Shown here in pieces: positions 1-64,000 of a stretch of 64,000 nt of DNA. Under the pieces are notes generated by a model. That model did not search any database. It was not told where the DNA came from and saw only the letters and a list, made by a program, of their open reading frames with translations. The stretch's first letter is position 1. The number at the start of each line of letters is the position of its first letter. The DNA is from Gimesia alba (GTDB lineage: Bacteria; Planctomycetota; Planctomycetia; Planctomycetales; Planctomycetaceae), in assembly GCF_007744675.1 (NCBI RefSeq), contig NZ_CP036269.1, positions 7,075,917 through 7,139,916 on the forward strand, given 5' to 3'. A program made the position numbers and the translations under genes.

Positions 1-2519
1 TGTTGATCGGGGGGCCCCGTTTTTGTTTGCAGACGATGACGCCAGGCCATGCGTAAGACCTGTTGATCATCGACCATTTCATAGTAAGGGTCTGTCACAC
101 CACGACCTGCTCCGGTTCTGACAGCATAAAACCGGGGATCAAACTGAGGCGGTAAGACTCCGCCAAATGTATTGATCACCAGTCGTTCTCGGAAGCGTTC
201 CTGTGCATTGTCATCAAATTCGTTGTATTGCGCAATGTTGCTCAGATTCTCACTGGAATCGCTGAATGAGTAATCGCCTTCCAATGACATTTTATGTGCC
301 AGACCATTCAAGTTAAAAAACGGACTGTACACATCGGCAAAAATGCGTTCAAACTGGATGCTGCCGCGTAAACCTGCCGAGCCGTAAAGCCGATCAATTG
401 TCTGTTGTTGCAAGCCCTGCTCCCAATAAGCGGCTTCGCCCATGACATACGGAACCATTTTGAACGGTCCCAGGTTGAATGGCGCTTCCAACTGATTCCG
501 TGTCATCGCCACCAGACCTTGTGAGTCGGCAATGAACGGCAGTGGTGTGAAGACATCCTGCTGAGGATTATAAGGAGCGGCGGCTGGTTTTAATTTTCCG
601 TAACCAACAGACGAATGCGAAGTCCAGCTTAACAGATTTCCGAACAACGGTTCCCCCAGCAGGAAGAGATCTGCTTTAGGTAGCCAGTCGGTTGTATCTG
701 TGAAATTATTCAGTTTGGTCCTTCCAATCACCGACCAGGACCAGTTTTCCTGCTGCTGTTTCAGGTGCAGCAGCGTTTCCACATCTTTTGCTGTATCAAA
801 ATCCGTTTCGAAATACTCTTCCTGAAAGTTGCGGTCAGAGATCAAGCCACCTTCACCGGTCAACGTCATACCAAACGGAGATTCCTGGCGATGCTGCAGA
901 TTGATCAAATAGCGGTCTCTTGTTGAGGGAACCAGGGCGCGACGATCCAGACCCAAATTATCCGTACCGGAATCATGGATATAAAACATTTTCCCACCGC
1001 CGTTGAAAACATTATCGAACCCAAGCAGGTTCTCTCCTTGATAATCGCCTGATTGCCCGATACCAACTCCGCGATACGAGTAGTAATCGACTTGACCTTC
1101 CCAGTTCGTCCCCGGTTGGCGTTCGAGCCCCAGCAATTTGAACATATCCCATTCAGTTTCGACCTGGAAACCAAAGATGCGGTCGTTGCCAAAGCGTAGT
1201 CCGGTGATTGGAAAATAGATGTCTTCAACAGGACTGGTCACATAAGGCAGGTAGAGCAATGGAACATCGCCAATCTGGAATGTGTTATTGGAACTCGAAA
1301 TCCAGGCACGTCGATTGGGAACCGGTTGACCTGTTTGTGGATCCAGTTCCATAGTTCCCGAACCGATCCAGGGCGTGGAATAGCGATCCTCGATAAAGAT
1401 ATCGGATGATTGAATTCGGTATCCCGGTTTTCCAAACTGGCTGCCTGTAGCCCAGGCATCTTGTGCCAGATAAGCGCCCTTCGATAGCTGGCGAATCTGA
1501 CTGGCACGAACCCGAATATTTTCTCCCAGTTCAGGGAGATGCGTTTTGAGTTCTGCGTCCAGCATGACGGCCCGTCCTTCACGGGCATCGTAAAAGGCGC
1601 GGTTTGCTTTCAGGTAGTACGTCCCTTGGCGAATTTCGATATTGCCTTCCAGATAGATTTCGAAAGGCGTTTCTTTTGACTGACGGATTTCCGAATTAAA
1701 ACTCTGTGCATCTCGTCCGTCCGTCCAGATAATAATCCGGTCGGCAGACATATCGACCATTCCCAGATCATTCATGCCGTCGATCAACAAATTCACGCCC
1801 CCCGTGATCACCCAGATCTGTTCGGGAGGAACGGTGTGCGTCGACGGGAAACTCTGAACGTTATACGGAACTGCACTGCGGGGAAACAATCGAATTCTAC
1901 GAAAGCCGACATTCAGTTCCGGCTCCGGCAAGGGAGTGAATTCCGGACCTTCCAGGGGCGTTTTTTCAACGATAAACTGAGCTCGTTTCAATTGATGATC
2001 ATGGGGAATGCCACGCCGCTGTGTGGCCCGCTTCAACAACGGATCGTCATCGGAAGCGATGTTCGCTGCAGGGCGCCTGATCTTGGCTTTGATCCCGTTT
2101 TGCGTAACCAGATTGACCAGCAAACTGTTTTCGCTTTTTGACTCGCCGGGAAGATCAACGCGAACTTCTCCTTCGAGATAAACAGAAACACGATCCGTTT
2201 TTCTCGTTTTACGATGCCAGATCACCATCTGCCGCGATCGCAATACGGCATCGCCTTGCTGAACACGGCAGTTGCCTTTCAGAATCGAGACTTTGACAAA
2301 ATCTTCTTCCCACTGTTGCGAGTACTCGGCTGAGATTTCAATCGGTTCTTCTTCAGAAGGTTCGTACTCGGATTCTTCATAAGAGGCTTTGGGAGCACCA
2401 AAGAAACTGGTCTGTGCGGGCGCAATCGTGGCCGCTCCGCCAAGCATTGTTATTAAAACAAATGCTCGCCAGAGGATGTGCGAAACATACCGGGAAACGG
2501 AATTAATCTCGCCCGACAC
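1..2519 (-). CDS. LptD/OstA-like outer-membrane protein, 3' end outside window
   Basis: The reading frame is open from a GTG at 2519 to the window edge, about 839 codons, so the C-terminus is missing. The GTG has an AGGAG seven bases upstream. The N-terminus has a hydrophobic signal segment ending near APAQ, followed by an acidic stretch. Next comes an OstA/LptA-like N-terminal region (typical phrases are KVSILKGNCRVQQGDAV and IYLEGNIEIRQGTYYLKANR), then a long part rich in aromatic, alternating segments such as a beta barrel has. LptD family proteins insert lipopolysaccharide into the outer membrane. The family call rests on these patterns and overall organisation; substrate in this organism is inferred. 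It runs leftward, with no close partner gene on its upstream side. Confidence 0.75.
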   Translation of the reverse strand, partial: MSGEINSVSRYVSHILWRAFVLITMLGGAATIAPAQTSFFGAPKASYEESEYEPSEEEPIEISAEYSQQWEEDFVKVSILKGNCRVQQGDAVLRSRQMVIWHRKTRKTDRVSVYLEGEVRVDLPGESKSENSLLVNLVTQNGIKAKIRRPAANIASDDDPLLKRATQRRGIPHDHQLKRAQFIVEKTPLEGPEFTPLPEPELNVGFRRIRLFPRSAVPYNVQSFPSTHTVPPEQIWVITGGVNLLIDGMNDLGMVDMSADRIIIWTDGRDAQSFNSEIRQSKETPFEIYLEGNIEIRQGTYYLKANRAFYDAREGRAVMLDAELKTHLPELGENIRVRASQIRQLSKGAYLAQDAWATGSQFGKPGYRIQSSDIFIEDRYSTPWIGSGTMELDPQTGQPVPNRRAWISSSNNTFQIGDVPLLYLPYVTSPVEDIYFPITGLRFGNDRIFGFQVETEWDMFKLLGLERQPGTNWEGQVDYYSYRGVGIGQSGDYQGENLLGFDNVFNGGGKMFYIHDSGTDNLGLDRRALVPSTRDRYLINLQHRQESPFGMTLTGEGGLISDRNFQEEYFETDFDTAKDVETLLHLKQQQENWSWSVIGRTKLNNFTDTTDWLPKADLFLLGEPLFGNLLSWTSHSSVGYGKLKPAAAPYNPQQDVFTPLPFIADSQGLVAMTRNQLEAPFNLGPFKMVPYVMGEAAYWEQGLQQQTIDRLYGSAGLRGSIQFERIFADVYSPFFNLNGLAHKMSLEGDYSFSDSSENLSNIAQYNEFDDNAQERFRERLVINTFGGVLPPQFDPRFYAVRTGAGRGVTDPYYEMVDDQQVLRMAWRHRLQTKTGPPDQ

Positions 2520-2763
2520 GGGCACTCCTGAAGTGATAACCGAGTAGGTCAATCTTCTGATGAAGGGGGATGGTCTGGTTTGAATACCCTGCTTTTGCCG
2601 AGACGACAAAAAACGCAGGATAACGGGTCGAGGTCAGCAGTCGCGAATTTCGTCTGCGAGACCAGGATAAATGGGCGCGGATTATAGGCCGTTTTCCGAA
2701 AGAGTGTCAATAACAGTTGACCGGCAGATGTGGTTCATAAAAGAGTTATAAACTACTACTCTG

Positions 2764-4137
2764 TCAATCCTTATGACGATTGACTTCAGCCCCGTTCGCA
2801 GCCGTCCTGAATTTGAAAAAACGAGCCGTTTGAGACCATCCATAAACGCTCAACAAGGCGATCGCCGGCACGAGCGGAGCCCGCATTCGCATGTTGGTCC
2901 AATAGAAGAGATGCACCAGTGTGAAACTAAAAAGCAACCAGATTAACGGCTCCCATTTTTTCTCTCTCTTCCAGATTACCAGAAAAAGTCCGCCCAGACA
3001 GCCGAATAGAATCGCAGTGTAATAACCGGCGATGCCCCAGCCGATTACCGAGTGAGAGGTAATGGTGGAGCTTGTCAGAGGAGAAATGTTCCAGAAACGT
3101 TTCAATCGCAGCAGGCAAGCCTGTACGAATAAATCGGTCTGTTCCGCAATATTGTGTTTTGCCCGCTGATACATCCAGCGATCTCGCTCCTGCTCTGTTT
3201 TGATCGGCGGATCTGTCTGCGCCATATCTTGTTCCAGGCTTTTTTGCCAGACATCCAGGCTTTTTCCTGACCAGACAGCGCCCCACGGTTGCTGGACGAC
3301 TTCTTTGTAAAAGACCGGATTATTCCCCAGCAGCAAGGTATAGCCGCCATGCGTGGTCGACAGAATCGGAGACTGAAACACCAGCAGATTGCGAATGACC
3401 CAGGGAGAGACCGCCAACATGATACCGGCAGCGAGGACAGCAAGTCGCTTCAGTTCGCTTTGTTCAATCAAAGCCGTTTTAACGCTGCGAAAATGGAGTA
3501 ACAACGTGCTGGCACAGCGGAAAACCAGCCAAATGCCGAAGAACGCCAGATAAGTCGGGCGGCACAGAATCGCCAGTCCCCAGACAATGCCAGTCCAGAA
3601 AGTAAGCGTTTTCCGCGCCTGCGTCTCGGAGGGCACCGGATCTGTTGAAAGACTGGTGACCAATAAAAAGAGTAACAGACTCGTGAGAAATGCAGCGAGC
3701 ACTTCCGTCATCGCATAGGTTGTATATTGCAGCAGAATCGGATCAGTGGCGACAATCGCAGCAGCCACCAGAGCCGCTCCTTCCATTTGAAGTGCTTTTC
3801 CCGCTTTCCAGGTAAACCAGACAGTGAGCATTCCCAGAATGATTTGTACAATGCCGACACCAACCGAACCTGCGTTCAGAAAATAAATCACTGCTAACAG
3901 ACACGGGTAAAGCGGAGGCCGAAATGCAGTCGGACGAATTTCTGTTTCCTGCCCAAGGTTGCTGGAAGAGAACCCGTTTCCCTCCGTCAGGTTTCGGGCA
4001 ATCGCGATGTAAGCATCCCGGTCTTGCTTTAGTTGATCGCTCTGCAGAACCACCATTGTCAGACGCAGCCCCCCCGCCAGGATCAGGAGCAACAGCAGGG
4101 CGATACTTAAGAATCCAGGTTTTGTCACAGACATCAA
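2764..4137 (-). CDS. GT39/ArnT-like membrane glycosyltransferase
   Basis: A 457-residue polytopic membrane protein. After a first membrane helix (residues about 9-30) there is a periplasmic loop with DAYIAIARNLTEGNGF and RPTAFRPPLYPCLLA. This is the layout of GT-C fold enzymes of the PMT/ArnT/GT39 group, where an acidic residue in the first loop is catalytic (here the D of the DAY segment is the likely one). About ten further hydrophobic helices follow. These enzymes move sugar from a polyprenyl-phosphate donor to lipid or protein acceptors on the outer face of the inner membrane; acceptor unknown here. The next gene downstream on the same strand is the lptD-like one, 244 bases away, so an envelope role is plausible but not shown. 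Confidence 0.75.
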   Translation of the reverse strand: MMSVTKPGFLSIALLLLLILAGGLRLTMVVLQSDQLKQDRDAYIAIARNLTEGNGFSSSNLGQETEIRPTAFRPPLYPCLLAVIYFLNAGSVGVGIVQIILGMLTVWFTWKAGKALQMEGAALVAAAIVATDPILLQYTTYAMTEVLAAFLTSLLLFLLVTSLSTDPVPSETQARKTLTFWTGIVWGLAILCRPTYLAFFGIWLVFRCASTLLLHFRSVKTALIEQSELKRLAVLAAGIMLAVSPWVIRNLLVFQSPILSTTHGGYTLLLGNNPVFYKEVVQQPWGAVWSGKSLDVWQKSLEQDMAQTDPPIKTEQERDRWMYQRAKHNIAEQTDLFVQACLLRLKRFWNISPLTSSTITSHSVIGWGIAGYYTAILFGCLGGLFLVIWKREKKWEPLIWLLFSFTLVHLFYWTNMRMRAPLVPAIALLSVYGWSQTARFFKFRTAANGAEVNRHKD

Positions 4138-4596
4138 TCCAAAGAGACGTGAATGGCGGTTCCCGAGTCAGCCCGCTTGATTTTTACATTTGCCTGAGCA
4201 GGCACTTTGATCCTCAAAGCTTTGATAACACGGCAGTTAACCGGTAGGAGACTGCATCAAGTATGCAGGTTTCGCATTTTAGAAACAAGGGGACACTCCC
4301 GACTTGAGATGGGGTTTTTATGAGATTTCTGACGACTGTAGGGGCTGAAAGTGGGCTCGGGGCGGAATGATCCAGATATCTGGAAATATCGATGCTAATG
4401 GTTCTGAAGTATTCAGGTTGGAAAAAATCAACACGTTGCAAAAAACCATCACTTTATAATGAAATCATGGTTTCTGTGAGCTATAGTTCGACAAGAGTAG
4501 ATGTGTTGCGTGAGCATCGGAAGCATTCCTGAGTCATTGCAACGGGCCGAATTTTAATCGTATTGCCTGGCAGGCAGCAGGAAATGGTCTCCCCCT
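4138..4596. other. Intergenic region between divergent genes
   Basis: About 460 bases separate the leftward glycosyltransferase and the rightward RND exporter, so both promoters must lie here. Short open frames in it have no convincing start or composition. I see no repeat or RNA gene. Confidence 0.5.
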
Positions 4597-6924
4597 ATGA
4601 GTCGTCAACCGCAGAGCTGGCTGGAATCATGGGTGAACCTGCTCTATCAACTCCGCTGGGTCCTGCTGGTCGCATTTCTGGTCCTGACTGGCTTCGCTTA
4701 TTTTCCCGCTTCAAAGCTCACATTCGAGCAATCAATCGAGTCACTCTACGCCAAAGATGACCAGCATCTACTCGATTACCTGGAAAGCAAAAAATTGTTT
4801 GGTGGCGATGAATTTGTCTTCGTTGCCTACACCGTACCGAATCTGCTGAAGCAGGAAGACACGAAAGAAGCAGAACAGAAACAGCCAGAAGAGGCTGAAA
4901 AACAGAATCCTCTGGAAGAAGTCCGCCGCTTTTCTCAGGAACTCAGTCAGGTCCCGGGCATCAATGCGGATGTCACTCAGAATCTGGCAGATGCGCTCTC
5001 ATCCTCGAAACTCAATCTGATTCTTCGGATTTTGATTCGCAGAAAACGGGATGAGCTGATCGAACTCTCGCGCGGGGTACTGATCGGCGATGACAATGAA
5101 ACCACCGCTATCGTTCTACGTCTGCTCCCCGAAGACAAATCCCCCGTCCCGCGCAGTGAAACATTCAAACGTATTCGTGAACTTGCACATGCACACGAGC
5201 CCCGCGCTTACGTCGTTGGTGAGCCAGTGCAGGTTTATGACATGTTCCGCTATGTGGAAGAAGACGGTGACGTTTTGTTTAAAGTGTCGCTTAGCTTGCT
5301 CGCCGTTGTGCTGCTGATTTTGTTTAGACGACTTCGCTGGGTCTTACTTCCGCTGCTGGTCGTGATCTGTTCGATCTGGTGGACGGAAGCCGTTCTTGTC
5401 ATCGGCAATTTACAGCTGAGCATGGTCAGTTCTATGCTGAATTCTCTGGTAACAATCATCGGCATCGCCACCGTCGCGCATGTCGCCGTTCATTTTCAGG
5501 CACTGCAGAGACAGAATGTCCCGCGCCCGGATGCCATCCGGCAGACCATGGTCGAACTGTTACCTGCGATTTTCTGGACTTGTGCCACCACCGCTGCCGG
5601 ATTCCTTTCGCTGCTGACCAGTGAAATTGCCCCCGTCCGAAGTTTCGGCATCATGATGGCACTGGGCACCCTGATGGTTCTGATCGCCTCTACTGTATTG
5701 TTACCCGGCGGCATTTCATTGGGGTACCTGAGAGCCCCCTTGCAACATTCGTCCGATAAAGGCCTGGAGCGTTCTCTCAAAAAGGTATTTGAGATGAATG
5801 AACGTTATCCCAAACGGATTCTGTGGGGAACGCTTCTGTTTGTCCTGTTTTGCTCAGTAGGATTCACTCGGTTAACAATTGAAACCGATTTCAGTAAAAA
5901 CTTTCGTGACTCCAGTGAGATCGTCAAGGCACTGGATTTCGTCGAAACCCGACTCGGCGGCGCATCTACCTGGGAAGTCAACTTCTCCGCACCTCCTCGT
6001 CTGAATGAAGAATATCTGGATCGTGTGCGTGCTCTGGCCGAAGATCTGCGTCAGGTCAATCCTCCGAACAAAACACAACTGACAAAAGTGATCTCCATTA
6101 CTGACACGCTCGATTTTGTGCCGAAAAAACCGTTCGCCTCCGATCCAATCCAGTCCAAGCTGGACATGATCAAAGACCTGCAGGCCGATTTTGAAAGCAG
6201 CCTTTATAATGCCAAACAGGGGCAGATGCGGATTGTCTTACGTGCCCTCGAGCGACAGTCCGCCGAAGAGAAACTCTCGCTGATTCACAAAGTCGACGCC
6301 CTTGCAAAAAAACATTTCCCCGGTTCGGAAACGAAACAGGCTGACTCGAAAGCGAAGTCCGTTCACGACAAACCAGGCAAGGCAGCTGGTATTTTTATTC
6401 TACTCGCTTATCTGATCGACAGCCTGCTAAAAGACCAGCTCTACAGCTTTCTGCTCGCCGCCACCAGCATCTGGTTAATTATGTCACTTGCTTTCCGTAG
6501 CTTGAAACTGGGACTGATTTCCATGGTCCCCAACCTGTTTCCTATTATCGTTGTCATTGGCGCCATGGGTTGGTGCGGACTGACTTTGAATATCGGCACC
6601 GCGATGATTGCCAGTGTTTCCATGGGGCTCACCACCGATTCCAGTATTCACTTTATCTCCAGCTTCTTAAGAAAACGCGCGCACGGTGCTACCACGGTTG
6701 ATGCTCTCAGGGCGACGCATCACAGTGTTGGCCGGGCTATTATTTATGCCACGAGTGCCCTGGTCGCGGGTTTCAGCGTTCTCACCTTGTCGCACTTCAT
6801 TCCCCTGATTTATTTCGGGGCGCTGGTGAGTGTCGCCATGATCGGCGGTGTGTTTGGCGACCTGGTCCTGATGCCGATACTATTGCAGATGACCTATCCC
6901 GACAAAGCGGAATCAGCTGCGTAA
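4597..6924 (+). CDS. RND/MMPL-family exporter
   Basis: A 775-residue protein with the duplicated RND layout: one N-terminal membrane helix (about residues 18-38), a large extracytoplasmic loop, five to six helices, a second single helix near residue 408, a second loop, and a last helix bundle. The second bundle carries a GLTTDSSIHF segment, the membrane aspartate region typical of proton-driven MMPL/HpnN-like and SSD proteins. A Lys/Glu-rich insert lies in the first loop near residues 88-110. It likely exports a lipid or other hydrophobic compound using the proton gradient; the substrate is not readable. Start at the ATG of MSRQPQ; the ribosome site is weak. Its stop overlaps the convergent citrate synthase-like gene by 12 bases. 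Confidence 0.8.
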   Translation: MSRQPQSWLESWVNLLYQLRWVLLVAFLVLTGFAYFPASKLTFEQSIESLYAKDDQHLLDYLESKKLFGGDEFVFVAYTVPNLLKQEDTKEAEQKQPEEAEKQNPLEEVRRFSQELSQVPGINADVTQNLADALSSSKLNLILRILIRRKRDELIELSRGVLIGDDNETTAIVLRLLPEDKSPVPRSETFKRIRELAHAHEPRAYVVGEPVQVYDMFRYVEEDGDVLFKVSLSLLAVVLLILFRRLRWVLLPLLVVICSIWWTEAVLVIGNLQLSMVSSMLNSLVTIIGIATVAHVAVHFQALQRQNVPRPDAIRQTMVELLPAIFWTCATTAAGFLSLLTSEIAPVRSFGIMMALGTLMVLIASTVLLPGGISLGYLRAPLQHSSDKGLERSLKKVFEMNERYPKRILWGTLLFVLFCSVGFTRLTIETDFSKNFRDSSEIVKALDFVETRLGGASTWEVNFSAPPRLNEEYLDRVRALAEDLRQVNPPNKTQLTKVISITDTLDFVPKKPFASDPIQSKLDMIKDLQADFESSLYNAKQGQMRIVLRALERQSAEEKLSLIHKVDALAKKHFPGSETKQADSKAKSVHDKPGKAAGIFILLAYLIDSLLKDQLYSFLLAATSIWLIMSLAFRSLKLGLISMVPNLFPIIVVIGAMGWCGLTLNIGTAMIASVSMGLTTDSSIHFISSFLRKRAHGATTVDALRATHHSVGRAIIYATSALVAGFSVLTLSHFIPLIYFGALVSVAMIGGVFGDLVLMPILLQMTYPDKAESAA

Positions 6925-8034
6925 TGGCAGCGGCTTGTATTTTCGCTGATCCATACCCACATAACGCGACATTGGTTGATACAGATGATTGTTTTCTGTC
7001 TGCTCAATAATATGCGCGATCCAGCCTACTAAGCGTGAAACGGTAAAGATCGGTGTGAATAGTTCCGGTTCAAAACCGAGATAATGCAACAGGCGGCTGG
7101 CATGCCATTCAACGCGCGGATGGACTTTCTGAATTTTGCCCATCATCTCTTCAATGGTATCAGCGGCTGCTTCCATCTCTGATTGCCCCAACGCATTTGC
7201 CAGTTGAGAACAATAGTCTTTCAATACAGCCGACCGCGGATCGCGGGCTTTATGGTGGGAACTTTCAAAACCCAGCACCCGTTTGCCTTTGGTAATTTCC
7301 TGGCAAACCCAGTCTTTTGCATTGCCGGAGTACATCGCTTCCTGCAACGCATCCAGAACCCCTGCTCCGGAACTGCAATGCAACTGGCCGTTGATCGAAC
7401 CGATGGCAGAACAAACGGCAGAATACAGCGGACTGCCCGTAGAAGCCACAACACGTGCGGCAAAGGTAGAAGGCGCCAACCCGTAATCAGCGTACATAAT
7501 TAAAGCAGCGTTAAATGCTTCTTCTTCCAGTTGGGAAGGCTCATCTCCCTTGAGCATATACCAGAAACTGCCGGCGTAGGAATGATGAAAATTCGGCTCG
7601 ACCGGCGTTGAGCCGTTGACCTGATGGTATCGGTAGGAAATCAGCTGAGGCAGCATGGCCAGCAGGTATTGAGTATTCGAGACTTCCGACATGAACATGC
7701 CGTATTCCATTTGCGGATCGAAGTGCGCCAGCAGACTCACTCCTGTACGAATGACTTCCATCATATCGATATGGGACGGAATCGCCTGGACAGCAGCGAT
7801 GACCGGTTGAGGAAGAGAACCGCTTTCGACCAACAGCGTTTGAAAGTCAGCCAGTTGTTCATGGCTGGGAAGCTCGCCATGCAGGAGCAGGTAAGCCACT
7901 TCGATAAACAAGGCTTCCCCGGCTAACTCATCAATGGGATACCCTCGATAGGTCAATCCATCCTGAACCTGGGATATCTCAGTCTCTGTCGCAATAATCC
8001 CGGACAAGCCGGGGCGATAAGGGTGACGTTCCAT
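6913..8034 (-). CDS. Citrate synthase-like protein with altered active site
   Basis: 373 residues aligning over the whole length with short bacterial citrate synthases: an N-terminal part with DGLTYRGYPIDELA, a central STFAARVVAST helix, and an ENN-hLYQP-SRYVG C-terminus. The key positions differ. The usual HADH oxaloacetate-binding segment reads YADY at residues 181-184. The LHGGAN loop reads LHCSSG, keeping His219. The GFGHRVY catalytic histidine segment reads GFESSHHK at 255-262, with Ser258 where the histidine is expected. The catalytic aspartate (VDFYSG) is Glu309 in VEWHAS. Fold and family are clear; citrate synthase activity is doubtful. It may be a paralogue with another acyl-CoA substrate or a regulatory role. 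It lies about 200 bases downstream of hemC on the same strand. Confidence 0.85.
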   Translation of the reverse strand: MERHPYRPGLSGIIATETEISQVQDGLTYRGYPIDELAGEALFIEVAYLLLHGELPSHEQLADFQTLLVESGSLPQPVIAAVQAIPSHIDMMEVIRTGVSLLAHFDPQMEYGMFMSEVSNTQYLLAMLPQLISYRYHQVNGSTPVEPNFHHSYAGSFWYMLKGDEPSQLEEEAFNAALIMYADYGLAPSTFAARVVASTGSPLYSAVCSAIGSINGQLHCSSGAGVLDALQEAMYSGNAKDWVCQEITKGKRVLGFESSHHKARDPRSAVLKDYCSQLANALGQSEMEAAADTIEEMMGKIQKVHPRVEWHASRLLHYLGFEPELFTPIFTVSRLVGWIAHIIEQTENNHLYQPMSRYVGMDQRKYKPLPLRS

Positions 8035-8242
8035 GTCGGTAACCTTCCGCTCTTCCTGAATTGGTAAATTGTAGGCACTCCATTCGGATTTGATTATAAA
8101 CCAAATTCAAAACAGAATCGACATCCCTTATGGGGCGATTTCCCGAAGATTAGGGAAATAATTTACAGGTACCTTTTCTTCCTTGACGGCTCATTTTTGA
8201 ACTGGCACAGAAATGAGTTCAGCGAGCCCCGTAAATCAGCCT

Positions 8243-9202
8243 TCAGGAGTCTTCGTCCGTTGAGATCAGACGGCCTGCCCCTGCATCAAGTAATTTTTGG
8301 GCGGCCTGAATTCCAATTTCGGTCGCTTCGTCAAAAGTACCACTGGCGGTCGCGGTAATCCGCTCCTGTCCGTCGCCGCTTAACACAACCGCTTCTAAAG
8401 TCAGCCGGTCGTCTTCGATGCGGGACAACGCACCAATCGGCGCATGGCAACCGGCACGCAGAAACGCCAGCAGGCTTCGCTCGGCGGTGGTAGCGGCTTT
8501 GGTTGATGGATCCGAAATCGCATTCAGGAATGAAGCTGTTTCGCTGTCATCGGCGCGGCACTCAATTCCCAGCGCCCCTTGTCCAACCGCAGGATAAACT
8601 TCCGGCGGAGTCAGTAACAACGACGTACGCTGCTCCAGTAGCTCCAGACGAACCATGCCCGCTTCCGCCAGACAGAGCGCATCGTATTCACCCGCGTCCA
8701 GTTTTTTCAGACGCGTTTCCACATTGCCGCGGACTTCCTGCATCTGCAGATCCGCACGCTGGTTTAACATTTGGGCTCGTCGCCGCAAGCTGCCGGTTCC
8801 GATCCGGGCCTCTGCAGGTAGATCAGAAAGTTGCTCCACCGCTTCCGCATCTTGTGGAAAGATCAGCACATCATACAGCGGACCTCGTTCGGGAATCCCC
8901 GCCAGCTGTAAGCCGGGCGCCTGTTCGGTGGGCAGATCTTTCAAACTGTGAACGGCAAGATCGGCGCGGCCATCAAGGACCGCTTTCTGAACTTCGCGCG
9001 TAAATACACCCAGTCCGCCGAATTCCGACAGCGGGGAAGTCAGGTCCCGGTCACCTTCTGATGTAATATGCACAATTTCGATCGGGCGTTCGATCGATTT
9101 CGATTTCAACAGGTCCGCAACATAATAAGCTTGCCAGAGCGCCAGGCGGCTGGCACGGGTCGCAATCCGCAGAGGACGTTGTTCAGACGTCTGATTCATC
9201 AA
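8243..9202 (-). CDS. hemC: Hydroxymethylbilane synthase (porphobilinogen deaminase)
   Basis: 319 residues with the full family signature. There is an N-terminal RIATRASRLALWQA, then VHSLKDLPTE with the catalytic aspartate, then GTGSLRRRAQ and EVRGNVETRLKKL. AGCHAPIGA carries Cys252, the dipyrromethane cofactor attachment site. The enzyme joins four porphobilinogens into hydroxymethylbilane in the cytoplasm, the step before uroporphyrinogen III in haem and cobalamin synthesis. It follows the DUF502 gene by 45 bases and is probably the last gene of a comF-DUF502-hemC transcript. No other haem gene is in the window. Confidence 0.95.
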   Translation of the reverse strand: MMNQTSEQRPLRIATRASRLALWQAYYVADLLKSKSIERPIEIVHITSEGDRDLTSPLSEFGGLGVFTREVQKAVLDGRADLAVHSLKDLPTEQAPGLQLAGIPERGPLYDVLIFPQDAEAVEQLSDLPAEARIGTGSLRRRAQMLNQRADLQMQEVRGNVETRLKKLDAGEYDALCLAEAGMVRLELLEQRTSLLLTPPEVYPAVGQGALGIECRADDSETASFLNAISDPSTKAATTAERSLLAFLRAGCHAPIGALSRIEDDRLTLEAVVLSGDGQERITATASGTFDEATEIGIQAAQKLLDAGAGRLISTDEDS

Positions 9203-9247
9203 TTACTTTCTAAAGACATGTTGTTCAATCTGCTCTGGTGCAGCAGG

Positions 9248-10465
9248 TCAATTGGTTTCCGGTGGTTTTTCTGGAGTGTCAGGTTGATCGGGCAACGATT
9301 CTTCCGGTTTGGTTTCCGTTGTCGCGTGCTCATCTTCTATCGTCGAGGTTTGAGTGGTCGGCTCTGGTGGTGCGATCTGCACTTTGAATCCGGCCAGTTT
9401 ACGATCGCCCAACAAGCGTTTGCCCAGTTCTTCTCTTAACAGTTCATCTGTCACTTTCTGCTGAGGAGGCACCAGCACACCACATGAAAGACAGAACTGA
9501 AATGCCTGATCAACGGTGATATTCAGGTCGACAATTTCGCTCTTGGGAACGCTCATGGTATAACCCGTGACCGGCATCGGAGAGGTCGGGATCAGGATCG
9601 CCACCAGTGGTTCGCCCGCCGTCACGGTCATCTCCAGCATACTGTCCCCGGTCACAAAACCCAGCGACCAGATTCCCCGCCGGGGATATTCGACTGCGAT
9701 AACACGGCTGTAATCGACGGTTCGCTCACTGAAGAAAAAGTCGGTCACCTGTTTGACGGACGAATAGACATTACTCACGACTGGTAGACGGGCCAGCACA
9801 CCTTGCTCGAATTTGATCACCATCCAGGAACCGATGCGGGCTGTCACGAAACGTCCCAGAAAATACAACGCCACGATTGTTAACGCGACCGCCACCGCAC
9901 TTAAATGAAACAGACTTTTGAACCAGCGGGTCGTCGCCAGTTCCATATACAGGCCCATCGCCGTCGTGGGCATATCGGAGGCCCGAATTCGCTTGGCAAC
10001 TTCACGATAATCCGCGTAAGGCACCGCCCGATCCCCAAACGGAACCCAGGCATAAGGAATGATTTTATTGCGGTTGATCCCGTTGACCCCGGCCTTTTTC
10101 TCAATCTCCTCCACATCAGCGAGATGGGATTTACTGATCAGATAATCGTCGCGACAATATTCCAGCGGCGGCAGATTATTCAATTCCACGAAATCATCCC
10201 GTGGTTCAGAAGCATCGGTAAAATAAGCGATGCAATATCGTACGGTAGTGGTAGTCGGGGCAATGATGTAGTCATTGACGACTCCCAAAACCCAGATGAC
10301 GATCACCAGCGTCAGAATCGGAGGCAGGCTGATGGCCAATCCTCTCAGGAAAAAACGGTGGGTTGTGCCGATAGCTTTTTTCTCCGATTTAATGCCTGGT
10401 TTCCCATCCGGAGTGGGAGTTGTACTCGAATCCATCGAAGTACTTGCCTTGTCTATTGTATCCAC
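9248..10465 (-). CDS. DUF502 family membrane protein
   Basis: 405 residues. The N-terminal 35 are polar, then a membrane helix (about 43-70), a long loop, a second helix (about 190-212), and a conserved cytosolic part. The latter has the DUF502 phrases PVVSNVYSSVKQVTDFF, VEYPRRGIWSLGFVTG and IPTSPMPVTGYTMSVPK. The C-terminal 50 residues are Thr/Glu/Pro-rich and poorly conserved in type. Function of the family is unknown; it is an inner-membrane protein. The loop between the two helices is much longer (about 120 residues) than in usual DUF502 proteins of around 200 residues. It lies 42 bases after comF and 45 before hemC. Confidence 0.8.
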   Translation of the reverse strand: MDTIDKASTSMDSSTTPTPDGKPGIKSEKKAIGTTHRFFLRGLAISLPPILTLVIVIWVLGVVNDYIIAPTTTTVRYCIAYFTDASEPRDDFVELNNLPPLEYCRDDYLISKSHLADVEEIEKKAGVNGINRNKIIPYAWVPFGDRAVPYADYREVAKRIRASDMPTTAMGLYMELATTRWFKSLFHLSAVAVALTIVALYFLGRFVTARIGSWMVIKFEQGVLARLPVVSNVYSSVKQVTDFFFSERTVDYSRVIAVEYPRRGIWSLGFVTGDSMLEMTVTAGEPLVAILIPTSPMPVTGYTMSVPKSEIVDLNITVDQAFQFCLSCGVLVPPQQKVTDELLREELGKRLLGDRKLAGFKVQIAPPEPTTQTSTIEDEHATTETKPEESLPDQPDTPEKPPETN

Positions 10466-10507
10466 AAAAACGGCGACCGTTTTCCGTGGAGATTCTATAT
10501 GATTAAT

Positions 10508-11317
10508 TTACAAACCAGGTGCTCTGGCAATTACAGCAACATTGATTTCAGCAGCACCTGCATCAAGCAGCACTCGCGTCGCAGCATTGGCGGTTGATCC
10601 CGTCGTCATGACATCGTCAACCAGTAAAATTGTTTGACCGGCCACCCGCTTGCGTCTGCGAATTGCAAACGCGTCTCGCAAATTTTTTCTCCTGTTTGAG
10701 GGCGTCAAACTGGTCTGTGCAGGAGTTCGTTTTCGTTTCGCGAGTATATTCCCGGAGTATTTTGCTTGCAAGCGGCCCGACAGCGCCTCTGCGATGATAC
10801 TGGCCGGATTGTGTGTCCGGTGGAGACGCGATGTCCAGTGCAAGGGAACCGGAATAATCAAGCTGGACGCTAATTTCTCGAAGGTTTCCCGATTCCGCTG
10901 GAACAGCAGACTCCCCAGATCCCCTCCCAGATGAGCACCATGGTTTTGTTTCAGATTTAAGATGATTTCGCGTAACGGCCCCTGATATTTCCCCAATGCA
11001 ATTGCACGCTTGAATAAAAAACGTTCTGTTTTGCAATAACTGCAGCCTTCAGAGGTGTCCAGATGAGGACCGACGGGAGCACCACACCGGTCGCACGCCT
11101 GTTCCACCAGGGGAGCAATCTGCTCAATCTGAACGCCACAATTCATTCCAGAGCAGATTCTAGCAAGACCACACAGCGAACAGCGGGGAGGATACACGAA
11201 GCTTCTCCCCGTTTTCAGCCAGCCTGTGGACAGCCTTTGAATCTGTTGAATCCCCAAATATTTCATGATTTCACTAAAGTCACCTCTAGGATCACGGCTT
11301 AATTTCGGTATCCTCAC
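10508..11317 (-). CDS. ComF family phosphoribosyltransferase-like protein
   Basis: 269 residues. The N-terminal part has paired cysteines (CSLCG near residue 46 and CDRCG..CSYC) forming a likely zinc finger. The C-terminal part is a type I phosphoribosyltransferase with the PRPP loop ILLVDDVMTTGSTANA and a preceding PVPLHWTSRLHRTHNPA segment. ComF proteins are linked to DNA uptake and single-strand DNA handling in competence, though many bacteria carry comF outside competence loci. The start used is GTG at 11317; an ATG at 11266 (MKYLGIQQ) would give 252 residues and matches the usual ComF N-terminus about as well. It is the first gene of the leftward comF-DUF502-hemC group and is divergent from hpnE. 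Confidence 0.85.
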   Translation of the reverse strand: MRIPKLSRDPRGDFSEIMKYLGIQQIQRLSTGWLKTGRSFVYPPRCSLCGLARICSGMNCGVQIEQIAPLVEQACDRCGAPVGPHLDTSEGCSYCKTERFLFKRAIALGKYQGPLREIILNLKQNHGAHLGGDLGSLLFQRNRETFEKLASSLIIPVPLHWTSRLHRTHNPASIIAEALSGRLQAKYSGNILAKRKRTPAQTSLTPSNRRKNLRDAFAIRRRKRVAGQTILLVDDVMTTGSTANAATRVLLDAGAAEINVAVIARAPGL

Positions 11318-11402
11318 ATACTAAGCCAGAGATCTCAGGAAAAACAGACCCAATGTACAGGCCCGGGTCGTTTTCTTAAAAACAACTTGAGCTTGTCAGG
11401 AA

Positions 11403-12863
11403 ATGTCATTGGGAGCCCAACACTCAGAAGTCGTCATCATCGGAGGCGGATTGGCCGGGCTGGCTTGTGCGGTGACCCTTGCAGACCGAAGTATCCCGGT
11501 CACTCTGTTTGAATCGCGTCCCCGACTGGGCGGCAGAGCCAGCTCCTTTGAAGACAAACAGTCACAGCACCTGATCGACAACTGCCAGCACGTCAGTATG
11601 GGGTGCTGTCACGAGTTCAATCGTTTTTGTGAAACCGTCGGCATCGCCGATTCCTTCCACAGAGAAAAACAACTTTATTTCATCGGCCCTGAAACTCCCG
11701 ATTCTGTCTCGACCGAGCAGCCATTTAAAGTCAACCGTTTTGCCGCAAATCCACTGCTGCCCGCACCCTTGCATTTACTGCCGGCGTTTGGTGGTCTTTC
11801 TTACTTATCCTGGCAGGAGAAAATCAGTCTGGCACGAGGCCTGAAACAACTGGCTCTGACCGCCGTCGACAAACAGAATGAACCAACGATCGCCGCCTGG
11901 CTCGCAAAACAGGGACAGACTCAAAATACCATCGACCGTTTCTGGAACGTCGTGCTCGTCAGTGCGTTGAGCGAACGGCTCGACCGCATCAGCCTTTCGC
12001 ATGCCCGCAAGGTTTTTGTCGATGGCTTTCTGCGCGCCCGCAACAATTGGAACGTCTTGATTCCCACGGTACCTCTCGAACAATTGTACGGCGAGACCAT
12101 CCTCAAACGGCTACAGGATCAGGATGCCATAGTCTACCTTCAAACCGGCGTGAGCCGAATCGAACTTGAGGACAACCGAGTCATCGGCGTACAGTTGCGC
12201 GACGGGCGACAAATCTCCTGCGAACGGGCTGTGATCGCGGTGCCCCATCAGAGGGTTCTGGAATTGCTGCCTGAATCATTTGAAGGGCGTGATACTTTAG
12301 CGGATATTGAACAGTTAGAGGGGGCCCCCATTACCAGCGTCCATCTCTGGTTTGATCGCGAGATTACCGACCTCCCGCACGCCGTCTTTGTGGACTGCCT
12401 GTCACAGTGGATGTTCAACCGCAGTCGCATCATGCAGCAGTCGGCAGAGCAAGGCTATTACTATCAGATCGTGATTTCCGCCAGTCATGATCTGACCGGA
12501 CAAGCCAGACAGGGACGGACACAGACCAACATCATCAACGCCGTGATTGAGGAACTGAGCCGGATCTGGCCTGAAACAAAACAGGCCCAGCTGACACACA
12601 GTCGCATGGTCACCGAGCATCAGGCCGTCTTTTCCGTCTTACCCGGTGTCGAACAGCGACGCCCTTCACAACAGACCGAAGTGGCCGGTTTATACCTCGC
12701 TGGAGACTGGACTTCTACAGGCTGGCCTGCCACGATGGAAGGCGCCGTGCGGAGCGGACTACTGGCGGCTGAGTTTCTGTTGAGCGACCTGGGTCAGCCG
12801 GAATCGTTATTATTACCCCCCGGGAAAACAAGTCTTCTATCCAAAATTCTTTTCAGACTGTAA
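11403..12863 (+). CDS. hpnE: Hydroxysqualene dehydroxylase HpnE-like FAD oxidoreductase
   Basis: 486 residues. An N-terminal dinucleotide-binding VVIIGGGLAGLACAV is followed by LFESRPRLGGRASSF and the HpnE-type DNCQHVSMGCCHEF. A C-terminal FAD-contact segment reads LYLAGDWTSTGWPATMEGAVRSG. HpnE converts hydroxysqualene to squalene, using reduced FAD, in the three-enzyme route (HpnC, HpnD, HpnE) from farnesyl diphosphate toward hopanoids or carotenoid-like lipids. No hpnC or hpnD lies in this window. A phytoene desaturase-like role is the main alternative; the DN-QHV segment favours HpnE. The K+ channel gene starts 10 bases downstream, so they likely share a transcript. Confidence 0.85.
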   Translation: MSLGAQHSEVVIIGGGLAGLACAVTLADRSIPVTLFESRPRLGGRASSFEDKQSQHLIDNCQHVSMGCCHEFNRFCETVGIADSFHREKQLYFIGPETPDSVSTEQPFKVNRFAANPLLPAPLHLLPAFGGLSYLSWQEKISLARGLKQLALTAVDKQNEPTIAAWLAKQGQTQNTIDRFWNVVLVSALSERLDRISLSHARKVFVDGFLRARNNWNVLIPTVPLEQLYGETILKRLQDQDAIVYLQTGVSRIELEDNRVIGVQLRDGRQISCERAVIAVPHQRVLELLPESFEGRDTLADIEQLEGAPITSVHLWFDREITDLPHAVFVDCLSQWMFNRSRIMQQSAEQGYYYQIVISASHDLTGQARQGRTQTNIINAVIEELSRIWPETKQAQLTHSRMVTEHQAVFSVLPGVEQRRPSQQTEVAGLYLAGDWTSTGWPATMEGAVRSGLLAAEFLLSDLGQPESLLLPPGKTSLLSKILFRL

Positions 12864-12873
12864 ACTCTCACGC

Positions 12874-13932
12874 ATGTTCTTTCAGATCTTCTCATCCGTG
12901 AATCAAACGAAGCAGCAAAAGCAGTCGCTGGCGCATTTTCTGCGCATCATCTTTCTGCTGGTCGGGTTTACGATATTTGGAACGGTCGGAATTCGCCTGA
13001 TCGAAGGCTCTTCCTGGCTCAACAGTCTCTACATGATTGTGATCACGGCAACGACCGTCGGTTACGAAGACCCCGTCAGCCTGTCGGATAACGGCAAGAT
13101 TTTTATCATCTTTTATCTCATGTTTGGTTTGGGAATTTTCACGTACAGTGTGTCCCAGCTCGGTCAGTGGATCGTTCGTCAACAAATGAGTTCAGTCCTG
13201 GAGAAACGACGAATGCAAAAAGCAATTTCAAACTTAGACAGCCATTACATCGTGTGTGGCATTGGTCGCATGGGGGCATCGATCTGTGAGTATCTTCACG
13301 AACGGGAAAAACCATTCGTCGTGATCGACAGCAATGAAGAGCACCTGCAGCTCGCCTGTGAGGACAAAGGCTGGTTCCATATTCACGGCGACGCCACCGA
13401 TGACTTTGTTCTGAAAAGTGCCGGTATTGAGAAAGCAAAAGCTCTGGCTGCCGCCTTACCCGGCGACGCAGATAATGTTTACGTCGTACTCACCGCACGC
13501 ATGCTGAACCCCGAATTTCAGATCATCGCCCGCGCCAGTGATGACAAAGCCGGCGAAAAAATCAAACATGCCGGCGCGAACCGCGTCGTCAGTCCGTTCC
13601 GGAGCGGTGCCGTCAAAATCGCGCGTTTCATGATTCACCCAGCCGTCGAAGATTTCGTCGAAGTCGCCAGTAAACATATCGGCGGTTTTCAGGTGGCTGA
13701 TCTCCAGATTCATGAAGCCAATCCGTATTGCGGAAAAAAATTAAGTGAAACTGATTTCAGCAACAAAGGCATCATGATTGTCGGTATCTGCCGACCCGGA
13801 CAGGAACCGCAAATGCCGCCCCCCAGTACTTCCATCCTGAATGCCGGCGACAGCATCTTCGCGCTCGGTTCGTCGGAAGCCGTCAATCAACTCATGGAAG
13901 AATTCAACGAATCCGAAGAAGTACCGGCATAA
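12874..13932 (+). CDS. Potassium channel with RCK (TrkA-N/TrkA-C) domains
   Basis: 352 residues. There are two membrane helices (about 22-42 and 75-100) around a pore loop whose filter reads TTVGYED at residues 60-66, instead of the commoner TVGYGD. An RCK-N Rossmann domain follows (YIVCGIGRMG near 125-134, then VVIDSNEEHL and GDATDDFVLKSAGI). The C-terminal part is an RCK-C ligand domain. This is the MthK/GsuK-type layout: a tetrameric inner-membrane K+ channel gated by cytosolic ligands such as nucleotides or Ca2+. The Glu in the filter is present in some members of the family. It starts 10 bases after hpnE. Confidence 0.85.
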   Translation: MFFQIFSSVNQTKQQKQSLAHFLRIIFLLVGFTIFGTVGIRLIEGSSWLNSLYMIVITATTVGYEDPVSLSDNGKIFIIFYLMFGLGIFTYSVSQLGQWIVRQQMSSVLEKRRMQKAISNLDSHYIVCGIGRMGASICEYLHEREKPFVVIDSNEEHLQLACEDKGWFHIHGDATDDFVLKSAGIEKAKALAAALPGDADNVYVVLTARMLNPEFQIIARASDDKAGEKIKHAGANRVVSPFRSGAVKIARFMIHPAVEDFVEVASKHIGGFQVADLQIHEANPYCGKKLSETDFSNKGIMIVGICRPGQEPQMPPPSTSILNAGDSIFALGSSEAVNQLMEEFNESEEVPA

Positions 13933-13980
13933 AGCCCCCTGCCCTGCCCATCAGACCCGAATGCAATCTGGCGATTGAAC

Positions 13981-14123
13981 CGTAGGGGCGAGTCTATGTG
14001 CTCGCCCGCCTGGCGGGACACAACTTTGTATCACGTTGAGGATGGGACAAGATAAATCATTCGTTCGTGGTCCTGCACGCCACCCTGACCCTGCGGGCTG
14101 CCACATAGGGCCGCACCCTACGG
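13981..14123 (+). repeat. Dispersed ~140-bp intergenic repeat, copy 1
   Basis: Begins CGTAGGGGCGAGTCTATGTG and ends near CCACATAGGGCCGCACC. The reverse complement of 18958-19101 matches along its whole length: shared blocks include GCGAGTCTATGTGCTCGC, GATGGGACAAG, TGGTCCTGCA and GCCACATAGG. The first 45 bases recur alone at about 48495 and 49446. Confidence 0.7.
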
Positions 14124-14181
14124 TTACACGAGTCAGGAATATTTCTCTGAAATTCAAACCGCACAGCGAATGAGACTCCCC

Positions 14182-14216
14182 GTGTGCCACGGCCCGGCTC
14201 GTCCGGCCGTGCAAAA
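14182..14216 (+). repeat. Palindromic GTGCCACGG...CCGTGC module, copy 1
   Basis: A short self-complementary unit (GTGTGCCACGGCCCGGC then CCGGCCGTGCAAA). Near copies lie at 48684-48719 and 49827-49853. Confidence 0.55.
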
Positions 14217-14298
14217 CGACCAACGGTTTCCACCTGTTATATCAAGACCAATTCGACATGATAAAAACACAAGGAGACGAAAAACACAAAACCGTATA

Positions 14299-16302
14299 TC
14301 AATCTTCGTCGTCGGCACCTTCGTTCGCTTCGTGCATTCCTAACTGTCCCATTTTGCGGTACAGGTTCGAACGGTGCAGTCCCAGGCATTTGGCGGTTTC
14401 ACTCATGTTGCCGCCCACGCGTTTGATCGTGCGGCGAATGTATTCCTGTTGAAACCGGCGGGAGGCTTCTTTCAAACTCAGATCAGCCGACATATCAACG
14501 ACCGAGTCACGTGCCGGACTCAGGATGAACGCCAGGTCTTCGACTTCCACACGATCGCCGGCACACAGAAACGCCACACGTTCCATCAGATTGCGAAGCT
14601 CACGCACGTTGCCAGGCCAGAGATGTGCCTGCAATCGTTTTTTGGCTTCCGCGGAAATTTTCAGCACACGGCGGTTGGCCTGGGCACAAAACTGAGCCAG
14701 GAAAAACTCTGCCAGCAGAATCACATCTTCCGGCCGATCTCGTAGCGGCGGCAATTCCAGCGTGACCACACTCAAACGATAGTACAAATCCTCGCGGAAT
14801 TTTTTATCGCGCACCGCATCCGCCAGCTTGGCATTCGTGGCAGCCACCACGCGGACGTTGATTGGAATACTTTCCGAGCCCCCCACGCGGGTAATCACTT
14901 TCTGCTCCAGCACGCGTAACAGCTTCGCCTGACCTCCCAGAGTCATATCACCGATCTCGTCAAGGAACAGCGTCCCGCCTTCTGCCAATTCAAACTTGCC
15001 TGCGCGCGTTTCATGAGCATCGGTAAACGCACCCTTTTCATGACCAAACAGTTCACTTTCAAGCAGCGTTTCCGGCAGCGCCGCACAGTTCACCGCGATG
15101 AACGGTGTATTCGCCCGCGGTCCCTGATAATGCAGTGACTGGCTGACGACCTCTTTCCCCGTTCCACTCTCACCCAGAATCAGCACAGGCAAATCAGTGC
15201 CGGCTAACCGTTCGATTGTCGAACGTAACGCCGCGATCGCAGAACTCTTTCCGATGATCTGCACCTTCTCTTTCGCCTGTTCGGTCATCTGATCACGGCT
15301 GCGGGAAAGCTGTTCGAGTTCGCGCGTGTTTTCCAACGCCGTCGCTGCCTGCACGCCCAACTCAGCCAGGCTTTGGGCATCGTCGTCGTCGAAGTCCGAC
15401 TTCCCTTTTTCCTTATTCATCACCTCGAACGCGCCGATCAGTTCGCCGGCATTATTTTTCAACGGAACACACAACAGGTTGTGCGTCTTAAACCCACTCG
15501 ATTTATCGACACTGGGATCGAACCGCTCATCATTGTAAGCATCATCAACGCGAATCGTCTCGCCGCTATGAATCACGTCGCCGACAATTCCCACATCATC
15601 GGGCAGACGCAGCGTGTTGCCTTCCACTCCGAGCGCCGGACAGGCGACGACCTGCTTGTGTTCCTGATCCCAGATAAAAATACTCGATCGCTCGCTGTCC
15701 AGTAAGCGTGTGGCTTCTTTCGCGATCAACTCTAACAGGGGCTGTGTTTCACGGGCTGAGGAAAAACTGGATGCGATATGCAACGTGGTTTCGAGACGAT
15801 TAACCCGTCGCAGATTCTTTTCCCGCTGCTCGACAACGGACAGCGCATAACCGAGCACCCGCGCCGCTATCACGGCATCACTGAGTGTATCAACCGTTAA
15901 ATCCCGTCCTCCCACCAGTAACACGGTTCCAGGGCAGGTCTCTCCCAGAGGGGCCGCCATGAAATACCAGTCCGCACGTTTTTCATCGGCACACAGGCCC
16001 GCGGCATCACGGTCTAATGCTTCACCACACAAGGCACCGGGAAAACCACCGGCGGCATTACGGCCAAACTCAAACAGAGTTTCCCACTCTGGTGTCCGTT
16101 CAATCAGAGTGCACCACTGGCAGGAGAGTTCCGTCGCCAGCTGGGGCAGGAACTGTCGGATAAAATCGCTGCCCGACTTCTGCCGCGTCGCTTCTTCCAA
16201 CAACCGGTCGCACATCTGCACCAGGGACGCTTCAGAATCATACCGGGAAAATAAAGGAAGCCGTTTCCATTCCAACCACTCTACCGTCTCTGTTTTACTC
16301 AC
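14299..16302 (-). CDS. Sigma-54-dependent activator with GAF domain
   Basis: 667 residues. Residues 1-160 form an uncharacterised sensor-like part. A GAF domain lies at about 170-330 (phrases GIVGDVIHSGETIRVDDAYND and LLCVPLKNNAGELIGAFEVMNK). The AAA+ domain at 345-590 has Walker A GESGTGKE (377-384), the sigma-54 contact loop GAFTDA (424-429) and the Walker B region GGTLFLDEIGDM. A Fis-type helix-turn-helix ends the protein (AKCLGLHRSNLYRKM). It should activate RNA polymerase-sigma-54 in response to a ligand bound by the GAF domain. The start is GTG with GGGAG seven bases before it. Target genes are not evident; the gene stands alone between intergenic stretches. Confidence 0.9.
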   Translation of the reverse strand: MSKTETVEWLEWKRLPLFSRYDSEASLVQMCDRLLEEATRQKSGSDFIRQFLPQLATELSCQWCTLIERTPEWETLFEFGRNAAGGFPGALCGEALDRDAAGLCADEKRADWYFMAAPLGETCPGTVLLVGGRDLTVDTLSDAVIAARVLGYALSVVEQREKNLRRVNRLETTLHIASSFSSARETQPLLELIAKEATRLLDSERSSIFIWDQEHKQVVACPALGVEGNTLRLPDDVGIVGDVIHSGETIRVDDAYNDERFDPSVDKSSGFKTHNLLCVPLKNNAGELIGAFEVMNKEKGKSDFDDDDAQSLAELGVQAATALENTRELEQLSRSRDQMTEQAKEKVQIIGKSSAIAALRSTIERLAGTDLPVLILGESGTGKEVVSQSLHYQGPRANTPFIAVNCAALPETLLESELFGHEKGAFTDAHETRAGKFELAEGGTLFLDEIGDMTLGGQAKLLRVLEQKVITRVGGSESIPINVRVVAATNAKLADAVRDKKFREDLYYRLSVVTLELPPLRDRPEDVILLAEFFLAQFCAQANRRVLKISAEAKKRLQAHLWPGNVRELRNLMERVAFLCAGDRVEVEDLAFILSPARDSVVDMSADLSLKEASRRFQQEYIRRTIKRVGGNMSETAKCLGLHRSNLYRKMGQLGMHEANEGADDED

Positions 16303-16756
16303 CTGGTACTCCCTTATTTATGAATCAAAAGAGCCTGATCGTGGATTGTGACCACGGGCTTCTGTCATCCATTCGCCTCATCCTCTTGTCGGAATGATAA
16401 CAGACAACAAACAATGCGTCATCCAAGTGTGGACTCCAATTGGAATTTTTTGCCCCCTTTTGATGAACGAACTGTTCAATCTACAAAATCCACAAACTCT
16501 TCCAGTCCTAGGGCCGCCCTAAATCCTTTGCAGCTCCCGTACTCTGACAATTCCAACATATCCATCGGAACAGTGCCCGTTCCGATCACTCCATCTCTGT
16601 GCGAGAGATTTACCGTTCCCTGCGGTTTAAGAATCCTGCTTTACTGTCACTTCTGACGGCGGAGTGTTAATGTATTGGATAAAGAGAGTAGCAAGTCGTA
16701 CTTTTTGCGCTTGCCTGGATCCTGCTGCCCTTAATAATGAAATCAAGAGCACGAAC
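16303..16756. other. Intergenic region between divergent genes
   Basis: About 450 bases with no convincing gene. A 102-codon open frame at 16348-16656 lacks a ribosome site and protein-like composition. Promoters of the flanking genes must lie here. Confidence 0.5.
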
Positions 16757-17047
16757 ATGTTTTGTCTCAATGTCATTCTCACGTTAAAAAATGCCTCCGA
16801 CGAAGAGGAAATTCAGGGACTGCTGACCGAAGCCTGTCGACTCTCCCGCACCGAACCAGGCTGCCTGCGATTTGACGTCTATCACTCCGAAGGCGAACCG
16901 GCTACCTTTGTGCTGGTCGAGCACTGGGAAAGTGAAGACGCCTGGAAAACACATCGCGAAGCGAAAGCTTATACCGAAATCTACCAACCACAAATTCTGC
17001 CTCGTGTCGAACGAGTCCCTTATCGAATGAAGCTACTGCTGGAATAA
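16757..17047 (+). CDS. Antibiotic biosynthesis monooxygenase (ABM) family protein
   Basis: 96 residues from the ATG of MFCLNVILTL, the usual length of a single ABM domain. Typical features are the N-terminal beta strand, the middle EPGCLRFDVYHSEGEP, and FVLVEHWESEDAWKTHREAKAY. ABM proteins are dimeric ferredoxin-like folds; relatives act as quinol monooxygenases, haem-degrading enzymes or have unknown substrates. The ATG has AAGAG seven bases upstream. A longer version beginning at ATG 16670 also has a good GGAG site and would add 29 residues of unusual composition; the shorter form fits the family better. It lies 108 bases before ilvD. Confidence 0.75.
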   Translation: MFCLNVILTLKNASDEEEIQGLLTEACRLSRTEPGCLRFDVYHSEGEPATFVLVEHWESEDAWKTHREAKAYTEIYQPQILPRVERVPYRMKLLLE

Positions 17048-17154
17048 CCGGCAGACTGCAATCATGATCATACGCCTGAAACATCTTCAGGCCCGGTATT
17101 CCATACCGCTTCTCAAACCATCGCTATCGAAAATACTACAGAGGAAAAACGTCG

Positions 17155-18846
17155 ATGTCATCCGATTCTCAACCCATCTTGAACCGTTATAGTTCCCGCA
17201 TCACTCAGCCCCGTTCACAAGGGGCTTCCCAGGCCATGCTGTATGCCACCGGCATGACTGAAGAAGATATGAACAAGGCCCAGGTCGGAATTTCCAGCGT
17301 CTGGTACGAAGGCAATTCCTGTAACATGCACCTCAACAAACTGGCTGCCAAAGTCAAAGAGGGTGTGGAAGCCGCCGGCCTGGTAGGCCTGCGATTTAAT
17401 ACGATTGGTGTGAGCGACGGAATCTCGATGGGTACCGACGGCATGTCGTACTCGCTGCAGTCCCGCGACTTGATCGCCGACAGCATTGAAACCGTCACCT
17501 GTGCTCAATGGTATGATGCTAACATCTCACTCCCCGGCTGTGATAAGAACATGCCCGGCTGCCTGATTGCTATGGGCCGCTTCAACCGTCCTTCGCTGAT
17601 GGTTTATGGTGGAACGATCGCCCCCGGATGTTTGAATAATCAGAAGCTGGATATTGTCTCTGCATTCCAGTCTTACGGAGAGTATCTCGCCGGCACGATT
17701 GACGATGATACGCGTAAGGAAATCGTACAGAAAAGCTGTCCGGGTGCGGGTGCCTGCGGCGGCATGTATACCGCCAACACAATGTCGTCGGCCATTGAAG
17801 CGCTGGGTATGTCACTGCCTTACAGTTCGTCGATTCCCGCTGAGCATCCTGAAAAACTGGAAGAATGTATTCGTGCTGGAGCTGCGATCAAAAAACTTCT
17901 GGAACTCGATTTAAAACCCCGCGACATCATGACCCGCGAAGCATTTGAAAATGCGATGGTCCTGACCGTCGCACTCGGTGGTTCGACGAATGCCGTCCTG
18001 CACATGCTGGCGATTGCCCGTGCCGTCGACGTCGAACTGACCATCGACGACTTCCAGGCGGTTAGCGATCGTGTGCCATTACTGGCCGACTTCAAACCCA
18101 GCGGTAAATACGTCATGGCTGACCTGCAGGAACAGGGCGGTACGCCCGCTGTGCTCAAATATCTGCTGGAAAAAGGCTTCATCAACGGTGACTGCATGAC
18201 GGTGACCGGTAAATCACTGGCAGAGAACCTGGCAGAACTTCCCGGCCTCAAAGAAGGACAGGACATCATCCACACTGTAGAAAACCCGATCAAACCAACG
18301 GGACACCTGCAGATTCTCAAAGGGAATCTGGCACCGACGGGTGCTGTTGCCAAGATTACCGGTAAAGAAGGTCTGGTCTTCAAAGGGACCGCGAATGTGT
18401 TCGATTCCGAAGAAGACATGCTCAAAGCACTGGAAGAAAACAAAATCAATAAAGGCGACGTCATCATCATCCGCTACGAAGGTCCCAAAGGCGGACCCGG
18501 CATGCCTGAGATGTTGACCCCGACCTCTGCCATCATGGGCGCCGGGTTGGGTAAAGATGTTGCCCTGTTGACCGATGGTCGTTTTTCCGGAGGTTCACAC
18601 GGTTTCATCGTCGGGCACGTCACTCCCGAAGCACAGGATGGTGGGCCGATTGCTCTGGTCAAGACCGGAGACAAAGTCACCATCGACGCCGAGAACAATC
18701 GGATGGATATGGAAGTCAGCGACGAAGAACTCGAAGAACGCCGCAAAACCTGGACGGCGCCCCCGTTCAAATACACACGCGGCACGCTGTATAAATACAT
18801 CAAAAACGTCAAGTCCGCCTCCGAAGGTTGTGTGACCGACGAGTAA
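17155..18846 (+). CDS. ilvD: Dihydroxy-acid dehydratase
   Basis: 563 residues covering the full IlvD family length. The iron-sulphur ligand segments CDKNMPGC and [15 protein letters not shown] are intact, as are the C-terminal [12 protein letters not shown] and [16 protein letters not shown]. The enzyme dehydrates 2,3-dihydroxy-isovalerate and its methyl homologue to the keto acids that precede valine and isoleucine, using an Fe-S cluster and Mg2+. The ATG is preceded by GAGGAAAAACGTCG with AGAGGA as the likely ribosome site. A clear terminator follows 22 bases after the stop, so the gene is probably the end of its transcript. Confidence 0.95.
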
Positions 18847-18868
18847 GCGTTTGAAACGTTCAAATAGA

Positions 18869-18907
18869 AGGCCCGGATTCAGTTCGCTGTTTCCGGGCTT
18901 TTTTTTC
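18869..18907 (+). terminator. Intrinsic terminator after ilvD
   Basis: Stem GCCCGGA (18871-18877) pairs with TCCGGGC (18892-18898), followed directly by a run of T to 18907. Confidence 0.85.
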
Positions 18908-18957
18908 CAGTTCTCACCAATACGTTTACTTGTGAGAAACGCCTCCAACCCGATTCA

Positions 18958-19101
18958 TGTGGTGCGGTCCTATGTGGCCGCCCGCTGGGTTAACATCGTA
19001 TGCAGGACCAGCGTGCGCATGTTTTAGCTTGTCCCATCCAGAGAGTCAGGCAGAATTGTGCCTCACAAGGCGAGCGAGCACATAGACTCGCCCTACACGT
19101 T
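18958..19101 (-). repeat. Dispersed ~140-bp intergenic repeat, copy 2
   Basis: Inverted relative to copy 1 at 13981-14123. Its reverse complement starts GTAGGGCGAGTCTATGTGCT and ends in GCCACATAGGACCGCACC. Similarity is patchy in the middle but colinear. Confidence 0.65.
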
Positions 19102-19134
19102 TGCTTGTGAGGAACGCTTTCCCCATCACTGGGT

Positions 19135-19155
19135 AACCCCGAATGTAATTCGGGG
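19135..19155. repeat. Palindromic module ACCCCGAAT...ATTCGGGGT
   Basis: A near-perfect inverted repeat. A close relative CCCCGAATTGCATTCGGGG lies at about 61401-61421 and a variant GCCCGGATTCTATCCGGGC at 19294-19313. They share flanking words (CTGCTCGCTGCGCTC at 19275 and CTGTTCGCTGCGCTC near 61385). Confidence 0.55.
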
Positions 19156-19384
19156 TTGTCGAAGACAACAGGAAACTGAGGGAGCACGCATCTGATTCAA
19201 AATGAATTTTCCTACTCGATTGAAACAATCGTGTAATTCACACTCACAGCCTCATTGTTCGATTACACTGTCAATTTCCTGCTCGCTGCGCTCGGCCCGG
19301 ATTCTATCCGGGCTCACCCGCAGTTTCGTGTTTTTCGTGGTAGCAAAAATTCTTCAAAAAATTCGTGCAGACAACTGGAACGGT

Positions 19385-19894
19385 TTATTTCTTTTCTGCG
19401 TCCGCGGGCTTGGCACCGCCGGAGGATTGTTCCATCAACTTCATCTGCTTGTCCTTCAACGCTTGGAGGTTCTTTTTTAAGATGCGTCGGATACCGCCAA
19501 CAGTGTCACCTTCTTTAAGCGTATCGAATGAAACCACCATCTCGTGCTCATCGACGAGCACCCGCAAGTCGTAGGTCTTGAAGATGCCATTCCAGCGATA
19601 ATGATGTTGTCGCAGGATCGCCCCTGATTCATCAATTTCTTCGGAAGGTGTCCCCTGTTTGAACTCTTGAAACTCGGTAAACGGGAACTCCGCGACTTCA
19701 CCGGCCTCTGCCATCGCTGCTTCCATGCTGTTTACCGTATTGGCCTGTGATGATTTCGCACGCCATTCATACAACACGATGGCCAGCAAAATCCCAATAA
19801 AGATCCAGGAAACGATACGACGTTGCGCGCTGACCTTTTTTTTCGGTTTCGGAGCTGGTTCGGGAGCCTCGGCTGCTTCAGGGGTCGAGTTCAT
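19385..19894 (-). CDS. Single-pass membrane protein of unknown function
   Basis: 169 residues, not recognised. Residues 1-25 are Pro/Glu/Lys-rich and cytoplasmic-looking, a membrane helix lies at about 27-44 (IVSWIFIGILLAIVLYEW), and the rest is a soluble domain facing outward. That domain has a GTPSEEI-like start and FKTYDLRVLVDEHEMVVSF beta strands, followed by a basic helix and a Lys-rich tail. The overall look is of a planctomycete-specific envelope protein. It is followed by repeats and preceded by the leftward ispD gene region; no operon partner is evident. Confidence 0.6.
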   Translation of the reverse strand: MNSTPEAAEAPEPAPKPKKKVSAQRRIVSWIFIGILLAIVLYEWRAKSSQANTVNSMEAAMAEAGEVAEFPFTEFQEFKQGTPSEEIDESGAILRQHHYRWNGIFKTYDLRVLVDEHEMVVSFDTLKEGDTVGGIRRILKKNLQALKDKQMKLMEQSSGGAKPADAEKK

Positions 19895-20068
19895 GGTTGC
19901 TTCCTTTAGATGGAGAAGTGTCTGGTATCGGGAACAGGACGAATATCAGAAGCTGTCTTTCGCGATTCTCTCCTGAAGAGAGGACAAGTCAGTCTAACCA
20001 ATCCGTGGCTGCACCTCAAACTGAAGGTACAGAATTTCCCCACGCTTCACCGAACTCTCATGATTTGC

Positions 20069-20839
20069 TTAAAGAATTCCGTGCGGCTCTTCATCGGCAA
20101 AGGGATGCAGCGCCTGAATGCCCTTTGGTTTCGGCAAGGCGTTCACCAATGCTTCGGCCATCCGGAAGTCGGCGGCTGTCGTGATCTTCTGATTAAGGGG
20201 CGAGCCTTCGACAATTTTTACCGGATGCCCCAGATTTTCGATCAATTGGGCTTCATCAGTGGCTTGAACATCGCCACGTTGTGCATAGGCGTCCAGCAAC
20301 AACTGGCGTTTGAAGACCTGGGGTGTCTGAGCCGCCCAGAGATCCGTGCGGTCGACCGTTTCCACAATCTGCCGGTCTTTGTCGGCCCGTTTGAGCGTAC
20401 TGGAAACACGGACAGCGGGAATCACCGCGTCATGTTTTTCCGCTGCAGTGAAAATTTCACCCACCCATTTATCGGTGATCAAAGGCCGGGCCGCATCGTG
20501 AATGGCAACATAATCAATGTCCGCTTTGACTCGCGCCAAGGCATTCTGAACCGAATCAGCGCGTTCCTGACCGCCGGCCACGATTTCGATTTCCATAAAT
20601 GCCAGATTCGGTCGGAACTTCTGCTTGAACCATTCGATATCTTCTTCCGCAACCGAAATGATCAACTGCTTCACATCTTCGCGATTCGAGAAGATTTCCG
20701 CCGACCGCACCCAGACCGCACGCCCTTTCAGATCCATGAACGGTTTTTTCTGGGGTCCAGCCCCCAGAATATCAGCTCCCTTCGATCGAAACCGCGTACT
20801 TTTGCCGGCTGCTGCCAGAATCACTGCAAAGCTCGCCAC
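20069..20839 (-). CDS. ispD: 2-C-methyl-D-erythritol 4-phosphate cytidylyltransferase
   Basis: 256 residues from GTG 20839, which has GGAGAGG about eight bases upstream; a longer open frame upstream adds residues outside the family. Family features are the CTP-binding AVILAAAGKSTRF, KKPFMDLKGR, GGQERADSVQNAL, the YVAIHDAARP segment and WAAQTPQVF. IspD joins CTP to methylerythritol phosphate in the non-mevalonate isoprenoid route, which would feed hpnE-type lipid synthesis. The basic loop after the first strand (RSKGADILGAGPQ) is longer than usual. The gene stands alone on the minus strand. Confidence 0.92.
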   Translation of the reverse strand: MASFAVILAAAGKSTRFRSKGADILGAGPQKKPFMDLKGRAVWVRSAEIFSNREDVKQLIISVAEEDIEWFKQKFRPNLAFMEIEIVAGGQERADSVQNALARVKADIDYVAIHDAARPLITDKWVGEIFTAAEKHDAVIPAVRVSSTLKRADKDRQIVETVDRTDLWAAQTPQVFKRQLLLDAYAQRGDVQATDEAQLIENLGHPVKIVEGSPLNQKITTAADFRMAEALVNALPKPKGIQALHPFADEEPHGIL

Positions 20840-21270
20840 TGTGTTTTCCTCTCCATTGAAGATACTGCTCAAGACTGTCCTTTTCTGAAGTTTAACAAGC
20901 GGGAATTCGTCATCCAATAGTAGACCCACTCGGATTCTGCCGAGATGCGCATGAAAGCCCCACACCTGAAATCTACGTGTTGCTTTCTGTTGATAAAAAT
21001 CAACGTGCACCACGTTTGATGTCTTTTCGCCACATCCCTTTCGAGAATCTCAGCCTGTCGGCGATGACTTTGTTTTACACAAGCCTTTACAAAACAACAA
21101 CTTATTCACAGCACGTCTGAAAACCTTAACAAGTTGGCACTCCATTTGTTTAAAAACAGAAGCACTTCGTTAAACGGAGACACAGGACAGATCCTTCTCT
21201 GTTTTCTGTGACTGCCGATTTTTCAATCCAGAGAATTCACTTTTTGTATTTTGAAATAGAGAAAGCCACT
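20840..21270. other. Intergenic region between divergent ispD and sigma-54 activator
   Basis: About 430 bases holding both promoters. A sigma-54-like site at 21134-21150 is listed separately. No other structure was noticed. Confidence 0.5.
21134..21150 (+). promoter_or_regulatory. Possible sigma-54 promoter (-24/-12)
   Basis: TTGGCACTCCATTTGTT matches the consensus TTGGCACGNNNNTTGCW at the -24 GG and the spacing. It has T instead of C in the -12 GC pair and T instead of G after GGCAC. It lies about 120 bases before the start of a sigma-54 activator gene, so autoregulation is possible. Confidence 0.3.
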
Positions 21271-22770
21271 ATGGAACTTCCCACACTGATTCTGGTAACA
21301 CACGACACCGTGCTTCAGCAGCAGATCCTTGCTCATTTCAAAAAAACATTCCACCTGATCCTGTGTAATACCCTGGAAGATTGCCACAGGCATTGCCGCG
21401 AGCAAACCATCGATTCGGTACTCGTCGATCTACGGTTTCTGATTTCCGGCGGTCACCAGGAAGACCAGCTGCTGGAACTGATTCAGAATACCGTGCCAGA
21501 TGCAGAGCTGATCATGCTGACGGAAGAAGAGTGTCCGGAAATTCTGGAACGCCGTGCCGCCTGCAGCAAGATCCTGCATATCAAAGGTTTTGCCAGTGAA
21601 GCAGAACTGCTGCTGGAAATTGATTCCTGCCTGAATCCCGATGAAGAAGTTGTGGTTTCGAAATCACTCGCTATGAACTCGACTCAAAGTGGTACATCCG
21701 GAGGATCCTCTATGGGAAGTAAACTCCCCACTCACCTGCCTGTGGAACCGAAGACAGAACGAAACGTTCCCGAGCCAGCCAATTCGCATGCCATCACTCG
21801 TCGCTTCGAAACAAACTCGCATGAGATGAAACTCATGTTGAATGAACTGGAAATTGCCGCCCAACACGATGTGACCGTATTGTTGATTGGTGAAACCGGA
21901 GCCGGTAAAACGTATCTCTCGCGATTGATTCACGATGTCTCTCCGCGTCGCAATGAACCGTTTTTGAATGTTGCCTGTGGTGCGTTGCCGAACGATTTGA
22001 TTGAAAGTGAACTGTTCGGCCATGTGCGGGGTGCTTTTACGAGTGCTCATGCCGACAAAGATGGTAAATTTCTAGCGGCGGGTCGCGGGACAATTCTGCT
22101 TGACGAAATCGACGTTTTAGGACCAGAACAGCAGGTCAAACTGTTGCGAGTCATTGAAACGGGAGAGTTTGAACCGATCGGCTCGAATAAGACGCACGTC
22201 AATCAGGCCCGTCTGGTCGTCGCCAGTAACATGGATCTGCAACCTCTGGTTGAGCAAGGTAAATTCCGACCTGACCTTTACTATCGATTGAATATGCTGA
22301 AATTCGATGTGCTGCCGTTAAGAAGACGTAAAGCAGATATCATTACGCTGGCGAATGATTTCGTACGGCAGATGTCAACGAAACACAAAATCGTGATTGA
22401 TCGGATTGACGAAGAATTCATGGAAGCCCTGCATTCCTACCCCTGGCCGGGCAACGTGCGTGAGCTGGAAAACGTGATCCGCCGGGCCGTCATTTACTGC
22501 CGCGAAGGTGTGTTACGGAAAGAGAATCTCCCGTCGCATATTCTGATGGGACAAGTCGGCCCGACCAATGATCCGTCGGTCGTTCTCGGTCATGCCAAAA
22601 ACGATTCCGAACGTTTGGGAGACCAGGTCGCGGTCACGGAAAAAGAGTTGATTGAACAGGCTCTGTTCAAAAACAACTACAGCCGTACGAACACGGCGAA
22701 AACACTGGGCATCAGCCGCGTGACGCTGTACAACAAAATGAAGAAGTACGGTATGAATACGAAAAAATGA
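21271..22770 (+). CDS. Sigma-54-dependent response-regulator-like activator
   Basis: 499 residues from ATG 21271, preceded by AGAGAAAG. Residues 1-120 look like a receiver domain: Asp12 near the N-terminus, Asp53 in SVLVDLRFL as possible phospho-acceptor, Thr84 and Lys105 at the expected later positions. A linker of 60 residues leads to the AAA+ domain with Walker A GETGAGKT (207-214), the sigma-54 loop GAFTSA, and a DEIDVLG Walker B. A Fis-type helix-turn-helix closes it (AKTLGISRVTLYNKMKKYG). No sensor kinase is adjacent, so it is an orphan. An upstream GTG would add 21 residues but has no better ribosome site. Confidence 0.88.
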   Translation: MELPTLILVTHDTVLQQQILAHFKKTFHLILCNTLEDCHRHCREQTIDSVLVDLRFLISGGHQEDQLLELIQNTVPDAELIMLTEEECPEILERRAACSKILHIKGFASEAELLLEIDSCLNPDEEVVVSKSLAMNSTQSGTSGGSSMGSKLPTHLPVEPKTERNVPEPANSHAITRRFETNSHEMKLMLNELEIAAQHDVTVLLIGETGAGKTYLSRLIHDVSPRRNEPFLNVACGALPNDLIESELFGHVRGAFTSAHADKDGKFLAAGRGTILLDEIDVLGPEQQVKLLRVIETGEFEPIGSNKTHVNQARLVVASNMDLQPLVEQGKFRPDLYYRLNMLKFDVLPLRRRKADIITLANDFVRQMSTKHKIVIDRIDEEFMEALHSYPWPGNVRELENVIRRAVIYCREGVLRKENLPSHILMGQVGPTNDPSVVLGHAKNDSERLGDQVAVTEKELIEQALFKNNYSRTNTAKTLGISRVTLYNKMKKYGMNTKK

Positions 22771-22793
22771 TGGCACCCAGAGAGTGCCATCAT
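22761..22793 (-). terminator. Terminator of the leftward VOC gene
   Basis: Perfect 10-base stem ATGATGGCAC (22767-22776) with GTGCCATCAT (22784-22793). Read leftward it is followed by six T. It overlaps the stop codon of the rightward sigma-54 activator. Confidence 0.75.
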
Positions 22794-22823
22794 GGATTCA
22801 GCGTTGATTCGAACGGGATCGGT

Positions 22824-23396
22824 CTACTTCTTGGGACCGACCAGTTCAATCAGGTTCCCGTCAGGATCACGCAACAGCGTCAGATAGATGCCTTTCGGGA
22901 ATCCTTCCGGCAATGCGATCGGACCTTTGGCAATCGGTTTCACTCCGTAGGCCTTGGCCCGCTCCAAAGCGGCGGTCGTATCTTTCACATAGATCGTCAG
23001 ATAACTCACTCCCAACGAAGAGTGGATAAAGGAATTATCGACCTTCTTGCCAGGCGCGTCTTTAAACTGCATCAATTTGACATTCGTGGCGGTGCTGTCG
23101 TTTTCCAGTACCAGCGGATAAACCTTGAATGCCAGATTATCAGACAGCCCTGAGTCTCCTCCCATTGCCGGAGTCACCTCAAACGGCTCACGTTCTTTTA
23201 AGCCCAATGCATTTTTATAAAAGTTAAGCGACTTATCCAAGTCGCTGACCACGATTCCAAAATCGACGGTTGACTTCGCAAATTCCGCATCGGGTACAGT
23301 TTTGCTGTTGGCGGCCCATGCAGCTAACCCACTCACGGCCAATACAATCAAAGTCGTACAGATCAGCTCGCGATTGACAAAACTGGAATTCTTCAT
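22824..23396 (-). CDS. Exported VOC (glyoxalase/bleomycin resistance fold) protein
   Basis: 190 residues from the ATG at 23396, which has AGGAG eight bases upstream. A signal peptide (hydrophobic ICTTLIVLAVSGLAAWA) is followed by one VOC unit pair: VDFGIVVSDLDKSLNFYKNALGL and YLTIYVKDTTAALERAKAYGV, ending with LLRDPDGNLIELVGP. The metal-ligand glutamate of that last segment is present. VOC enzymes include glyoxalases, dioxygenases and resistance proteins; an exported one is unusual and its substrate is unknown. It has its own terminator and divergent neighbour. Confidence 0.8.
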   Translation of the reverse strand: MKNSSFVNRELICTTLIVLAVSGLAAWAANSKTVPDAEFAKSTVDFGIVVSDLDKSLNFYKNALGLKEREPFEVTPAMGGDSGLSDNLAFKVYPLVLENDSTATNVKLMQFKDAPGKKVDNSFIHSSLGVSYLTIYVKDTTAALERAKAYGVKPIAKGPIALPEGFPKGIYLTLLRDPDGNLIELVGPKK

Positions 23397-23729
23397 TGAG
23401 TGACTCCTGAAGGAAATAACAAAAAAGCAGACATCATTCACAAGACGGCTTGATTCACATCAGGCTACTTTGATCAGATTCAGACCTCAAGCCGACCTGA
23501 CCTGTTTCTCCAAAACTATTTAAAATCCCGACTTAGTTCCCAAATTGATCTTGTGATTTTGAGTGAAACTGATCGTGACGTTTTTGTCCAACTGGTAATC
23601 AGCGACCGCATGATGGCTGGAGAAATCACACTGACTTCAGTTTTTTCTTTGATCACTCTCAGGAAGATGCTATAACGACTAAACACAACCTGCCTGAGTT
23701 TATTTACATCATATTTAAGAGGAGACAAG
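23397..23729. other. Intergenic region between divergent genes
   Basis: 333 bases; promoters for the VOC gene and the PD40 pair. No motif or gene recognised. Confidence 0.5.
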
Positions 23730-24662
23730 ATGAAACCGGCCCTGAATATCAGCCTCTGTTGTCTGATCTGTTTCACAATTTTCAATAACGTCAACCCGCA
23801 GGTAGTCGCCGATGAAAAACCGGCATTAAAACGAACCCGGTTTCACATTGCAACGCCGGAGGGTAAAGAGCCCAAGGTCTTTTACTTTGCGGAAGACTAT
23901 TACAATACTGGCTCTCCCGCCTTCTCAGCCGATGGAACCAAGCTTGCCTTTGATGGCTGGAAATCGCAGGAGGGAGAGTCATTCTCCAATTCTCAAATCA
24001 TGGTCGTCAATGCGGATGGCACCGACTTCAAAGTTCTGGGACCGGGTGCCATGCCCAGCTGGTCGCCGGGCGGTAATCGCATCGCGTTCTCTCAATCTTC
24101 TCCTTATGGCGTAGCCATGATGAACGCCGACGGTTCCAACCGACAAATGATTGAAGAACGTGGCTGGGGCGCCCAGTGGTCACCGGATGGCAAAAAAATC
24201 GCCTATAGCGCTCGGACTGGTAGCGGAACGAATCTTCGGGTCTACGATTTAATTGAAGACACAAAAACCGATCTGTTCCCGGAAGGTGAATGCCCCTACT
24301 CCAGCCTGTACTGGAACATGACCTGGTCTCCTGACAGTAACTGGCTCTGCTTCAAAGGACGCCGAACCGACAATCGAACCTACGATGTCGCGACCATCAA
24401 TGCCAACGGCATGAAGGAAGGTTATAAGGTTCATTTTAACGATAAAGCCGCCCCCTATGCCGACTTTGCCTGGCATCCTCAGGGAGAGATGATTGTCTTC
24501 TGCCCGGCTTCCAAGCCACGTCAATTACACCAATTCAATCCCGCTGAAGACAAAGCCCCCGAACCGATTGAGATCAAAATCGACGGCTACATCAACGGGG
24601 ACGTCAGCTTCACTCCCGATGGCCAGCACCTGCTGTTCAATATGCGTGACAAACAAGATTAA
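23730..24662 (+). CDS. Exported TolB-like PD40 beta-propeller protein (copy 1)
   Basis: 310 residues with a signal peptide (ISLCCLICFTIFNNV, cleavage near VVADE). The mature part is made of PD40/WD40-like blades, each with the mark W/F-SPDG-K-I/L-A: FSADGTKLAFDGW, WSPGGNRIAF, WSPDGKKIAY, WSPDSNWLCFKG, FTPDGQHLLF. The family resembles the TolB propeller and similar proteins that bind partners or glycans outside the cytoplasm. GAGGAG lies seven bases before the ATG. The next gene, 38 bases downstream, is a close copy, so the two are probably co-transcribed. Confidence 0.8.
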   Translation: MKPALNISLCCLICFTIFNNVNPQVVADEKPALKRTRFHIATPEGKEPKVFYFAEDYYNTGSPAFSADGTKLAFDGWKSQEGESFSNSQIMVVNADGTDFKVLGPGAMPSWSPGGNRIAFSQSSPYGVAMMNADGSNRQMIEERGWGAQWSPDGKKIAYSARTGSGTNLRVYDLIEDTKTDLFPEGECPYSSLYWNMTWSPDSNWLCFKGRRTDNRTYDVATINANGMKEGYKVHFNDKAAPYADFAWHPQGEMIVFCPASKPRQLHQFNPAEDKAPEPIEIKIDGYINGDVSFTPDGQHLLFNMRDKQD

Positions 24663-24700
24663 CAGCAGGGCAACCGCCACAGTACCTGAGATCTGGATTG

Positions 24701-25636
24701 ATGATGAATACGCTCACCAAAATCGTCCCGGCCCTACTTGCCGGTTTTCTTTGTACCTGTCTCTCGCTTTCGCAGTCCATCGCAGACGAGCCGCAAAAGG
24801 TGAATCGAATCCGGTTTTACAAAGCGACTCTGGAAGGCGAACATCCCGAACTTTATCTGACAGCAGAAGACTACCACCAGGTGGGTTCCCCGGATTTCAC
24901 AGCGGACGGAACGAAACTCGCCTTTGATGGCTGGAAAATACAGGAGGGAGAAAAATTTGCCAGCGTGCAGATTCTCATCGCCAACGCGGATGGCAGTGAT
25001 CTCAAAGTTTTAGGCTCGGGCGCCATGCCCAACTGGTCGCCGGGAGGAAAGCGAATCGTCTTCTCGCAACCTAAGCCAGCCGGCATCGTCATCATGAACG
25101 CCGACGGAACGAATCGTAAAATGATCGACCCCAGAGGCTGGGGTGCCCAGTGGTCACCGGATGGTAGAAAGATCGCCTACCGAATTCTCAGCGGCGGCAG
25201 AGCCACCATCCTGGTTTATGATCTGATTGAAGACAAGAAAACCGAGCTCTTTCCCGCCGGCGAAAGCCCTTACACCAGTCTGTTCTGGAATATGACCTGG
25301 TCACCTGACAGTAACTGGCTCTGCTTCAAGGGCCGCAAGGCATCCGACAAAACGCACGACGTCGCCACCATCAGTGTCAACGGCATACAGGCAGGCTATA
25401 AGGTGCATTATAACAACAAACGGGCTCCCTATGACGACTTTGCCTGGCATCCCCAGGGAGACCTGATCGTGTTCTGCCCGCAGACCGAACCGCGCCGATT
25501 ACACAAGTTTAACCCCGCCGAAGACAAAGCCCCCGAACCGATCGACATCAAAGTCCACGGCAGAATTACCGGCGGTGTCTGCTTCACCCCCGACGGACAG
25601 TATCTGGTGTTCAACGTGAAGGGCGAGGGAGAGTAG
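24701..25636 (+). CDS. Exported TolB-like PD40 beta-propeller protein (copy 2)
   Basis: 311 residues, a tandem duplicate of the preceding gene. Shared long identical runs include FDGWK, GAMP-WSPGG, RGWGAQWSPDG, NMTWSPDSNWLCFKG and PAEDKAPEPI. The signal peptides and the ligand-facing loops differ more than the blades. Start at ATG 24701 (a second ATG follows directly). Its 3' end overlaps the convergent BlaR-like gene by 26 bases. Function unknown; likely periplasmic binding or scaffold protein. Confidence 0.8.
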   Translation: MMNTLTKIVPALLAGFLCTCLSLSQSIADEPQKVNRIRFYKATLEGEHPELYLTAEDYHQVGSPDFTADGTKLAFDGWKIQEGEKFASVQILIANADGSDLKVLGSGAMPNWSPGGKRIVFSQPKPAGIVIMNADGTNRKMIDPRGWGAQWSPDGRKIAYRILSGGRATILVYDLIEDKKTELFPAGESPYTSLFWNMTWSPDSNWLCFKGRKASDKTHDVATISVNGIQAGYKVHYNNKRAPYDDFAWHPQGDLIVFCPQTEPRRLHKFNPAEDKAPEPIDIKVHGRITGGVCFTPDGQYLVFNVKGEGE

Positions 25637-28600
25637 CCGGCTGTTTAACTGCATCAGAAACTTTCAACACCGATGGTGTAACCAGCAGAAAACAACGTTT
25701 GTTTTTTTTAGGAAAACTCAGTTGAGTCTGACGGACCCATTGCTGGAACAGGAATGCCGATTCTTTATCTGTGATATGATCAGTCACATCGATCAATACG
25801 GATTTTCCCTTGGGAATGATCGCCGTGTTGATCTGAGAGAGCGCATCCAGTGCATCTTTGGCATTGATGATATACGAAAGCCGAACTGTTTGATATTGCA
25901 GTAACTCCGGTCGTACTTGAACGCGATATTGTGGTTTTTCGTCAGGTGGAGGCTCACCAAATAGACTCAGTTCTGTGGACTGTCCATTGAATAGCGTGAG
26001 CTTAGACAGTTGCAAACGATTCACGCCTTTCTTTTGTTCCCACATCTGTTTCATTGATGCGACCTGCTTTGAATTCAGCACGATGCCGTGATTGGTGTTG
26101 TGTGCCTGCAACTGCTGTAATAATTTTCGGTCCTCATAGGATTGAGACAGATCCCACTCTTTGAGCCATGCCTGCATATCATCTACAACAACAACTTGCA
26201 TATTCAACTGCAACATCTTTTCCTGAACAGCCCTGAGCTTCATCAGTAACTCAGCCAGTTGCTCATGCCCTTCCCGCGTATGCCGCACGACCAGTGCCAG
26301 CATTTTGGGATAAGGCATGATCGAACTATAGTCTTCCCTGGATTCGTCCCAGGCATCCGACGTGACATTCTGTTTGATCAATTCGATCAATGGTTCAAAC
26401 CGCGGTTCCGGCACCGGTGGGGCTGTGTCGGGCTTCTTGCCCGGGATGGAAAGCTTACGTGGAACGGGGACCACCAAATCGGCAACCGGATAGACCTCAG
26501 TAACCAGCTTCTTCTTAAAGTTCGATTCATCAAGCTGAATCCATCCCGTTAGGCCAGCGTCGCTGTTGACGCCCACGCCGTGCAGCACTTGACCCGTTTC
26601 AACGGGCTGCACCTTTTCCAGCTGGAACATGACTAATAGCACGTTCGGTTCCTCCGTGCCCTGTTGCAGATCTAAGCCGCCTACCAGCAAAATCTGTCCC
26701 GGTTTCATCAGGCTGGCAGCATTAAAACGGCGTTCAACAACTAATGGCACCTCAATTTCCTGTTCCTCACCGATTTTTAGATCGAGTACTTTCTGTTTTT
26801 TCAGACCGCCGATTTCAGAATATGCGATCTGATATTCCAGCATCCCCCGTTGATTGATCCCCTTCCTCTCGGAATAGGTCACATTCATATCAAGGCCGAC
26901 ATCCGCATTGACGACGGAAAATTGCTGTCCGCGCCCCTTAAATTTCGACTTAAACTCAGAACGTTTTTTCGTTTCTATTTGAACAGACTGTCCGTCCATG
27001 AACCTGACCTGTGGAGCCGACAATAGCTGGCTGCGCGATGATGACTGTATCATTTGTTGAATTTCATGAAAGCGTTTTTGATCCAGTACTTCGCAAACCA
27101 GAGAAGTCCGACTGACCGTTTCAGGCCCCACGGAAACAAGTTCACCCGGCTTCGCTCCTTCAGTAGCCGGAACCTGCTTCACCTGAAACACTTTCGTATT
27201 CTTCCGTTTCGAGCTGATCTGGTCCAGCAGGCTGCGTGGAACCGCAATCAATTTCGTTTTCAGTTCTAATGGCGAGATTTCTTCGGGTTTCAGGTCTGCC
27301 AACGCCTGTTCAACTTGCCGGTGATATAGTTCATCCTTCGCCCACACAATCAGGTGGTCATTCCGAATACAACTTCCACCATAGATTACGATCTTGTATT
27401 TCTTTCGCTCATCCTTTAGTGGCACTTGAACTGTTTCAAAAAAGAATGGTGCTCCAGGACTAGAAGCTGGTTTCTGATTTGCAGCCCAGATCTCTCTGAT
27501 TTTCAAAATCTGTGAATTGAGTTTTTTTTCTAAAACCAATTCCGCTTCCACAGCCCCCACCGCCTGACGGGTCTGTTCGAGCAACTCCTTAATCGGATAA
27601 ACACGAATACTCACCGAACGAGAAACCCAATCGCGCATATCAATCTCTGGCGAGAGATAAGGAAGATCGGTTGAATACATATCTCGGAAACGTTCATTCA
27701 AATTTACGACATGTTTCAGCTCATCATAAAAAGGCAGCGACTGGATTGGCCCCGTTTCCGGCTGCTGGCTGAGCTCAGTACTCTCGGTTTTCTCTGTCAC
27801 CAACGTTTTATCTATCGCCCGTAACCTTTCAGGCGGGTCGGCAGCCGTCACGACAAACGCGGCGCCGGGCAGCACGATCGCTGACAGCATGACGAACACC
27901 AGCCAGCACCACCAGGGGGTTCGTTTTTGACATCCTTGTCCCAGTTTCATAATTCGCTCCAGACGTTTTGAGGTAATTTCCACCGGACGCACGCCCGGCA
28001 CAACGGGTACCGTGTTAAGGGTCTGCTTTAGCTCCAATACTTCCAGCAGACATTTTGCATATACTCGTGGATCACAGTTCAATCCGGCCAGCACTTCTTC
28101 ATCGCAACACTGTTCGATTTCCAGCTTCAACCGGCGGCCCGTGAACCAGACCAGCGGATGAAACCACCAGACTACCGACGTTAATAATTGGAACAGTCCA
28201 AACCACAGGTCGCCGCGGCGAATGTGAATCAGTTCGTGTGCCAGGATCGGTTCGAGATCTTTTATGGTCCGCGCGTGGGTGATTGCCGTGGGCAAAACAA
28301 TCAGCGGATAAAACAGGCCAATCACCGCTGGCCCGAGGCGACTGTTCGTGACTAACAATCTGACGCGGCGTTTTAATTGCAGTTCATCACATAATCGTGC
28401 GAGCAGCGTTTCCAGTTCCGGGTGCGCCTGCGTTCCCGATCGCCGTAACATGATCCAGCAGCGTCCATAGCGAACGCCCATTACAGTCAAGATCAGAGCC
28501 GCGATGCCCAACCAGAGGCACAATAAAACAGGGAAGAAAGTCCAGGCAGATGTGTGTATTTCAGGTTTTTGATTTTCGCTTGCGTTAAGAACGGTGGTTG

Positions 28601-29006
28601 TTTTCGAGTCATGCTTTCTGGTTGTCTGAACAGCGCCATTATCATTATGTACTGTGATCTTGGTGCGTCGGGCGTGTGAGTCGAGTGCGGGTAGCTGACT
28701 CAGATCATCCCCCAGAGATTGCCGGATCGATTCGGTCAGCGTGAGTCCCCCCTCTTCCGCTAGCAGCGGGTCTGCGGTCGCGGTTTGCTGCAGCGACTCC
28801 TGTACCCAGCAAAAGAGTCCGCTGGAACTGCTCCAGAGTGGCGGCGTCATAAATTTGATCAGCACCAGGAACCACAACAGAAACGTCAGATGCGCACGGT
28901 GGAAGCGGATCAGTTTGCAAACCAGAAAGACCACGAGCACCAGCAGTGAGCATTGCCAGACTTGCTGCCAGACCAAATGCACGAGCGTCGTCTCATTCAG
29001 ATGCAT
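25611..29006 (-). CDS. BlaR1/MecR1-like M56 metallopeptidase with secretin-like C-terminal extension
   Basis: 1131 residues. Residues 1-395 are the M56 antirepressor part: helices at about 18-32, 40-55, 156-178 and 370-394, and the zinc site HELIH (257-261) with the following EIEQCCDEEVL glutamates. Classical BlaR1 then has a penicillin-binding sensor; here the 735-residue outer part is different. It includes a stretch (about 690-830) with LLSAPQVRFMDGQSVQIE and PGQILLVGGLDLQ, the pattern of secretin/NolW-type repeats. A second weaker similar stretch lies at about 900-1120. Presumably an outside signal triggers cleavage of the BlaI-type repressor encoded just upstream, overlapping by 14 bases. 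The sensed signal is unknown. Confidence 0.8.
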   Translation of the reverse strand: MHLNETTLVHLVWQQVWQCSLLVLVVFLVCKLIRFHRAHLTFLLWFLVLIKFMTPPLWSSSSGLFCWVQESLQQTATADPLLAEEGGLTLTESIRQSLGDDLSQLPALDSHARRTKITVHNDNGAVQTTRKHDSKTTTVLNASENQKPEIHTSAWTFFPVLLCLWLGIAALILTVMGVRYGRCWIMLRRSGTQAHPELETLLARLCDELQLKRRVRLLVTNSRLGPAVIGLFYPLIVLPTAITHARTIKDLEPILAHELIHIRRGDLWFGLFQLLTSVVWWFHPLVWFTGRRLKLEIEQCCDEEVLAGLNCDPRVYAKCLLEVLELKQTLNTVPVVPGVRPVEITSKRLERIMKLGQGCQKRTPWWCWLVFVMLSAIVLPGAAFVVTAADPPERLRAIDKTLVTEKTESTELSQQPETGPIQSLPFYDELKHVVNLNERFRDMYSTDLPYLSPEIDMRDWVSRSVSIRVYPIKELLEQTRQAVGAVEAELVLEKKLNSQILKIREIWAANQKPASSPGAPFFFETVQVPLKDERKKYKIVIYGGSCIRNDHLIVWAKDELYHRQVEQALADLKPEEISPLELKTKLIAVPRSLLDQISSKRKNTKVFQVKQVPATEGAKPGELVSVGPETVSRTSLVCEVLDQKRFHEIQQMIQSSSRSQLLSAPQVRFMDGQSVQIETKKRSEFKSKFKGRGQQFSVVNADVGLDMNVTYSERKGINQRGMLEYQIAYSEIGGLKKQKVLDLKIGEEQEIEVPLVVERRFNAASLMKPGQILLVGGLDLQQGTEEPNVLLVMFQLEKVQPVETGQVLHGVGVNSDAGLTGWIQLDESNFKKKLVTEVYPVADLVVPVPRKLSIPGKKPDTAPPVPEPRFEPLIELIKQNVTSDAWDESREDYSSIMPYPKMLALVVRHTREGHEQLAELLMKLRAVQEKMLQLNMQVVVVDDMQAWLKEWDLSQSYEDRKLLQQLQAHNTNHGIVLNSKQVASMKQMWEQKKGVNRLQLSKLTLFNGQSTELSLFGEPPPDEKPQYRVQVRPELLQYQTVRLSYIINAKDALDALSQINTAIIPKGKSVLIDVTDHITDKESAFLFQQWVRQTQLSFPKKNKRCFLLVTPSVLKVSDAVKQPATLPRPSR

Positions 29007-29385
29007 CGCGTTCCTCCGTCAATTGGTCCAGCAAGGTCTTTAATGCATCCAGATCCTGACGGCTGACATTGCGGTCTTCAATCAGATGTTGCATTAACGG
29101 AAACGTTTCGCCGGCAAAGAGTCGGTCGACCAGATCGTCGACCGTTTCCCGAATCACCGTGCGCGGTTTGACACGTGGCGAATAAATGCGCGTGCGGCCA
29201 TCAAGCTTGACGTTCACATAGCCTTTCTTCTCCAGCCTGCGCAAGTAGGTCTGGACGGTTGTGAAATCAATGCCTCGCGATTGGGGGAACGTTTCAAACA
29301 CCTCACGCACTGTTGCATGTTTCAAGTCCCATAACGCACGGGCAATTTCCATTTCCCCTTTGGAGAGGGCAGGTCGTTCGGTCAT
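28993..29385 (-). CDS. BlaI/MecI/CopY family repressor
   Basis: 130 residues. An N-terminal winged helix (ALSKGEMEIARALWDLKHAT, then TVQTYLRRLEKKGYV) is the family DNA-binding domain; the C-terminal helix (VDDLVDRLFAGETFPLMQHLIED) dimerises. Its stop overlaps the start of the M56 gene, the usual blaI-blaR arrangement. In known pairs, the M56 protease cleaves the repressor when a ligand is sensed. Two matching operators lie directly upstream at 29401-29410 and 29424-29439, so the pair very likely represses itself. Confidence 0.92.
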   Translation of the reverse strand: MTERPALSKGEMEIARALWDLKHATVREVFETFPQSRGIDFTTVQTYLRRLEKKGYVNVKLDGRTRIYSPRVKPRTVIRETVDDLVDRLFAGETFPLMQHLIEDRNVSRQDLDALKTLLDQLTEERDASE

Positions 29386-29400
29386 TTCTCTCCCTTCAAG

Positions 29401-29410
29401 TACAAGTGTA
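29401..29410. promoter_or_regulatory. BlaI-type operator 1
   Basis: TACAAGTGTA fits TACA-NN-TGTA, the core of BlaI/MecI boxes. It lies 16 bases upstream of the repressor start. Confidence 0.75.
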
Positions 29411-29423
29411 ATTGCAGAAGTAT

Positions 29424-29439
29424 AATTACATTTGTAATT
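29424..29439. promoter_or_regulatory. BlaI-type operator 2
   Basis: AATTACATTTGTAATT is a perfect 16-base palindrome around TACA-TT-TGTA. Its centre is 26 bases from that of operator 1, about two and a half helical turns. Confidence 0.75.
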
Positions 29440-29693
29440 GAGTCAAGTTGAACTTTCAACTTCGATGCCGACAGTCAATTGACGCCCCCAAAGTCAATCT
29501 CAAATTCAGCGAACTTAAAAATAGAAGGGACTTTGAAATTCTTATCAAACCATGTTTGGAATTGGTCTTCCGATCGCTTAGAATCAGAGCATGATTTCGA
29601 GGAGCCGAGGCTGAATTCGATGGGGTTTGATCGACTTCAGAAATCGTTAAGTAGTTATATAATACCTATTTCCATTTTTTGGGAATCACGAGA

Positions 29694-30236
29694 ATGAGTG
29701 TCCGATCCGCCAGACCGAAAGTAAATGATTTAATCTTTCGCTTAATAGGGCGCTCCATCCATCCCGAACTTTACACAACTTGCGCTACTGTGGAAGTGGT
29801 GCAGAAAGATTTTTCTGCGACGTTACGCATCTGTGAAACCGGCCACATCGCCAGTATTCAACATCAGAAAAAATCGGTGTGTGAGATTTTGACTTCGTTT
29901 CAAAATCCGCTGCCGAGCCAGAAACGTCTGCTGGAAAAACCGGTGCGAGGTTGCCGATCCGAATCGGTTCAGTTGGATTCCGGACTGTATTATCAGGTCA
30001 GCTATCAACTGGAAGAACTCGACTATACGATTTTCAAAAACGTGCATGAAGAATATTTGATGGATGCAGAACGAGCCGACTTGGCGTATCACTTTGTTTC
30101 AGAAAGCCGGCTCACTCCCGGTGCTTTGAGCATCATTGATTTTGAAGCCAATCAGTCGAGCCTGTTGATCCACGCGTTTCACACGTTCCCCGATGAACTG
30201 GCCGTGGTCAAAACGCAATCGTTGTTCGAATTTTAA
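29694..30236 (+). CDS. DUF2617 family protein
   Basis: 180 residues from the ATG 29694 in a CACGAGA context. The beginning MSVRSARPKVNDLIFRLIGR and SIHPELYTTCATVEV match the DUF2617 opening as I know it; later HTFPDELAVVKTQSLF is a typical ending. It is a soluble protein with alternating strands and one central helix; no catalytic motif is visible and the family has no assigned function. The region before the gene is long and the next gene, 63 bases downstream, is unrelated in composition. Confidence 0.7.
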   Translation: MSVRSARPKVNDLIFRLIGRSIHPELYTTCATVEVVQKDFSATLRICETGHIASIQHQKKSVCEILTSFQNPLPSQKRLLEKPVRGCRSESVQLDSGLYYQVSYQLEELDYTIFKNVHEEYLMDAERADLAYHFVSESRLTPGALSIIDFEANQSSLLIHAFHTFPDELAVVKTQSLFEF

Positions 30237-30299
30237 ACCAAAATTCAATATAAAAGGATGTCATTGATCAGCGTCAGGGAAGACGGGTAACCGCTAACC

Positions 30300-31001
30300 A
30301 TGATAGGCGATCAAGTGTTGTCTTTACGATTTTGCATGCTGTTATGTCTCTGCTGGTGCACACTGGGAATGAATCATCCCCAGTCTGAGGCGGCGTCACG
30401 CTCGGTTTCTGTTTCCGGCTATCGCAGTCCTTATTACTCTTCGTCAGCCAGCGCCCGCTATCGCAACCATTCGGCATACCGCCACCGCTACTCCCCCCGA
30501 TCCAGTTATTATCGGAACTATACGGTGCCCCGTTCCACATACTATGGTTATGGCGCCCGGCGGTATAACTACCGATATCGCCCTTACGCAGCGGCGTCCA
30601 GTTATCGATACTACCGCCCTGGTTACTATCGTTTTTATGGCTACCCGGCTGCCAGCAGTTATTCCTATTACGGCTATAACACATACTACCCCCGTCGGTT
30701 TTGCGGTGCCTGGAACGCGTATTCTTCCTGCTACTGTTCGCCTTATGCCGGCAGTTACAGTGTGTTCGGCGGAAGTTATGCACCATTGTGGGGGAGTTAC
30801 ACTCCCTACTGGGGAACCTATGCTCCTTACTGGGGCGCCTACTACGGTTCTCCGTGGTCCTACTACCCCGGATATTATGGTAGCTATTACGGGTTAGGCT
30901 GCGGGCTCTGGCCTTATCGGCCGACCTTGTATGGGAGTCTGGTGTTTCAGTCCGGCTATAACATGGGCTACTACGGTCGCAGCTATTATCGCTTCTGGTA
31001 A
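30300..31001 (+). CDS. Exported tyrosine-rich low-complexity protein
   Basis: 233 residues. A signal-like segment (FCMLLCLCWCTLGM) is followed by a mature part of about 195 residues in which I count 53 tyrosines, with Ser, Gly, Arg, Trp and Pro making up most of the rest. There are short degenerate repeats: GSYAPLWGSYTPYWG and TYAPYWGAYYGSPW. Basic residues concentrate in the first half and Trp/Gly in the second. Such Tyr/Gly-rich secreted proteins may form cross-linked or structural surface material, but nothing here proves that. No ribosome site of note. It could be missed by homology-based annotation. Confidence 0.65.
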   Translation: MIGDQVLSLRFCMLLCLCWCTLGMNHPQSEAASRSVSVSGYRSPYYSSSASARYRNHSAYRHRYSPRSSYYRNYTVPRSTYYGYGARRYNYRYRPYAAASSYRYYRPGYYRFYGYPAASSYSYYGYNTYYPRRFCGAWNAYSSCYCSPYAGSYSVFGGSYAPLWGSYTPYWGTYAPYWGAYYGSPWSYYPGYYGSYYGLGCGLWPYRPTLYGSLVFQSGYNMGYYGRSYYRFW

Positions 31002-31022
31002 TTCCTGAAACGCAGCACGCGC

Positions 31023-31787
31023 TTACGGGCTTGAGACCAGCATGACTCCCACGATGACATCGTAGGTCGCGTGCGCGCCGACGGTGATTCCGAACCCACG
31101 CAGAAAAAACAGACCAGCAAAGAAGAGTCCTGCCACTGTTCGAAACGTGAAACTGAAGACCGAAAACTGATCCCCTGAGGCTCCGATGTAATGCGCCAGT
31201 GAGAAGATCAGGCTCGTTGTAATAATCGCCAGAATGGCTGAGGGACGCACTTCAAGCAGCATCCCCCGAAAGAGCAGATAACACAGAGGCAGCAACAGCA
31301 GACGAAACATAACCTCTTCGTAGACGCCAGCTCCAACAAAACTGACCACGCGCGAAGCCGACTCCCGTTCGATAAACATCGTCACCGGCTGCGGTAATTG
31401 CTGAAACGCCAGATCCTGTACCTGACCTAAGATGATCAGACAGAACGCAAACAACAGACTTTCGGCGAACATCCCCAGCAGCGTCTCGCCGGAAAACTTC
31501 CAGGGATGCTTCAACACAATGTGCCACATCAACAGGGTGCCAACAATCAGTGCCGGCAGGAGAAATGTTTGTGTGAGCCCCAGTTGCGATAACCAGCTCC
31601 GCATCCAGTAGTCGGCACCATTGCGAATCAACTCCGGCTGGCTTCCCCCCATCGAAATCACGCCCAACTCATAAATCAATAACAACGGCGCCAGAAACAC
31701 CAGACAGACCAGCGGCTTTCGTGCTTCTGCCCAGTACCCGTCTGCGGCGAAGGTAATTTCGCTTTGAGAGTTGTTCTTTTGTGCCAT
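31023..31787 (-). CDS. CPBP family intramembrane (CAAX-type) protease
   Basis: 254 residues with about seven membrane helices. The family motifs are GAGVYEEVMFR (Glu157, Glu158, Arg162), then LIFSLAHY with His199, then a third motif region GITVGAHATYD with a histidine and an acidic residue. CPBP proteins are glutamic intramembrane proteases related to the CAAX prenyl endopeptidase; in bacteria roles range from bacteriocin immunity to signal processing. It lies close to, and on the same strand as, the HD-GYP-like gene upstream (98-base gap). Confidence 0.85.
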   Translation of the reverse strand: MAQKNNSQSEITFAADGYWAEARKPLVCLVFLAPLLLIYELGVISMGGSQPELIRNGADYWMRSWLSQLGLTQTFLLPALIVGTLLMWHIVLKHPWKFSGETLLGMFAESLLFAFCLIILGQVQDLAFQQLPQPVTMFIERESASRVVSFVGAGVYEEVMFRLLLLPLCYLLFRGMLLEVRPSAILAIITTSLIFSLAHYIGASGDQFSVFSFTFRTVAGLFFAGLFFLRGFGITVGAHATYDVIVGVMLVSSP

Positions 31788-31885
31788 AACTTACATTTGC
31801 CCGGGTTCGGGTTTGTTGTCGCGTATTGACGTTCCGTTGATCCCATCAGCGTTGCCCGGCCCGCTACGCATGAGGACAATTTGTC

Positions 31886-33151
31886 TTAGCTCTCGTTCCT
31901 CGGTTTCATTTTGGTCAAATCAGTGCCTGCATGAAAGTGAGGTGGCGGTATCAGTGACTCTGAGACATCACGGCGATAGTTCTGGAACCGCCTGAGCGAA
32001 AAAGGGTCATTATGTTGATCGGCCTGAAGCAGTTCTTCGGGCAAATTTGGATCCAGGGTAGACAACATCTGATCGACGACGGTCTCATCCCATTCACCGC
32101 GCTTTGTTTCTCGATACAATTGCAGTGCTGCGGCAAAGGCTGCTTCTTCACTGTCAAAACTGCGGATTCCGTCAGCCGTCAATTCGCGCGGGTTATTTTT
32201 CAACTCCAGAAAGCGGCAGACGACCGCCATCTGCCGCGAGTGCTCGCCGAGTGCAGAAGTGTGCAACCGACGTGGATAACCGGTTCCATCCAATCGCTCG
32301 TGGTGTTGTGACACAACTTCGCACAAATACGAATCTCCCGGAAAACCACGCACGCCTCCCACTAAGGCTGCTCCCAGAACAGGGTGCTCTCCCCGTTCAT
32401 CCTCTACGATTTTCTGTTGATCGTCGGAAAGGCCGGTCTTATTTTGCTTCAGCATCAACCAACCAAAATCATGTAATAAACCTGCCATCAATAACAAATC
32501 TTCATTTTCCCGCCATTCCCGCACCTGTCGGCTTACGGAATTGATCAAGCGGGCTGCTTCGAGACCGCGTGCATAGACTGGCAAATCCTCATCTGGCATA
32601 CTCTGATGGGCGACATCCAGAAAATCATTGAATGATAAAAACAAGATCTGCCCCGGATCATTCAGATGCACGTCATCATTTTTGATCTTCCGAATCAGAT
32701 TGAGCAGATAGTTCGGATTACAAAATGACTTCGTCCAGATTTCCTGCGTCGCCTCTTTCAATTGTTTCAGATAATGCAATGAGGTCTGGCTTAAGAGCAA
32801 CTGCTGCCGAATGTACTGCTGCTCCTGTCGCACATAATCCAAAATTCGCTCCAGAATCGGCAATTGCGGCTGCGAAACCGTATGTGTGGGATTCGTATCC
32901 AGATAGAGCCGGCATCTCTGCAGAATGACCTGCACCCGGATATGTAACTGAATCAGCGTCCGTTGTTGCCCGGCGATTTTCAGTTCCTGATTTTGCTCGT
33001 TCAGTTCCTGATACTGTTTTCTCAGGATGGTATATTCCGCGTCGTCAAATTTCAGTGGCTCTGACGTCTGCGAACGTAGAGCCGTCCAGTCATCTCGTTC
33101 CTGACGAACGGGCGGAGCAAGCCAGCGGAGCAATCTGGTGGGATGATTCAC
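31886..33151 (-). CDS. HD-GYP-like / HDOD-type signalling protein
   Basis: 421 residues. The N-terminal 190 are helical and Gln/Glu-rich (coiled-coil-like about 40-130). The C-terminal part has the metal phosphohydrolase marks: LLHDFG, then GEHPVLGAAL, then VSQHHERLDGTGYPRRL. This HHE-LDGTGYP phrase is the GYP loop of cyclic-di-GMP phosphodiesterases. The later aspartate of the usual VADVFDALT segment is missing; the sequence reads MAVVCRFLELKN. So the site may lack one metal ligand, and activity on c-di-GMP is uncertain. Start is GTG, preceded by GGGAAAGAG. No GGDEF or receiver domain is attached. Confidence 0.7.
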   Translation of the reverse strand: MNHPTRLLRWLAPPVRQERDDWTALRSQTSEPLKFDDAEYTILRKQYQELNEQNQELKIAGQQRTLIQLHIRVQVILQRCRLYLDTNPTHTVSQPQLPILERILDYVRQEQQYIRQQLLLSQTSLHYLKQLKEATQEIWTKSFCNPNYLLNLIRKIKNDDVHLNDPGQILFLSFNDFLDVAHQSMPDEDLPVYARGLEAARLINSVSRQVREWRENEDLLLMAGLLHDFGWLMLKQNKTGLSDDQQKIVEDERGEHPVLGAALVGGVRGFPGDSYLCEVVSQHHERLDGTGYPRRLHTSALGEHSRQMAVVCRFLELKNNPRELTADGIRSFDSEEAAFAAALQLYRETKRGEWDETVVDQMLSTLDPNLPEELLQADQHNDPFSLRRFQNYRRDVSESLIPPPHFHAGTDLTKMKPRNES

Positions 33152-33671
33152 AATCTCTTTCCCGTCGGAAGGGGACTCGTCATATCAATGGTTGCGATAC
33201 GAAGGATTCAGGAACCTCTATCAGAGTGTCTATCGGCGGTTTTATACGTGAGGATTGAACCCTTTGGAGATTTTTCAGTTTGGGCAAACTGCAAAAAACA
33301 GTCCTTATCATGTTGTTATTTCATCACTTACAACGTAGGACCAAGTGGACAAAGCTGCCCTGTTGAATCGGAAGCTCAGAGAATGAGCAGTAGCAGAATT
33401 CCGCGCTTCCCCAATAATACCTGCACCAATTAAACGGATTATGAGAATTTCTCAATTTCCGGTTACAGGGACGCCGATTTGAGACTAGAGGGCCTTTTTT
33501 TTCCTGTCTACTTGTAGTGATTTCACTGGCAAGCATAGAATTCAGGGAAGAAGCTTGGAACTTAAGGCAATTTAAAGAACTTTTACTGATCTCACAGTGT
33601 CCTGAATTACTAGGGCTGACATCAGTTTTCAGAACCCAATTCGATCCTAACCGACAGGCAGGAAAATTCTA
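33152..33671. other. Intergenic region upstream of cysE
   Basis: About 520 bases between divergent genes. No gene, repeat or hairpin of note was recognised. Confidence 0.45.
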
Positions 33672-34607
33672 ATGGCTACGGATTTCCGGCAAAAAGAGCG
33701 ACTCCCCGAAATCACTGACCGCATTGTAGAAACCTATCATGAGATTGGTACGGTTCATCATTTAGGTCATTGTCCTCTGCCAAGTCAGGATGCCGTCATC
33801 GAAGCGGCTCAGGAATTGAAAGACGTTATTTTTCCGGGCTACAGCCGTCGTCAGAATCTGCACTTGGGAAATGTGACTTATCACGTTGGAAATATCATTG
33901 ATTCACTGCATGATATTCTGACAGTACAAATCGGCCGCGCGATGCGGCACCAGTATGTTCAGAAGCATGGAGCCGACTGCGAAGAACTCCATAAGATCGA
34001 TTTTGAGGCGGAAGGTCAAAAGAAGACGATCCAGTTCCTGGAAACGATTCCTGAAATCCGACGTGCTCTGGCGACCGACGTCCAGGCTGCCCTCGATGGC
34101 GATCCGGCGGCGACCTGCTTTGATGAAATCATCTTCTGCTATCCCGGCCTGGAAGCAATCACCATCTATCGTATCGCGCATGAATTGTACAAAATGGATG
34201 TGCCTATCATCCCACGCATGCTATCGGAATGGGCACACTCACAAACCGGAATCGACATTCATCCCGGTGCTACCATCGGCAACTCATTCTTCATTGACCA
34301 TGGTACCGGTGTTGTGATTGGCGAGACCTGCGAAATTGCCGAGAATGTGAAAGTCTATCAAGGGGTCACTCTGGGTGCCTTGAGCTTTCCCAAAGACTCG
34401 GAAGGCCGCATTATTCGTGAACAGAAACGACATCCCACGATCGAACGAGGCGTCGTTATTTATGCCAATGCGACGATTCTCGGAGGCGACACGGTGATCG
34501 GCCAGGATGCTGTGATTGGCGCCAGTGTCTCGTTGATGAAGAGCGTGCTGCCCAATACGATTGTCACCATCGAAAAGCCATCGCTGCGATTTCGCGAAGC
34601 ATCCTGA
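33672..34607 (+). CDS. cysE: Serine O-acetyltransferase (EpsC/CysE type)
   Basis: 311 residues. The C-terminal half is a left-handed beta helix of hexapeptide repeats, with the family phrases [21 protein letters not shown] and [23 protein letters not shown], followed by [21 protein letters not shown]. The histidine in DHGTG is catalytic in the family. The N-terminal 150 residues are helical and longer than in E. coli CysE, as in EpsC-type proteins. It makes O-acetylserine from serine and acetyl-CoA for cysteine synthesis in the cytoplasm. No cysK is adjacent. Start at ATG preceded by CAGGAAAATTCTA. Confidence 0.93.
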
Positions 34608-34730
34608 AATCAAGCGACAGGCCTTTGATCGTATGAGCCCACATTACCTGCGTGCTTTCAGAAAAGAGCCTGCGCATGCTCATGATTCAAGGTAGCGTTT
34701 CTTAATTCGAATGCCTCTTTGCAAATGGAA

Positions 34731-34822
34731 GTAACCGGGGCTAACGCCCTTCGGCTAATAAGTCATTCCGGCTGGGAAATCACCAAAAACCGGATCAGCT
34801 GCACGGCGTTAGCCGCGGTTAA
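34731..34822. repeat. Inverted repeat with GGCTAACGCC core
   Basis: Arms 34731-34748 and 34805-34822 match at 16 of 18 positions (core GGCTAACGCC / GGCGTTAGCC is perfect), enclosing 56 bases. It resembles a short mobile or processed palindromic element rather than a terminator. Confidence 0.55.
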
Positions 34823-34911
34823 TGCCGATCTCGGAAAGGTTACAATCATGAGAATCACACTCAAAACCAATAAATCAACACTACCTGGCATCATTTCTGA
34901 CTGAGCAGGCA

Positions 34912-34955
34912 TAAAAAAATCCTGTGTGAATTCAAATTGCTGAACTCACACAGGA
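34912..34955 (-). terminator. Terminator of the leftward FHA gene
   Basis: TCCTGTGTGA (34920-34929) pairs perfectly with TCACACAGGA (34946-34955). Read leftward the stem is followed by seven T. Confidence 0.8.
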
Positions 34956-34976
34956 GGGAATGTAAATAATAATGTA

Positions 34977-35816
34977 TCAGGCAATCGCACGTTTCGGGCC
35001 ATCTTCTTCTTTCTGGTCGTCTTTGAGTGAACCGACGTGGTCCAATGTGCGATCCAGTTGCGAGGCCAGTTTTTCCTGTGTTTCCATTAAGGAAGCAGCG
35101 GCAACTTCATAGTGTTGTTCGCGGCTGGTGAGTTGGTCTGCTCGTTGTTGTAACTCTTCAGAGAACCTTGTCAGTTCTTCCATCATCGCTTCCAGGTCAG
35201 CCAGCAGCCCCATCTGTTCTTCTTCGGAAAGTACTTCCTGGTTGGCAACCTGCTCTTCCTGTTCTTCCTGCTGATGCTTAATCTGAGACAGCAATGCAGC
35301 AGCTCCCTGTTCCCTTCGTGATTCATATTGTTCAATCAATTGGAAATCCTGCTCGATCAGGTCGATTAATTCAGACGCTGACAGGTCCTTCAGAGTAGTT
35401 TCATTCGTCATTGAGTGATCTCTTTTTTTATCTGGGGTGATAAGTGCGCTCGTCTCAAGCGGCGAGCCAGATAATCTAGCGGTGGAAATGCGCGTTGCTG
35501 TTTGTGGGCTGGACAGACGAAATACAAATTCGATTGCCCCAATTGTAATCACATCGCCATCAGATACGACTGATGTTTGAACTGGGATCCCATTCAGTAA
35601 TAATTTTGGTTGAGGAGCGATGGCTTCGATTTTGACTTCCCCCGGTTCAAGATGCACTACCGTATGCAGGATCGGCATGCCATCGCCGGCTAACTGGAGA
35701 CCACAACATGTGCCTGCTCCAATCGTCAGACGAGTCCCCTGAAGAGGACGGATGGGAAATTTTGTTTTTCCCTTAGTGATTTCCAGAGAATACTGGTGGG
35801 AAGATTCTACAACCAC
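34977..35816 (-). CDS. FHA-like domain protein with coiled-coil tail
   Basis: 279 residues. Residues about 8-105 look like a forkhead-associated beta sandwich: RLTIGAGTCCGLQL, ILHTVVHLEPGEVKIEA, LLLNGIPVQTSVVSDGDVITIGAIEFVF. The usual GR...S..H phosphothreonine residues are only partly present (the serine is not evident), so binding may be weak. Residues 130-275 are acidic, Gln/Glu-rich and strongly helical, probably a coiled coil (QHQQEEQEEQVANQEVLSEEEQ type sequence). Likely a cytoplasmic scaffold or signalling adaptor; no kinase is adjacent. Confidence 0.65.
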   Translation of the reverse strand: MVVESSHQYSLEITKGKTKFPIRPLQGTRLTIGAGTCCGLQLAGDGMPILHTVVHLEPGEVKIEAIAPQPKLLLNGIPVQTSVVSDGDVITIGAIEFVFRLSSPQTATRISTARLSGSPLETSALITPDKKRDHSMTNETTLKDLSASELIDLIEQDFQLIEQYESRREQGAAALLSQIKHQQEEQEEQVANQEVLSEEEQMGLLADLEAMMEELTRFSEELQQRADQLTSREQHYEVAAASLMETQEKLASQLDRTLDHVGSLKDDQKEEDGPKRAIA

Positions 35817-36256
35817 AGACTTTTCAACCTCGTGTTGAGACAGGAACTTTGTGATTCCTCAGGGCTCTTTTTCAGTGCCACATAGGACTGAATCGACCGA
35901 CTGTTGAGGGCAGCATGAGAAAACGTTCGAGTTACTTTTTGATCAAAAATGACTGATGGTTTCGAACACAAATCGACCATGACTCTGTAACGATTAGCAA
36001 ATCTAGAGAAGCATAAAGCGGGGCACTTCGGTTTAAAATAGAGAAAACAGAAAAGCCTTCCCCATCAAAAGCTTTGTAGATCCTTGTTAACAAAGGAAAC
36101 ACCTCAGCCCGAGCCTCCCCTGCTTTATGGGAGGGGCTTGAGCAGATATTTGACTAGCAGTACGAATCTGTTCATTGATTTTTTGAAAAGCGCATGCAGT
36201 AATAAAGTCAGGAGTTTGAACCGCGCATCGAAAAGGCAAAGCTCCCTGAAATGACC
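35817..36256. other. Intergenic region between two leftward genes
   Basis: About 440 bases. A hairpin AGCCTCCC...GGGAGGGGCT at about 36111-36138 may act as terminator of the ExbD/TolR-like gene (which ends at 36257), but lacks a clear T run. No gene seen. Confidence 0.4.
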
Positions 36257-37366
36257 TTAGTCGATTTTATTGCCAGGTAGCTTCCGCTCTGTGGGAGGGG
36301 GGAGCAAATCCGGCTCAGGTGGCTTGGGTGTTGTTTTGGGCGGAACATACCCTTCGCAAGTCAGCTTGAGGTTGCCCCCCAGCGGAACCCGGAATTCAGA
36401 GTTGCTGTCCAAGGCTGTCCACCCCGCCAGTACACCACGCTGATCAGCATATTCCCGCGCAACCAGATAGGCGTCGTAACTGTCCGACCAAACGCGAAAA
36501 TTCAGATAAAACAGCCGCGGATTGATTCGCTTCAGTTCCTGCCGAAACAGGGCCGATGGTTTTCGGAGCCGTTCCGATGTATCCCCGCGCCCCTCACGTG
36601 GCTCCAAAATCAGGTAAGGCACACCGCCGGCGGGCTTGAGTTTAATGCGCCAGTCACGGTTCCCTACATTCTTGTTTTCAAATAATTTGACCAGCTTGTC
36701 GCAGTCCACCGCTTGCTCTTGGGCCGTCACAAGTCGGCTCTGGGCAATGGCTTTCAACGCTAATGCCTGTAGCAGCGGGATCTCCACACGCAAAACCCGA
36801 CCATTGTGGCAGACATATTCCACGGGCTTCGCTTCTTTGGGTGCATCGCGGGGATTGGGCAGATTCACAATCTTGGCATTCGGCGTCGGTCCCGGATCCG
36901 GTGTCTTGGCCAGTTTGGCCTTGATCTCAGCAAGCTCGGTTTCCTTCGTAACGATCGTTTCCTCGATCGTTTTCACTTTTTTGTCCCGTTCCGCGATCTG
37001 CTTCTTCAGCTCTTCAATATTAAGCTGAATCTCTTTTAATTTCTCCAGCTCTTGCTTCAGCTTTTCCGCCAGCTTCTTCTGTTCGTCAATATTGACGACC
37101 TTCTTCTGCTGCGTCAGCTCTTTGACTGTCTGCAACTGCTCTTTTTCCAGCTTCAGCAGGGAATCGAGATCTTCCACCTCTTTTTTGGAACGTTCCATAT
37201 CTTCATCGGTAATTTCTGGCAGCGCTTCTTTGATGCGTTCGACTGCCTCGCCGACTCCTAACTGAGTCACCGTCAGCAGAATTACCAGAATGCCAACCAC
37301 ATTCGTCATCGTATCCAGCAGTGAATCGAGACTGGCACCGCCGGAGGATCCTCTTTTACGTTTCAT
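36257..37366 (-). CDS. ExbD/TolR-like membrane protein with coiled coil
   Basis: 369 residues from the ATG at 37366; the open frame extends further but those residues do not look like the family. Residues 1-12 are basic (MKRKRGSSGG), followed by ASLDSLLDTMTNVVGILVILLTVTQ, the single membrane helix with membrane-proximal aspartate seen in ExbD/TolR-type proteins. Residues about 45-150 form a Lys/Glu/Gln-rich coiled coil. The rest is a soluble periplasmic domain with a PPKTTPKPPEPD tail. ExbD/TolR works with a proton-channel partner (ExbB/TolQ); none lies next to this gene, unusual for the family. It is divergent from bioD. Confidence 0.65.
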   Translation of the reverse strand: MKRKRGSSGGASLDSLLDTMTNVVGILVILLTVTQLGVGEAVERIKEALPEITDEDMERSKKEVEDLDSLLKLEKEQLQTVKELTQQKKVVNIDEQKKLAEKLKQELEKLKEIQLNIEELKKQIAERDKKVKTIEETIVTKETELAEIKAKLAKTPDPGPTPNAKIVNLPNPRDAPKEAKPVEYVCHNGRVLRVEIPLLQALALKAIAQSRLVTAQEQAVDCDKLVKLFENKNVGNRDWRIKLKPAGGVPYLILEPREGRGDTSERLRKPSALFRQELKRINPRLFYLNFRVWSDSYDAYLVAREYADQRGVLAGWTALDSNSEFRVPLGGNLKLTCEGYVPPKTTPKPPEPDLLPPPTERKLPGNKID

Positions 37367-37582
37367 TGGTCGATCTGAATTCTCTTCAAGAAATTCGAGT
37401 ATATGCCAGTTTGCCTTACTTGCAGCGTCTGCGGATGTGCGGAAAACTGACTCCACACCCCATGCAGATAGCGCTGGCTTCTGTATAATAGAATCATAAA
37501 AGCGAAACCCACCGGATCGCAAGCAGGGACCAGCGGTTGTTCCATAATACGGGCAAGATGTCTGAACAAACCAGGAAAAAAC

Positions 37583-38308
37583 GTGAACAATACCTCACCA
37601 AGCATACCCGGATTGATGATTGTCGGCACCGATACGGGCGTCGGTAAAACGTATATTTCCAGTGCCATCGCCAGACAGTTGACGTCCGAGGGAATACGCA
37701 CAGGCGCATATAAACCAGCCTGCAGCGGCAGTCTCACTGCAGAACAGACCGGAGAGCAATACTGGGAAGATGTCACCCTGCTGACTGAAGCAATCGGTGG
37801 CACATTTCCTGCAGAACGTATCTGCCCTCAAACATTCCACGCCCCACTGGCACCACCGGTCGCCGCAGAAAAAGAGGGCAAACTGGTTTATGAAGCGTTG
37901 TTACGCCAGGGAGCCCTCTGGTGGCAGGACCAGGTCGACTTTCTAGTCGTCGAAGGTGTGGGCGGCATCCTCTGCCCTCTGTCAGAACATCTGCTGGTTG
38001 TTGACTTCGCAGCCGCATTGAACTTTCCGATTCTGATTGTAGCACGTGCCGGCCTGGGTACCATCAATCATAGCCTGTTAACCATCGAAGTCTTGCAGAA
38101 CCGCGGCTTTTCAATCGCCGGACTGATTCTGAATGACGTCGATCCCGAACTCAGCGATGAATCGCGGACTTCAAATGCGGCGCAGATACAACAATGGACA
38201 ACCGTGCCCGTTTTATCTTTTGTCCCCTTTGATTGGCAGTCGAACTTGCTTCACCACCAGACTCAGGACAGAATAGACTGGAGACAGCTTGCCAAGGAGC
38301 ACTCCTGA
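37583..38308 (+). CDS. bioD: Dethiobiotin synthetase
   Basis: 241 residues starting at a GTG with AGGA eight bases upstream. The P-loop GTDTGVGKT (15-23) is the BioD signature; AYKPACSGSL and VVEGVGGILCPL match the substrate and Mg2+ parts, and NDVDPEL corresponds to the nucleotide base contact region. It closes the ureido ring of dethiobiotin from diaminopelargonate, CO2 and ATP in the biotin pathway. No other bio gene lies in the window. It is divergent from the ExbD-like gene, and their 5' ends lie close together. Confidence 0.92.
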   Translation: MNNTSPSIPGLMIVGTDTGVGKTYISSAIARQLTSEGIRTGAYKPACSGSLTAEQTGEQYWEDVTLLTEAIGGTFPAERICPQTFHAPLAPPVAAEKEGKLVYEALLRQGALWWQDQVDFLVVEGVGGILCPLSEHLLVVDFAAALNFPILIVARAGLGTINHSLLTIEVLQNRGFSIAGLILNDVDPELSDESRTSNAAQIQQWTTVPVLSFVPFDWQSNLLHHQTQDRIDWRQLAKEHS

Positions 38309-38432
38309 TTTGCCAATGTCTCAACCAGATCATGGCTGTCTGAAACCAGAGATCTACAGATGGAATTTCTGCCTGATCGTCTGCTGGCACAGCCGCCTTC
38401 CTAATATGTAATGAAATCAACCGGAGAAATGG

Positions 38433-40079
38433 ATGAGTATTGATGTTACCTGCCCCGCTTGTGGGGGTTCCATCCAAATCGAAGAGGTCGCAGAAGTTGT
38501 TGCCTGCCCGCTCTGTGAGAAGCACTTGCAAGTCGACCCGGAAACCCAAGAACCAGTCCTGGTCTCGGAGGAGACAGAAGAAACGAAAGCCCTGGATCCC
38601 GACACGCCTGCCATCACGGAGGCGGAAGCAGAAACGGAAGATCAGTCAACAGAGGAAGCGACTTCTGCCGACAGTGAAGCAGCCTCACCGTTTGCATTTC
38701 TTCCTGGGGCGAATGAAAACAATTCCAGTAAGAAACAACCCAAGCGTCCGGCAAGCAACTTTTCCTTCCTGCCTGGCGGTTCCGATGATGCTGCTGAAAC
38801 CGTAGCAGATGAAGCCACTGCAGACGAAGCTGAAACAGACGAAGCCGCAGTAGACGAAACCGCAGACATAGACAATGACTCGGCAACCACAGCGGAAGAA
38901 AATGCCGGCCTGGAATCGGTGCATGCTTTCGCACATCTGAACTCAGAAGAGGACAAAGACAACTTCGACCTGACAGAGACAGCGCCCGAAGCAGAATCAT
39001 CGGCTCCGTTCTCCTTTGTTCCCGATCAAAGTGAGGAGTCTAAAGAAACAGACACAGAAGCTGAGTCAGCGACCACCACTTCAGAAACGGAGAATCCTGA
39101 AGAGGAAATCGAAACACCAGCAGAAGAGGACTCCGCAGAAGTCGCCGAATCCACGCCGGAAGAAGAGACAACATCCGCAGCAGAAACCGCACCCGAAGAA
39201 TCCACAACAGAAACGGCGGAGACAGAGGAACCCGCTTCTGAACCGGAAAGCCCGGCCGCGCCGGCAGACTACCGCAAACCAAAAGTTGTCTCCAAAAGAT
39301 TATTCACGCTGACACTGACCTACGCCATCGCCGCCACCATTATGGTCGCGATGTTGTTATATGCGAAGTATCTTGGTGATCCACATCAACTGGAAAGCCT
39401 GCCCGATCTCAAACCACCAATCAAAAATGATGAAATCGCACTGCAGCTGGTTCCGGAAAACGCGGAGTTGCCTCCCGGCCACACTTTAATACTGGGAGGC
39501 CCCGGGCGGCGGTTCGGCAATATTCTGGTGACTCCGCTGCGTGTCACGCGTGGCCCACTCGAGTTCGAGCATTATACCGGCGACGCCACCAAAACCCGCA
39601 AACCTTCGCAAGATGTATTGAAGCTTTACCTGCGATTCGAAAATGTCTCAACTGATCAGACCTTCGAGCCACTCGACCAGAAACTACTTTTAACGCGTGT
39701 CTCTGGTAAGACGCAGGAGTCACAACTGCGTGCGAACAACTTTGTCAGTCGTGTTGATCAGAAGCGGACCGACGGTAAACGTGTGCTGGTTTACGATATG
39801 CCCCCCTCTTGGGAATGGAATCTGAAAGATCAGAATATCAATCAGGAAGAGAAACCACAAAATTTGGAGCCGGGTGAAAGTTTCGAAACGTATGTCGCCA
39901 CGAATGAAGCGGGAATCGATGATCTGAAAGGCGAGCTCGTCTGGAGACTCCAGCTACGCAAAGGCTACAATCCCAAATCGCATCGCGGCGTGACGACGCT
40001 GATCGAAGTCGTATTCAACAGCGATCAGATCGAAACAGAACCCCCTTCTGAAACGGAAACACCGCAGGCAACCAGTTGA
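38433..40079 (+). CDS. Zinc-ribbon, acidic low-complexity membrane protein
   Basis: 548 residues, not a known enzyme. Residues 1-35 form a zinc ribbon (CPACGG then CPLCEKH). Residues 40-285 are dominated by Glu, Thr, Ala and Ser, with short phrases such as PFAFLPG, NFSFLPGG and PFSFVPDQ that recur as motifs in the acidic run. A membrane helix lies at about 289-312. The C-terminal 230 residues are a soluble outward domain with LYLRFENVSTDQTFEPLDQKLL, beta-rich. The zinc ribbon plus acidic repeat plus membrane helix is a known type of planctomycete envelope protein without assigned role. Confidence 0.65.
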   Translation: MSIDVTCPACGGSIQIEEVAEVVACPLCEKHLQVDPETQEPVLVSEETEETKALDPDTPAITEAEAETEDQSTEEATSADSEAASPFAFLPGANENNSSKKQPKRPASNFSFLPGGSDDAAETVADEATADEAETDEAAVDETADIDNDSATTAEENAGLESVHAFAHLNSEEDKDNFDLTETAPEAESSAPFSFVPDQSEESKETDTEAESATTTSETENPEEEIETPAEEDSAEVAESTPEEETTSAAETAPEESTTETAETEEPASEPESPAAPADYRKPKVVSKRLFTLTLTYAIAATIMVAMLLYAKYLGDPHQLESLPDLKPPIKNDEIALQLVPENAELPPGHTLILGGPGRRFGNILVTPLRVTRGPLEFEHYTGDATKTRKPSQDVLKLYLRFENVSTDQTFEPLDQKLLLTRVSGKTQESQLRANNFVSRVDQKRTDGKRVLVYDMPPSWEWNLKDQNINQEEKPQNLEPGESFETYVATNEAGIDDLKGELVWRLQLRKGYNPKSHRGVTTLIEVVFNSDQIETEPPSETETPQATS

Positions 40080-40085
40080 CTTCAA

Positions 40086-40128
40086 CAAAAAAACGCCTCG
40101 ATGGTACTCCAAGAATACCACCGAGACG
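40086..40128 (-). terminator. Terminator-type hairpin for the leftward DegP gene
   Basis: Read leftward, CGTCTCGGTGGTA pairs with TACCATCGAGGCG (13 pairs, two of them G-T), followed by seven T. It lies about 130 bases beyond the DegP stop. Confidence 0.7.
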
Positions 40129-40258
40129 TCACGCGGAACCGCATACGATGCGGTGAGGAATTATCAATGAGGACGGCTCTTTCCGCTACTGGTGCTGGCA
40201 CAAGCCTCCTGTGACGGAGACTTGCACCAGTCACTTTCAGGAGAGTACATTCCTGAAA

Positions 40259-41782
40259 CTACTTCTTAGGAACCACAACAAATCGGGCACCGCTGTGGTT
40301 TCTGACCAGCAGCAATACGCTGTCCTTACCTTTTGCTTCTTTCAATCCTTGATTGAAATGATCCATCGAAGAGACTTCAGTTGTCCCAATCTTTTCAATA
40401 ATCATACCTTTCATTAAACCAACTTCTTCAGCAGCACTACCAGGTTCGACGGAAGTGATCACCACTCCCTTCACATGATCCGAGTAGCCTAGCTGATTCG
40501 CCAGTTCTTCGGTTAAAGGTTGAACTTCAATCTTCAGTTCATTGACACTCGTTTTCGGCTTCTCTGTCTTTTTACCATCAAGAGGTTTTTCATCTTTCGC
40601 GACTGAGAAGCTCTTCGGCATTTCCTTCATGGTGATATTTTTATTGATGCGTTTGCCATCTCTTAAAAGTTCCATCATGTAGGATTTACCAACAACCAAC
40701 TGTTCCACAATTCCCTGAAGGTTACGAGGTCCGGAGACATCCTTAGTCGCAAAGTTCAGAATAATGTCGCCTGTTTTCAAACCGGCTGCTTCAGCAGGAG
40801 AACCTTCCATCACCTGTGTGATGATTGCACCCTGGCCGACTTTGATATCAAAGGATTTCGCCAGTTCATTGCTGATTGGCTGAATGCCAACACCCAGGAA
40901 GGAGCGTTTCACAACTCCGTGATCAATTAACTGACCGGAGACCCAGCGTGCCATATTCACAGGAATCGCGAATCCAACACCATCGTATCCACCACTGCGA
41001 CTGGAAATGGCAGTGTTGATACCAATGACTTCACCACGCAAGTTCAACAGCGGACCACCACTGTTACCAGGGTTAATGGCAGCATCAGTCTGCAGGTAGT
41101 CTTCGCGGTCATTGATACCCGGTCCACGACCTTTGGCACTAATGATCCCGTTCGTGACACTCATTCCGATCCCAAAGGGATTTCCAATCGCCAGCACCCA
41201 GTCACCAATTTCCATTTTAGAACTGTCGCCCATGGGAAGTGCTTTCAGATCTGGTGCATCAATTTTAATCACGGCCACGTCAGAACGGGGGTCCATCCGA
41301 ATGTCACTTGCGGTATAGACACGACCATCATTCAAGGTCACTTTGACAACGTCGGCACCATTCACCACATGCGAGTTGGTCATCACCAGACCAGACTTAT
41401 TGATGATAAATCCGGAACCAGTTCCCATTTTTCGGGGTGCCCGACGCCGAGGTTGATTTTGCTGGTTCTGGAATTGTTTGAACATGTCCTTGAAACGGGG
41501 ATCATTTTCAAACAGATCCTGAAAGGGTGAATTTTGATCAAAGGGCATCGCTTTTGAATCAGCGACTTCTGAAGTCTTGCTGACCGTTTCAATTGAGACA
41601 ATCGCTGGCATTGCTCTGCGACTGATATCACGGAATACATTCGACAATTCATTGACGGTCGCCGCCGTGGGAATATCAGTGCTCGTATCTTTTTGAGCCA
41701 CCCCCACCGCTGCGCCAACCAGACATGCGCTACCTATGATAGCGAACATCCAGTTTCGATTTCCTGTTAACGCTTTCATCAA
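40259..41782 (-). CDS. DegP/HtrA-type serine protease with two PDZ domains
   Basis: 507 residues. An N-terminal hydrophobic segment (MFAIIGSACLVGAAVGVA) targets it to the periplasm. The trypsin-like domain carries the triad His138 (TNSHVV), Asp168 (DPRSDVAVIK) and Ser241 (NPGNSGGPLL), with the GTGSGFII start. Two PDZ domains follow: about 290-380 (FLGVGIQPISNELAKSF, then GSPAEAAGLKTGDIIL) and about 415-500 (PLTEELANQLGY, GVVITSVEPGSAAEEVGL). It degrades or refolds misfolded envelope proteins. The segment FQDLFENDPRFKDMFKQFQNQQN between signal and protease is typical of the Do family. No two-component partner is adjacent. Confidence 0.93.
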   Translation of the reverse strand: MMKALTGNRNWMFAIIGSACLVGAAVGVAQKDTSTDIPTAATVNELSNVFRDISRRAMPAIVSIETVSKTSEVADSKAMPFDQNSPFQDLFENDPRFKDMFKQFQNQQNQPRRRAPRKMGTGSGFIINKSGLVMTNSHVVNGADVVKVTLNDGRVYTASDIRMDPRSDVAVIKIDAPDLKALPMGDSSKMEIGDWVLAIGNPFGIGMSVTNGIISAKGRGPGINDREDYLQTDAAINPGNSGGPLLNLRGEVIGINTAISSRSGGYDGVGFAIPVNMARWVSGQLIDHGVVKRSFLGVGIQPISNELAKSFDIKVGQGAIITQVMEGSPAEAAGLKTGDIILNFATKDVSGPRNLQGIVEQLVVGKSYMMELLRDGKRINKNITMKEMPKSFSVAKDEKPLDGKKTEKPKTSVNELKIEVQPLTEELANQLGYSDHVKGVVITSVEPGSAAEEVGLMKGMIIEKIGTTEVSSMDHFNQGLKEAKGKDSVLLLVRNHSGARFVVVPKK

Positions 41783-42299
41783 AATTACCTCCTACATTTA
41801 ATGGCTTAAAGATATTCCTGAGGCCATCACTTTTATGGAATTAATACTAAAAAAGACACCTGACTCAAATCCCAAATCTGCCTTTCAAAAATCACTCTGT
41901 TACAAAAATTACGAAGATCATATCTGCCTTAAAGTTAGAAAATATGATCTTGCTGTGTGCACATCTTTGAACGTTGCATATTCATCAAGCGGCTGGACTG
42001 ATTAATACTACGAGCCAAGTCAGGGAATATGTTGGGGCCGCTTGGAAAAAAAGTGGGAATTTTCTCTCCGTCAACTCGACTTAAAATCTGAACTTGCAAC
42101 CAATTCACCCCTGAAAACCTGAATATTTTTCACCCAATTCCCTGAATCTCCCCTTTTTTGTTTTCTTCGAATCGATGCTAATGTTAATATTTGTAGAGAC
42201 TTAGGAAAGGTCCTTATACCTTCCTGCGGGCCGTCTCTCTGAAACAAATCGATTCATTTTTTGATGTTCCTCAACGACATTTAACAGGAGGCGATGTGC
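41783..42299. other. Intergenic region between divergent degP-type gene and rnc
   Basis: About 515 bases, A+T-rich, with the rnc ribosome site at its end. A hairpin GGAAAGGT...ACCTTCC near 42204-42225 is of unknown role. No gene. Confidence 0.45.
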
Positions 42300-43049
42300 A
42301 TGCTCTACGATCTCAGCCCCGCAGAGATCGATCAACTCCTTGAAGAGTGTCAACAAAATCTCGGGTATCGCTTCTCGGATAGCGAATTATTAAAATGCTG
42401 CCTGACACATACCTCTGCCGCCAAAACACGCATTGATTCGAACGAACGGCTCGAATTCCTGGGCGACTCCATTCTCGGTTCGATCGTCTGCGAAAAACTG
42501 TTCCACCAGTTCCCCCATTCTCCTGAGGGAGAACTCACGCGAATCAAATCAGCCGTCGTCAGTCGAAATACCTGTACCAAACTGGCACGAGAAAAAGGAC
42601 TGGATCGGTTTATTTTTGTAGGCAAGGGGCTGGCGATGACCGAGACCCTCCCCGAATCGTTATTAGCAGGAATGTTTGAGGCCATCATTGCTGGTATCTT
42701 CCTGGATGGCGGCATCGAGCCGGTACACAACTTTCTCGACCCGCTGATTGAACGCGAGAATGCGAAAGCATCTCGCTCTGTACATGGTTTCAACTATAAG
42801 AGTCTGCTGCAGCAATATTCACAGAAGAAGTTCTCGCAGACCCCTGTTTATGAATTGCTGGATGAAAAAGGTCCCGATCATTCCAAGTTCTTCAAAGTCT
42901 CCGCCATTATCGGCGAGCATCAATATGAGCCAGCCTGGGGCTCCACCAAAAAAGAAGCAGAGCAGCGGGCCGCCTTCAATGCCTTGCGCATGAATGAAGA
43001 TGAAACCGACGAAGAATGGGAACTGCCGACACTCCCGGACAACGCCTGA
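42300..43049 (+). CDS. rnc: Ribonuclease III
   Basis: 249 residues from the second ATG: AGGAGG at 42286-42291 lies eight bases before it, but only two before the first ATG at 42294. The catalytic motif NERLEFLGDS is at residues 48-57, with a second acidic site in LLAGMFEAIIAGIFLDGG. A double-stranded RNA-binding domain ends the protein (YKSLLQQYSQKKFSQTPVYEL... KEAEQRAAFNAL). It cleaves structured RNA such as rRNA precursors in the cytoplasm. No era or other usual partner follows. Confidence 0.95.
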   Translation: MLYDLSPAEIDQLLEECQQNLGYRFSDSELLKCCLTHTSAAKTRIDSNERLEFLGDSILGSIVCEKLFHQFPHSPEGELTRIKSAVVSRNTCTKLAREKGLDRFIFVGKGLAMTETLPESLLAGMFEAIIAGIFLDGGIEPVHNFLDPLIERENAKASRSVHGFNYKSLLQQYSQKKFSQTPVYELLDEKGPDHSKFFKVSAIIGEHQYEPAWGSTKKEAEQRAAFNALRMNEDETDEEWELPTLPDNA

Positions 43050-43526
43050 GATTGCCTGCTCCGCTTGCACACCTTCCGATGTGGGTTTTCTTTTCGCGCC
43101 CCGATTTTCGCGCCCCTATTAATGAGAAAGGGCCGAGAGAATACGGGAATTCTCTCGGCTCTAAGATGGGGATGATGTGTTGGAGTGGCCCAGGGTGGGC
43201 TGACCCGCCTCCACGGGTCGGAAGGATTGTCTCTCTCTTCTCTAGGATTTCAAAGTCTCTCAACTCTTTAAAATCCGATGGGTCTCTCTCTTTACCCAGA
43301 GCAGACATAATGCAGCAACCGTGCCAATCAGTTCGAAACGTTGCCCCTTTTTTCGTCAATCGGTCTAAAACGCTTGAAAACAAGGGGCATTCTTTTTTTG
43401 ATTTCCCTGGGCATTTTTTCGCAACAAGTTAAATTGCAATTCTTGCAAAGCGAAAACCGGGAGATTGAACCGTGAAATGTAAGACTTACAACCCAGGTCT
43501 GTTGGTTGAAGCGGCCAGACATCGAT
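43050..43526. other. Intergenic region between convergent genes
   Basis: About 475 bases. Holds the strong hairpin listed at 43132-43159. Otherwise nothing recognised. Confidence 0.45.
43132..43159. terminator. Strong hairpin between convergent rnc and transglutaminase genes
   Basis: GCCGAGAGAAT (43132-43142) pairs perfectly with ATTCTCTCGGC (43149-43159) around a six-base loop. No clear T run on either side, so a bidirectional terminator is a guess. Confidence 0.45.
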
Positions 43527-45107
43527 TCAGCGCGTCGTTTTCGTTTCAATATCGAGCACTTCGATCGAGAGTTTGCCCACCGCCTGTAAGATGGGGAGAA
43601 AGATCGCCAGCGGGGCTGGGGCGTTGTCAGACAGACTTGAATCGGCCAGTTTAATATGTCCTGCGCCAATCCCCCCTTTTCCCAGAGTGGCGTCCAGGGG
43701 AATCCAGCGGTTGTCCAGAAATACCTCAGTCCACATATGGCCGCCAAAACTGGAACGACTTGGTATATAAACCAGGCCCACCGCCACACGAGAAGGCAGT
43801 TTTTGTGCCCGTAACATCGCCGCCAGCAAGACGGCATGCTCGGTACAGTCTCCTTCCATGTTCTTGGCCACTTCTGCTGCGGACGCCAGTGCGGTCGAAA
43901 AATTCTTCTTCTTCAGGTTTTGATGCACGTAGCGTTCCATCAAAGTAGCCTGTTTCCAGGGGTTCTGCTCAGATTTGACCGCGTCGGCGGCATACTTCTC
44001 CACGCGTGGGTCATCCGACTGGATAAACTGAGTTGGACCAACATACTCGGCATCCACTTTCGCTTCAGGAAACTCGGTGGGAACCGTCGCTTTCACCACG
44101 GTTAGCTCCACACTCCGCTCCCCCCGCTTTTTTACCTGTTGGGTATCGCCATTTTTCAGGAACTCTGCAGGATCTCCGTCGTCCAGAGTGAGTTGATAAA
44201 CGACCTTTTCCGTATCATGCGCACCCGGGATCGGCGTGACTTTGATCAACGTCTGCACCGCCAGATCCAGTTCCCCACCCGACAGTTCTTCGAGTGCGAC
44301 CTTTTTGCTGACAATATACGTCAGCATGGAGGACCCTAGAAAATCCGCCGCCGTTTTGGGAATCTCCCCCTCTTTCGTGACGTACAAATCGACGACCATT
44401 CCAGGCAGCAGTTCCTGCTTCATTTTGACGTGCAAACATTTCTCTTCCACGCCGCCATGTAGTTCTACTGTTTCATAATCGAGCGCCGTCAGGCTGACCT
44501 TCGAGACTTTGTTGTATTCGGGTAACAACATCGAGAACGATTTCTTTTCCCCCGGCTGCATCGGAGCGGCTTTAAACATTTGATCGAGATAGCTGGGAGA
44601 GTGAAATGCCGATTCCCACTTCAGCTGAGATCGATTCACCTGATTGGCCACTTTGGTTTCGACAGTGAGGTGACCATCTTTGACTTTACCCTCTGAAACA
44701 GTCGAGTCAGCCGGCGGGTTTTTCATTTGAAATGTGTAAGACAGCAGATCCCCCTTCGCCGTTTCCGTCGTCGATAAATGCGTCTCCATATTGAGCGTTT
44801 GCCCGAAACGCTTCAGTTTCAGGTAAGAATTATTTTGATTGTGAATCCGTTTGCTTTCCCCACGGTCATCAACACGAGTTTGAGAATAGGCATAACCGAT
44901 TCGCTGGTTATTCACATAGATCACCTGCCAGACTTCCTGATCCTGTACAGCCACAGCGCCGGCAGCCTTGCTTTCCGTTTCAGCTGATTGGGCTTCCCCC
45001 TCCCGCGCAGGGCTTTGAGAACAGGCAGAAATGCCTGAGAATAATGCGATGAGCATAAAACAGGCCAGGCTGGCCTTGAAGCGAATGGAGTTGATGAGAA
45101 CCGTCAT
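43527..45107 (-). CDS. Transglutaminase-like lipoprotein
   Basis: 526 residues. The N-terminus is a lipoprotein signal (CFMLIALFSGISAC, lipidation at that last cysteine). Residues about 55-390 have beta-rich repeats including YTFQMKNPPADSTVSEGKVKDG. The transglutaminase-like (papain-fold) domain carries the triad Cys421 (EGDCTEHAVLL), His457 (GGHMWTEVFL) and Asp472 (PLDATLG). Such bacterial domains are usually peptidases or amidases acting on peptides outside the cytoplasm. The gene precedes a Lys-rich protein gene in opposite reading order (both leftward, separate terminators). Confidence 0.8.
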   Translation of the reverse strand: MTVLINSIRFKASLACFMLIALFSGISACSQSPAREGEAQSAETESKAAGAVAVQDQEVWQVIYVNNQRIGYAYSQTRVDDRGESKRIHNQNNSYLKLKRFGQTLNMETHLSTTETAKGDLLSYTFQMKNPPADSTVSEGKVKDGHLTVETKVANQVNRSQLKWESAFHSPSYLDQMFKAAPMQPGEKKSFSMLLPEYNKVSKVSLTALDYETVELHGGVEEKCLHVKMKQELLPGMVVDLYVTKEGEIPKTAADFLGSSMLTYIVSKKVALEELSGGELDLAVQTLIKVTPIPGAHDTEKVVYQLTLDDGDPAEFLKNGDTQQVKKRGERSVELTVVKATVPTEFPEAKVDAEYVGPTQFIQSDDPRVEKYAADAVKSEQNPWKQATLMERYVHQNLKKKNFSTALASAAEVAKNMEGDCTEHAVLLAAMLRAQKLPSRVAVGLVYIPSRSSFGGHMWTEVFLDNRWIPLDATLGKGGIGAGHIKLADSSLSDNAPAPLAIFLPILQAVGKLSIEVLDIETKTTR

Positions 45108-45179
45108 ACCCTGAACTTTCTCTGAACTCGAATAAGAGTGAACAACCTGTGATGAATCGATTTGAGTCTGGACATAAAA

Positions 45180-45217
45180 AAATCCCTGCGATGCAAAGCG
45201 GAATCGCAGGGATTATT
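45180..45217 (-). terminator. Terminator of the leftward Lys-rich gene
   Basis: AATCCCTGCGAT (45181-45192 area) pairs with ATCGCAGGGATT; read leftward it is followed by a run of T. Confidence 0.85.
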
Positions 45218-45269
45218 TTATCTGTTTTGTATGACTACGGGAAAGCGGAATTGCTTCAATATCTTTCCC

Positions 45270-45740
45270 CTAATCGAGATCATCTTCGTCATCGACCGCA
45301 TCGACATCTTCTACTTCCAATTCATCAGAGTCGTCGACTTCGTCTACGTCAGCTTCTGCTTCATCAACAGGTTTTGCGACTTCTTCTTCCTCGTCGATAT
45401 CATCAACGGGAACTTTTGCAACCGCAACTTCCCCATCCAGAGGCTCTTTAATCGGTTGAATGAAGTACAGCTTCTTCGCGTTTTTCACACGTAATTGCTC
45501 TATACGTTCCTCGGCAGCACTTCGCTGATCATAAGGAAAACGAGACTCTTCTTTCATGCTGCCTGTGAAAACACCCCAAAACAACCGACGACGGACTTCC
45601 GCTTTGGCGGCTTTTTTCTTGCGAGTAGCCTTCTTCTTTTTTTTGGCGGCTTTTTTCTTCTTCGGAGATGCTTTTTCTTCTGCTTCGGCAGCTTCTGCCT
45701 GACGCCGCATTTCCAGACGACTTGGAGACTTTCGAGCCAT
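45270..45740 (-). CDS. Small protein with Lys-rich head and acidic tail
   Basis: 156 residues, not recognised. Residues 20-47 are Ala/Lys runs (ASPKKKKAAKKKKKATRKKK), residues 50-105 form a short ordered part (RRRLFWGVFTGSMKEESRF and YFIQPIKEPLDGEV), and the last 50 are almost all Asp, Glu, Val and Ala. The middle could be a small folded unit and the ends extended charged tails. Its own terminator lies 50 bases after the stop. The charge pattern suggests binding to nucleic acid or protein, unproven. Confidence 0.6.
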   Translation of the reverse strand: MARKSPSRLEMRRQAEAAEAEEKASPKKKKAAKKKKKATRKKKAAKAEVRRRLFWGVFTGSMKEESRFPYDQRSAAEERIEQLRVKNAKKLYFIQPIKEPLDGEVAVAKVPVDDIDEEEEVAKPVDEAEADVDEVDDSDELEVEDVDAVDDEDDLD

Positions 45741-46297
45741 TGTTTATTCTTTAGTAAAATAGAACTCTATTAATTGTTGAAATGGGAACCCCCTGAGCCA
45801 GTTAGCATAACATTTCATTTCTGGAATGACTACGCACAAGGAACTCCTCTGTGCATGAAGAACGCATTTTTTTGCATTTCGAACTCGAAAATGAGCTTCC
45901 TACACCCCCGTCCCATGTTGACCACGTCTTAAATCGATCAGTAGCTCAAGGCTCTGACTGAACCAACCATATACATACAGACACATTCCCACCAAGCCAC
46001 GCTCCAGTGCTCGATTCTGTCTGTCAACAAATTCAAAAGACTAAAATCAGCACTATCTTTATATATAATAGTAACTTACCACGTCCATCCCCCTGCAGCC
46101 ATAAAGAACATTTAACCAATTTCTTCGAAATAATCAGAATAACTTATTTAACCGGACCTCGATGACCGATCAATCATGATAGCAATCTAATTGTTTCGTT
46201 TGCGCAGCAGGAATGACTCACCGTGTGAACCAGACAATTGATATAGCTTTGATGTAATGGACGAAAACACAAAACTCAATTGGGAACGGAGTTGTTC
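45741..46297. other. Intergenic region between divergent genes
   Basis: About 555 bases, A+T-rich, promoters presumably. No gene, repeat or hairpin of note recognised. Confidence 0.45.
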
Positions 46298-47440
<1,143 letters not shown>

Positions 47441-47468
47441 TCACCAGCTTACGGATCAGATAACACAG

Positions 47469-47505
47469 CCTTCCGGAATGAAACTCTCATCCGGAAGGTT
47501 TTTTT
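47469..47505 (+). terminator. Terminator after the BON gene
   Basis: CCTTCCGGA (47469-47477) pairs with TCCGGAAGG (47490-47498), then seven T. Confidence 0.85.
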
Positions 47506-47775
47506 ATAGGCGGAAGCCGCGGCTTGAGTCGCGTTTTCCCCCAACAACACTCAGCACAAGATTTATCCTTTAAATCGTTAAAATCGTCAAATTCTCACAA
47601 GATTGTCGAACAGACAGTCCGATAAGAAGAATATGGAATCATGTTCTTGCGAAACAGGCAGGATGCCAAGAGACAGAACATGACATCTCCTTACCAGAGC
47701 AAGATGCTCTCTAACACTGAAAACGGAGTTCTCCTTTTGAAATCAACTTCGTTAAAATCACCCGGAGGAAGAAGG

Positions 47776-48360
47776 ATGTTCAAAATCGGGAAGCAATTCA
47801 GCCGTGCTTTGCTTTTGGGCTGTGCCTGCTTGTTAACAATGAATGCCAGCGGTTGTACGCTGCTCAAAGGTGCGATCGAAGTGACCTACGCCGGCTCAGT
47901 CTTCTGGCGTACCACTCCTTTAATCCCTGTGACGGCCTACTGGTCACAGTTGATTGAAGACACATACTGGGAAGAAGAACGCTACGACAAAGTCCAGATC
48001 CTGGATCCGGTCGAAGGCGAACACGCTCCCCTGTTCTGTCTCGATCCTCCCAGTCCTGATGAAGTCATCAGAGCACTGCCAGATAAAACTGGTGGCGGAG
48101 TCTGGTTCCTGGCAGAAACGACTCGCAATAACGTCCGCATGGTGGTCGAACCTATTGTAGACCGCATTGGCGAATGCCGCTTCTACCCCATGGTCGGACC
48201 TGCTCGCCAGCACCACTGTCACTACAAGTGCACCGTGTACTACGACAAAACAATCCGTTCAGACTGGCCCGTTCCTTTCTCGAACACCGATCAGACCAAA
48301 GAAGTCGTTTACATCGACCACGACCACCTGATCCGCTGTGCCGGACCACAGTCCGAATAA
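47776..48360 (+). CDS. Small lipoprotein of unknown function
   Basis: 194 residues from ATG 47776, with GGAGG seven bases upstream; an open frame further upstream has no such site. The lipobox is in LLTMNASGC. The mature part has VTYAGSVFWRTTPLIPVTAYWS, several tryptophans, and a C-terminal half with many histidines and cysteines (HHCHYKCTVYYD, then DHDHLIRCAG) that could bind metal. No family recognised. A terminator hairpin follows. Confidence 0.6.
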   Translation: MFKIGKQFSRALLLGCACLLTMNASGCTLLKGAIEVTYAGSVFWRTTPLIPVTAYWSQLIEDTYWEEERYDKVQILDPVEGEHAPLFCLDPPSPDEVIRALPDKTGGGVWFLAETTRNNVRMVVEPIVDRIGECRFYPMVGPARQHHCHYKCTVYYDKTIRSDWPVPFSNTDQTKEVVYIDHDHLIRCAGPQSE

Positions 48361-48420
48361 GAAATCAGAGAAAACATGATTCGCTGATCAACCAGCAGAA
48401 TCCAAAACTACCCACCAGCA

Positions 48421-48460
48421 AAGCCGATGATTCTAACCGGGTGAAAGAATCATCGGCTTT
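48421..48460 (+). terminator. Terminator-type hairpin after the lipoprotein gene
   Basis: AAGCCGATGATTCT (48421-48434) pairs with AGAATCATCGGCTT (48446-48459), 14 pairs, then TTT-rich sequence. Confidence 0.75.
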
Positions 48461-48494
48461 CGCATGCGCTGAAATAGAAAACAACAATTTTATG

Positions 48495-48719
48495 GTAGGA
48501 GCGTGTCTAAGTGCTCGCCCGCCTGGTGAGATTCAATCTGGCCTGACTCTCCAATAGGAACCACAATAAACCGTTCGTATCCTTTCGTGCTTTTCATGGT
48601 AGTAAAAAACGTGTGCCACGTCGGGTGGCACCGTTGGCTTGCCCAACGGTGAAAAGAAAACCAACTGAACCAAGAAAAAACCAGTATGCCACGGTCCGGC
48701 CCGACCGGCCGTGCAAAGC
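48495..48719 (+). repeat. Composite repeat block 1 (modules A-B-C-D)
   Basis: Module A is like the head of the 140-bp repeat (GTGCTCGCCCGCCTGG); B includes GGAACCACAATAAACCGTTC; C includes GGTGGCACCGTTGGCTTGCC; D is the CCACGG...CCGTGC palindrome. Each has a near copy in block 2. Confidence 0.65.
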
Positions 48720-48749
48720 AATTCACGCCCCCAATAATTTCCGCTCGAT

Positions 48750-49295
48750 TTAGAACAGATGCCCCAACAGATCGACGATATGTGTTTCATCCCAGGGAAT
48801 GTCTCCAGAGATTCGCTTTACCAGCATGCAATCCGTCAATTTCCGTTTGATCAACCCAATACTGTGACCTTCATCAATTCCGAACCAGACACAATCATTT
48901 TGAAATAATGTGTAACCAGCGTTCTGATACAGTTTGTGCTCATCGGCGAACAGCAAACAAAAGTGGATGCCGTTTGCGGCTGCTTTTTCCTCGACCGCTC
49001 TCAGCAATTCCGTCGCCACTCCCTGTCGTCGTGCTTCTTCTTTGACACACAGGTCGACGATGCCAAAGATGGAAGCCCATTGATCGCCAATCCTGATCGC
49101 GCGATGCTCAAGCCCCAAATGTCCGACGAGGTCTCCGTCAGAATAGGCTAAGAGCCTTTCTTGCGACATCTGTTTAAAGAAAATCCGTTCTTCGAAATAG
49201 CCGGGAAAACAATCATTGAGTAGTGACAGAATTTGAGACCGTTGGCGATCACTTAATTCATATTCGTTAATCTGAATCAGTTTCAGTTCCCGCAT
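48750..49295 (-). CDS. GNAT-family N-acetyltransferase
   Basis: 181 residues. The GNAT core is visible: strand LLAYSDGDLVGHLGLEHRAI, then VDLCVKEEARRQGVATELL with the acetyl-CoA loop (RRQGVA), then IHFCLLFADEHKLYQNAGYTLF. The N-terminal LIQINEYELSDRQRSQILSL resembles aminoglycoside 2'-N-acetyltransferase-like members. The acceptor is unknown. The gene sits between two similar repeat blocks (48495-48719 and 49446-49853), so the whole could have arisen by recombination between repeats. Confidence 0.8.
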   Translation of the reverse strand: MRELKLIQINEYELSDRQRSQILSLLNDCFPGYFEERIFFKQMSQERLLAYSDGDLVGHLGLEHRAIRIGDQWASIFGIVDLCVKEEARRQGVATELLRAVEEKAAANGIHFCLLFADEHKLYQNAGYTLFQNDCVWFGIDEGHSIGLIKRKLTDCMLVKRISGDIPWDETHIVDLLGHLF

Positions 49296-50034
49296 TCTGC
49301 AAACCTCAAATCAGTTCCAGCGATGTTCGTTTCTCAAGATTCGACTTTAACTGAGCAAGAGTGATTGCGAAAGTGCCATCGAATAACGGTAGAAATAAAA
49401 AAGACGTTCATCCATTCCGACCTTGATGTGACATCTCACTTCCTCGTAGGGGCGAGTCTATGTGCTCGCCCGCCTGTCGAGACACAACGCTGTCTAAATC
49501 TCCGAACGGAACCACAATAAACCGTTCGTGCCCTTTCGTGCTTTTCGTGGTAGATAAAGAACCATGAACCACAGCCCGGATTCTGTTCGAAGCGATCCGT
49601 TCACAAACCATGAGCGGGTCGGCACTAGCCGCCATTGTTGTGGTCGGTTTCCTGGTACAAAAACGGTGGCTAGCGCCATTCTGCTCACAGTAGGTACGCT
49701 TTCGTAGTAATAAAAACGAACAGTTTCGATTTTCAGTTCCAGACAACACATCCATGTGCCACGGTGGGTGGCACCGTTGGCTTGCCCAACGGTGAAAAGA
49801 AAACACACCTATCCACTATTTTGGGTAGGCCTGGCTCGACCGGCTGTGCAAAGCGATTCACGGTTCGATGGCACCATCGGCTTGCCAACAGTGCTCAGGA
49901 CAATATACCCGACAAGTACCGCGTTCGGTCACTCATCAAGACAAAACTTGAAACACGCCTTAACGACCACATACAATACTCATTCCTCTCAACAAGAGTC
50001 TGGTCATCCAACCATCCAGTAATGGGAATGCCGC
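49296..50034. other. Intergenic region: repeat block 2
   Basis: About 740 bases, mainly composite repeat block 2. Open frames in it (for example 49764-50249) run through repeats and into another gene in the wrong frame and are not called. Confidence 0.55.
49446..49853 (+). repeat. Composite repeat block 2 (modules A-B-C-D)
   Basis: A at 49446-49490, B at 49508-49553, C at 49756-49805, D at 49827-49853, the same order and strand as block 1, with about 200 unrelated bases between B and C. Together the blocks flank the GNAT gene as direct repeats. Confidence 0.65.
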
Positions 50035-50520
50035 ATGAGTTTCAGCTACATTCTTGCCCCGGTCACACAAGAATTTCTCGAATGGGGACAGCAGTGCGGC
50101 GTGCCGATTTCGCTGGAGACGCCCCACGGGCGGTCAGTCACCAAAGCCGAGCTCGCCGCGGTACTGGAATCCTTGGACGGCTTCACATTCCAGATAAAAG
50201 GCACGGAAGACGACTTCCACGCCCAGGTCGATTCAATCGAAACGGTTGACTGGGAATACGAGTCCGCCGATCCCGTCATGAACCAAGCCTTCGCCGGCAC
50301 CCACACCAGCCCGAAGGAATCCGTCAGCATCGAACGACTCCATCCCCAAAACCAAAGCCCGTCTCTCAGCTTTCACGGCGACATCACACTCATCATCCGC
50401 ATCGCCCAAAACCTCGCCAGACAATGCGGCCCCCAAACTGCCTTCGCCACCTGCGACGGCATCCCCGCCTTCTTCCTGCCCGATATTGAGACACCGGTGT
50501 GGAATGAACCCTGGATTTGA
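50035..50520 (+). CDS. Small protein of unknown function
   Basis: 161 residues, not recognised. It begins MSFSYILAPVTQEFLEWGQQ and is hydrophilic with no signal or membrane helix; two predicted helices and several strands. Phrases such as LESLDGFTFQIKG, SLSFHGDITLIIRIAQNLARQ and GPQTAFATCDGIPAFF suggest a compact alpha/beta protein. It resembles small immunity-type proteins in size and composition, but nothing in the sequence proves that. The repeat block lies just upstream. Confidence 0.55.
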   Translation: MSFSYILAPVTQEFLEWGQQCGVPISLETPHGRSVTKAELAAVLESLDGFTFQIKGTEDDFHAQVDSIETVDWEYESADPVMNQAFAGTHTSPKESVSIERLHPQNQSPSLSFHGDITLIIRIAQNLARQCGPQTAFATCDGIPAFFLPDIETPVWNEPWI

Positions 50521-50579
50521 GAGAATGGAAGTATCAGCTTCAAAGATAAATGAACCTGCCACTTTTTTCACGCCCCCCT

Positions 50580-52028
50580 TTATTCCGGGGTGGATACTTT
50601 CAACGGCGGTCGGTAGATCCGGAAGGCTTTGATCGGCAGTTTGCCTTTGGCCTTTGGCGTGAGGGTTAGACTGTGGTCGCCGTTTTTCATGCCCTGCGCG
50701 AGCATCGTGGAATATTCTTTGGCAGGGTCTGTGACCGTCGGCGATTCCCAGACGTCCACAAACAGAGGTTTGGTTTCCCAGGTGACCTTATAATCTTTCG
50801 GCAGACTCTGTTTGCGATAACGCAGGGACCAGTTCACCATCCACATCCGGGGTTCAATCACCACGCGACCGGAGTTGGAAACAAAACGTGTTTTGTGATC
50901 GCCCGTGCCGTCGGGGCCCGTTTGGGAACCGCTGACTTCATACCGCAACACATCCTTTTCCAGATCGCATTCGAGGATGCGCGCGGTCCAGGTTTCCACC
51001 TGCAGCGGGGCCCGATGATCGATGCGATTGAAAGCCGGACGTCCCGCGACCGGCGTCGGGCTGGGACGCGTGTGATAATAGAGCTCCGGGAACCGCGAAG
51101 GAGATTTCCCGTCCAGCAGCACGGCTGCTTGGGCCGCGTCTCCCGGAGCCGCGATCACGTCGATGCGGTTGCCCTTAAACTTCAGCGTCAGAGAGCCGTC
51201 GTCTTTGTGCTGGACACGCGGGTCATTTACGGGGACATCGGTAACGAGGTCTTTCCATTTGTCATCAGGAAAACCGGCATCATAACGCAGATGCGGCTTG
51301 ACCAGTTCGGCGATGAGGAAGTTCCCTAATTTGTTCGGGTGCACCGTGTCGCGGAGCGTGTCTTTCACCACCAGGTTATTTTTTTTCAGATAGCCCTGCA
51401 TACCGGTCCGCACGTCGGCCACTTCACAATCGAGTTCCCGCCCCAGACGATGGTAGAGATCGGAAATCGCCTGATCCTGCGCGTCTTTGGCCAGCACGTC
51501 GGGATGTTGCGGGTCGCCGTCCGGCGGCACCGTCTTCGGCCACCGCAGATTACTGGTCCAGAGCAAAACCTCAGCGGTCGTCCGCTGACGGATGCGGCGG
51601 ATGATTTTTTCCTGGTGACCGCTTTCCACCCCGGCCCAGACATGAAAGATCACCAGATCCGGGTAGAAAGGATACAGATCAAATTCGGCGGTGTTGATCA
51701 GCACCGGCCCTCCGTAACCGCCAATGGCCCGATTTTCGATTTCAAGGTCGGCGTGCGGAAACCGCTGACGCAGGTCATCCGCCACATCCTGCCACCACGG
51801 ATTGCGGGTCACAGACTGACCATAAAACAGAATCCGCACCCGATTCCGTTTCTCCGGCGTACTGGTCGCCAGCAACGTCATCGTCCGCTGAATATTCGCA
51901 CCGAAGGTGGCCGGATCGCCGGCGGGTTTCACCGGAGCGAATTTTGCGGTTTGCTGAGCCAACAGGTCAGGACTGCAGGCGACCAGGGCCAGAGACAGAA
52001 TCAACGTGGACCGTAACAGCTGCATCAT
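50580..52028 (-). CDS. SGNH/GDSL-like hydrolase, exported
   Basis: 482 residues from ATG 52028 (GAGGA five bases upstream; a longer frame reaches 52094). A signal or lipoprotein-type N-terminus (LILSLALVAC) leads to the hydrolase part. RILFYGQSVTRNPWW holds the block I serine region (GQS), NRAIGGYGG the block II glycines, LVIFHVWAG a block III-like segment, and DTVHPNKLGNFLIA block V with the aspartate and histidine. The last 170 residues are a beta-rich domain. It should be a periplasmic or surface esterase, perhaps on acetylated polysaccharide; substrate inferred only. Confidence 0.75.
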   Translation of the reverse strand: MMQLLRSTLILSLALVACSPDLLAQQTAKFAPVKPAGDPATFGANIQRTMTLLATSTPEKRNRVRILFYGQSVTRNPWWQDVADDLRQRFPHADLEIENRAIGGYGGPVLINTAEFDLYPFYPDLVIFHVWAGVESGHQEKIIRRIRQRTTAEVLLWTSNLRWPKTVPPDGDPQHPDVLAKDAQDQAISDLYHRLGRELDCEVADVRTGMQGYLKKNNLVVKDTLRDTVHPNKLGNFLIAELVKPHLRYDAGFPDDKWKDLVTDVPVNDPRVQHKDDGSLTLKFKGNRIDVIAAPGDAAQAAVLLDGKSPSRFPELYYHTRPSPTPVAGRPAFNRIDHRAPLQVETWTARILECDLEKDVLRYEVSGSQTGPDGTGDHKTRFVSNSGRVVIEPRMWMVNWSLRYRKQSLPKDYKVTWETKPLFVDVWESPTVTDPAKEYSTMLAQGMKNGDHSLTLTPKAKGKLPIKAFRIYRPPLKVSTPE

Positions 52029-52094
52029 AGGGTTCCTCAGGCGGAGTCGATTAACAGGGGGCAGGCAGAGACGCACGGGGCAACGCGTCGCCAC

Positions 52095-52491
52095 GTGGTT
52101 TCTGACTGGGGGAATTATTGTGTCTGTGGTTCTATGAGAATCGAAATTGGGGCGGGTGGCAACTGTGGGGAGGGAATTTGGGGTGGGGATTTAATGAACC
52201 GATGTGATAGGTTTAGTGTCAGCGTTTGCAGACACTACGGTTACACCCACACTCTGCTATAAATCTTTATTTTAATCAGGTCGAAAACAAATAGAAATAT
52301 CAGGATTGATATTTCCCAACGTCTCAATGGTGACTTCCTATAAAACAACAATTTGAAACACAGAAACCCCGACGACATAAGAGAATAGATAGATTTGATA
52401 AAGGAGTTTTGTGACTTTACTCCTTCAGTGAGTTACAATTGTTTGTAGGATTGGGCTCAAAACGGGTGACAGAATACTCAGGTAAAAAATA
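52095..52491. other. Intergenic region at the left edge of the accessory island
   Basis: About 400 bases between divergent genes; base composition turns markedly A+T-rich from about 52250. No Xre-type antitoxin open frame is visible before the RES gene. Confidence 0.5.
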
Positions 52492-53421
52492 ATGATTCCG
52501 AGAGATAAAAATCCTGAAAGCTGGGCAAATGAGTTGGGAGATCGCATTAATGGTTGCGAGATTTGCCAATACCATGAAGCTATGAATAGTTATATGTCAC
52601 TTGGTGAATTTCTTGAAGAAAATTACGTTCCAGCGGAATTATGTGAAGATACAACACACTTTCTCTCCTGTAGTTGTGGAAATAAACTCGACCTATGTAC
52701 TTTGATTGTTATCGACTCGCCTGAGATCCAAGTCGATGAGTATGCCGGAGAGAGATTCGGTTATTGGGCTGCTGAAAATAATCAGCGAATCAACGAATTT
52801 GTTAACGTCTTAAAACACTCTCCAGAGATTGCAACCAAGCATGATGTTGGTAAAGAAATATTCAAGCAGCTTGAATTATTTCCCACATGTGAAGTATCAG
52901 GACATTGGTGGCGAGCACAATCTATTCCTGAATGTGATTGTCCTCCAATAGTTAAACGACTCTCTCCACGAACAGAACCATCCCAGAGTAACGGGAGATT
53001 TAATAGCCCAGGCCAACCTACATTTTACTTAGCATCGAACCGAGAGTCTGCTGTTGCAGAAGCAGAGAAGTATCAAAAGCTAGGTGAGGAGATCTGGGTT
53101 CTCCAATTCGACCTTACAAAAATTGATACGATTGTGGATCTAGTAGCTCCTTCATTGCGAACGGATTCGTTTCGAAAATCATGGATACCAGATTTGTTTG
53201 CTGGATTACTATGGTGCGATGGGCTGGTCCAGCAAAATAAAAAAGGAAATCCAGAGCCATATTTGCTTACTCAGTTTATTGCAAAAACAGCGATTTCCCA
53301 TGGAATTAAGGGGGTCAAAGTAAATAGTCAGTTACACTCTGGTATTAATCTAATTTTGTTTGGCTGGGATCTGAATAATATGCAACCAATTGGTCAACCA
53401 GAATACTTCAAAGGGTTATAG
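52492..53421 (+). CDS. RES-domain protein (NAD+-consuming toxin-like)
   Basis: 309 residues. The C-terminal half (about 138-295) has the RES family marks: Arg141 in WWRAQS, GRFNSPGQPTFYLASN (168-183), Glu190 in SAVAEAEKY, and VNSQLHSG with Ser279 or Ser283. In studied members the Arg, Glu and Ser are the catalytic trio of an ADP-ribosyltransferase-like fold that destroys NAD+. The N-terminal 70 residues have six cysteines (22, 25, 51, 60, 62, 69) as in CEIC and CSCG, a possible zinc-binding unit before the toxin part, and it lacks an Xre partner in front. Codon use is A+T-rich compared with most of the window. Start at ATG preceded by CAGGTAAAAAATA. Confidence 0.75.
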   Translation: MIPRDKNPESWANELGDRINGCEICQYHEAMNSYMSLGEFLEENYVPAELCEDTTHFLSCSCGNKLDLCTLIVIDSPEIQVDEYAGERFGYWAAENNQRINEFVNVLKHSPEIATKHDVGKEIFKQLELFPTCEVSGHWWRAQSIPECDCPPIVKRLSPRTEPSQSNGRFNSPGQPTFYLASNRESAVAEAEKYQKLGEEIWVLQFDLTKIDTIVDLVAPSLRTDSFRKSWIPDLFAGLLWCDGLVQQNKKGNPEPYLLTQFIAKTAISHGIKGVKVNSQLHSGINLILFGWDLNNMQPIGQPEYFKGL

Positions 53422-53635
53422 TAAGGATGAAATAGAAGATTTCGGATGCAATAAAGTCCAGCTACATTTCTTCCTTCTGAGAAACACATTCGCAATCCCA
53501 TAAGATAAAGTTAGACTGCAATGCAGGATTTTCAGGGAGTTAGAACCCATCGATACTAAAACTAATGCCGCTAATCATCTCAATGCGATAAGTGCGATTC
53601 ATCTTAGACACGCGCACGCAATTGGGCGCCTTCAG

Positions 53636-54346
53636 TTGCTTGCTGAAGTTGCTCGTTTGGGACGTGATTACATACCTGTTCTAAAGACGATCGCTAAGGA
53701 GAAGCCATCCACCAGTCCTCTTGAGAAGTACGCTGAAGAGCAGTCGCCGAACTTCTACGATCTCTATGCTTTGGTTGCAATCCGACTTTGGTCAATCCTT
53801 GAAGCTTATATCCGTGATATTTCCTGTCACGTAATTGAACACGTTCCTGAAGTCCGTCAGCGTAAAGAATTCTCTAAACTGAAAGCTCCTATCGTTGATT
53901 TCCTTAACACGACGAACCAAGAGCAAGCAGATTATCTTTATGAATTAATTGAGGCAAATTGTACTGGGGCTCTTAAGTCTGGTGTAGGACGTTTTGAAGC
54001 TGTATTGTCTTCTCTTGGCTATGATGGACCAGTGGACGATACGGTTCGGGATGAACTCTATCATCTAAGTCGTTTACGAAATTGCATTGCTCACAACGAT
54101 GGTATTGTTGATAAAAAACTTATAGGAGGATGTCCTTGGTGGAAGGGAAACGAAGGCACTCGTGTGGGGATTACTGCTGCAATGGCTCGTAAATTTTTGT
54201 ATGCAGTGTCTTGGTATATGTTGGAAGTTGAACGTCGTGCATTACCTTCTAATTTTGATCATTTAGATAAACTTGAAAAAAAACAAACAGAATATCTTCA
54301 AGAACTTAATAGCGAATACATACCTGGGAGATTCCCATTTAGCTAA
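53636..54346 (+). CDS. HEPN-like protein, start codon unclear
   Basis: 236 residues if read from TTG 53636, the only standard start in frame. The frame stays open back to 53504, giving plausible protein (DTKTNAANHLNAISAIHLRH) before it. An AGGGAG precedes an ATC at 53549 at normal spacing, so a lost ATG (ATG to ATC) or a small frameshift (the ATG at 53521 runs out of frame) may explain the missing start. The C-terminal helix bundle has LRNCIAHNDGIVD, with Arg148-Asn149 and His153, the R-X4-H motif of HEPN ribonucleases of the MAE_28990/RiboL-PSP type. Similar in codon use to the RES gene 215 bases upstream; the two may work together. Confidence 0.6.
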   Translation: MLAEVARLGRDYIPVLKTIAKEKPSTSPLEKYAEEQSPNFYDLYALVAIRLWSILEAYIRDISCHVIEHVPEVRQRKEFSKLKAPIVDFLNTTNQEQADYLYELIEANCTGALKSGVGRFEAVLSSLGYDGPVDDTVRDELYHLSRLRNCIAHNDGIVDKKLIGGCPWWKGNEGTRVGITAAMARKFLYAVSWYMLEVERRALPSNFDHLDKLEKKQTEYLQELNSEYIPGRFPFS

Positions 54347-54447
54347 CGACCGAAGAATAAAATGAACCCACTTTAGTTTCAGATTAATTTGCTATTTATG
54401 GATGTAAAACCAAAATAATAGATTATGGGACCTTGAGTTTATCCTTC

Positions 54448-54927
54448 TCAATAACCGATTAGTAATAATTTATATGGCAACGCAAATCGAGAATGTCCGA
54501 ACAATGCCTCTGCAACATTCCTTGTATTGAAGAAATCACTGCTTGAAGTCTCTCGACCACCAGATTTATATTTGTAACTAAGTGGGACTGCGAGTGACAA
54601 AATATCTACTTGAACCATGACCATGGCTTGAACTAGATCACGATAAACAGCATTTCCCATCCAAGCTCTCCCGGCTTCCACTTCAAGACCACATCGCCAA
54701 CCAGCATGATATGCATCTATCTCATACTTTAGAGTTGGTTGTCCTTGCTCACCATAAAACACAGGACGTTCAATCTTTTGATCTCGAGACTTACCACTCT
54801 CAACTTCAAAGCCAATATCAATCAAATCGGGACGTATTTTTGTGAGTACTTCGTCACTAGTGAGTCCTTTTTTTAAATTGACCGTCGATATTTCTGGTAA
54901 GTGTTTCTCAAAGGCACTAGAGGGCAT
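54448..54927 (-). pseudogene. PD-(D/E)XK nuclease-like gene, 3' part cut off by IS5-type element
   Basis: This frame gives 159 residues from an ATG at 54927 that lies inside the IS end, so the first three residues are not native. Removing the element 54920-55855 and one TA target copy joins it in frame to a start at GTG 55925 (AAGAG six bases upstream), a 179-residue protein of 180 codons. The native part includes YEIDAYHAGWRCGLEVEAGRAW, an aspartate and Glu-X-Glu spacing that fits a PD-(D/E)XK nuclease core (BglII-like is my impression), then WMGNAVYRDLVQAMVMVQVD. It would be the last gene of the methyltransferase-AlkB operon on this strand, ending convergent with the HEPN-like gene. Confidence 0.6.
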
Positions 54928-54928
54928 C

Positions 54929-55330
54929 TCAAAACCTTTTTAATAGTGTAAATAAACACCCAAGAATTACAAAGCTTTCGTAGAGGTAATCGTGATATTC
55001 CCAGCGCGTGACAATGCGACGATAGTTGTGGAGCCAGGCAATACTGCGTTCCACAATCCAACGTCGTTTGAAGCGTGGAAGCTTTCGACCATCTTGCGTC
55101 GGCGGTTTGACTCTCGATTTTCGATGCGGGCAGATCAGATCGATATTCTTTTCCATCAGCCGTTTGCGCAACGAGTCCGAATCGGCGGCTTTGTCATAAA
55201 CAAGTCGCTCGGGTTGTCGATTTTGCAATGTGATTTTTTCAAGCAGCGGTTCGATCAGCTTGACTTCGCTACGACGGGCCGATTCTGTGTCGATCGCCAC
55301 AGGTGTCCCGTGACGATCGACAAAAATCAT
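54929..55330 (-). CDS. IS5-family transposase, second frame
   Basis: 133 residues by its own ATG, but the true protein is most likely a fusion with the first frame by -1 frameshifting at the A7 run (RC of 55378-55384); in that frame it continues as RRGKGTKVMIFVDRHGTPVAID. The catalytic residues of the DDE nuclease are visible: VYDKAADSD and WIVERSIAWLHN, with the fixed phrase RHGTPVAIDT. It ends GCLFTLLKRF just inside the element. Confidence 0.85.
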   Translation of the reverse strand: MIFVDRHGTPVAIDTESARRSEVKLIEPLLEKITLQNRQPERLVYDKAADSDSLRKRLMEKNIDLICPHRKSRVKPPTQDGRKLPRFKRRWIVERSIAWLHNYRRIVTRWEYHDYLYESFVILGCLFTLLKRF

Positions 55331-55773
55331 GACCTTTGTGCCTTTGCCACGACGAGTCGGGCCAACTCTTCTACCCCTTTTTTTGCCGAGGCAAAAGTGC
55401 CATCAGCAAAGGTTTCCGAGAAATCAATCTGGCCAGCATCATCCATTCGTTCCAAGATGATTTGCCAGGCAGATAAGAGCCGCCCTTCGATCGTCCATTG
55501 CTGGAAACGTCGATGGCACGTCGCTTTTGAGGGATACTCTCTTGGTAAATCTTTCCATCGTGCTCCTGTCACCAAAATCCAGAGAATGCCTTCCAGGCAA
55601 TCTCGTGGATGGGCTTTTGGACGTCCTCCCTTTTTGGAAGGGGGAGTCCAGGGAAACAGTTTTGCGACTAAAGACCATTGTTTATCGGTCAAAACGACCG
55701 GGCGTTCCGTCCTGGACGCTGTTTTTGTGGAAACCCGTTTTCGTTTGGGCCACCAGACCAGCGTCATATACAT
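55327..55773 (-). CDS. IS5-family transposase, first frame
   Basis: 148 residues starting MYMTLVWWPKRK, with the IS5/IS427 N-terminal domain (LTDKQWSLVAKLFPWTPPS, then GGRPKAHPRDCLEGILWIL and FQQWTIEGRLL). It ends in an alternative frame after DGTFASAKK; the first catalytic Asp is in FADGTFAS. The A7 run at 55378-55384 (as T7 on the + strand) precedes a switch into the second frame (GPTRRGKGTK), consistent with programmed -1 frameshifting. Confidence 0.85.
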   Translation of the reverse strand: MYMTLVWWPKRKRVSTKTASRTERPVVLTDKQWSLVAKLFPWTPPSKKGGRPKAHPRDCLEGILWILVTGARWKDLPREYPSKATCHRRFQQWTIEGRLLSAWQIILERMDDAGQIDFSETFADGTFASAKKGVEELARLVVAKAQRS

Positions 55774-55857
55774 AAGAAATTCTCCTTTCAGGAGAACACT
55801 TCATGCAAAAGACGCGCCAAACCGTTCACTTTTTTTGACGTTATGAGACAACCTCTA

Positions 55858-55925
55858 ATGATTTGAGTTACAAATCTGGGTGGTGGTTCCGTACGAGGAT
55901 AGAAGTGATATTTAATGTTTTCCAC
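55858..55925 (-). pseudogene. 5' fragment of the nuclease-like gene
   Basis: Starts at GTG 55925 (AAGAG six bases before) and encodes MENIKYHFYPRTEPPPRF then VTQII before meeting the IS5-type element. It joins in frame with 54448-54919. The gap from the AlkB stop (56023) to this GTG is 97 bases. Confidence 0.6.
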
Positions 55926-56022
55926 GGTATGCTCTTAAAGACTTTTCTGATCCAATGACCCGAAAAGTATTTTTGTTTGTATGATTTCTTGCTTACTTAC
56001 TTAGACTCTTCGTGTGCATAAT

Positions 56023-56664
56023 CTAACCATCTACCTCTTTTCTATTTCGCTCATCCAATATCACTTTCCTGAATGTCAGAGATACGCGACGCGCCCTCTT
56101 CCGTCCTCTATCGGTTAGACGTGGCCTAATCCCGTGTTTCCAGGCGTAACGAGAACAACCTGTAAAAACCAGACAACTTCCTAATTCAAGATCAACTTTT
56201 TTCGTGATCCCTGTTGAGATCTCGCTCAGTTCCATTTCATAAACTGAACCAAGACTTATGGTAGCAATTTCATCTTGAAAACAAGGTTCACAATCTACAT
56301 GAGGAGCAATTCCTTGCCCTGGTCTATATTCATTGATAATTAATTGATCTGGTTTCTTAGATACTAAGCCAGTTAAAACGAGTTTCTCTGCAATCTTCGC
56401 TGCAAATGGTGGCAATGGTCCTACATACATAGATGGATCTACACGACGAGCCTTATAGTCATATCTGTAGCCATAATGTTGAACTCGACGTTTAAGGTCC
56501 CCTAGCCATGTATGACAATCGAGCGTCTCAAGACAAATTATCTGTTCTGATGGCGCGAGAAAACTTTCGTAATAAATCAAACCCGGGACATTTAGATAGT
56601 TGCGATGAATTTGATTTGATAATTTGTCATAATCTGAAAATAGTAGTAGTTGCTTATTCTTCAT
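56023..56664 (-). CDS. AlkB-like 2OG-Fe(II) dioxygenase
   Basis: 213 residues from ATG 56664; a TTG one codon earlier is less likely. The iron ligands are visible as HVD (His122, Asp124) and His177 in RYAWKHGI, with Arg192/193 and RRVSLTFR as the 2-oxoglutarate contact and the NEYRPGQGIAPH lead-in. The phrase RRVQHYGYRYDYKARRV is reminiscent of ALKBH8-like proteins, which act on tRNA wobble bases; DNA/RNA alkyl repair is the other common role. It begins three bases after the stop of the methyltransferase fragment, and is the only intact gene of the three-gene cassette. A+T-rich codons. Confidence 0.8.
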   Translation of the reverse strand: MKNKQLLLFSDYDKLSNQIHRNYLNVPGLIYYESFLAPSEQIICLETLDCHTWLGDLKRRVQHYGYRYDYKARRVDPSMYVGPLPPFAAKIAEKLVLTGLVSKKPDQLIINEYRPGQGIAPHVDCEPCFQDEIATISLGSVYEMELSEISTGITKKVDLELGSCLVFTGCSRYAWKHGIRPRLTDRGRKRARRVSLTFRKVILDERNRKEVDG

Positions 56665-56667
56665 CAA

Positions 56668-57269
56668 TTAAGTCATCTCAAATAGTTCTCTGTAGAATGT
56701 CTCATCCTTCTTAGTAGCTAGTAGTTTTCTACGAGTGTAGTAACTAATAGTGACCTTCTGCAAATCTGATATAAATTCTTCATTTGATTGCTCAAATCCA
56801 AGTAATTTGAGAAACTCAAAATAACGCTTACTATGAGTCAAGTATTGAGAATTAGTGTAACTTATAAACACACGTGGTTGATTTTTACCTTTTACAATTT
56901 TGAGGATTTTCTCTGCATACGTTTTTAATAAGTCGTTATTGAGAAATTTACTACCAAAGAAAAAGGAGAAATTGAATATTATCGCCGCTTTTTTAGGAAA
57001 GTTCTCAGGTAGTTTTTCTATACTTTTTGTTAAATAAATTTTAAGTATGTTTTGATGGCTAGTTTTCTCGTTAAGTGCATTAAGTAAAGTTTTGCCTTTT
57101 TTTCGCATACTGTTTGATAAATCTATGCCAACGTATCTAAATGGTGTTTCCTTAAATAATTCAGCAAAAGCGAGTCCCGATGTACCAGGCCCACATCCAA
57201 TATCTACAAAGTACACATTGGAATCAGTAAACGCCTTTGACAAATATTTCTTCCACATTCGTAAATTAG
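56668..57269 (-). pseudogene. SAM methyltransferase gene, 3' part after IS3 insertion
   Basis: The remaining frame gives 196 residues from a chance ATG 57258. It has the SAM-binding motif I VDIGCGPGTSGLAFAELF and motif II YVGIDLSNSM, with later FNFSFFFGSK and FISYTNSQYLTHSKRYFEF. Deleting the IS3 element and one TTAG copy joins it in frame to 58557-58849, making a 296-residue class I methyltransferase (297 codons) starting MSKRKSFLDITQKWS. The stop TAA lies three bases before the AlkB ATG, so they were one transcript. The substrate is unknown. The N-terminal domain is not of a type I can name. Confidence 0.7.
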
Positions 57270-57347
57270 TGATCTAGCCCCCTTAACCGCGTCCACCTGA
57301 AATGTGGTAACATTTCGATTTTGGGCCTTGTTTAGGGAGAGTGAGAA

Positions 57348-57626
57348 ATGCCGAGAAAACGATTTACTGTTGAGCAGATTATTCAGAACCTTCGTGAAGC
57401 GGAAGTCGAACTGGCTCATGGTAAGACGATTGGCCTGGTCTGCAAACAACTGGGAATCACCGATCAGACTTACTACCGCTGGCGTAAGGAATACGGTGGA
57501 ATCCGTACCGACCAGGCCAAACGACTCAAAGACCTGGAAAAGGAAAATGCACGCTTAAAGCGGCTGCTGGCAGATGCGGAACTGGATAAGGCAATCTTGA
57601 AAGAAGCCGCTTCGGGAAACTTTTGA
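57348..57626 (+). CDS. IS3-family transposase OrfA
   Basis: 92 residues: a helix-turn-helix (TVEQIIQNLREAEVELAHGK, then VCKQLGITDQTYYRWRKEYGG) followed by a leucine-zipper-like helix (LKDLEKENARLKRLLADAEL). The stop overlaps OrfB by four bases, in the -1 frame, as IS3 elements need for the fused OrfAB transposase. Confidence 0.9.
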   Translation: MPRKRFTVEQIIQNLREAEVELAHGKTIGLVCKQLGITDQTYYRWRKEYGGIRTDQAKRLKDLEKENARLKRLLADAELDKAILKEAASGNF

Positions 57627-58522
57627 GCCCGGTCAAGAGACGTCAGGCTGTTAGTTATGTTCGTAATACCCTGGGGCCTGATATCGTTTCAGAACGCCGG
57701 GCCTGCCGCGTGTTGGGGCAACCTCGTTCTACTCAGAGAAGGGAGCCTTATATACCTGATGACGAACCTCGACTGGTAAAACGAATGATTGAACTGGCAA
57801 CACAGTATGGCCGTTATGGTTATCGGACAGTCTGGGGGATACTTTGTCTGGAAGGGTGGAAAGTGAATCACAAACGAATTGAACGACTCTGGAGACGTGA
57901 AGGACTGAAAGTGCCTAAGAAACAGCCAAAACGGAGGCGACTGTGGTTGAATGATGGTTCCTGTGTTCGACTGCGTCCTCGTTACAAAGACCATGTGTGG
58001 AGCTATGACTTCGTGCAGGACCGGACTTCTGATGGCCGGAGTTTTCGGATGCTGGTGATCATGGATGAATACAGTCGAGAATGTCTGTCGATTGATGTCG
58101 CTCGCAGACTCAACAGTGAAGACGTTTTGGAGCGACTTAGCGACCTGTTCATTCTGCGTGGAACCCCGGCTTACATTCGCAGTGACAACGGAGCCGAGTT
58201 CACGGCAAAGAAAGTGCGGGAGTGGCTAAAACGTGTCGATGTGAAGACTCTGTTTATTAAGCCGGGAAGTCCGTGGGAGAATGGATATGTGGAATCATTC
58301 AATGGAACCTTGCGGGACCAACTGCTGAATGGAGAAATGTTTGATACTTTGCTGGAGGCGAAGGTGTTGATCGAACGATGGAGAAAAGAATACAATACGA
58401 TCAGGCCGCATAGTTCGCTGGGCTATCAGCCACCGGCCCCGGAAACAATTGCCCCGTATTTGCCAGCTTCCGCTACGCTCCAACTGGCAAATACGGACAC
58501 TGATAACAACTTAAAATTGTAA
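57623..58522 (+). CDS. IS3-family transposase OrfB (DDE integrase core)
   Basis: 299 residues. The DDE triad lies in WSYDFVQDRTSDG, in IRSDNGAEFTAKKVREWL and in YVESFNGTLRDQLLNGE. The IS3 phrases KQPKRRRLWLND and WRKEYNTIRPHSSLGYQPPAP are intact. It would be expressed as the second half of the OrfAB fusion. It looks intact and may still move. Confidence 0.9.
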   Translation: MSPVKRRQAVSYVRNTLGPDIVSERRACRVLGQPRSTQRREPYIPDDEPRLVKRMIELATQYGRYGYRTVWGILCLEGWKVNHKRIERLWRREGLKVPKKQPKRRRLWLNDGSCVRLRPRYKDHVWSYDFVQDRTSDGRSFRMLVIMDEYSRECLSIDVARRLNSEDVLERLSDLFILRGTPAYIRSDNGAEFTAKKVREWLKRVDVKTLFIKPGSPWENGYVESFNGTLRDQLLNGEMFDTLLEAKVLIERWRKEYNTIRPHSSLGYQPPAPETIAPYLPASATLQLANTDTDNNLKL

Positions 58523-58556
58523 CATTACAACTGGTACCGTCCGTAGGGGCAGATCA

Positions 58557-58849
58557 TTAGCGTATGTCGACCAAAAATGGCCCCTCATATGCAGGAAGCA
58601 GTAAAGTAGTACTTTATCATCTGCGGATATTATTTGATCACCTTCGCTGTAACCTTCAGTAAAATCGGCGCGACCAAACTCAGTAATTTCACTTCGGACT
58701 TTGTTAAATTGAAAACCTAATGGTCTCATATTGTTGTCTTCAAAAACACTCCTATCACAAATAGGCAGATGAACAATATCATTGAAAACTGAATCCATTG
58801 ATACTGACCATTTTTGTGTAATGTCCAAGAATGATTTTCGTTTTGACAT
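58557..58849 (-). pseudogene. 5' fragment of the SAM methyltransferase gene
   Basis: From ATG 58849 (MSKRKSFLDITQKWS) reading leftward into the IS3 element at WSTYAN. After joining, the sequence continues WSTYANLRMWKKYLSKAF. The fragment includes EDNNMRPLGFQFNKVRSEI and ADDKVLLYCFLHMRGHFW. An upstream frame to 58912 exists but has no better start. Confidence 0.65.
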
Positions 58850-59161
58850 AAGTCTTTTAACCATATAATTAACTGAGAATAACGGCTTGAAAAACGTCAA
58901 ATGTAAAACCAAGCCTCCCCCCTACAGGTACAAACATACGCACAAACCCATATGTATACCACTGCTAATTCGCCATTCAAACAATAATTGATTGAATTCA
59001 TCAGATGGAGCGCTGAGATCCCACCATCGTAGAGGCGATAGGAAACGATTGACTTTCCCGCAGAGGTCAATTCTTTCACACCGTTGAGCAAGCCCAAAAA
59101 AACCACCCAGCGAAACTAGGATAGAATTTTGAGGTAGCTAATTTTTTTGGAAGTACACCTC
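58850..59161. other. Intergenic region between the interrupted cassette and the propeller gene
   Basis: About 310 bases; nothing recognisable. The right edge of the accessory island is probably here. Confidence 0.4.
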
Positions 59162-61189
59162 TCAGGGCTTCGGTTTTCGTTCCAGCAACACCCCCTGATA
59201 TCCCGCGGGGATCAGGAGTTGGCTGTTCCAGAAGCGGCAGGCACCGGGGTGGCCTTTGAGATCATATTCGTCGACGGGTTTGGGGTGTTGGAGGTCGGTG
59301 ATGTCGAAGAGTTCTACACGTTGATCGGGGCGGCGGGAGAGGGCCAGTTGTTTGCCGTTGGTGCTGGGGCGGCCGCGGAGACGATGGCCGGGGACTGTGA
59401 TGGCGGGCAGCTGGCTGACTTCGCGCTGGTCGCCGGGGTTTAACAGTTGCAGCTTGCCGTGTTTGACGAGCAGCAGTTGGTCGCCCAGCAGACAGGCACC
59501 GTCAGTAAAGCTGTAACGCCGCTCGTCGGGTGTGTTGCCCTGGTAAACGGGCTTCTCGCCGGAGACGTCGTACCAGGCTGGTCCGCTGCGGTGCCAGTAG
59601 GCGACCAGGTAACGGCCCCCCAACAGTTCGGGGACCAGCTGATCGCCGTAGAACAGGCCGACCTGCGAATCCTTCAAGACCACACGGGGGTGGGCCGGAT
59701 CCTGGAGGTCGGCAATCTCGACGGCGGAGCTGCCCCAGTGGTATAAGGCGAACCGCCCGGGGGCGGGACAGGCGACCTGTTTCACATTGCGGTTCTTCAA
59801 CCTGAGGCGACCGATTTCGGTCAGTTTCAATTCGGGGCCGATGTCGTAGATGGCGAGCCCGGCGTCGTTCTCGGCGGCGTAGAGTCGCGAACCGGAGACG
59901 GCCAGGTGCATGACCTCGCCTTTACCTTTGGTCACGCTGACCGACTCCAGCGTTTTGCCGAGCTGCACCGCATGAATTCCGGCACTGCCGCAGGCGGCCC
60001 AGGCGATGTCGCCCACGACGGTCGCAGAACGGACCTGACCGCCGGGCTGGTAGGTGAGGAAACGGGGATCGCCGGCCTGGTCTGAAGCGGCTTTCAGTTC
60101 GGGTGCCCGGTCCTGTTCGGGGACGACCGGAGTGGCGAGACCGGGCGCGGGGACGACGTAGAGTCCGGTGAAGATGCCGGCGGCGTAGATCACTCCCTTG
60201 CCGAGGGCGATGCCGCCGACGGGGTCGGGCGTGTCGTCACTCTTTAACCGGGGCGGCAGGACAGCGTGGGCGACGATCCGTGGTTGTTTCATGTCGTGAA
60301 TGTTGACGACGAAGAGTCCGTTCCAGGTATCAGCGACAACACAGTGATCGCCGGCGACGCGGGCGGTCCACATGTCGTTCGTGATGTGATAGGAGGCCGG
60401 GAACTTGACGCGGGAGACGAAGGTCGGCTTTTCGGGATCGGCGACATTGAAGATTTCGAGTCCGTGCCCTTTGCCGTCATCGCGGCTCGCCCGCGAATGG
60501 TGTCCGGTGGCGGCGAAGCAATAGTTTCCGCGGAGGCAGCCGCCGTCGCCAAAACCGTCGAGAGGGGCTTCGCTGATGATCTTAGGCTGACGCGGGTTGC
60601 GGACGTCAGCGATGACGAGTTTCCGGGGCGCCCAGTCGCCGATATAGAGGATGCCGTCGCGGGACCAGCAGGACTGGGCTTCGCCCGTTTTCAGCATGCT
60701 GACATGTTGCGGGGCGCGGGGGTTGGAGACGTCAATGATTTCAACGCCGTACTGCCGCGTGGCGACGAAGGCCAGAGAGCCGGAGACACAGATGCCGGTG
60801 GCCATTTCAACGGTGTCGTAGTGGCTCAGCAGTTGTGGATTGCTGGCATCGGAAACATCGACGAGCCAGAGTCCATCCTGGCGGGCGGTGATATAGGCGA
60901 TGTTGTCTTTGATCACGAGCTGGCGGGTATTGCCCAGGCCGGAGAGTTCGCCGAGCGGGACCGGTTTTTCGGGCTGGGAGATGTCGAGCACATGGAACTT
61001 GCCGCGCCCGGTGGCATAGAGGCGGTTGCCTGCCACAGCGACGGCCTGGCAGGCGCCGATCCCGTTGACCTTTTGGGGAGTCAGCGCGGGGCCGTAGGTT
61101 TCTGTTTGGGGTGCAGCGCGAAGGGAGTTGGGGGCGGTGATGACCAGGAGGCAGATGAGGAGTGCGAATTTCAGGAGGGGTGTGTTCAT
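59162..61189 (-). CDS. Exported LVIVP-repeat beta-propeller protein
   Basis: 675 residues from ATG 61189; the frame continues further upstream through residues that do not look like protein. A signal peptide (LLKFALLICLLVITAPNSLRAA) precedes many LVIVP-type repeats, each a unit such as AYITARQDGLWLVDVSDASNPQ and LAFVATRQYGVEIIDVSNPRAP, or LYIGDWAPRKLVIADVRNPRQPK. They fold as blades of one or two propellers. The repeats are well kept to about residue 400, then weaker. Such proteins are outer-surface or periplasmic, of unknown binding role; no catalytic site is evident. G+C-rich codons, unlike the island beside it. Confidence 0.8.
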   Translation of the reverse strand: MNTPLLKFALLICLLVITAPNSLRAAPQTETYGPALTPQKVNGIGACQAVAVAGNRLYATGRGKFHVLDISQPEKPVPLGELSGLGNTRQLVIKDNIAYITARQDGLWLVDVSDASNPQLLSHYDTVEMATGICVSGSLAFVATRQYGVEIIDVSNPRAPQHVSMLKTGEAQSCWSRDGILYIGDWAPRKLVIADVRNPRQPKIISEAPLDGFGDGGCLRGNYCFAATGHHSRASRDDGKGHGLEIFNVADPEKPTFVSRVKFPASYHITNDMWTARVAGDHCVVADTWNGLFVVNIHDMKQPRIVAHAVLPPRLKSDDTPDPVGGIALGKGVIYAAGIFTGLYVVPAPGLATPVVPEQDRAPELKAASDQAGDPRFLTYQPGGQVRSATVVGDIAWAACGSAGIHAVQLGKTLESVSVTKGKGEVMHLAVSGSRLYAAENDAGLAIYDIGPELKLTEIGRLRLKNRNVKQVACPAPGRFALYHWGSSAVEIADLQDPAHPRVVLKDSQVGLFYGDQLVPELLGGRYLVAYWHRSGPAWYDVSGEKPVYQGNTPDERRYSFTDGACLLGDQLLLVKHGKLQLLNPGDQREVSQLPAITVPGHRLRGRPSTNGKQLALSRRPDQRVELFDITDLQHPKPVDEYDLKGHPGACRFWNSQLLIPAGYQGVLLERKPKP

Positions 61190-61400
61190 GTGAGCGAGCT
61201 TTGCGTTTTTTGTGACGGAGGATGGTTTATGAATTTGATTATGTGGGGGTGGGGGGCTGATGTCAATTTGTTTGGGGCGTGGGTCAGCTGAGCACTGTCG
61301 GGCAAGCCGACAGATGGCACCCGGGACTTTGTCTGGAGGGTTGGGGTTTTCGAAGGAGCGTTCGAAGGAGTACTCTGACGGTTTCCTGTTCGCTGCGCTC

Positions 61401-61421
61401 ACCCCGAATTGCATTCGGGGC
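61401..61421. repeat. Palindromic module CCCCGAAT...ATTCGGGG
   Basis: Close relative of the palindrome at 19135-19155, again preceded by the word TTCGCTGCGCTC. Confidence 0.5.
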
Positions 61422-61439
61422 TACCCGGTTGGTGGGCGT

Positions 61440-62336
61440 TTACTGTCTGTTGTTCTCTAATTCGGCGATCACTTCGCCTGTCTTTGCCACGACAAATCTG
61501 GTGACACCGGCTTCGTTCTCAATGGTGATCGTTTCTGATTCGTCCAATTCGGAGAGACGGCTGATCAGCTGCCAGATGCGTTCTGTTACCTGCGCGGGTG
61601 GTTTGGGGGTGCCTGATTCCAGCTTCTGCAGGCGGATGAGATAGATCGAGAGTAATACGCTGGCGGGTGCGCTCCCCATCGATTCCACTGCGGTGGGGCA
61701 GACATCTTCTATGAGGCTTTTCATCCTAATGATGTAATCGTTATAAATGTAATCGTCCTTGTTGAAGGGTTTCTGATTGACAATCTCCCTGATTCTCAGA
61801 CAGGTTTCGCTGGCATCACTGCCTGAGACCACTTCCTTCATTCGTGGATGCGTGCTGCTGCACAGATCGAAGTGTAAATAGAGAATGTTCAAGTACTCGC
61901 GTTCCGTCAACGTCGGGTGTTGCTCCTGTTTCGCGATGATCGCTTCGCATTCCGCCTTCAACTCCCTGGGCCAGAGACGAACCATGTCTTTCTCACAAAA
62001 CATGGAACGGGAACCGATAAACGGAGAGCATCTCAGATAACGGGGCATCAGCTCTCCCCTGACATTGACCCATTCCAAAGTTTTTAATTCATCCACGTAC
62101 GCACGGTACCTGTCCGGCGAATGTTTGAATTCGCGACTCAGAAACAGAATGGACCGAATGAGATATGTTGCCTTGGACTCGAGCGGTCTCCACAACACGC
62201 AACCGGGGACGAAGTAACCCAGAAACGTGTAAGAGACAGCCGTGTAGATGAGCAGGACGAACAGCAAAAAAGTGATTACAGCTTTATGCTTAAGCAGCTT
62301 CCAGGAAAAACGCTGAAACAGTTTCATTTCAGACAT
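61440..62336 (-). CDS. Single-pass membrane protein of unknown function
   Basis: 298 residues from the ATG at 62336 (MSEMKLFQ, with GGAA nine bases upstream); the frame reaches back to 62423 with no better site. One membrane helix lies at about 18-40 (AVITFLLFVLLIYTAVSYTFLGYF). The outer part is helical with several cysteines and the phrases YRAYVDELKTLEWVNVRGELM and HPTLTEREYLNILYLHF. The last 30 residues form strands (TITIENEAGVTRFVVAKTGEV). No family recognised. A palindromic repeat lies about 20 bases past its stop. Confidence 0.55.
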   Translation of the reverse strand: MSEMKLFQRFSWKLLKHKAVITFLLFVLLIYTAVSYTFLGYFVPGCVLWRPLESKATYLIRSILFLSREFKHSPDRYRAYVDELKTLEWVNVRGELMPRYLRCSPFIGSRSMFCEKDMVRLWPRELKAECEAIIAKQEQHPTLTEREYLNILYLHFDLCSSTHPRMKEVVSGSDASETCLRIREIVNQKPFNKDDYIYNDYIIRMKSLIEDVCPTAVESMGSAPASVLLSIYLIRLQKLESGTPKPPAQVTERIWQLISRLSELDESETITIENEAGVTRFVVAKTGEVIAELENNRQ

Positions 62337-63211
62337 CTGTAAAGTTCCGTGTACTTGATCTTCGTTCGTAAGTGGCTTTCGACCTGATTCCATTCTAATC
62401 GATGCCGGAGGAAGAAACATCATCGATTTCCGTTGCCGGACAGATGAAGGTGTCCGGAACCAAATTGGAGCTGTTTCTGATATCCTGCCTGATCGCTTCG
62501 GAAATGCGTCTCTGTTTTTTCTATTGCTGATGGTGCTGACTCATGCACCTCGGTTCGCGATGTGTAGCTCCCCTGCTTCGTGACACTCGGGTATGATTCT
62601 TTGCCGGTTCCTTAGAGGAAGGTTTTCCTCGTTTCCGGGAGAGGTTGCTTTTTTAAGCCGGGCCTGTTCTGGATCTCTTTGGGGATGGCGTTGTTTTTTG
62701 CAGGATGAGTTTTTGTCATGGATGCAGTTTCTGTTTTTGTCTGGTGGGTTTGCTGGCTGACTGTGGTGGCGTTGTATCTTGGGGAAGGCCGCGACGGGGG
62801 AAAGTTGGAATTGGAAAAGGGGCCACTTATGAAGTCCTCTGATCACAGTGTGATCTCTCATGAGATGTCGCTCATGTCTTCTGAAGACGATCGATGCGAT
62901 GGGGTGCATTGGGAAGTAGTCGGACTGAATTTGGAGAAATGTGGCTCTACACAGGGACTTTTATGGTGCGAATTTCTTCAGGGTGCGGTTTCTTCAGTAG
63001 TGAAAAATCTGTTTGCTCGCGCACGCGACGCTATCTCCGCATGTTCGGGATCGGCGCGGCACTGTCAAGCAGCGTTCAAACACTACAAAACAGGGGCTTT
63101 TTGGGGAACCCTTAAAAATCGAGCCGGCTGTTTACAGGACCGAGATGCGACAAACAATGACGCTTCTATGCGATTCGTTCAGCCGGGAATTCGCATGAGC
63201 CACCCCGGTAC
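62337..63211. other. Long intergenic region upstream of the membrane protein gene
   Basis: About 875 bases between a gene start and the pyrE stop. A rightward frame from ATG 62718 is open to the window edge but runs antisense over pyrE and has an unlikely composition, so it is not called. No repeat recognised. Confidence 0.4.
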
Positions 63212-63739
63212 CTATGCAACGCCTGTGATGTCTTGCATCGTCAGCACTGACCGCAGTTCCAGATTTTCATTCTGGAGCGCTTCGGCTCCCCCCGTCTGGC
63301 GGTCTATCACACAGACGGCACACACCGGCTCGATGTCGGAGGAGCGGAGTTTGGTCAACGCGTCCAGAATCGCACCGCCTGAGGAAACGACGTCTTCTAT
63401 CAGCACGACCTTTCTGCCGGCCAGGTCGATGCCTTCTGCATATTTGCAGGTGCCGTATGTTTTGGCTTCTTTGCGAATGAAGGCGGCGGGCAAACCGGTT
63501 ACCTGGCTCAAGACGCTGACGACGGGAATCCCGCCCATCTCCAGTCCGGCGAGTACTTCCGTTTCGGGAGGAAGCAGGTCAGCCATTTGTTCGGCAATCT
63601 GCTTCAACAAAACCGGGTCGGATTCAAACAGATATTTATCGAAGTATGTGTCTGAGGTGGCGCCGGAACGGAGTGTGAATGTTCCCGAGAGTTGCGCAGA
63701 GTCTTTGATTTGTTTTGCGAGCTGTGATCGAGTTGCCAT
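63212..63739 (-). CDS. pyrE: Orotate phosphoribosyltransferase
   Basis: 175 residues from ATG 63739, with AGGAAGAGG about eight bases upstream; longer frames do not fit the family. The signature includes TFTLRSGATSDTYFDKY, GLEMGGIPVVSVL, YGTCKYAEGIDLAG, and the PRPP loop VVLIEDVVSSGGAILDAL. It links orotate to PRPP to make OMP in UMP synthesis. It is short compared with the 210-residue E. coli enzyme but contains all motifs. The right-edge partial gene lies 41 bases upstream on the same strand. Confidence 0.95.
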   Translation of the reverse strand: MATRSQLAKQIKDSAQLSGTFTLRSGATSDTYFDKYLFESDPVLLKQIAEQMADLLPPETEVLAGLEMGGIPVVSVLSQVTGLPAAFIRKEAKTYGTCKYAEGIDLAGRKVVLIEDVVSSGGAILDALTKLRSSDIEPVCAVCVIDRQTGGAEALQNENLELRSVLTMQDITGVA

Positions 63740-63780
63740 GCGCGGCCTCTTCCTGAAATCAACGGTGACATTGAGAAACG

Positions 63781-64000
63781 CTACGCGGACCGCGATTCGT
63801 CGACGGGGATCAGTTTGGGAATCGGGATCTGTAGACCAACAACGCCGCCATGTTTTTTCTGGAGCGTGGAGAACCGGCATTTCAGAAACGAGTACAACGC
63901 CGGCGGCGGATTCAGTTTTAAATATTGCTTCACCAGGACGGCCATGTGGGCGTCGTATTCTTTCTGACTGTGTGAATGCACGTGGTAGTGGCCTTCCAGG
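63781..64000 (-). CDS. Unidentified protein, N-terminus outside window
   Basis: The last 72 codons of a leftward gene whose start lies beyond the edge. Visible sequence: HYHVHSHSQKEYDAH, AVLVKQYLKLNPPPALYSFL and GLQIPIPKLIPVDESRSA. Basic and histidine-rich near the cut; no family recognised. It stops 41 bases before pyrE and could share a transcript with it. Confidence 0.5.
   Translation of the reverse strand, partial: LEGHYHVHSHSQKEYDAHMAVLVKQYLKLNPPPALYSFLKCRFSTLQKKHGGVVGLQIPIPKLIPVDESRSA

Follow-up and report, generated by a model that had tools for sequence, protein, structure and literature searches.

Gene organization and insertion sequences

The window, a 64,000-nucleotide stretch of the Gimesia alba chromosome, contains three neighbouring genes on the minus strand: a methyltransferase gene from 58849 to 56668, an AlkB gene from 56664 to 56023, and a third gene from 55925 to 54448. 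The AlkB ATG lies three bases past the methyltransferase stop, and a gap of 97 bases separates AlkB from the GTG start of the third gene. The features of the interval are as follows.

52095..59161: variable low-GC cargo interval between a GDSL-like gene (50580-52094) and an LVIVD gene (59162-61414)
52492..53421, plus strand: RES-domain protein (PF08808, 1.4e-12), convergently oriented and within the low-GC insert
53636..54346, plus strand: function-unassigned protein, weakly HEPN_RiboL-PSP-like (PF18735, 0.052, below cut-off); frame open from 53552
54448..54919, minus strand: 3' part of the third gene, predicted BamHI/BglII-like PD-(D/E)XK protein with D-x10-E-x-E; 400 of 470 bases match an intact paralog
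54920..55855, minus strand: IS5-family insertion sequence, 936 bp, TA target duplication, partial transposase matches
55856..55925, minus strand: 5' portion of the third gene, with GTG start, 23 codons and 1 base; 56 of 70 bases match the intact paralog; empty site in frame
56023..56664, minus strand: intact AlkB 2-oxoglutarate dioxygenase, ALKBH8-type by sequence, 213 aa (PF13532, 6.8e-21)
56668..57269, minus strand: SAM-binding 3' portion of the methyltransferase gene; frame open from ATG 57258, 196 aa
57270..58556, plus strand: IS3-family insertion sequence, 1287 bp, transposase ORFs at 57348-57626 and 57623-58522, target site CTAA duplicated
58557..58849, minus strand: 5' portion of the methyltransferase gene, 97 codons and 2 bases; open frame, aligned with the N-terminal part of the 292-aa methyltransferases of Picosynechococcus; empty site in frame

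The coordinates and leftward order given in an earlier note on this DNA are borne out, as are the two insertions with target duplications that it described. The elements belong to the IS3 and IS5 families, names that reflect partial transposase matches below NCBIfam cut-offs (for IS3, from the first transposase ORF only). One other full copy of the IS3 element is listed in the genome at 100% (C1:6846724-6848011), and 16 other near-full-length copies of the IS5 element are listed at 100%. Joining the flanks with a single target copy gives 891 bases for the methyltransferase and 540 for the third gene, both in frame with the sole stop terminal, in agreement with the 297 and 180 codons proposed previously. 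A junction displaced by 1 or 2 bases yields 11 and 25 stops in the methyltransferase and 7 and 16 in the third gene. Homologues also span both junctions, namely an intact third-gene paralog in the same chromosome and the intact methyltransferases of Picosynechococcus. The C-terminal part of the methyltransferase is still an open frame with its SAM motif, and that of the third gene (159 aa, with an ATG from the IS end at 54927) is open with its nuclease motif; the two genes are therefore likely, rather than certainly, turned off by the insertions.

A variable cargo hotspot

The GDSL-like and LVIVD flanks are common to eight sister genomes, while the contents between them largely differ, and the interval is a cargo hotspot. 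Known defence genes, either SngA-C (Shango) or LmuA-B (Lamassu), are present in two of the eight sister intervals, the PADLOC scan having covered 8 cargo proteins of 4 sisters and the Pfam scan 10 proteins of 6. One stretch of L118 reads N. Because this site is used by known defence systems, a defence role for the genes at the hotspot is plausible, and the methyltransferase-AlkB pair may have a role against phages. Inspection of the window's insert by eye found no kinase, CRISPR, or reverse transcriptase genes. A structured RNA of known family or a tRNA at the site was rejected, none being detected at the thresholds used. With Shango, Lamassu, and uncharacterised cargo, the hotspot is a further place to seek new systems.

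The methyltransferase and AlkB

Among solved structures, the best relative of the window AlkB is ALKBH8 (3thp, 2.5e-28), while the best E. coli AlkB chain scores 2.4e-6. An alignment shows the HxD, distal H, and R-R residues of the AlkB-type motif, and on these sequence grounds the protein is an ALKBH8-type dioxygenase. The ALKBH8 alternative raised in the earlier note thus fits the AlkB sequence best. The animal form combines an RRM, a zinc finger, and a Trm9-like methyltransferase in one polypeptide, whereas the window protein has the AlkB domain only. Of 392 genomes in this phylum, 31 have an AlkB relative of any closeness. In two genomes from the same genus (L060, L061) an ALKBH8-type AlkB stands without the methyltransferase, and when 12 close AlkB loci were searched with profiles in the fetched DNA, 8 of them gave no such methyltransferase.

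The 56668..57269 piece of the methyltransferase matches Pfam Methyltransf_25 just under cut-off (1.1e-5), with no DNA-methyltransferase family among its Pfam matches. In PADLOC it matches C3a159 "methyl transferase" (1.5e-9), a model that we take to come from a type III CRISPR accessory set, and mad2 (6.7e-8), presumably the DNA-methyltransferase part of the MADS system. The mad2 match may be generic, since a hotspot methyltransferase of a different kind also matches mad2 (3.6e-12). The sole PHROG match, annotated "tRNA methyltransferase," is weak (4.2e-5). Neither piece contains a PP pair, so that (D/N/S)PP(Y/F), the motif by which amino-type DNA methyltransferases are recognised, is absent. 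A single-sequence model is of low confidence (pLDDT 58.9) and its structural matches are unspecific, with methyltransferases and dehydrogenases among them; of the PDB sequence searches with the methyltransferase relatives, one gave no match and the other short matches only.

A tblastn search with the methyltransferase piece found three loci in Picosynechococcus, a cyanobacterium in common laboratory use: plasmids pAQ6 and pAQ5 of PCC 7002 and one plasmid of PCC 7003. In each the methyltransferase directly precedes AlkB, and both window pieces align in order with the intact 292-aa relatives, which are mutually close (89 and 92% to the first copy). Adjacent and in the same order in two unrelated lineages, the methyltransferase and AlkB are a recurring two-gene module. 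AlkB trees are weakly resolved and leave the paired AlkBs ungrouped; holding these together, as common descent would require, is neither supported nor rejected (AU p 0.464 and 0.381), and in the 18-row tree a starred branch unites the Picosynechococcus rows with an unpaired, long-branched row. Within the same phylum, the methyltransferase family occurs in this genome and has no relative in the 391 others. Searches of 388 genomes from a second phylum (E limit 1e-6), 196 from a third, and 6 single genomes, all run without a positive control, did not detect it. In a fourth phylum (183 genomes) there was a single weak match, to the region of the SAM motif, and none of full length; the power of the three phylum searches is unclear. 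A search of 50,697 phage records with the window AlkB, the methyltransferase piece, and the third protein gave no match, and viral-contig scans with the first two and with alignment A1 found no relatives. A further scan, with the Picosynechococcus AlkB as query, turned up a single AlkB that has phage-structural-looking genes next to it (L071); it is unpaired, and a phage-carried pair was rejected on these results.

The third gene

The PD-(D/E)XK core that the earlier note proposed to look for in the third protein appears in the predicted structure of its 83% identical relative L014 (pLDDT 86.7). Foldseek matches of this model include OkrAI, BglII, BstYI, and BamHI, and the eight best all belong to this group; query TM-scores range from 0.41 to 0.56, and E falls below 0.001 for the first match alone. 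D91, E102, and E104 are invariant in a 16-row family alignment (D-x10-E-x-E); ExE is a BamHI-like active-site pattern. The third protein is thus predicted to have a BamHI/BglII-like PD-(D/E)XK nuclease fold. Four intact relatives have no match in Pfam, and a PDB sequence search with the family gave no match to the BamHI/BglII group. Of the features of a type II restriction-modification system, the fold and catalytic residues are present by prediction, and no cognate DNA methyltransferase is recognised next to the nuclease gene, although the methyltransferase piece has its mad2 match.

At 21 further third-family loci (15 from a contig search and 6 from same-phylum genomes, with 6.9-16.5 kb fetched per locus and several cut by contig ends), profile searches detected no member of the AlkB or methyltransferase families; the AlkB profile detected known AlkBs at 8 loci, and the methyltransferase profile had no positive control among the searched loci. 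The third family occurs in 6 of the 392 genomes, and the genome lists of any two of the three families overlap only in this genome. Similarity between the intact paralog and the window stops at the gene ends. Given the absence of the pair families at the other loci and this gene-limited similarity, the third gene is probably independent of the pair. DNA methyltransferase genes of the D12 and N6_N4 families lie near the nuclease at no fewer than four loci (L009, L017, L018, L022). An AAA_15 protein precedes the paralog and another follows L016; an ATPase-nuclease pair was rejected because inspection by eye and P-loop motif showed none beside most other loci.

Interpretation

The reading that we favour, at a probability of about 0.5, is that two units lie side by side at the hotspot, a methyltransferase-ALKBH8-type module and a single-gene nuclease. 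Since the AlkB is ALKBH8-type, our best guess for the pair is a split module for RNA modification that resembles ALKBH8. A class I SAM methyltransferase would most likely write a methyl group on a nucleotide of what is presumed to be RNA, the favoured guess being a tRNA anticodon-loop uridine derivative. The Fe(II)/2-oxoglutarate dioxygenase would then hydroxylate or oxidise the methylated product, in an order suggested by analogy with the two eukaryotic ALKBH8 domains acting in sequence. The nuclease, of predicted fold, would spread alone, and recent insertions would have cost it and the methyltransferase their function. The conserved order on the Picosynechococcus plasmids, the collinear alignment with intact relatives, the proximity of AlkB to ALKBH8, the weak PHROG match, the lack of the amino-methyltransferase motif, the isolation of the third gene, and the defence genes of the sisters are consistent with two units, and PMC4051686, in the parts consulted, favours RNA modification for canonical bacterial ALKBH8s, whose substrate is unidentified there. 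Against this stand the restriction of the pair to two lineages, one comprising three close copies, the absence of the methyltransferase family from the other genomes searched, the ungrouped AlkBs, the AlkB loci without the methyltransferase, and the mad2 match.

The same parts of PMC4051686 also report that every ALKBH8 tested repaired DNA in vitro to some extent, with etheno adducts preferred, and that tRNA-Gly(UCC) was unchanged in an Agrobacterium mutant; both findings weigh against RNA modification. The repair activity and the unpaired AlkBs of the same genus would suit an AlkB that repairs alkylation damage in DNA or RNA, with the methyltransferase a chance neighbour or metabolic enzyme; the gap of three bases in the window and an order shared with a second lineage count against this, as does the lack of any known repair gene noticed beside the pair on incidental inspection, and we consider it unlikely. 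The pair could instead be an accessory of larger defence systems, modifying or repairing RNA that a type III CRISPR or retron-like effector has damaged. Upstream of the pair in Picosynechococcus lie either RAMP CRISPR genes or reverse transcriptase, a PADLOC model exists for the methyltransferase, and the pair is preceded there by a kinase-WYL gene related to RNA-repair polynucleotide kinases (solved chains nearest to its kinase domain 4gp7/4jst, presumably the Pnkp kinase of Clostridium thermocellum; more weakly Pnkp1, 4xrp). Pnkp1-Rnl-Hen1 RNA repair is tied to immunity in the consulted part of PMC4411300. This accessory role is nevertheless improbable: by eye, the window's insert has no kinase, CRISPR, or reverse transcriptase gene, and the methyltransferase accompanies a full-length kinase-WYL match in only three of 12 plasmid records, all Picosynechococcus (four of the other nine were inspected), so that kinase-WYL as an obligatory third partner was rejected.

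The earlier note had envisaged all three genes as one modification-restriction system, the nuclease reading an oxidised or alkylated mark left by the methyltransferase and AlkB. Proteins of the three kinds are present, that of the nuclease by predicted fold, and the shared strand, short gaps, mad2 match, the defence genes that two sisters carry at this site, and DNA methyltransferase genes near nuclease relatives would all agree with such a system. The partners, though, were not detected in the DNA fetched for any of the 21 other third-family loci; the paralog shares the gene alone, neither methyltransferase piece has the amino-type motif of DNA methyltransferases, and the methyltransferases beside nuclease relatives are of other families. 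The single system was accordingly rejected and is given very little weight.

As an extension of the two-unit reading, a mobile split ALKBH8 might remodel host RNA, for example at an anticodon-loop uridine, so that it escapes nucleases triggered by phage, CRISPR, or retrons. This is a long shot, and if true it would give the bacterial ALKBH8 substrate a role in immunity. Among the matches listed in a literature search on AlkB together with methyltransferases and type III CRISPR or phage defence, titles and abstract openings held nothing on the pair, and one jumbo-phage paper combined all terms. The pair ties the ALKBH8 substrate question to defence islands, and a methyltransferase partner in the same order in Picosynechococcus offers a direct route to that substrate.

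Comparison with known systems

The third protein resembles the type II endonucleases BamHI, BglII, BstYI, and OkrAI in its best structural matches and conserved D-x10-E-x-E, but differs in its modest TM-scores, in the lack of Pfam and PDB sequence matches for its family, and in having no recognised cognate DNA methyltransferase in the window insert. The PADLOC C3a159 model (PDLC01079) matches the Picosynechococcus relative (4.9e-136) as well as the window piece, but covers the methyltransferase alone. Canonical bacterial ALKBH8s, such as that of Roseobacter denitrificans (PMC4051686, parts consulted), fall into the AlkB subclass of the window protein; plasmid pTB4 of R. denitrificans encodes an AlkB, possibly the protein tested there, that is 45.5% identical to the window AlkB but is preceded by a gene for a 153-aa protein, with no such methyltransferase found at that locus. 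Eukaryotic ALKBH8, a tRNA wobble-uridine methyltransferase and hydroxylase, differs in that the window has two separate genes without RRM or zinc finger and a methyltransferase whose likeness to Trm9 is putative; it is alike in the pairing of a methyltransferase with AlkB and in having the AlkB domain nearest by sequence.

The gene block and its insertion sequences

The window lies on a single 7.77-Mb chromosome and contains a block of three minus-strand genes, two of them split by different insertion sequences. The features are as follows.

Features of the block and its flanks, in window coordinates
59162-61414: LVIVD-repeat gene, flank of the block
58849-56668, minus strand: methyltransferase gene, split by an IS3-family element
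57270-58556: IS3-family element inside the methyltransferase gene, CTAA duplicated
56664-56023, minus strand: AlkB-family gene
55925-54448, minus strand: third gene, split by an IS5-family element
54920-55855: IS5-family element inside the third gene, TA duplicated
50580-52094: GDSL-like gene (named by reading the sequence), the other flank

When the flanks are rejoined with a single target copy, the methyltransferase and third genes are restored to in-frame reading frames of 297 and 180 codons with one terminal stop, while displacing the junctions by 1 or 2 bases gives 7 to 25 stops; the earlier description of these two interruptions thus holds. Both insertions look recent because identical copies occur elsewhere in the genome (one more full copy of the IS3 element and 16 more near-full-length copies of the IS5 element, all at 100%). 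The end of the IS5-family element also contributes an in-frame ATG to the third gene (window 54448-54927); translation from it could still yield a protein that misses no more than about 23 N-terminal residues.

Relatives of the joined proteins span both junctions. The third protein has an intact 179-aa paralog on the same chromosome (C1:958096-958635, equivalent to L065:7097-7636), which the two window pieces match back to back (56/70 and 400/470 bases). The methyltransferase pieces align in order, at 28% and 26% identity, with intact 292-aa methyltransferases from three Picosynechococcus plasmids, the C-terminal piece at 5e-10 to 2e-9. Both junctions are, as judged from these alignments, real gene junctions.

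The third gene

Neither the window piece of the third protein (Pfam, NCBIfam, PADLOC) nor four intact relatives (Pfam, PADLOC) matched any model. A PD-(D/E)XK core, proposed from the sequence, is supported by the predicted structure, Foldseek matches and conserved residues. The prediction for the family (13 rows, relative L014 first) had a pLDDT of 86.7, and the best eight Foldseek matches to the L014 model were all OkrAI, BglII, BstYI or BamHI chains (E 3.8e-4 to 0.21, the first alone below 0.001; query TM 0.41-0.56; rmsd 5.5-8). D91, E102 and E104 do not vary across 16 aligned rows, giving a D-x10-E-x-E pattern that resembles that of BamHI.

The earlier note had joined this gene to its two neighbors in one modification-restriction system, and on that point the comparisons disagree with it. 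Twenty-one other loci of the third family were collected, 15 from 123 candidate genome-contig stretches and six from the 6 of 392 same-phylum genomes with a match, one of these being the paralog. When the fetched DNA (6.9-16.5 kb for each locus, truncated at a contig end in some cases) was translated in all six frames and searched with AlkB and methyltransferase family profiles, none of the 21 loci gave a match to either family; the AlkB profile was positive at eight control loci with known AlkBs, and the methyltransferase profile had no control in the set. The resemblance of the window gene to its paralog does not extend past the gene itself: ungapped flank identities are 0.36 and 0.31, and blastn gives no match between flanks. 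Of the 392 genomes, 6 have the third family, 31 have AlkB relatives, close or distant, and 1 has the methyltransferase; the only genome common to any two of these lists (apparently drawn from one set) is Gimesia alba itself. Because of these three results, the third gene is best read, from its distribution, as a separate unit.

Third-family neighbors vary by locus; among ten chosen neighbors scanned, D12 or N6_N4 DNA methyltransferases were found near the gene at four loci (L009, L017, L018, L022). At the paralog locus (L065:5267-7636) an AAA_15 ATPase gene, whose matches are GajA-, AriA- and AbiLi-like, precedes the intact gene by 51 bases; the two may form an ATPase-nuclease pair.

The methyltransferase-AlkB pair

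Part of the proposed unit of writer, AlkB and nuclease does recur: the methyltransferase lies directly upstream of AlkB on pAQ6 and pAQ5 of Picosynechococcus PCC 7002 and on a plasmid of PCC 7003. In PCC 7002 the genes of both plasmid copies are annotated at full length. Recurrence of the pair, as suggested by these gene orders, rests on two lineages. A Picosynechococcus methyltransferase searched against 72,556 plasmids matched only its three known records, and searches of 388, 196 and 183 genomes (the phyla of Hyphomicrobiales, Chloroflexi and Myxococcales records; the first two without a positive control) gave one weak motif match and none of full length. The methyltransferase was not found at 8 of 12 close AlkB loci, two of these in the same genus.

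Each Picosynechococcus pair is preceded by a gene whose protein combines an AAA_33 P-loop with a WYL-like part (in PCC 7003 by similarity). A RAMP-type CRISPR gene is upstream at two of the three loci and a reverse transcriptase at the other, its best PADLOC models being RT-Protease_XI and RT-TIR_XII, which we read as retron types. The chains nearest to the kinase part are polynucleotide kinases, Pnkp1 included (chain 4gp7 is Clostridium thermocellum Pnkp). Full-length matches to the kinase-WYL protein occur on 12 plasmid records, and since only three, all Picosynechococcus, hold the methyltransferase (four of the other nine were inspected), the gene occurs without the pair and was set aside as a module member. 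Two cyanobacterial plasmids (L057:879-4953 and L127:2994-7034) share a gene order in which a reverse transcriptase is followed by a ~260-300-aa protein and then by a kinase-WYL protein with a P-loop; the arrangement looks like an uncharacterised retron-like unit.

The AlkB protein matches PF13532 (6.8e-21) and keeps the catalytic HxD, distal H and R-R residues. In AlkB trees the window protein is unplaced; the AU test does not reject a constraint that unites the four paired AlkBs (p 0.464 for 11 rows, 0.381 for 9), and in an 18-row tree the Picosynechococcus rows join an unpaired, long-branched row. An ALKBH8-type AlkB also occurs on a viral contig (L071:1443-2057) among genes that read as phage portal, protease and capsid genes.

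The methyltransferase is probably of class I fold, given weak Pfam matches, all under cut-offs, and a low-confidence single-sequence model. In the defence library it scores best with PADLOC C3a159 'methyl transferase' (1.5e-9; 4.9e-136 for a Picosynechococcus relative), followed by mad2 (6.7e-8), a DNA-methyltransferase component.

By analogy with a split ALKBH8, the best guess is that the methyltransferase would act first, methylating an RNA nucleotide that the AlkB enzyme would then oxidise. Two units, with the pair modifying RNA, have a probability of about 0.5; within this reading, the claim that the third gene stands apart is the better supported. Should the mad2 match reflect more than the general SAM fold, it would weigh against RNA being the substrate. 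In a sister genome's copy of the interval (L121:527-1372), another class I methyltransferase gene, encoding 281 aa, lies beside Lamassu genes and also matches mad2. PMC4051686 points the same way: it describes bacterial ALKBH8s as lacking the methyltransferase domain and not efficiently repairing canonical AlkB substrates, and it favors RNA modification, proposing a substrate resembling mcm5U, not yet identified there. Damage repair by AlkB remains a rival because the same paper reports DNA repair in vitro and an unchanged tRNA-Gly(UCC) in an Agrobacterium mutant.

A cargo site for defence systems

Genes within the interval between the flanks (window 52095-59161) have 32-41% GC, compared with 58-63% in the flanking genes. 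Among 17 genomes of the genus searched, Gimesia alba included, eight others also have both flanks in closely related form, separated by 2.5 to 12.2 kb (L118-L125). The contents of these eight intervals are mostly unlike, with some sharing a gene (L122/L125 and L121/L123, by eye), and none matches the methyltransferase, AlkB, third, RES or HEPN-like proteins. PADLOC recognised Shango genes in L120 (SngA-C; 1.8e-66, 1.2e-169, 2.6e-244) and Lamassu genes in L121 (LmuA-B; 4e-75, 2.9e-202). L118 has a DUF4062 protein and another interval a sub-threshold SIR2-like protein (Pfam); in the remaining four nothing was recognised, two of their proteins having been scanned against Pfam alone. Such a pattern is that of a site which takes up defence systems as cargo, and it makes a defence role for the window genes plausible by association. 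The same low-GC insert also encodes, on the plus strand, a RES-domain protein and a weakly HEPN-like one (window 52492-54346).

Comparison with known systems

Each kind of protein is already known; the coupling of a methyltransferase gene to an ALKBH8-type gene in bacteria, which did not turn up among the literature matches listed, appears to be the new part. By predicted fold, using the model of L014, the third protein is nearest to OkrAI, BglII, BstYI and BamHI. By sequence, ALKBH8 is far ahead among solved structures as the match to AlkB (2.5e-28; next 9.4e-9; best E. coli AlkB chain 2.4e-6), although here the methyltransferase and AlkB are separate genes.
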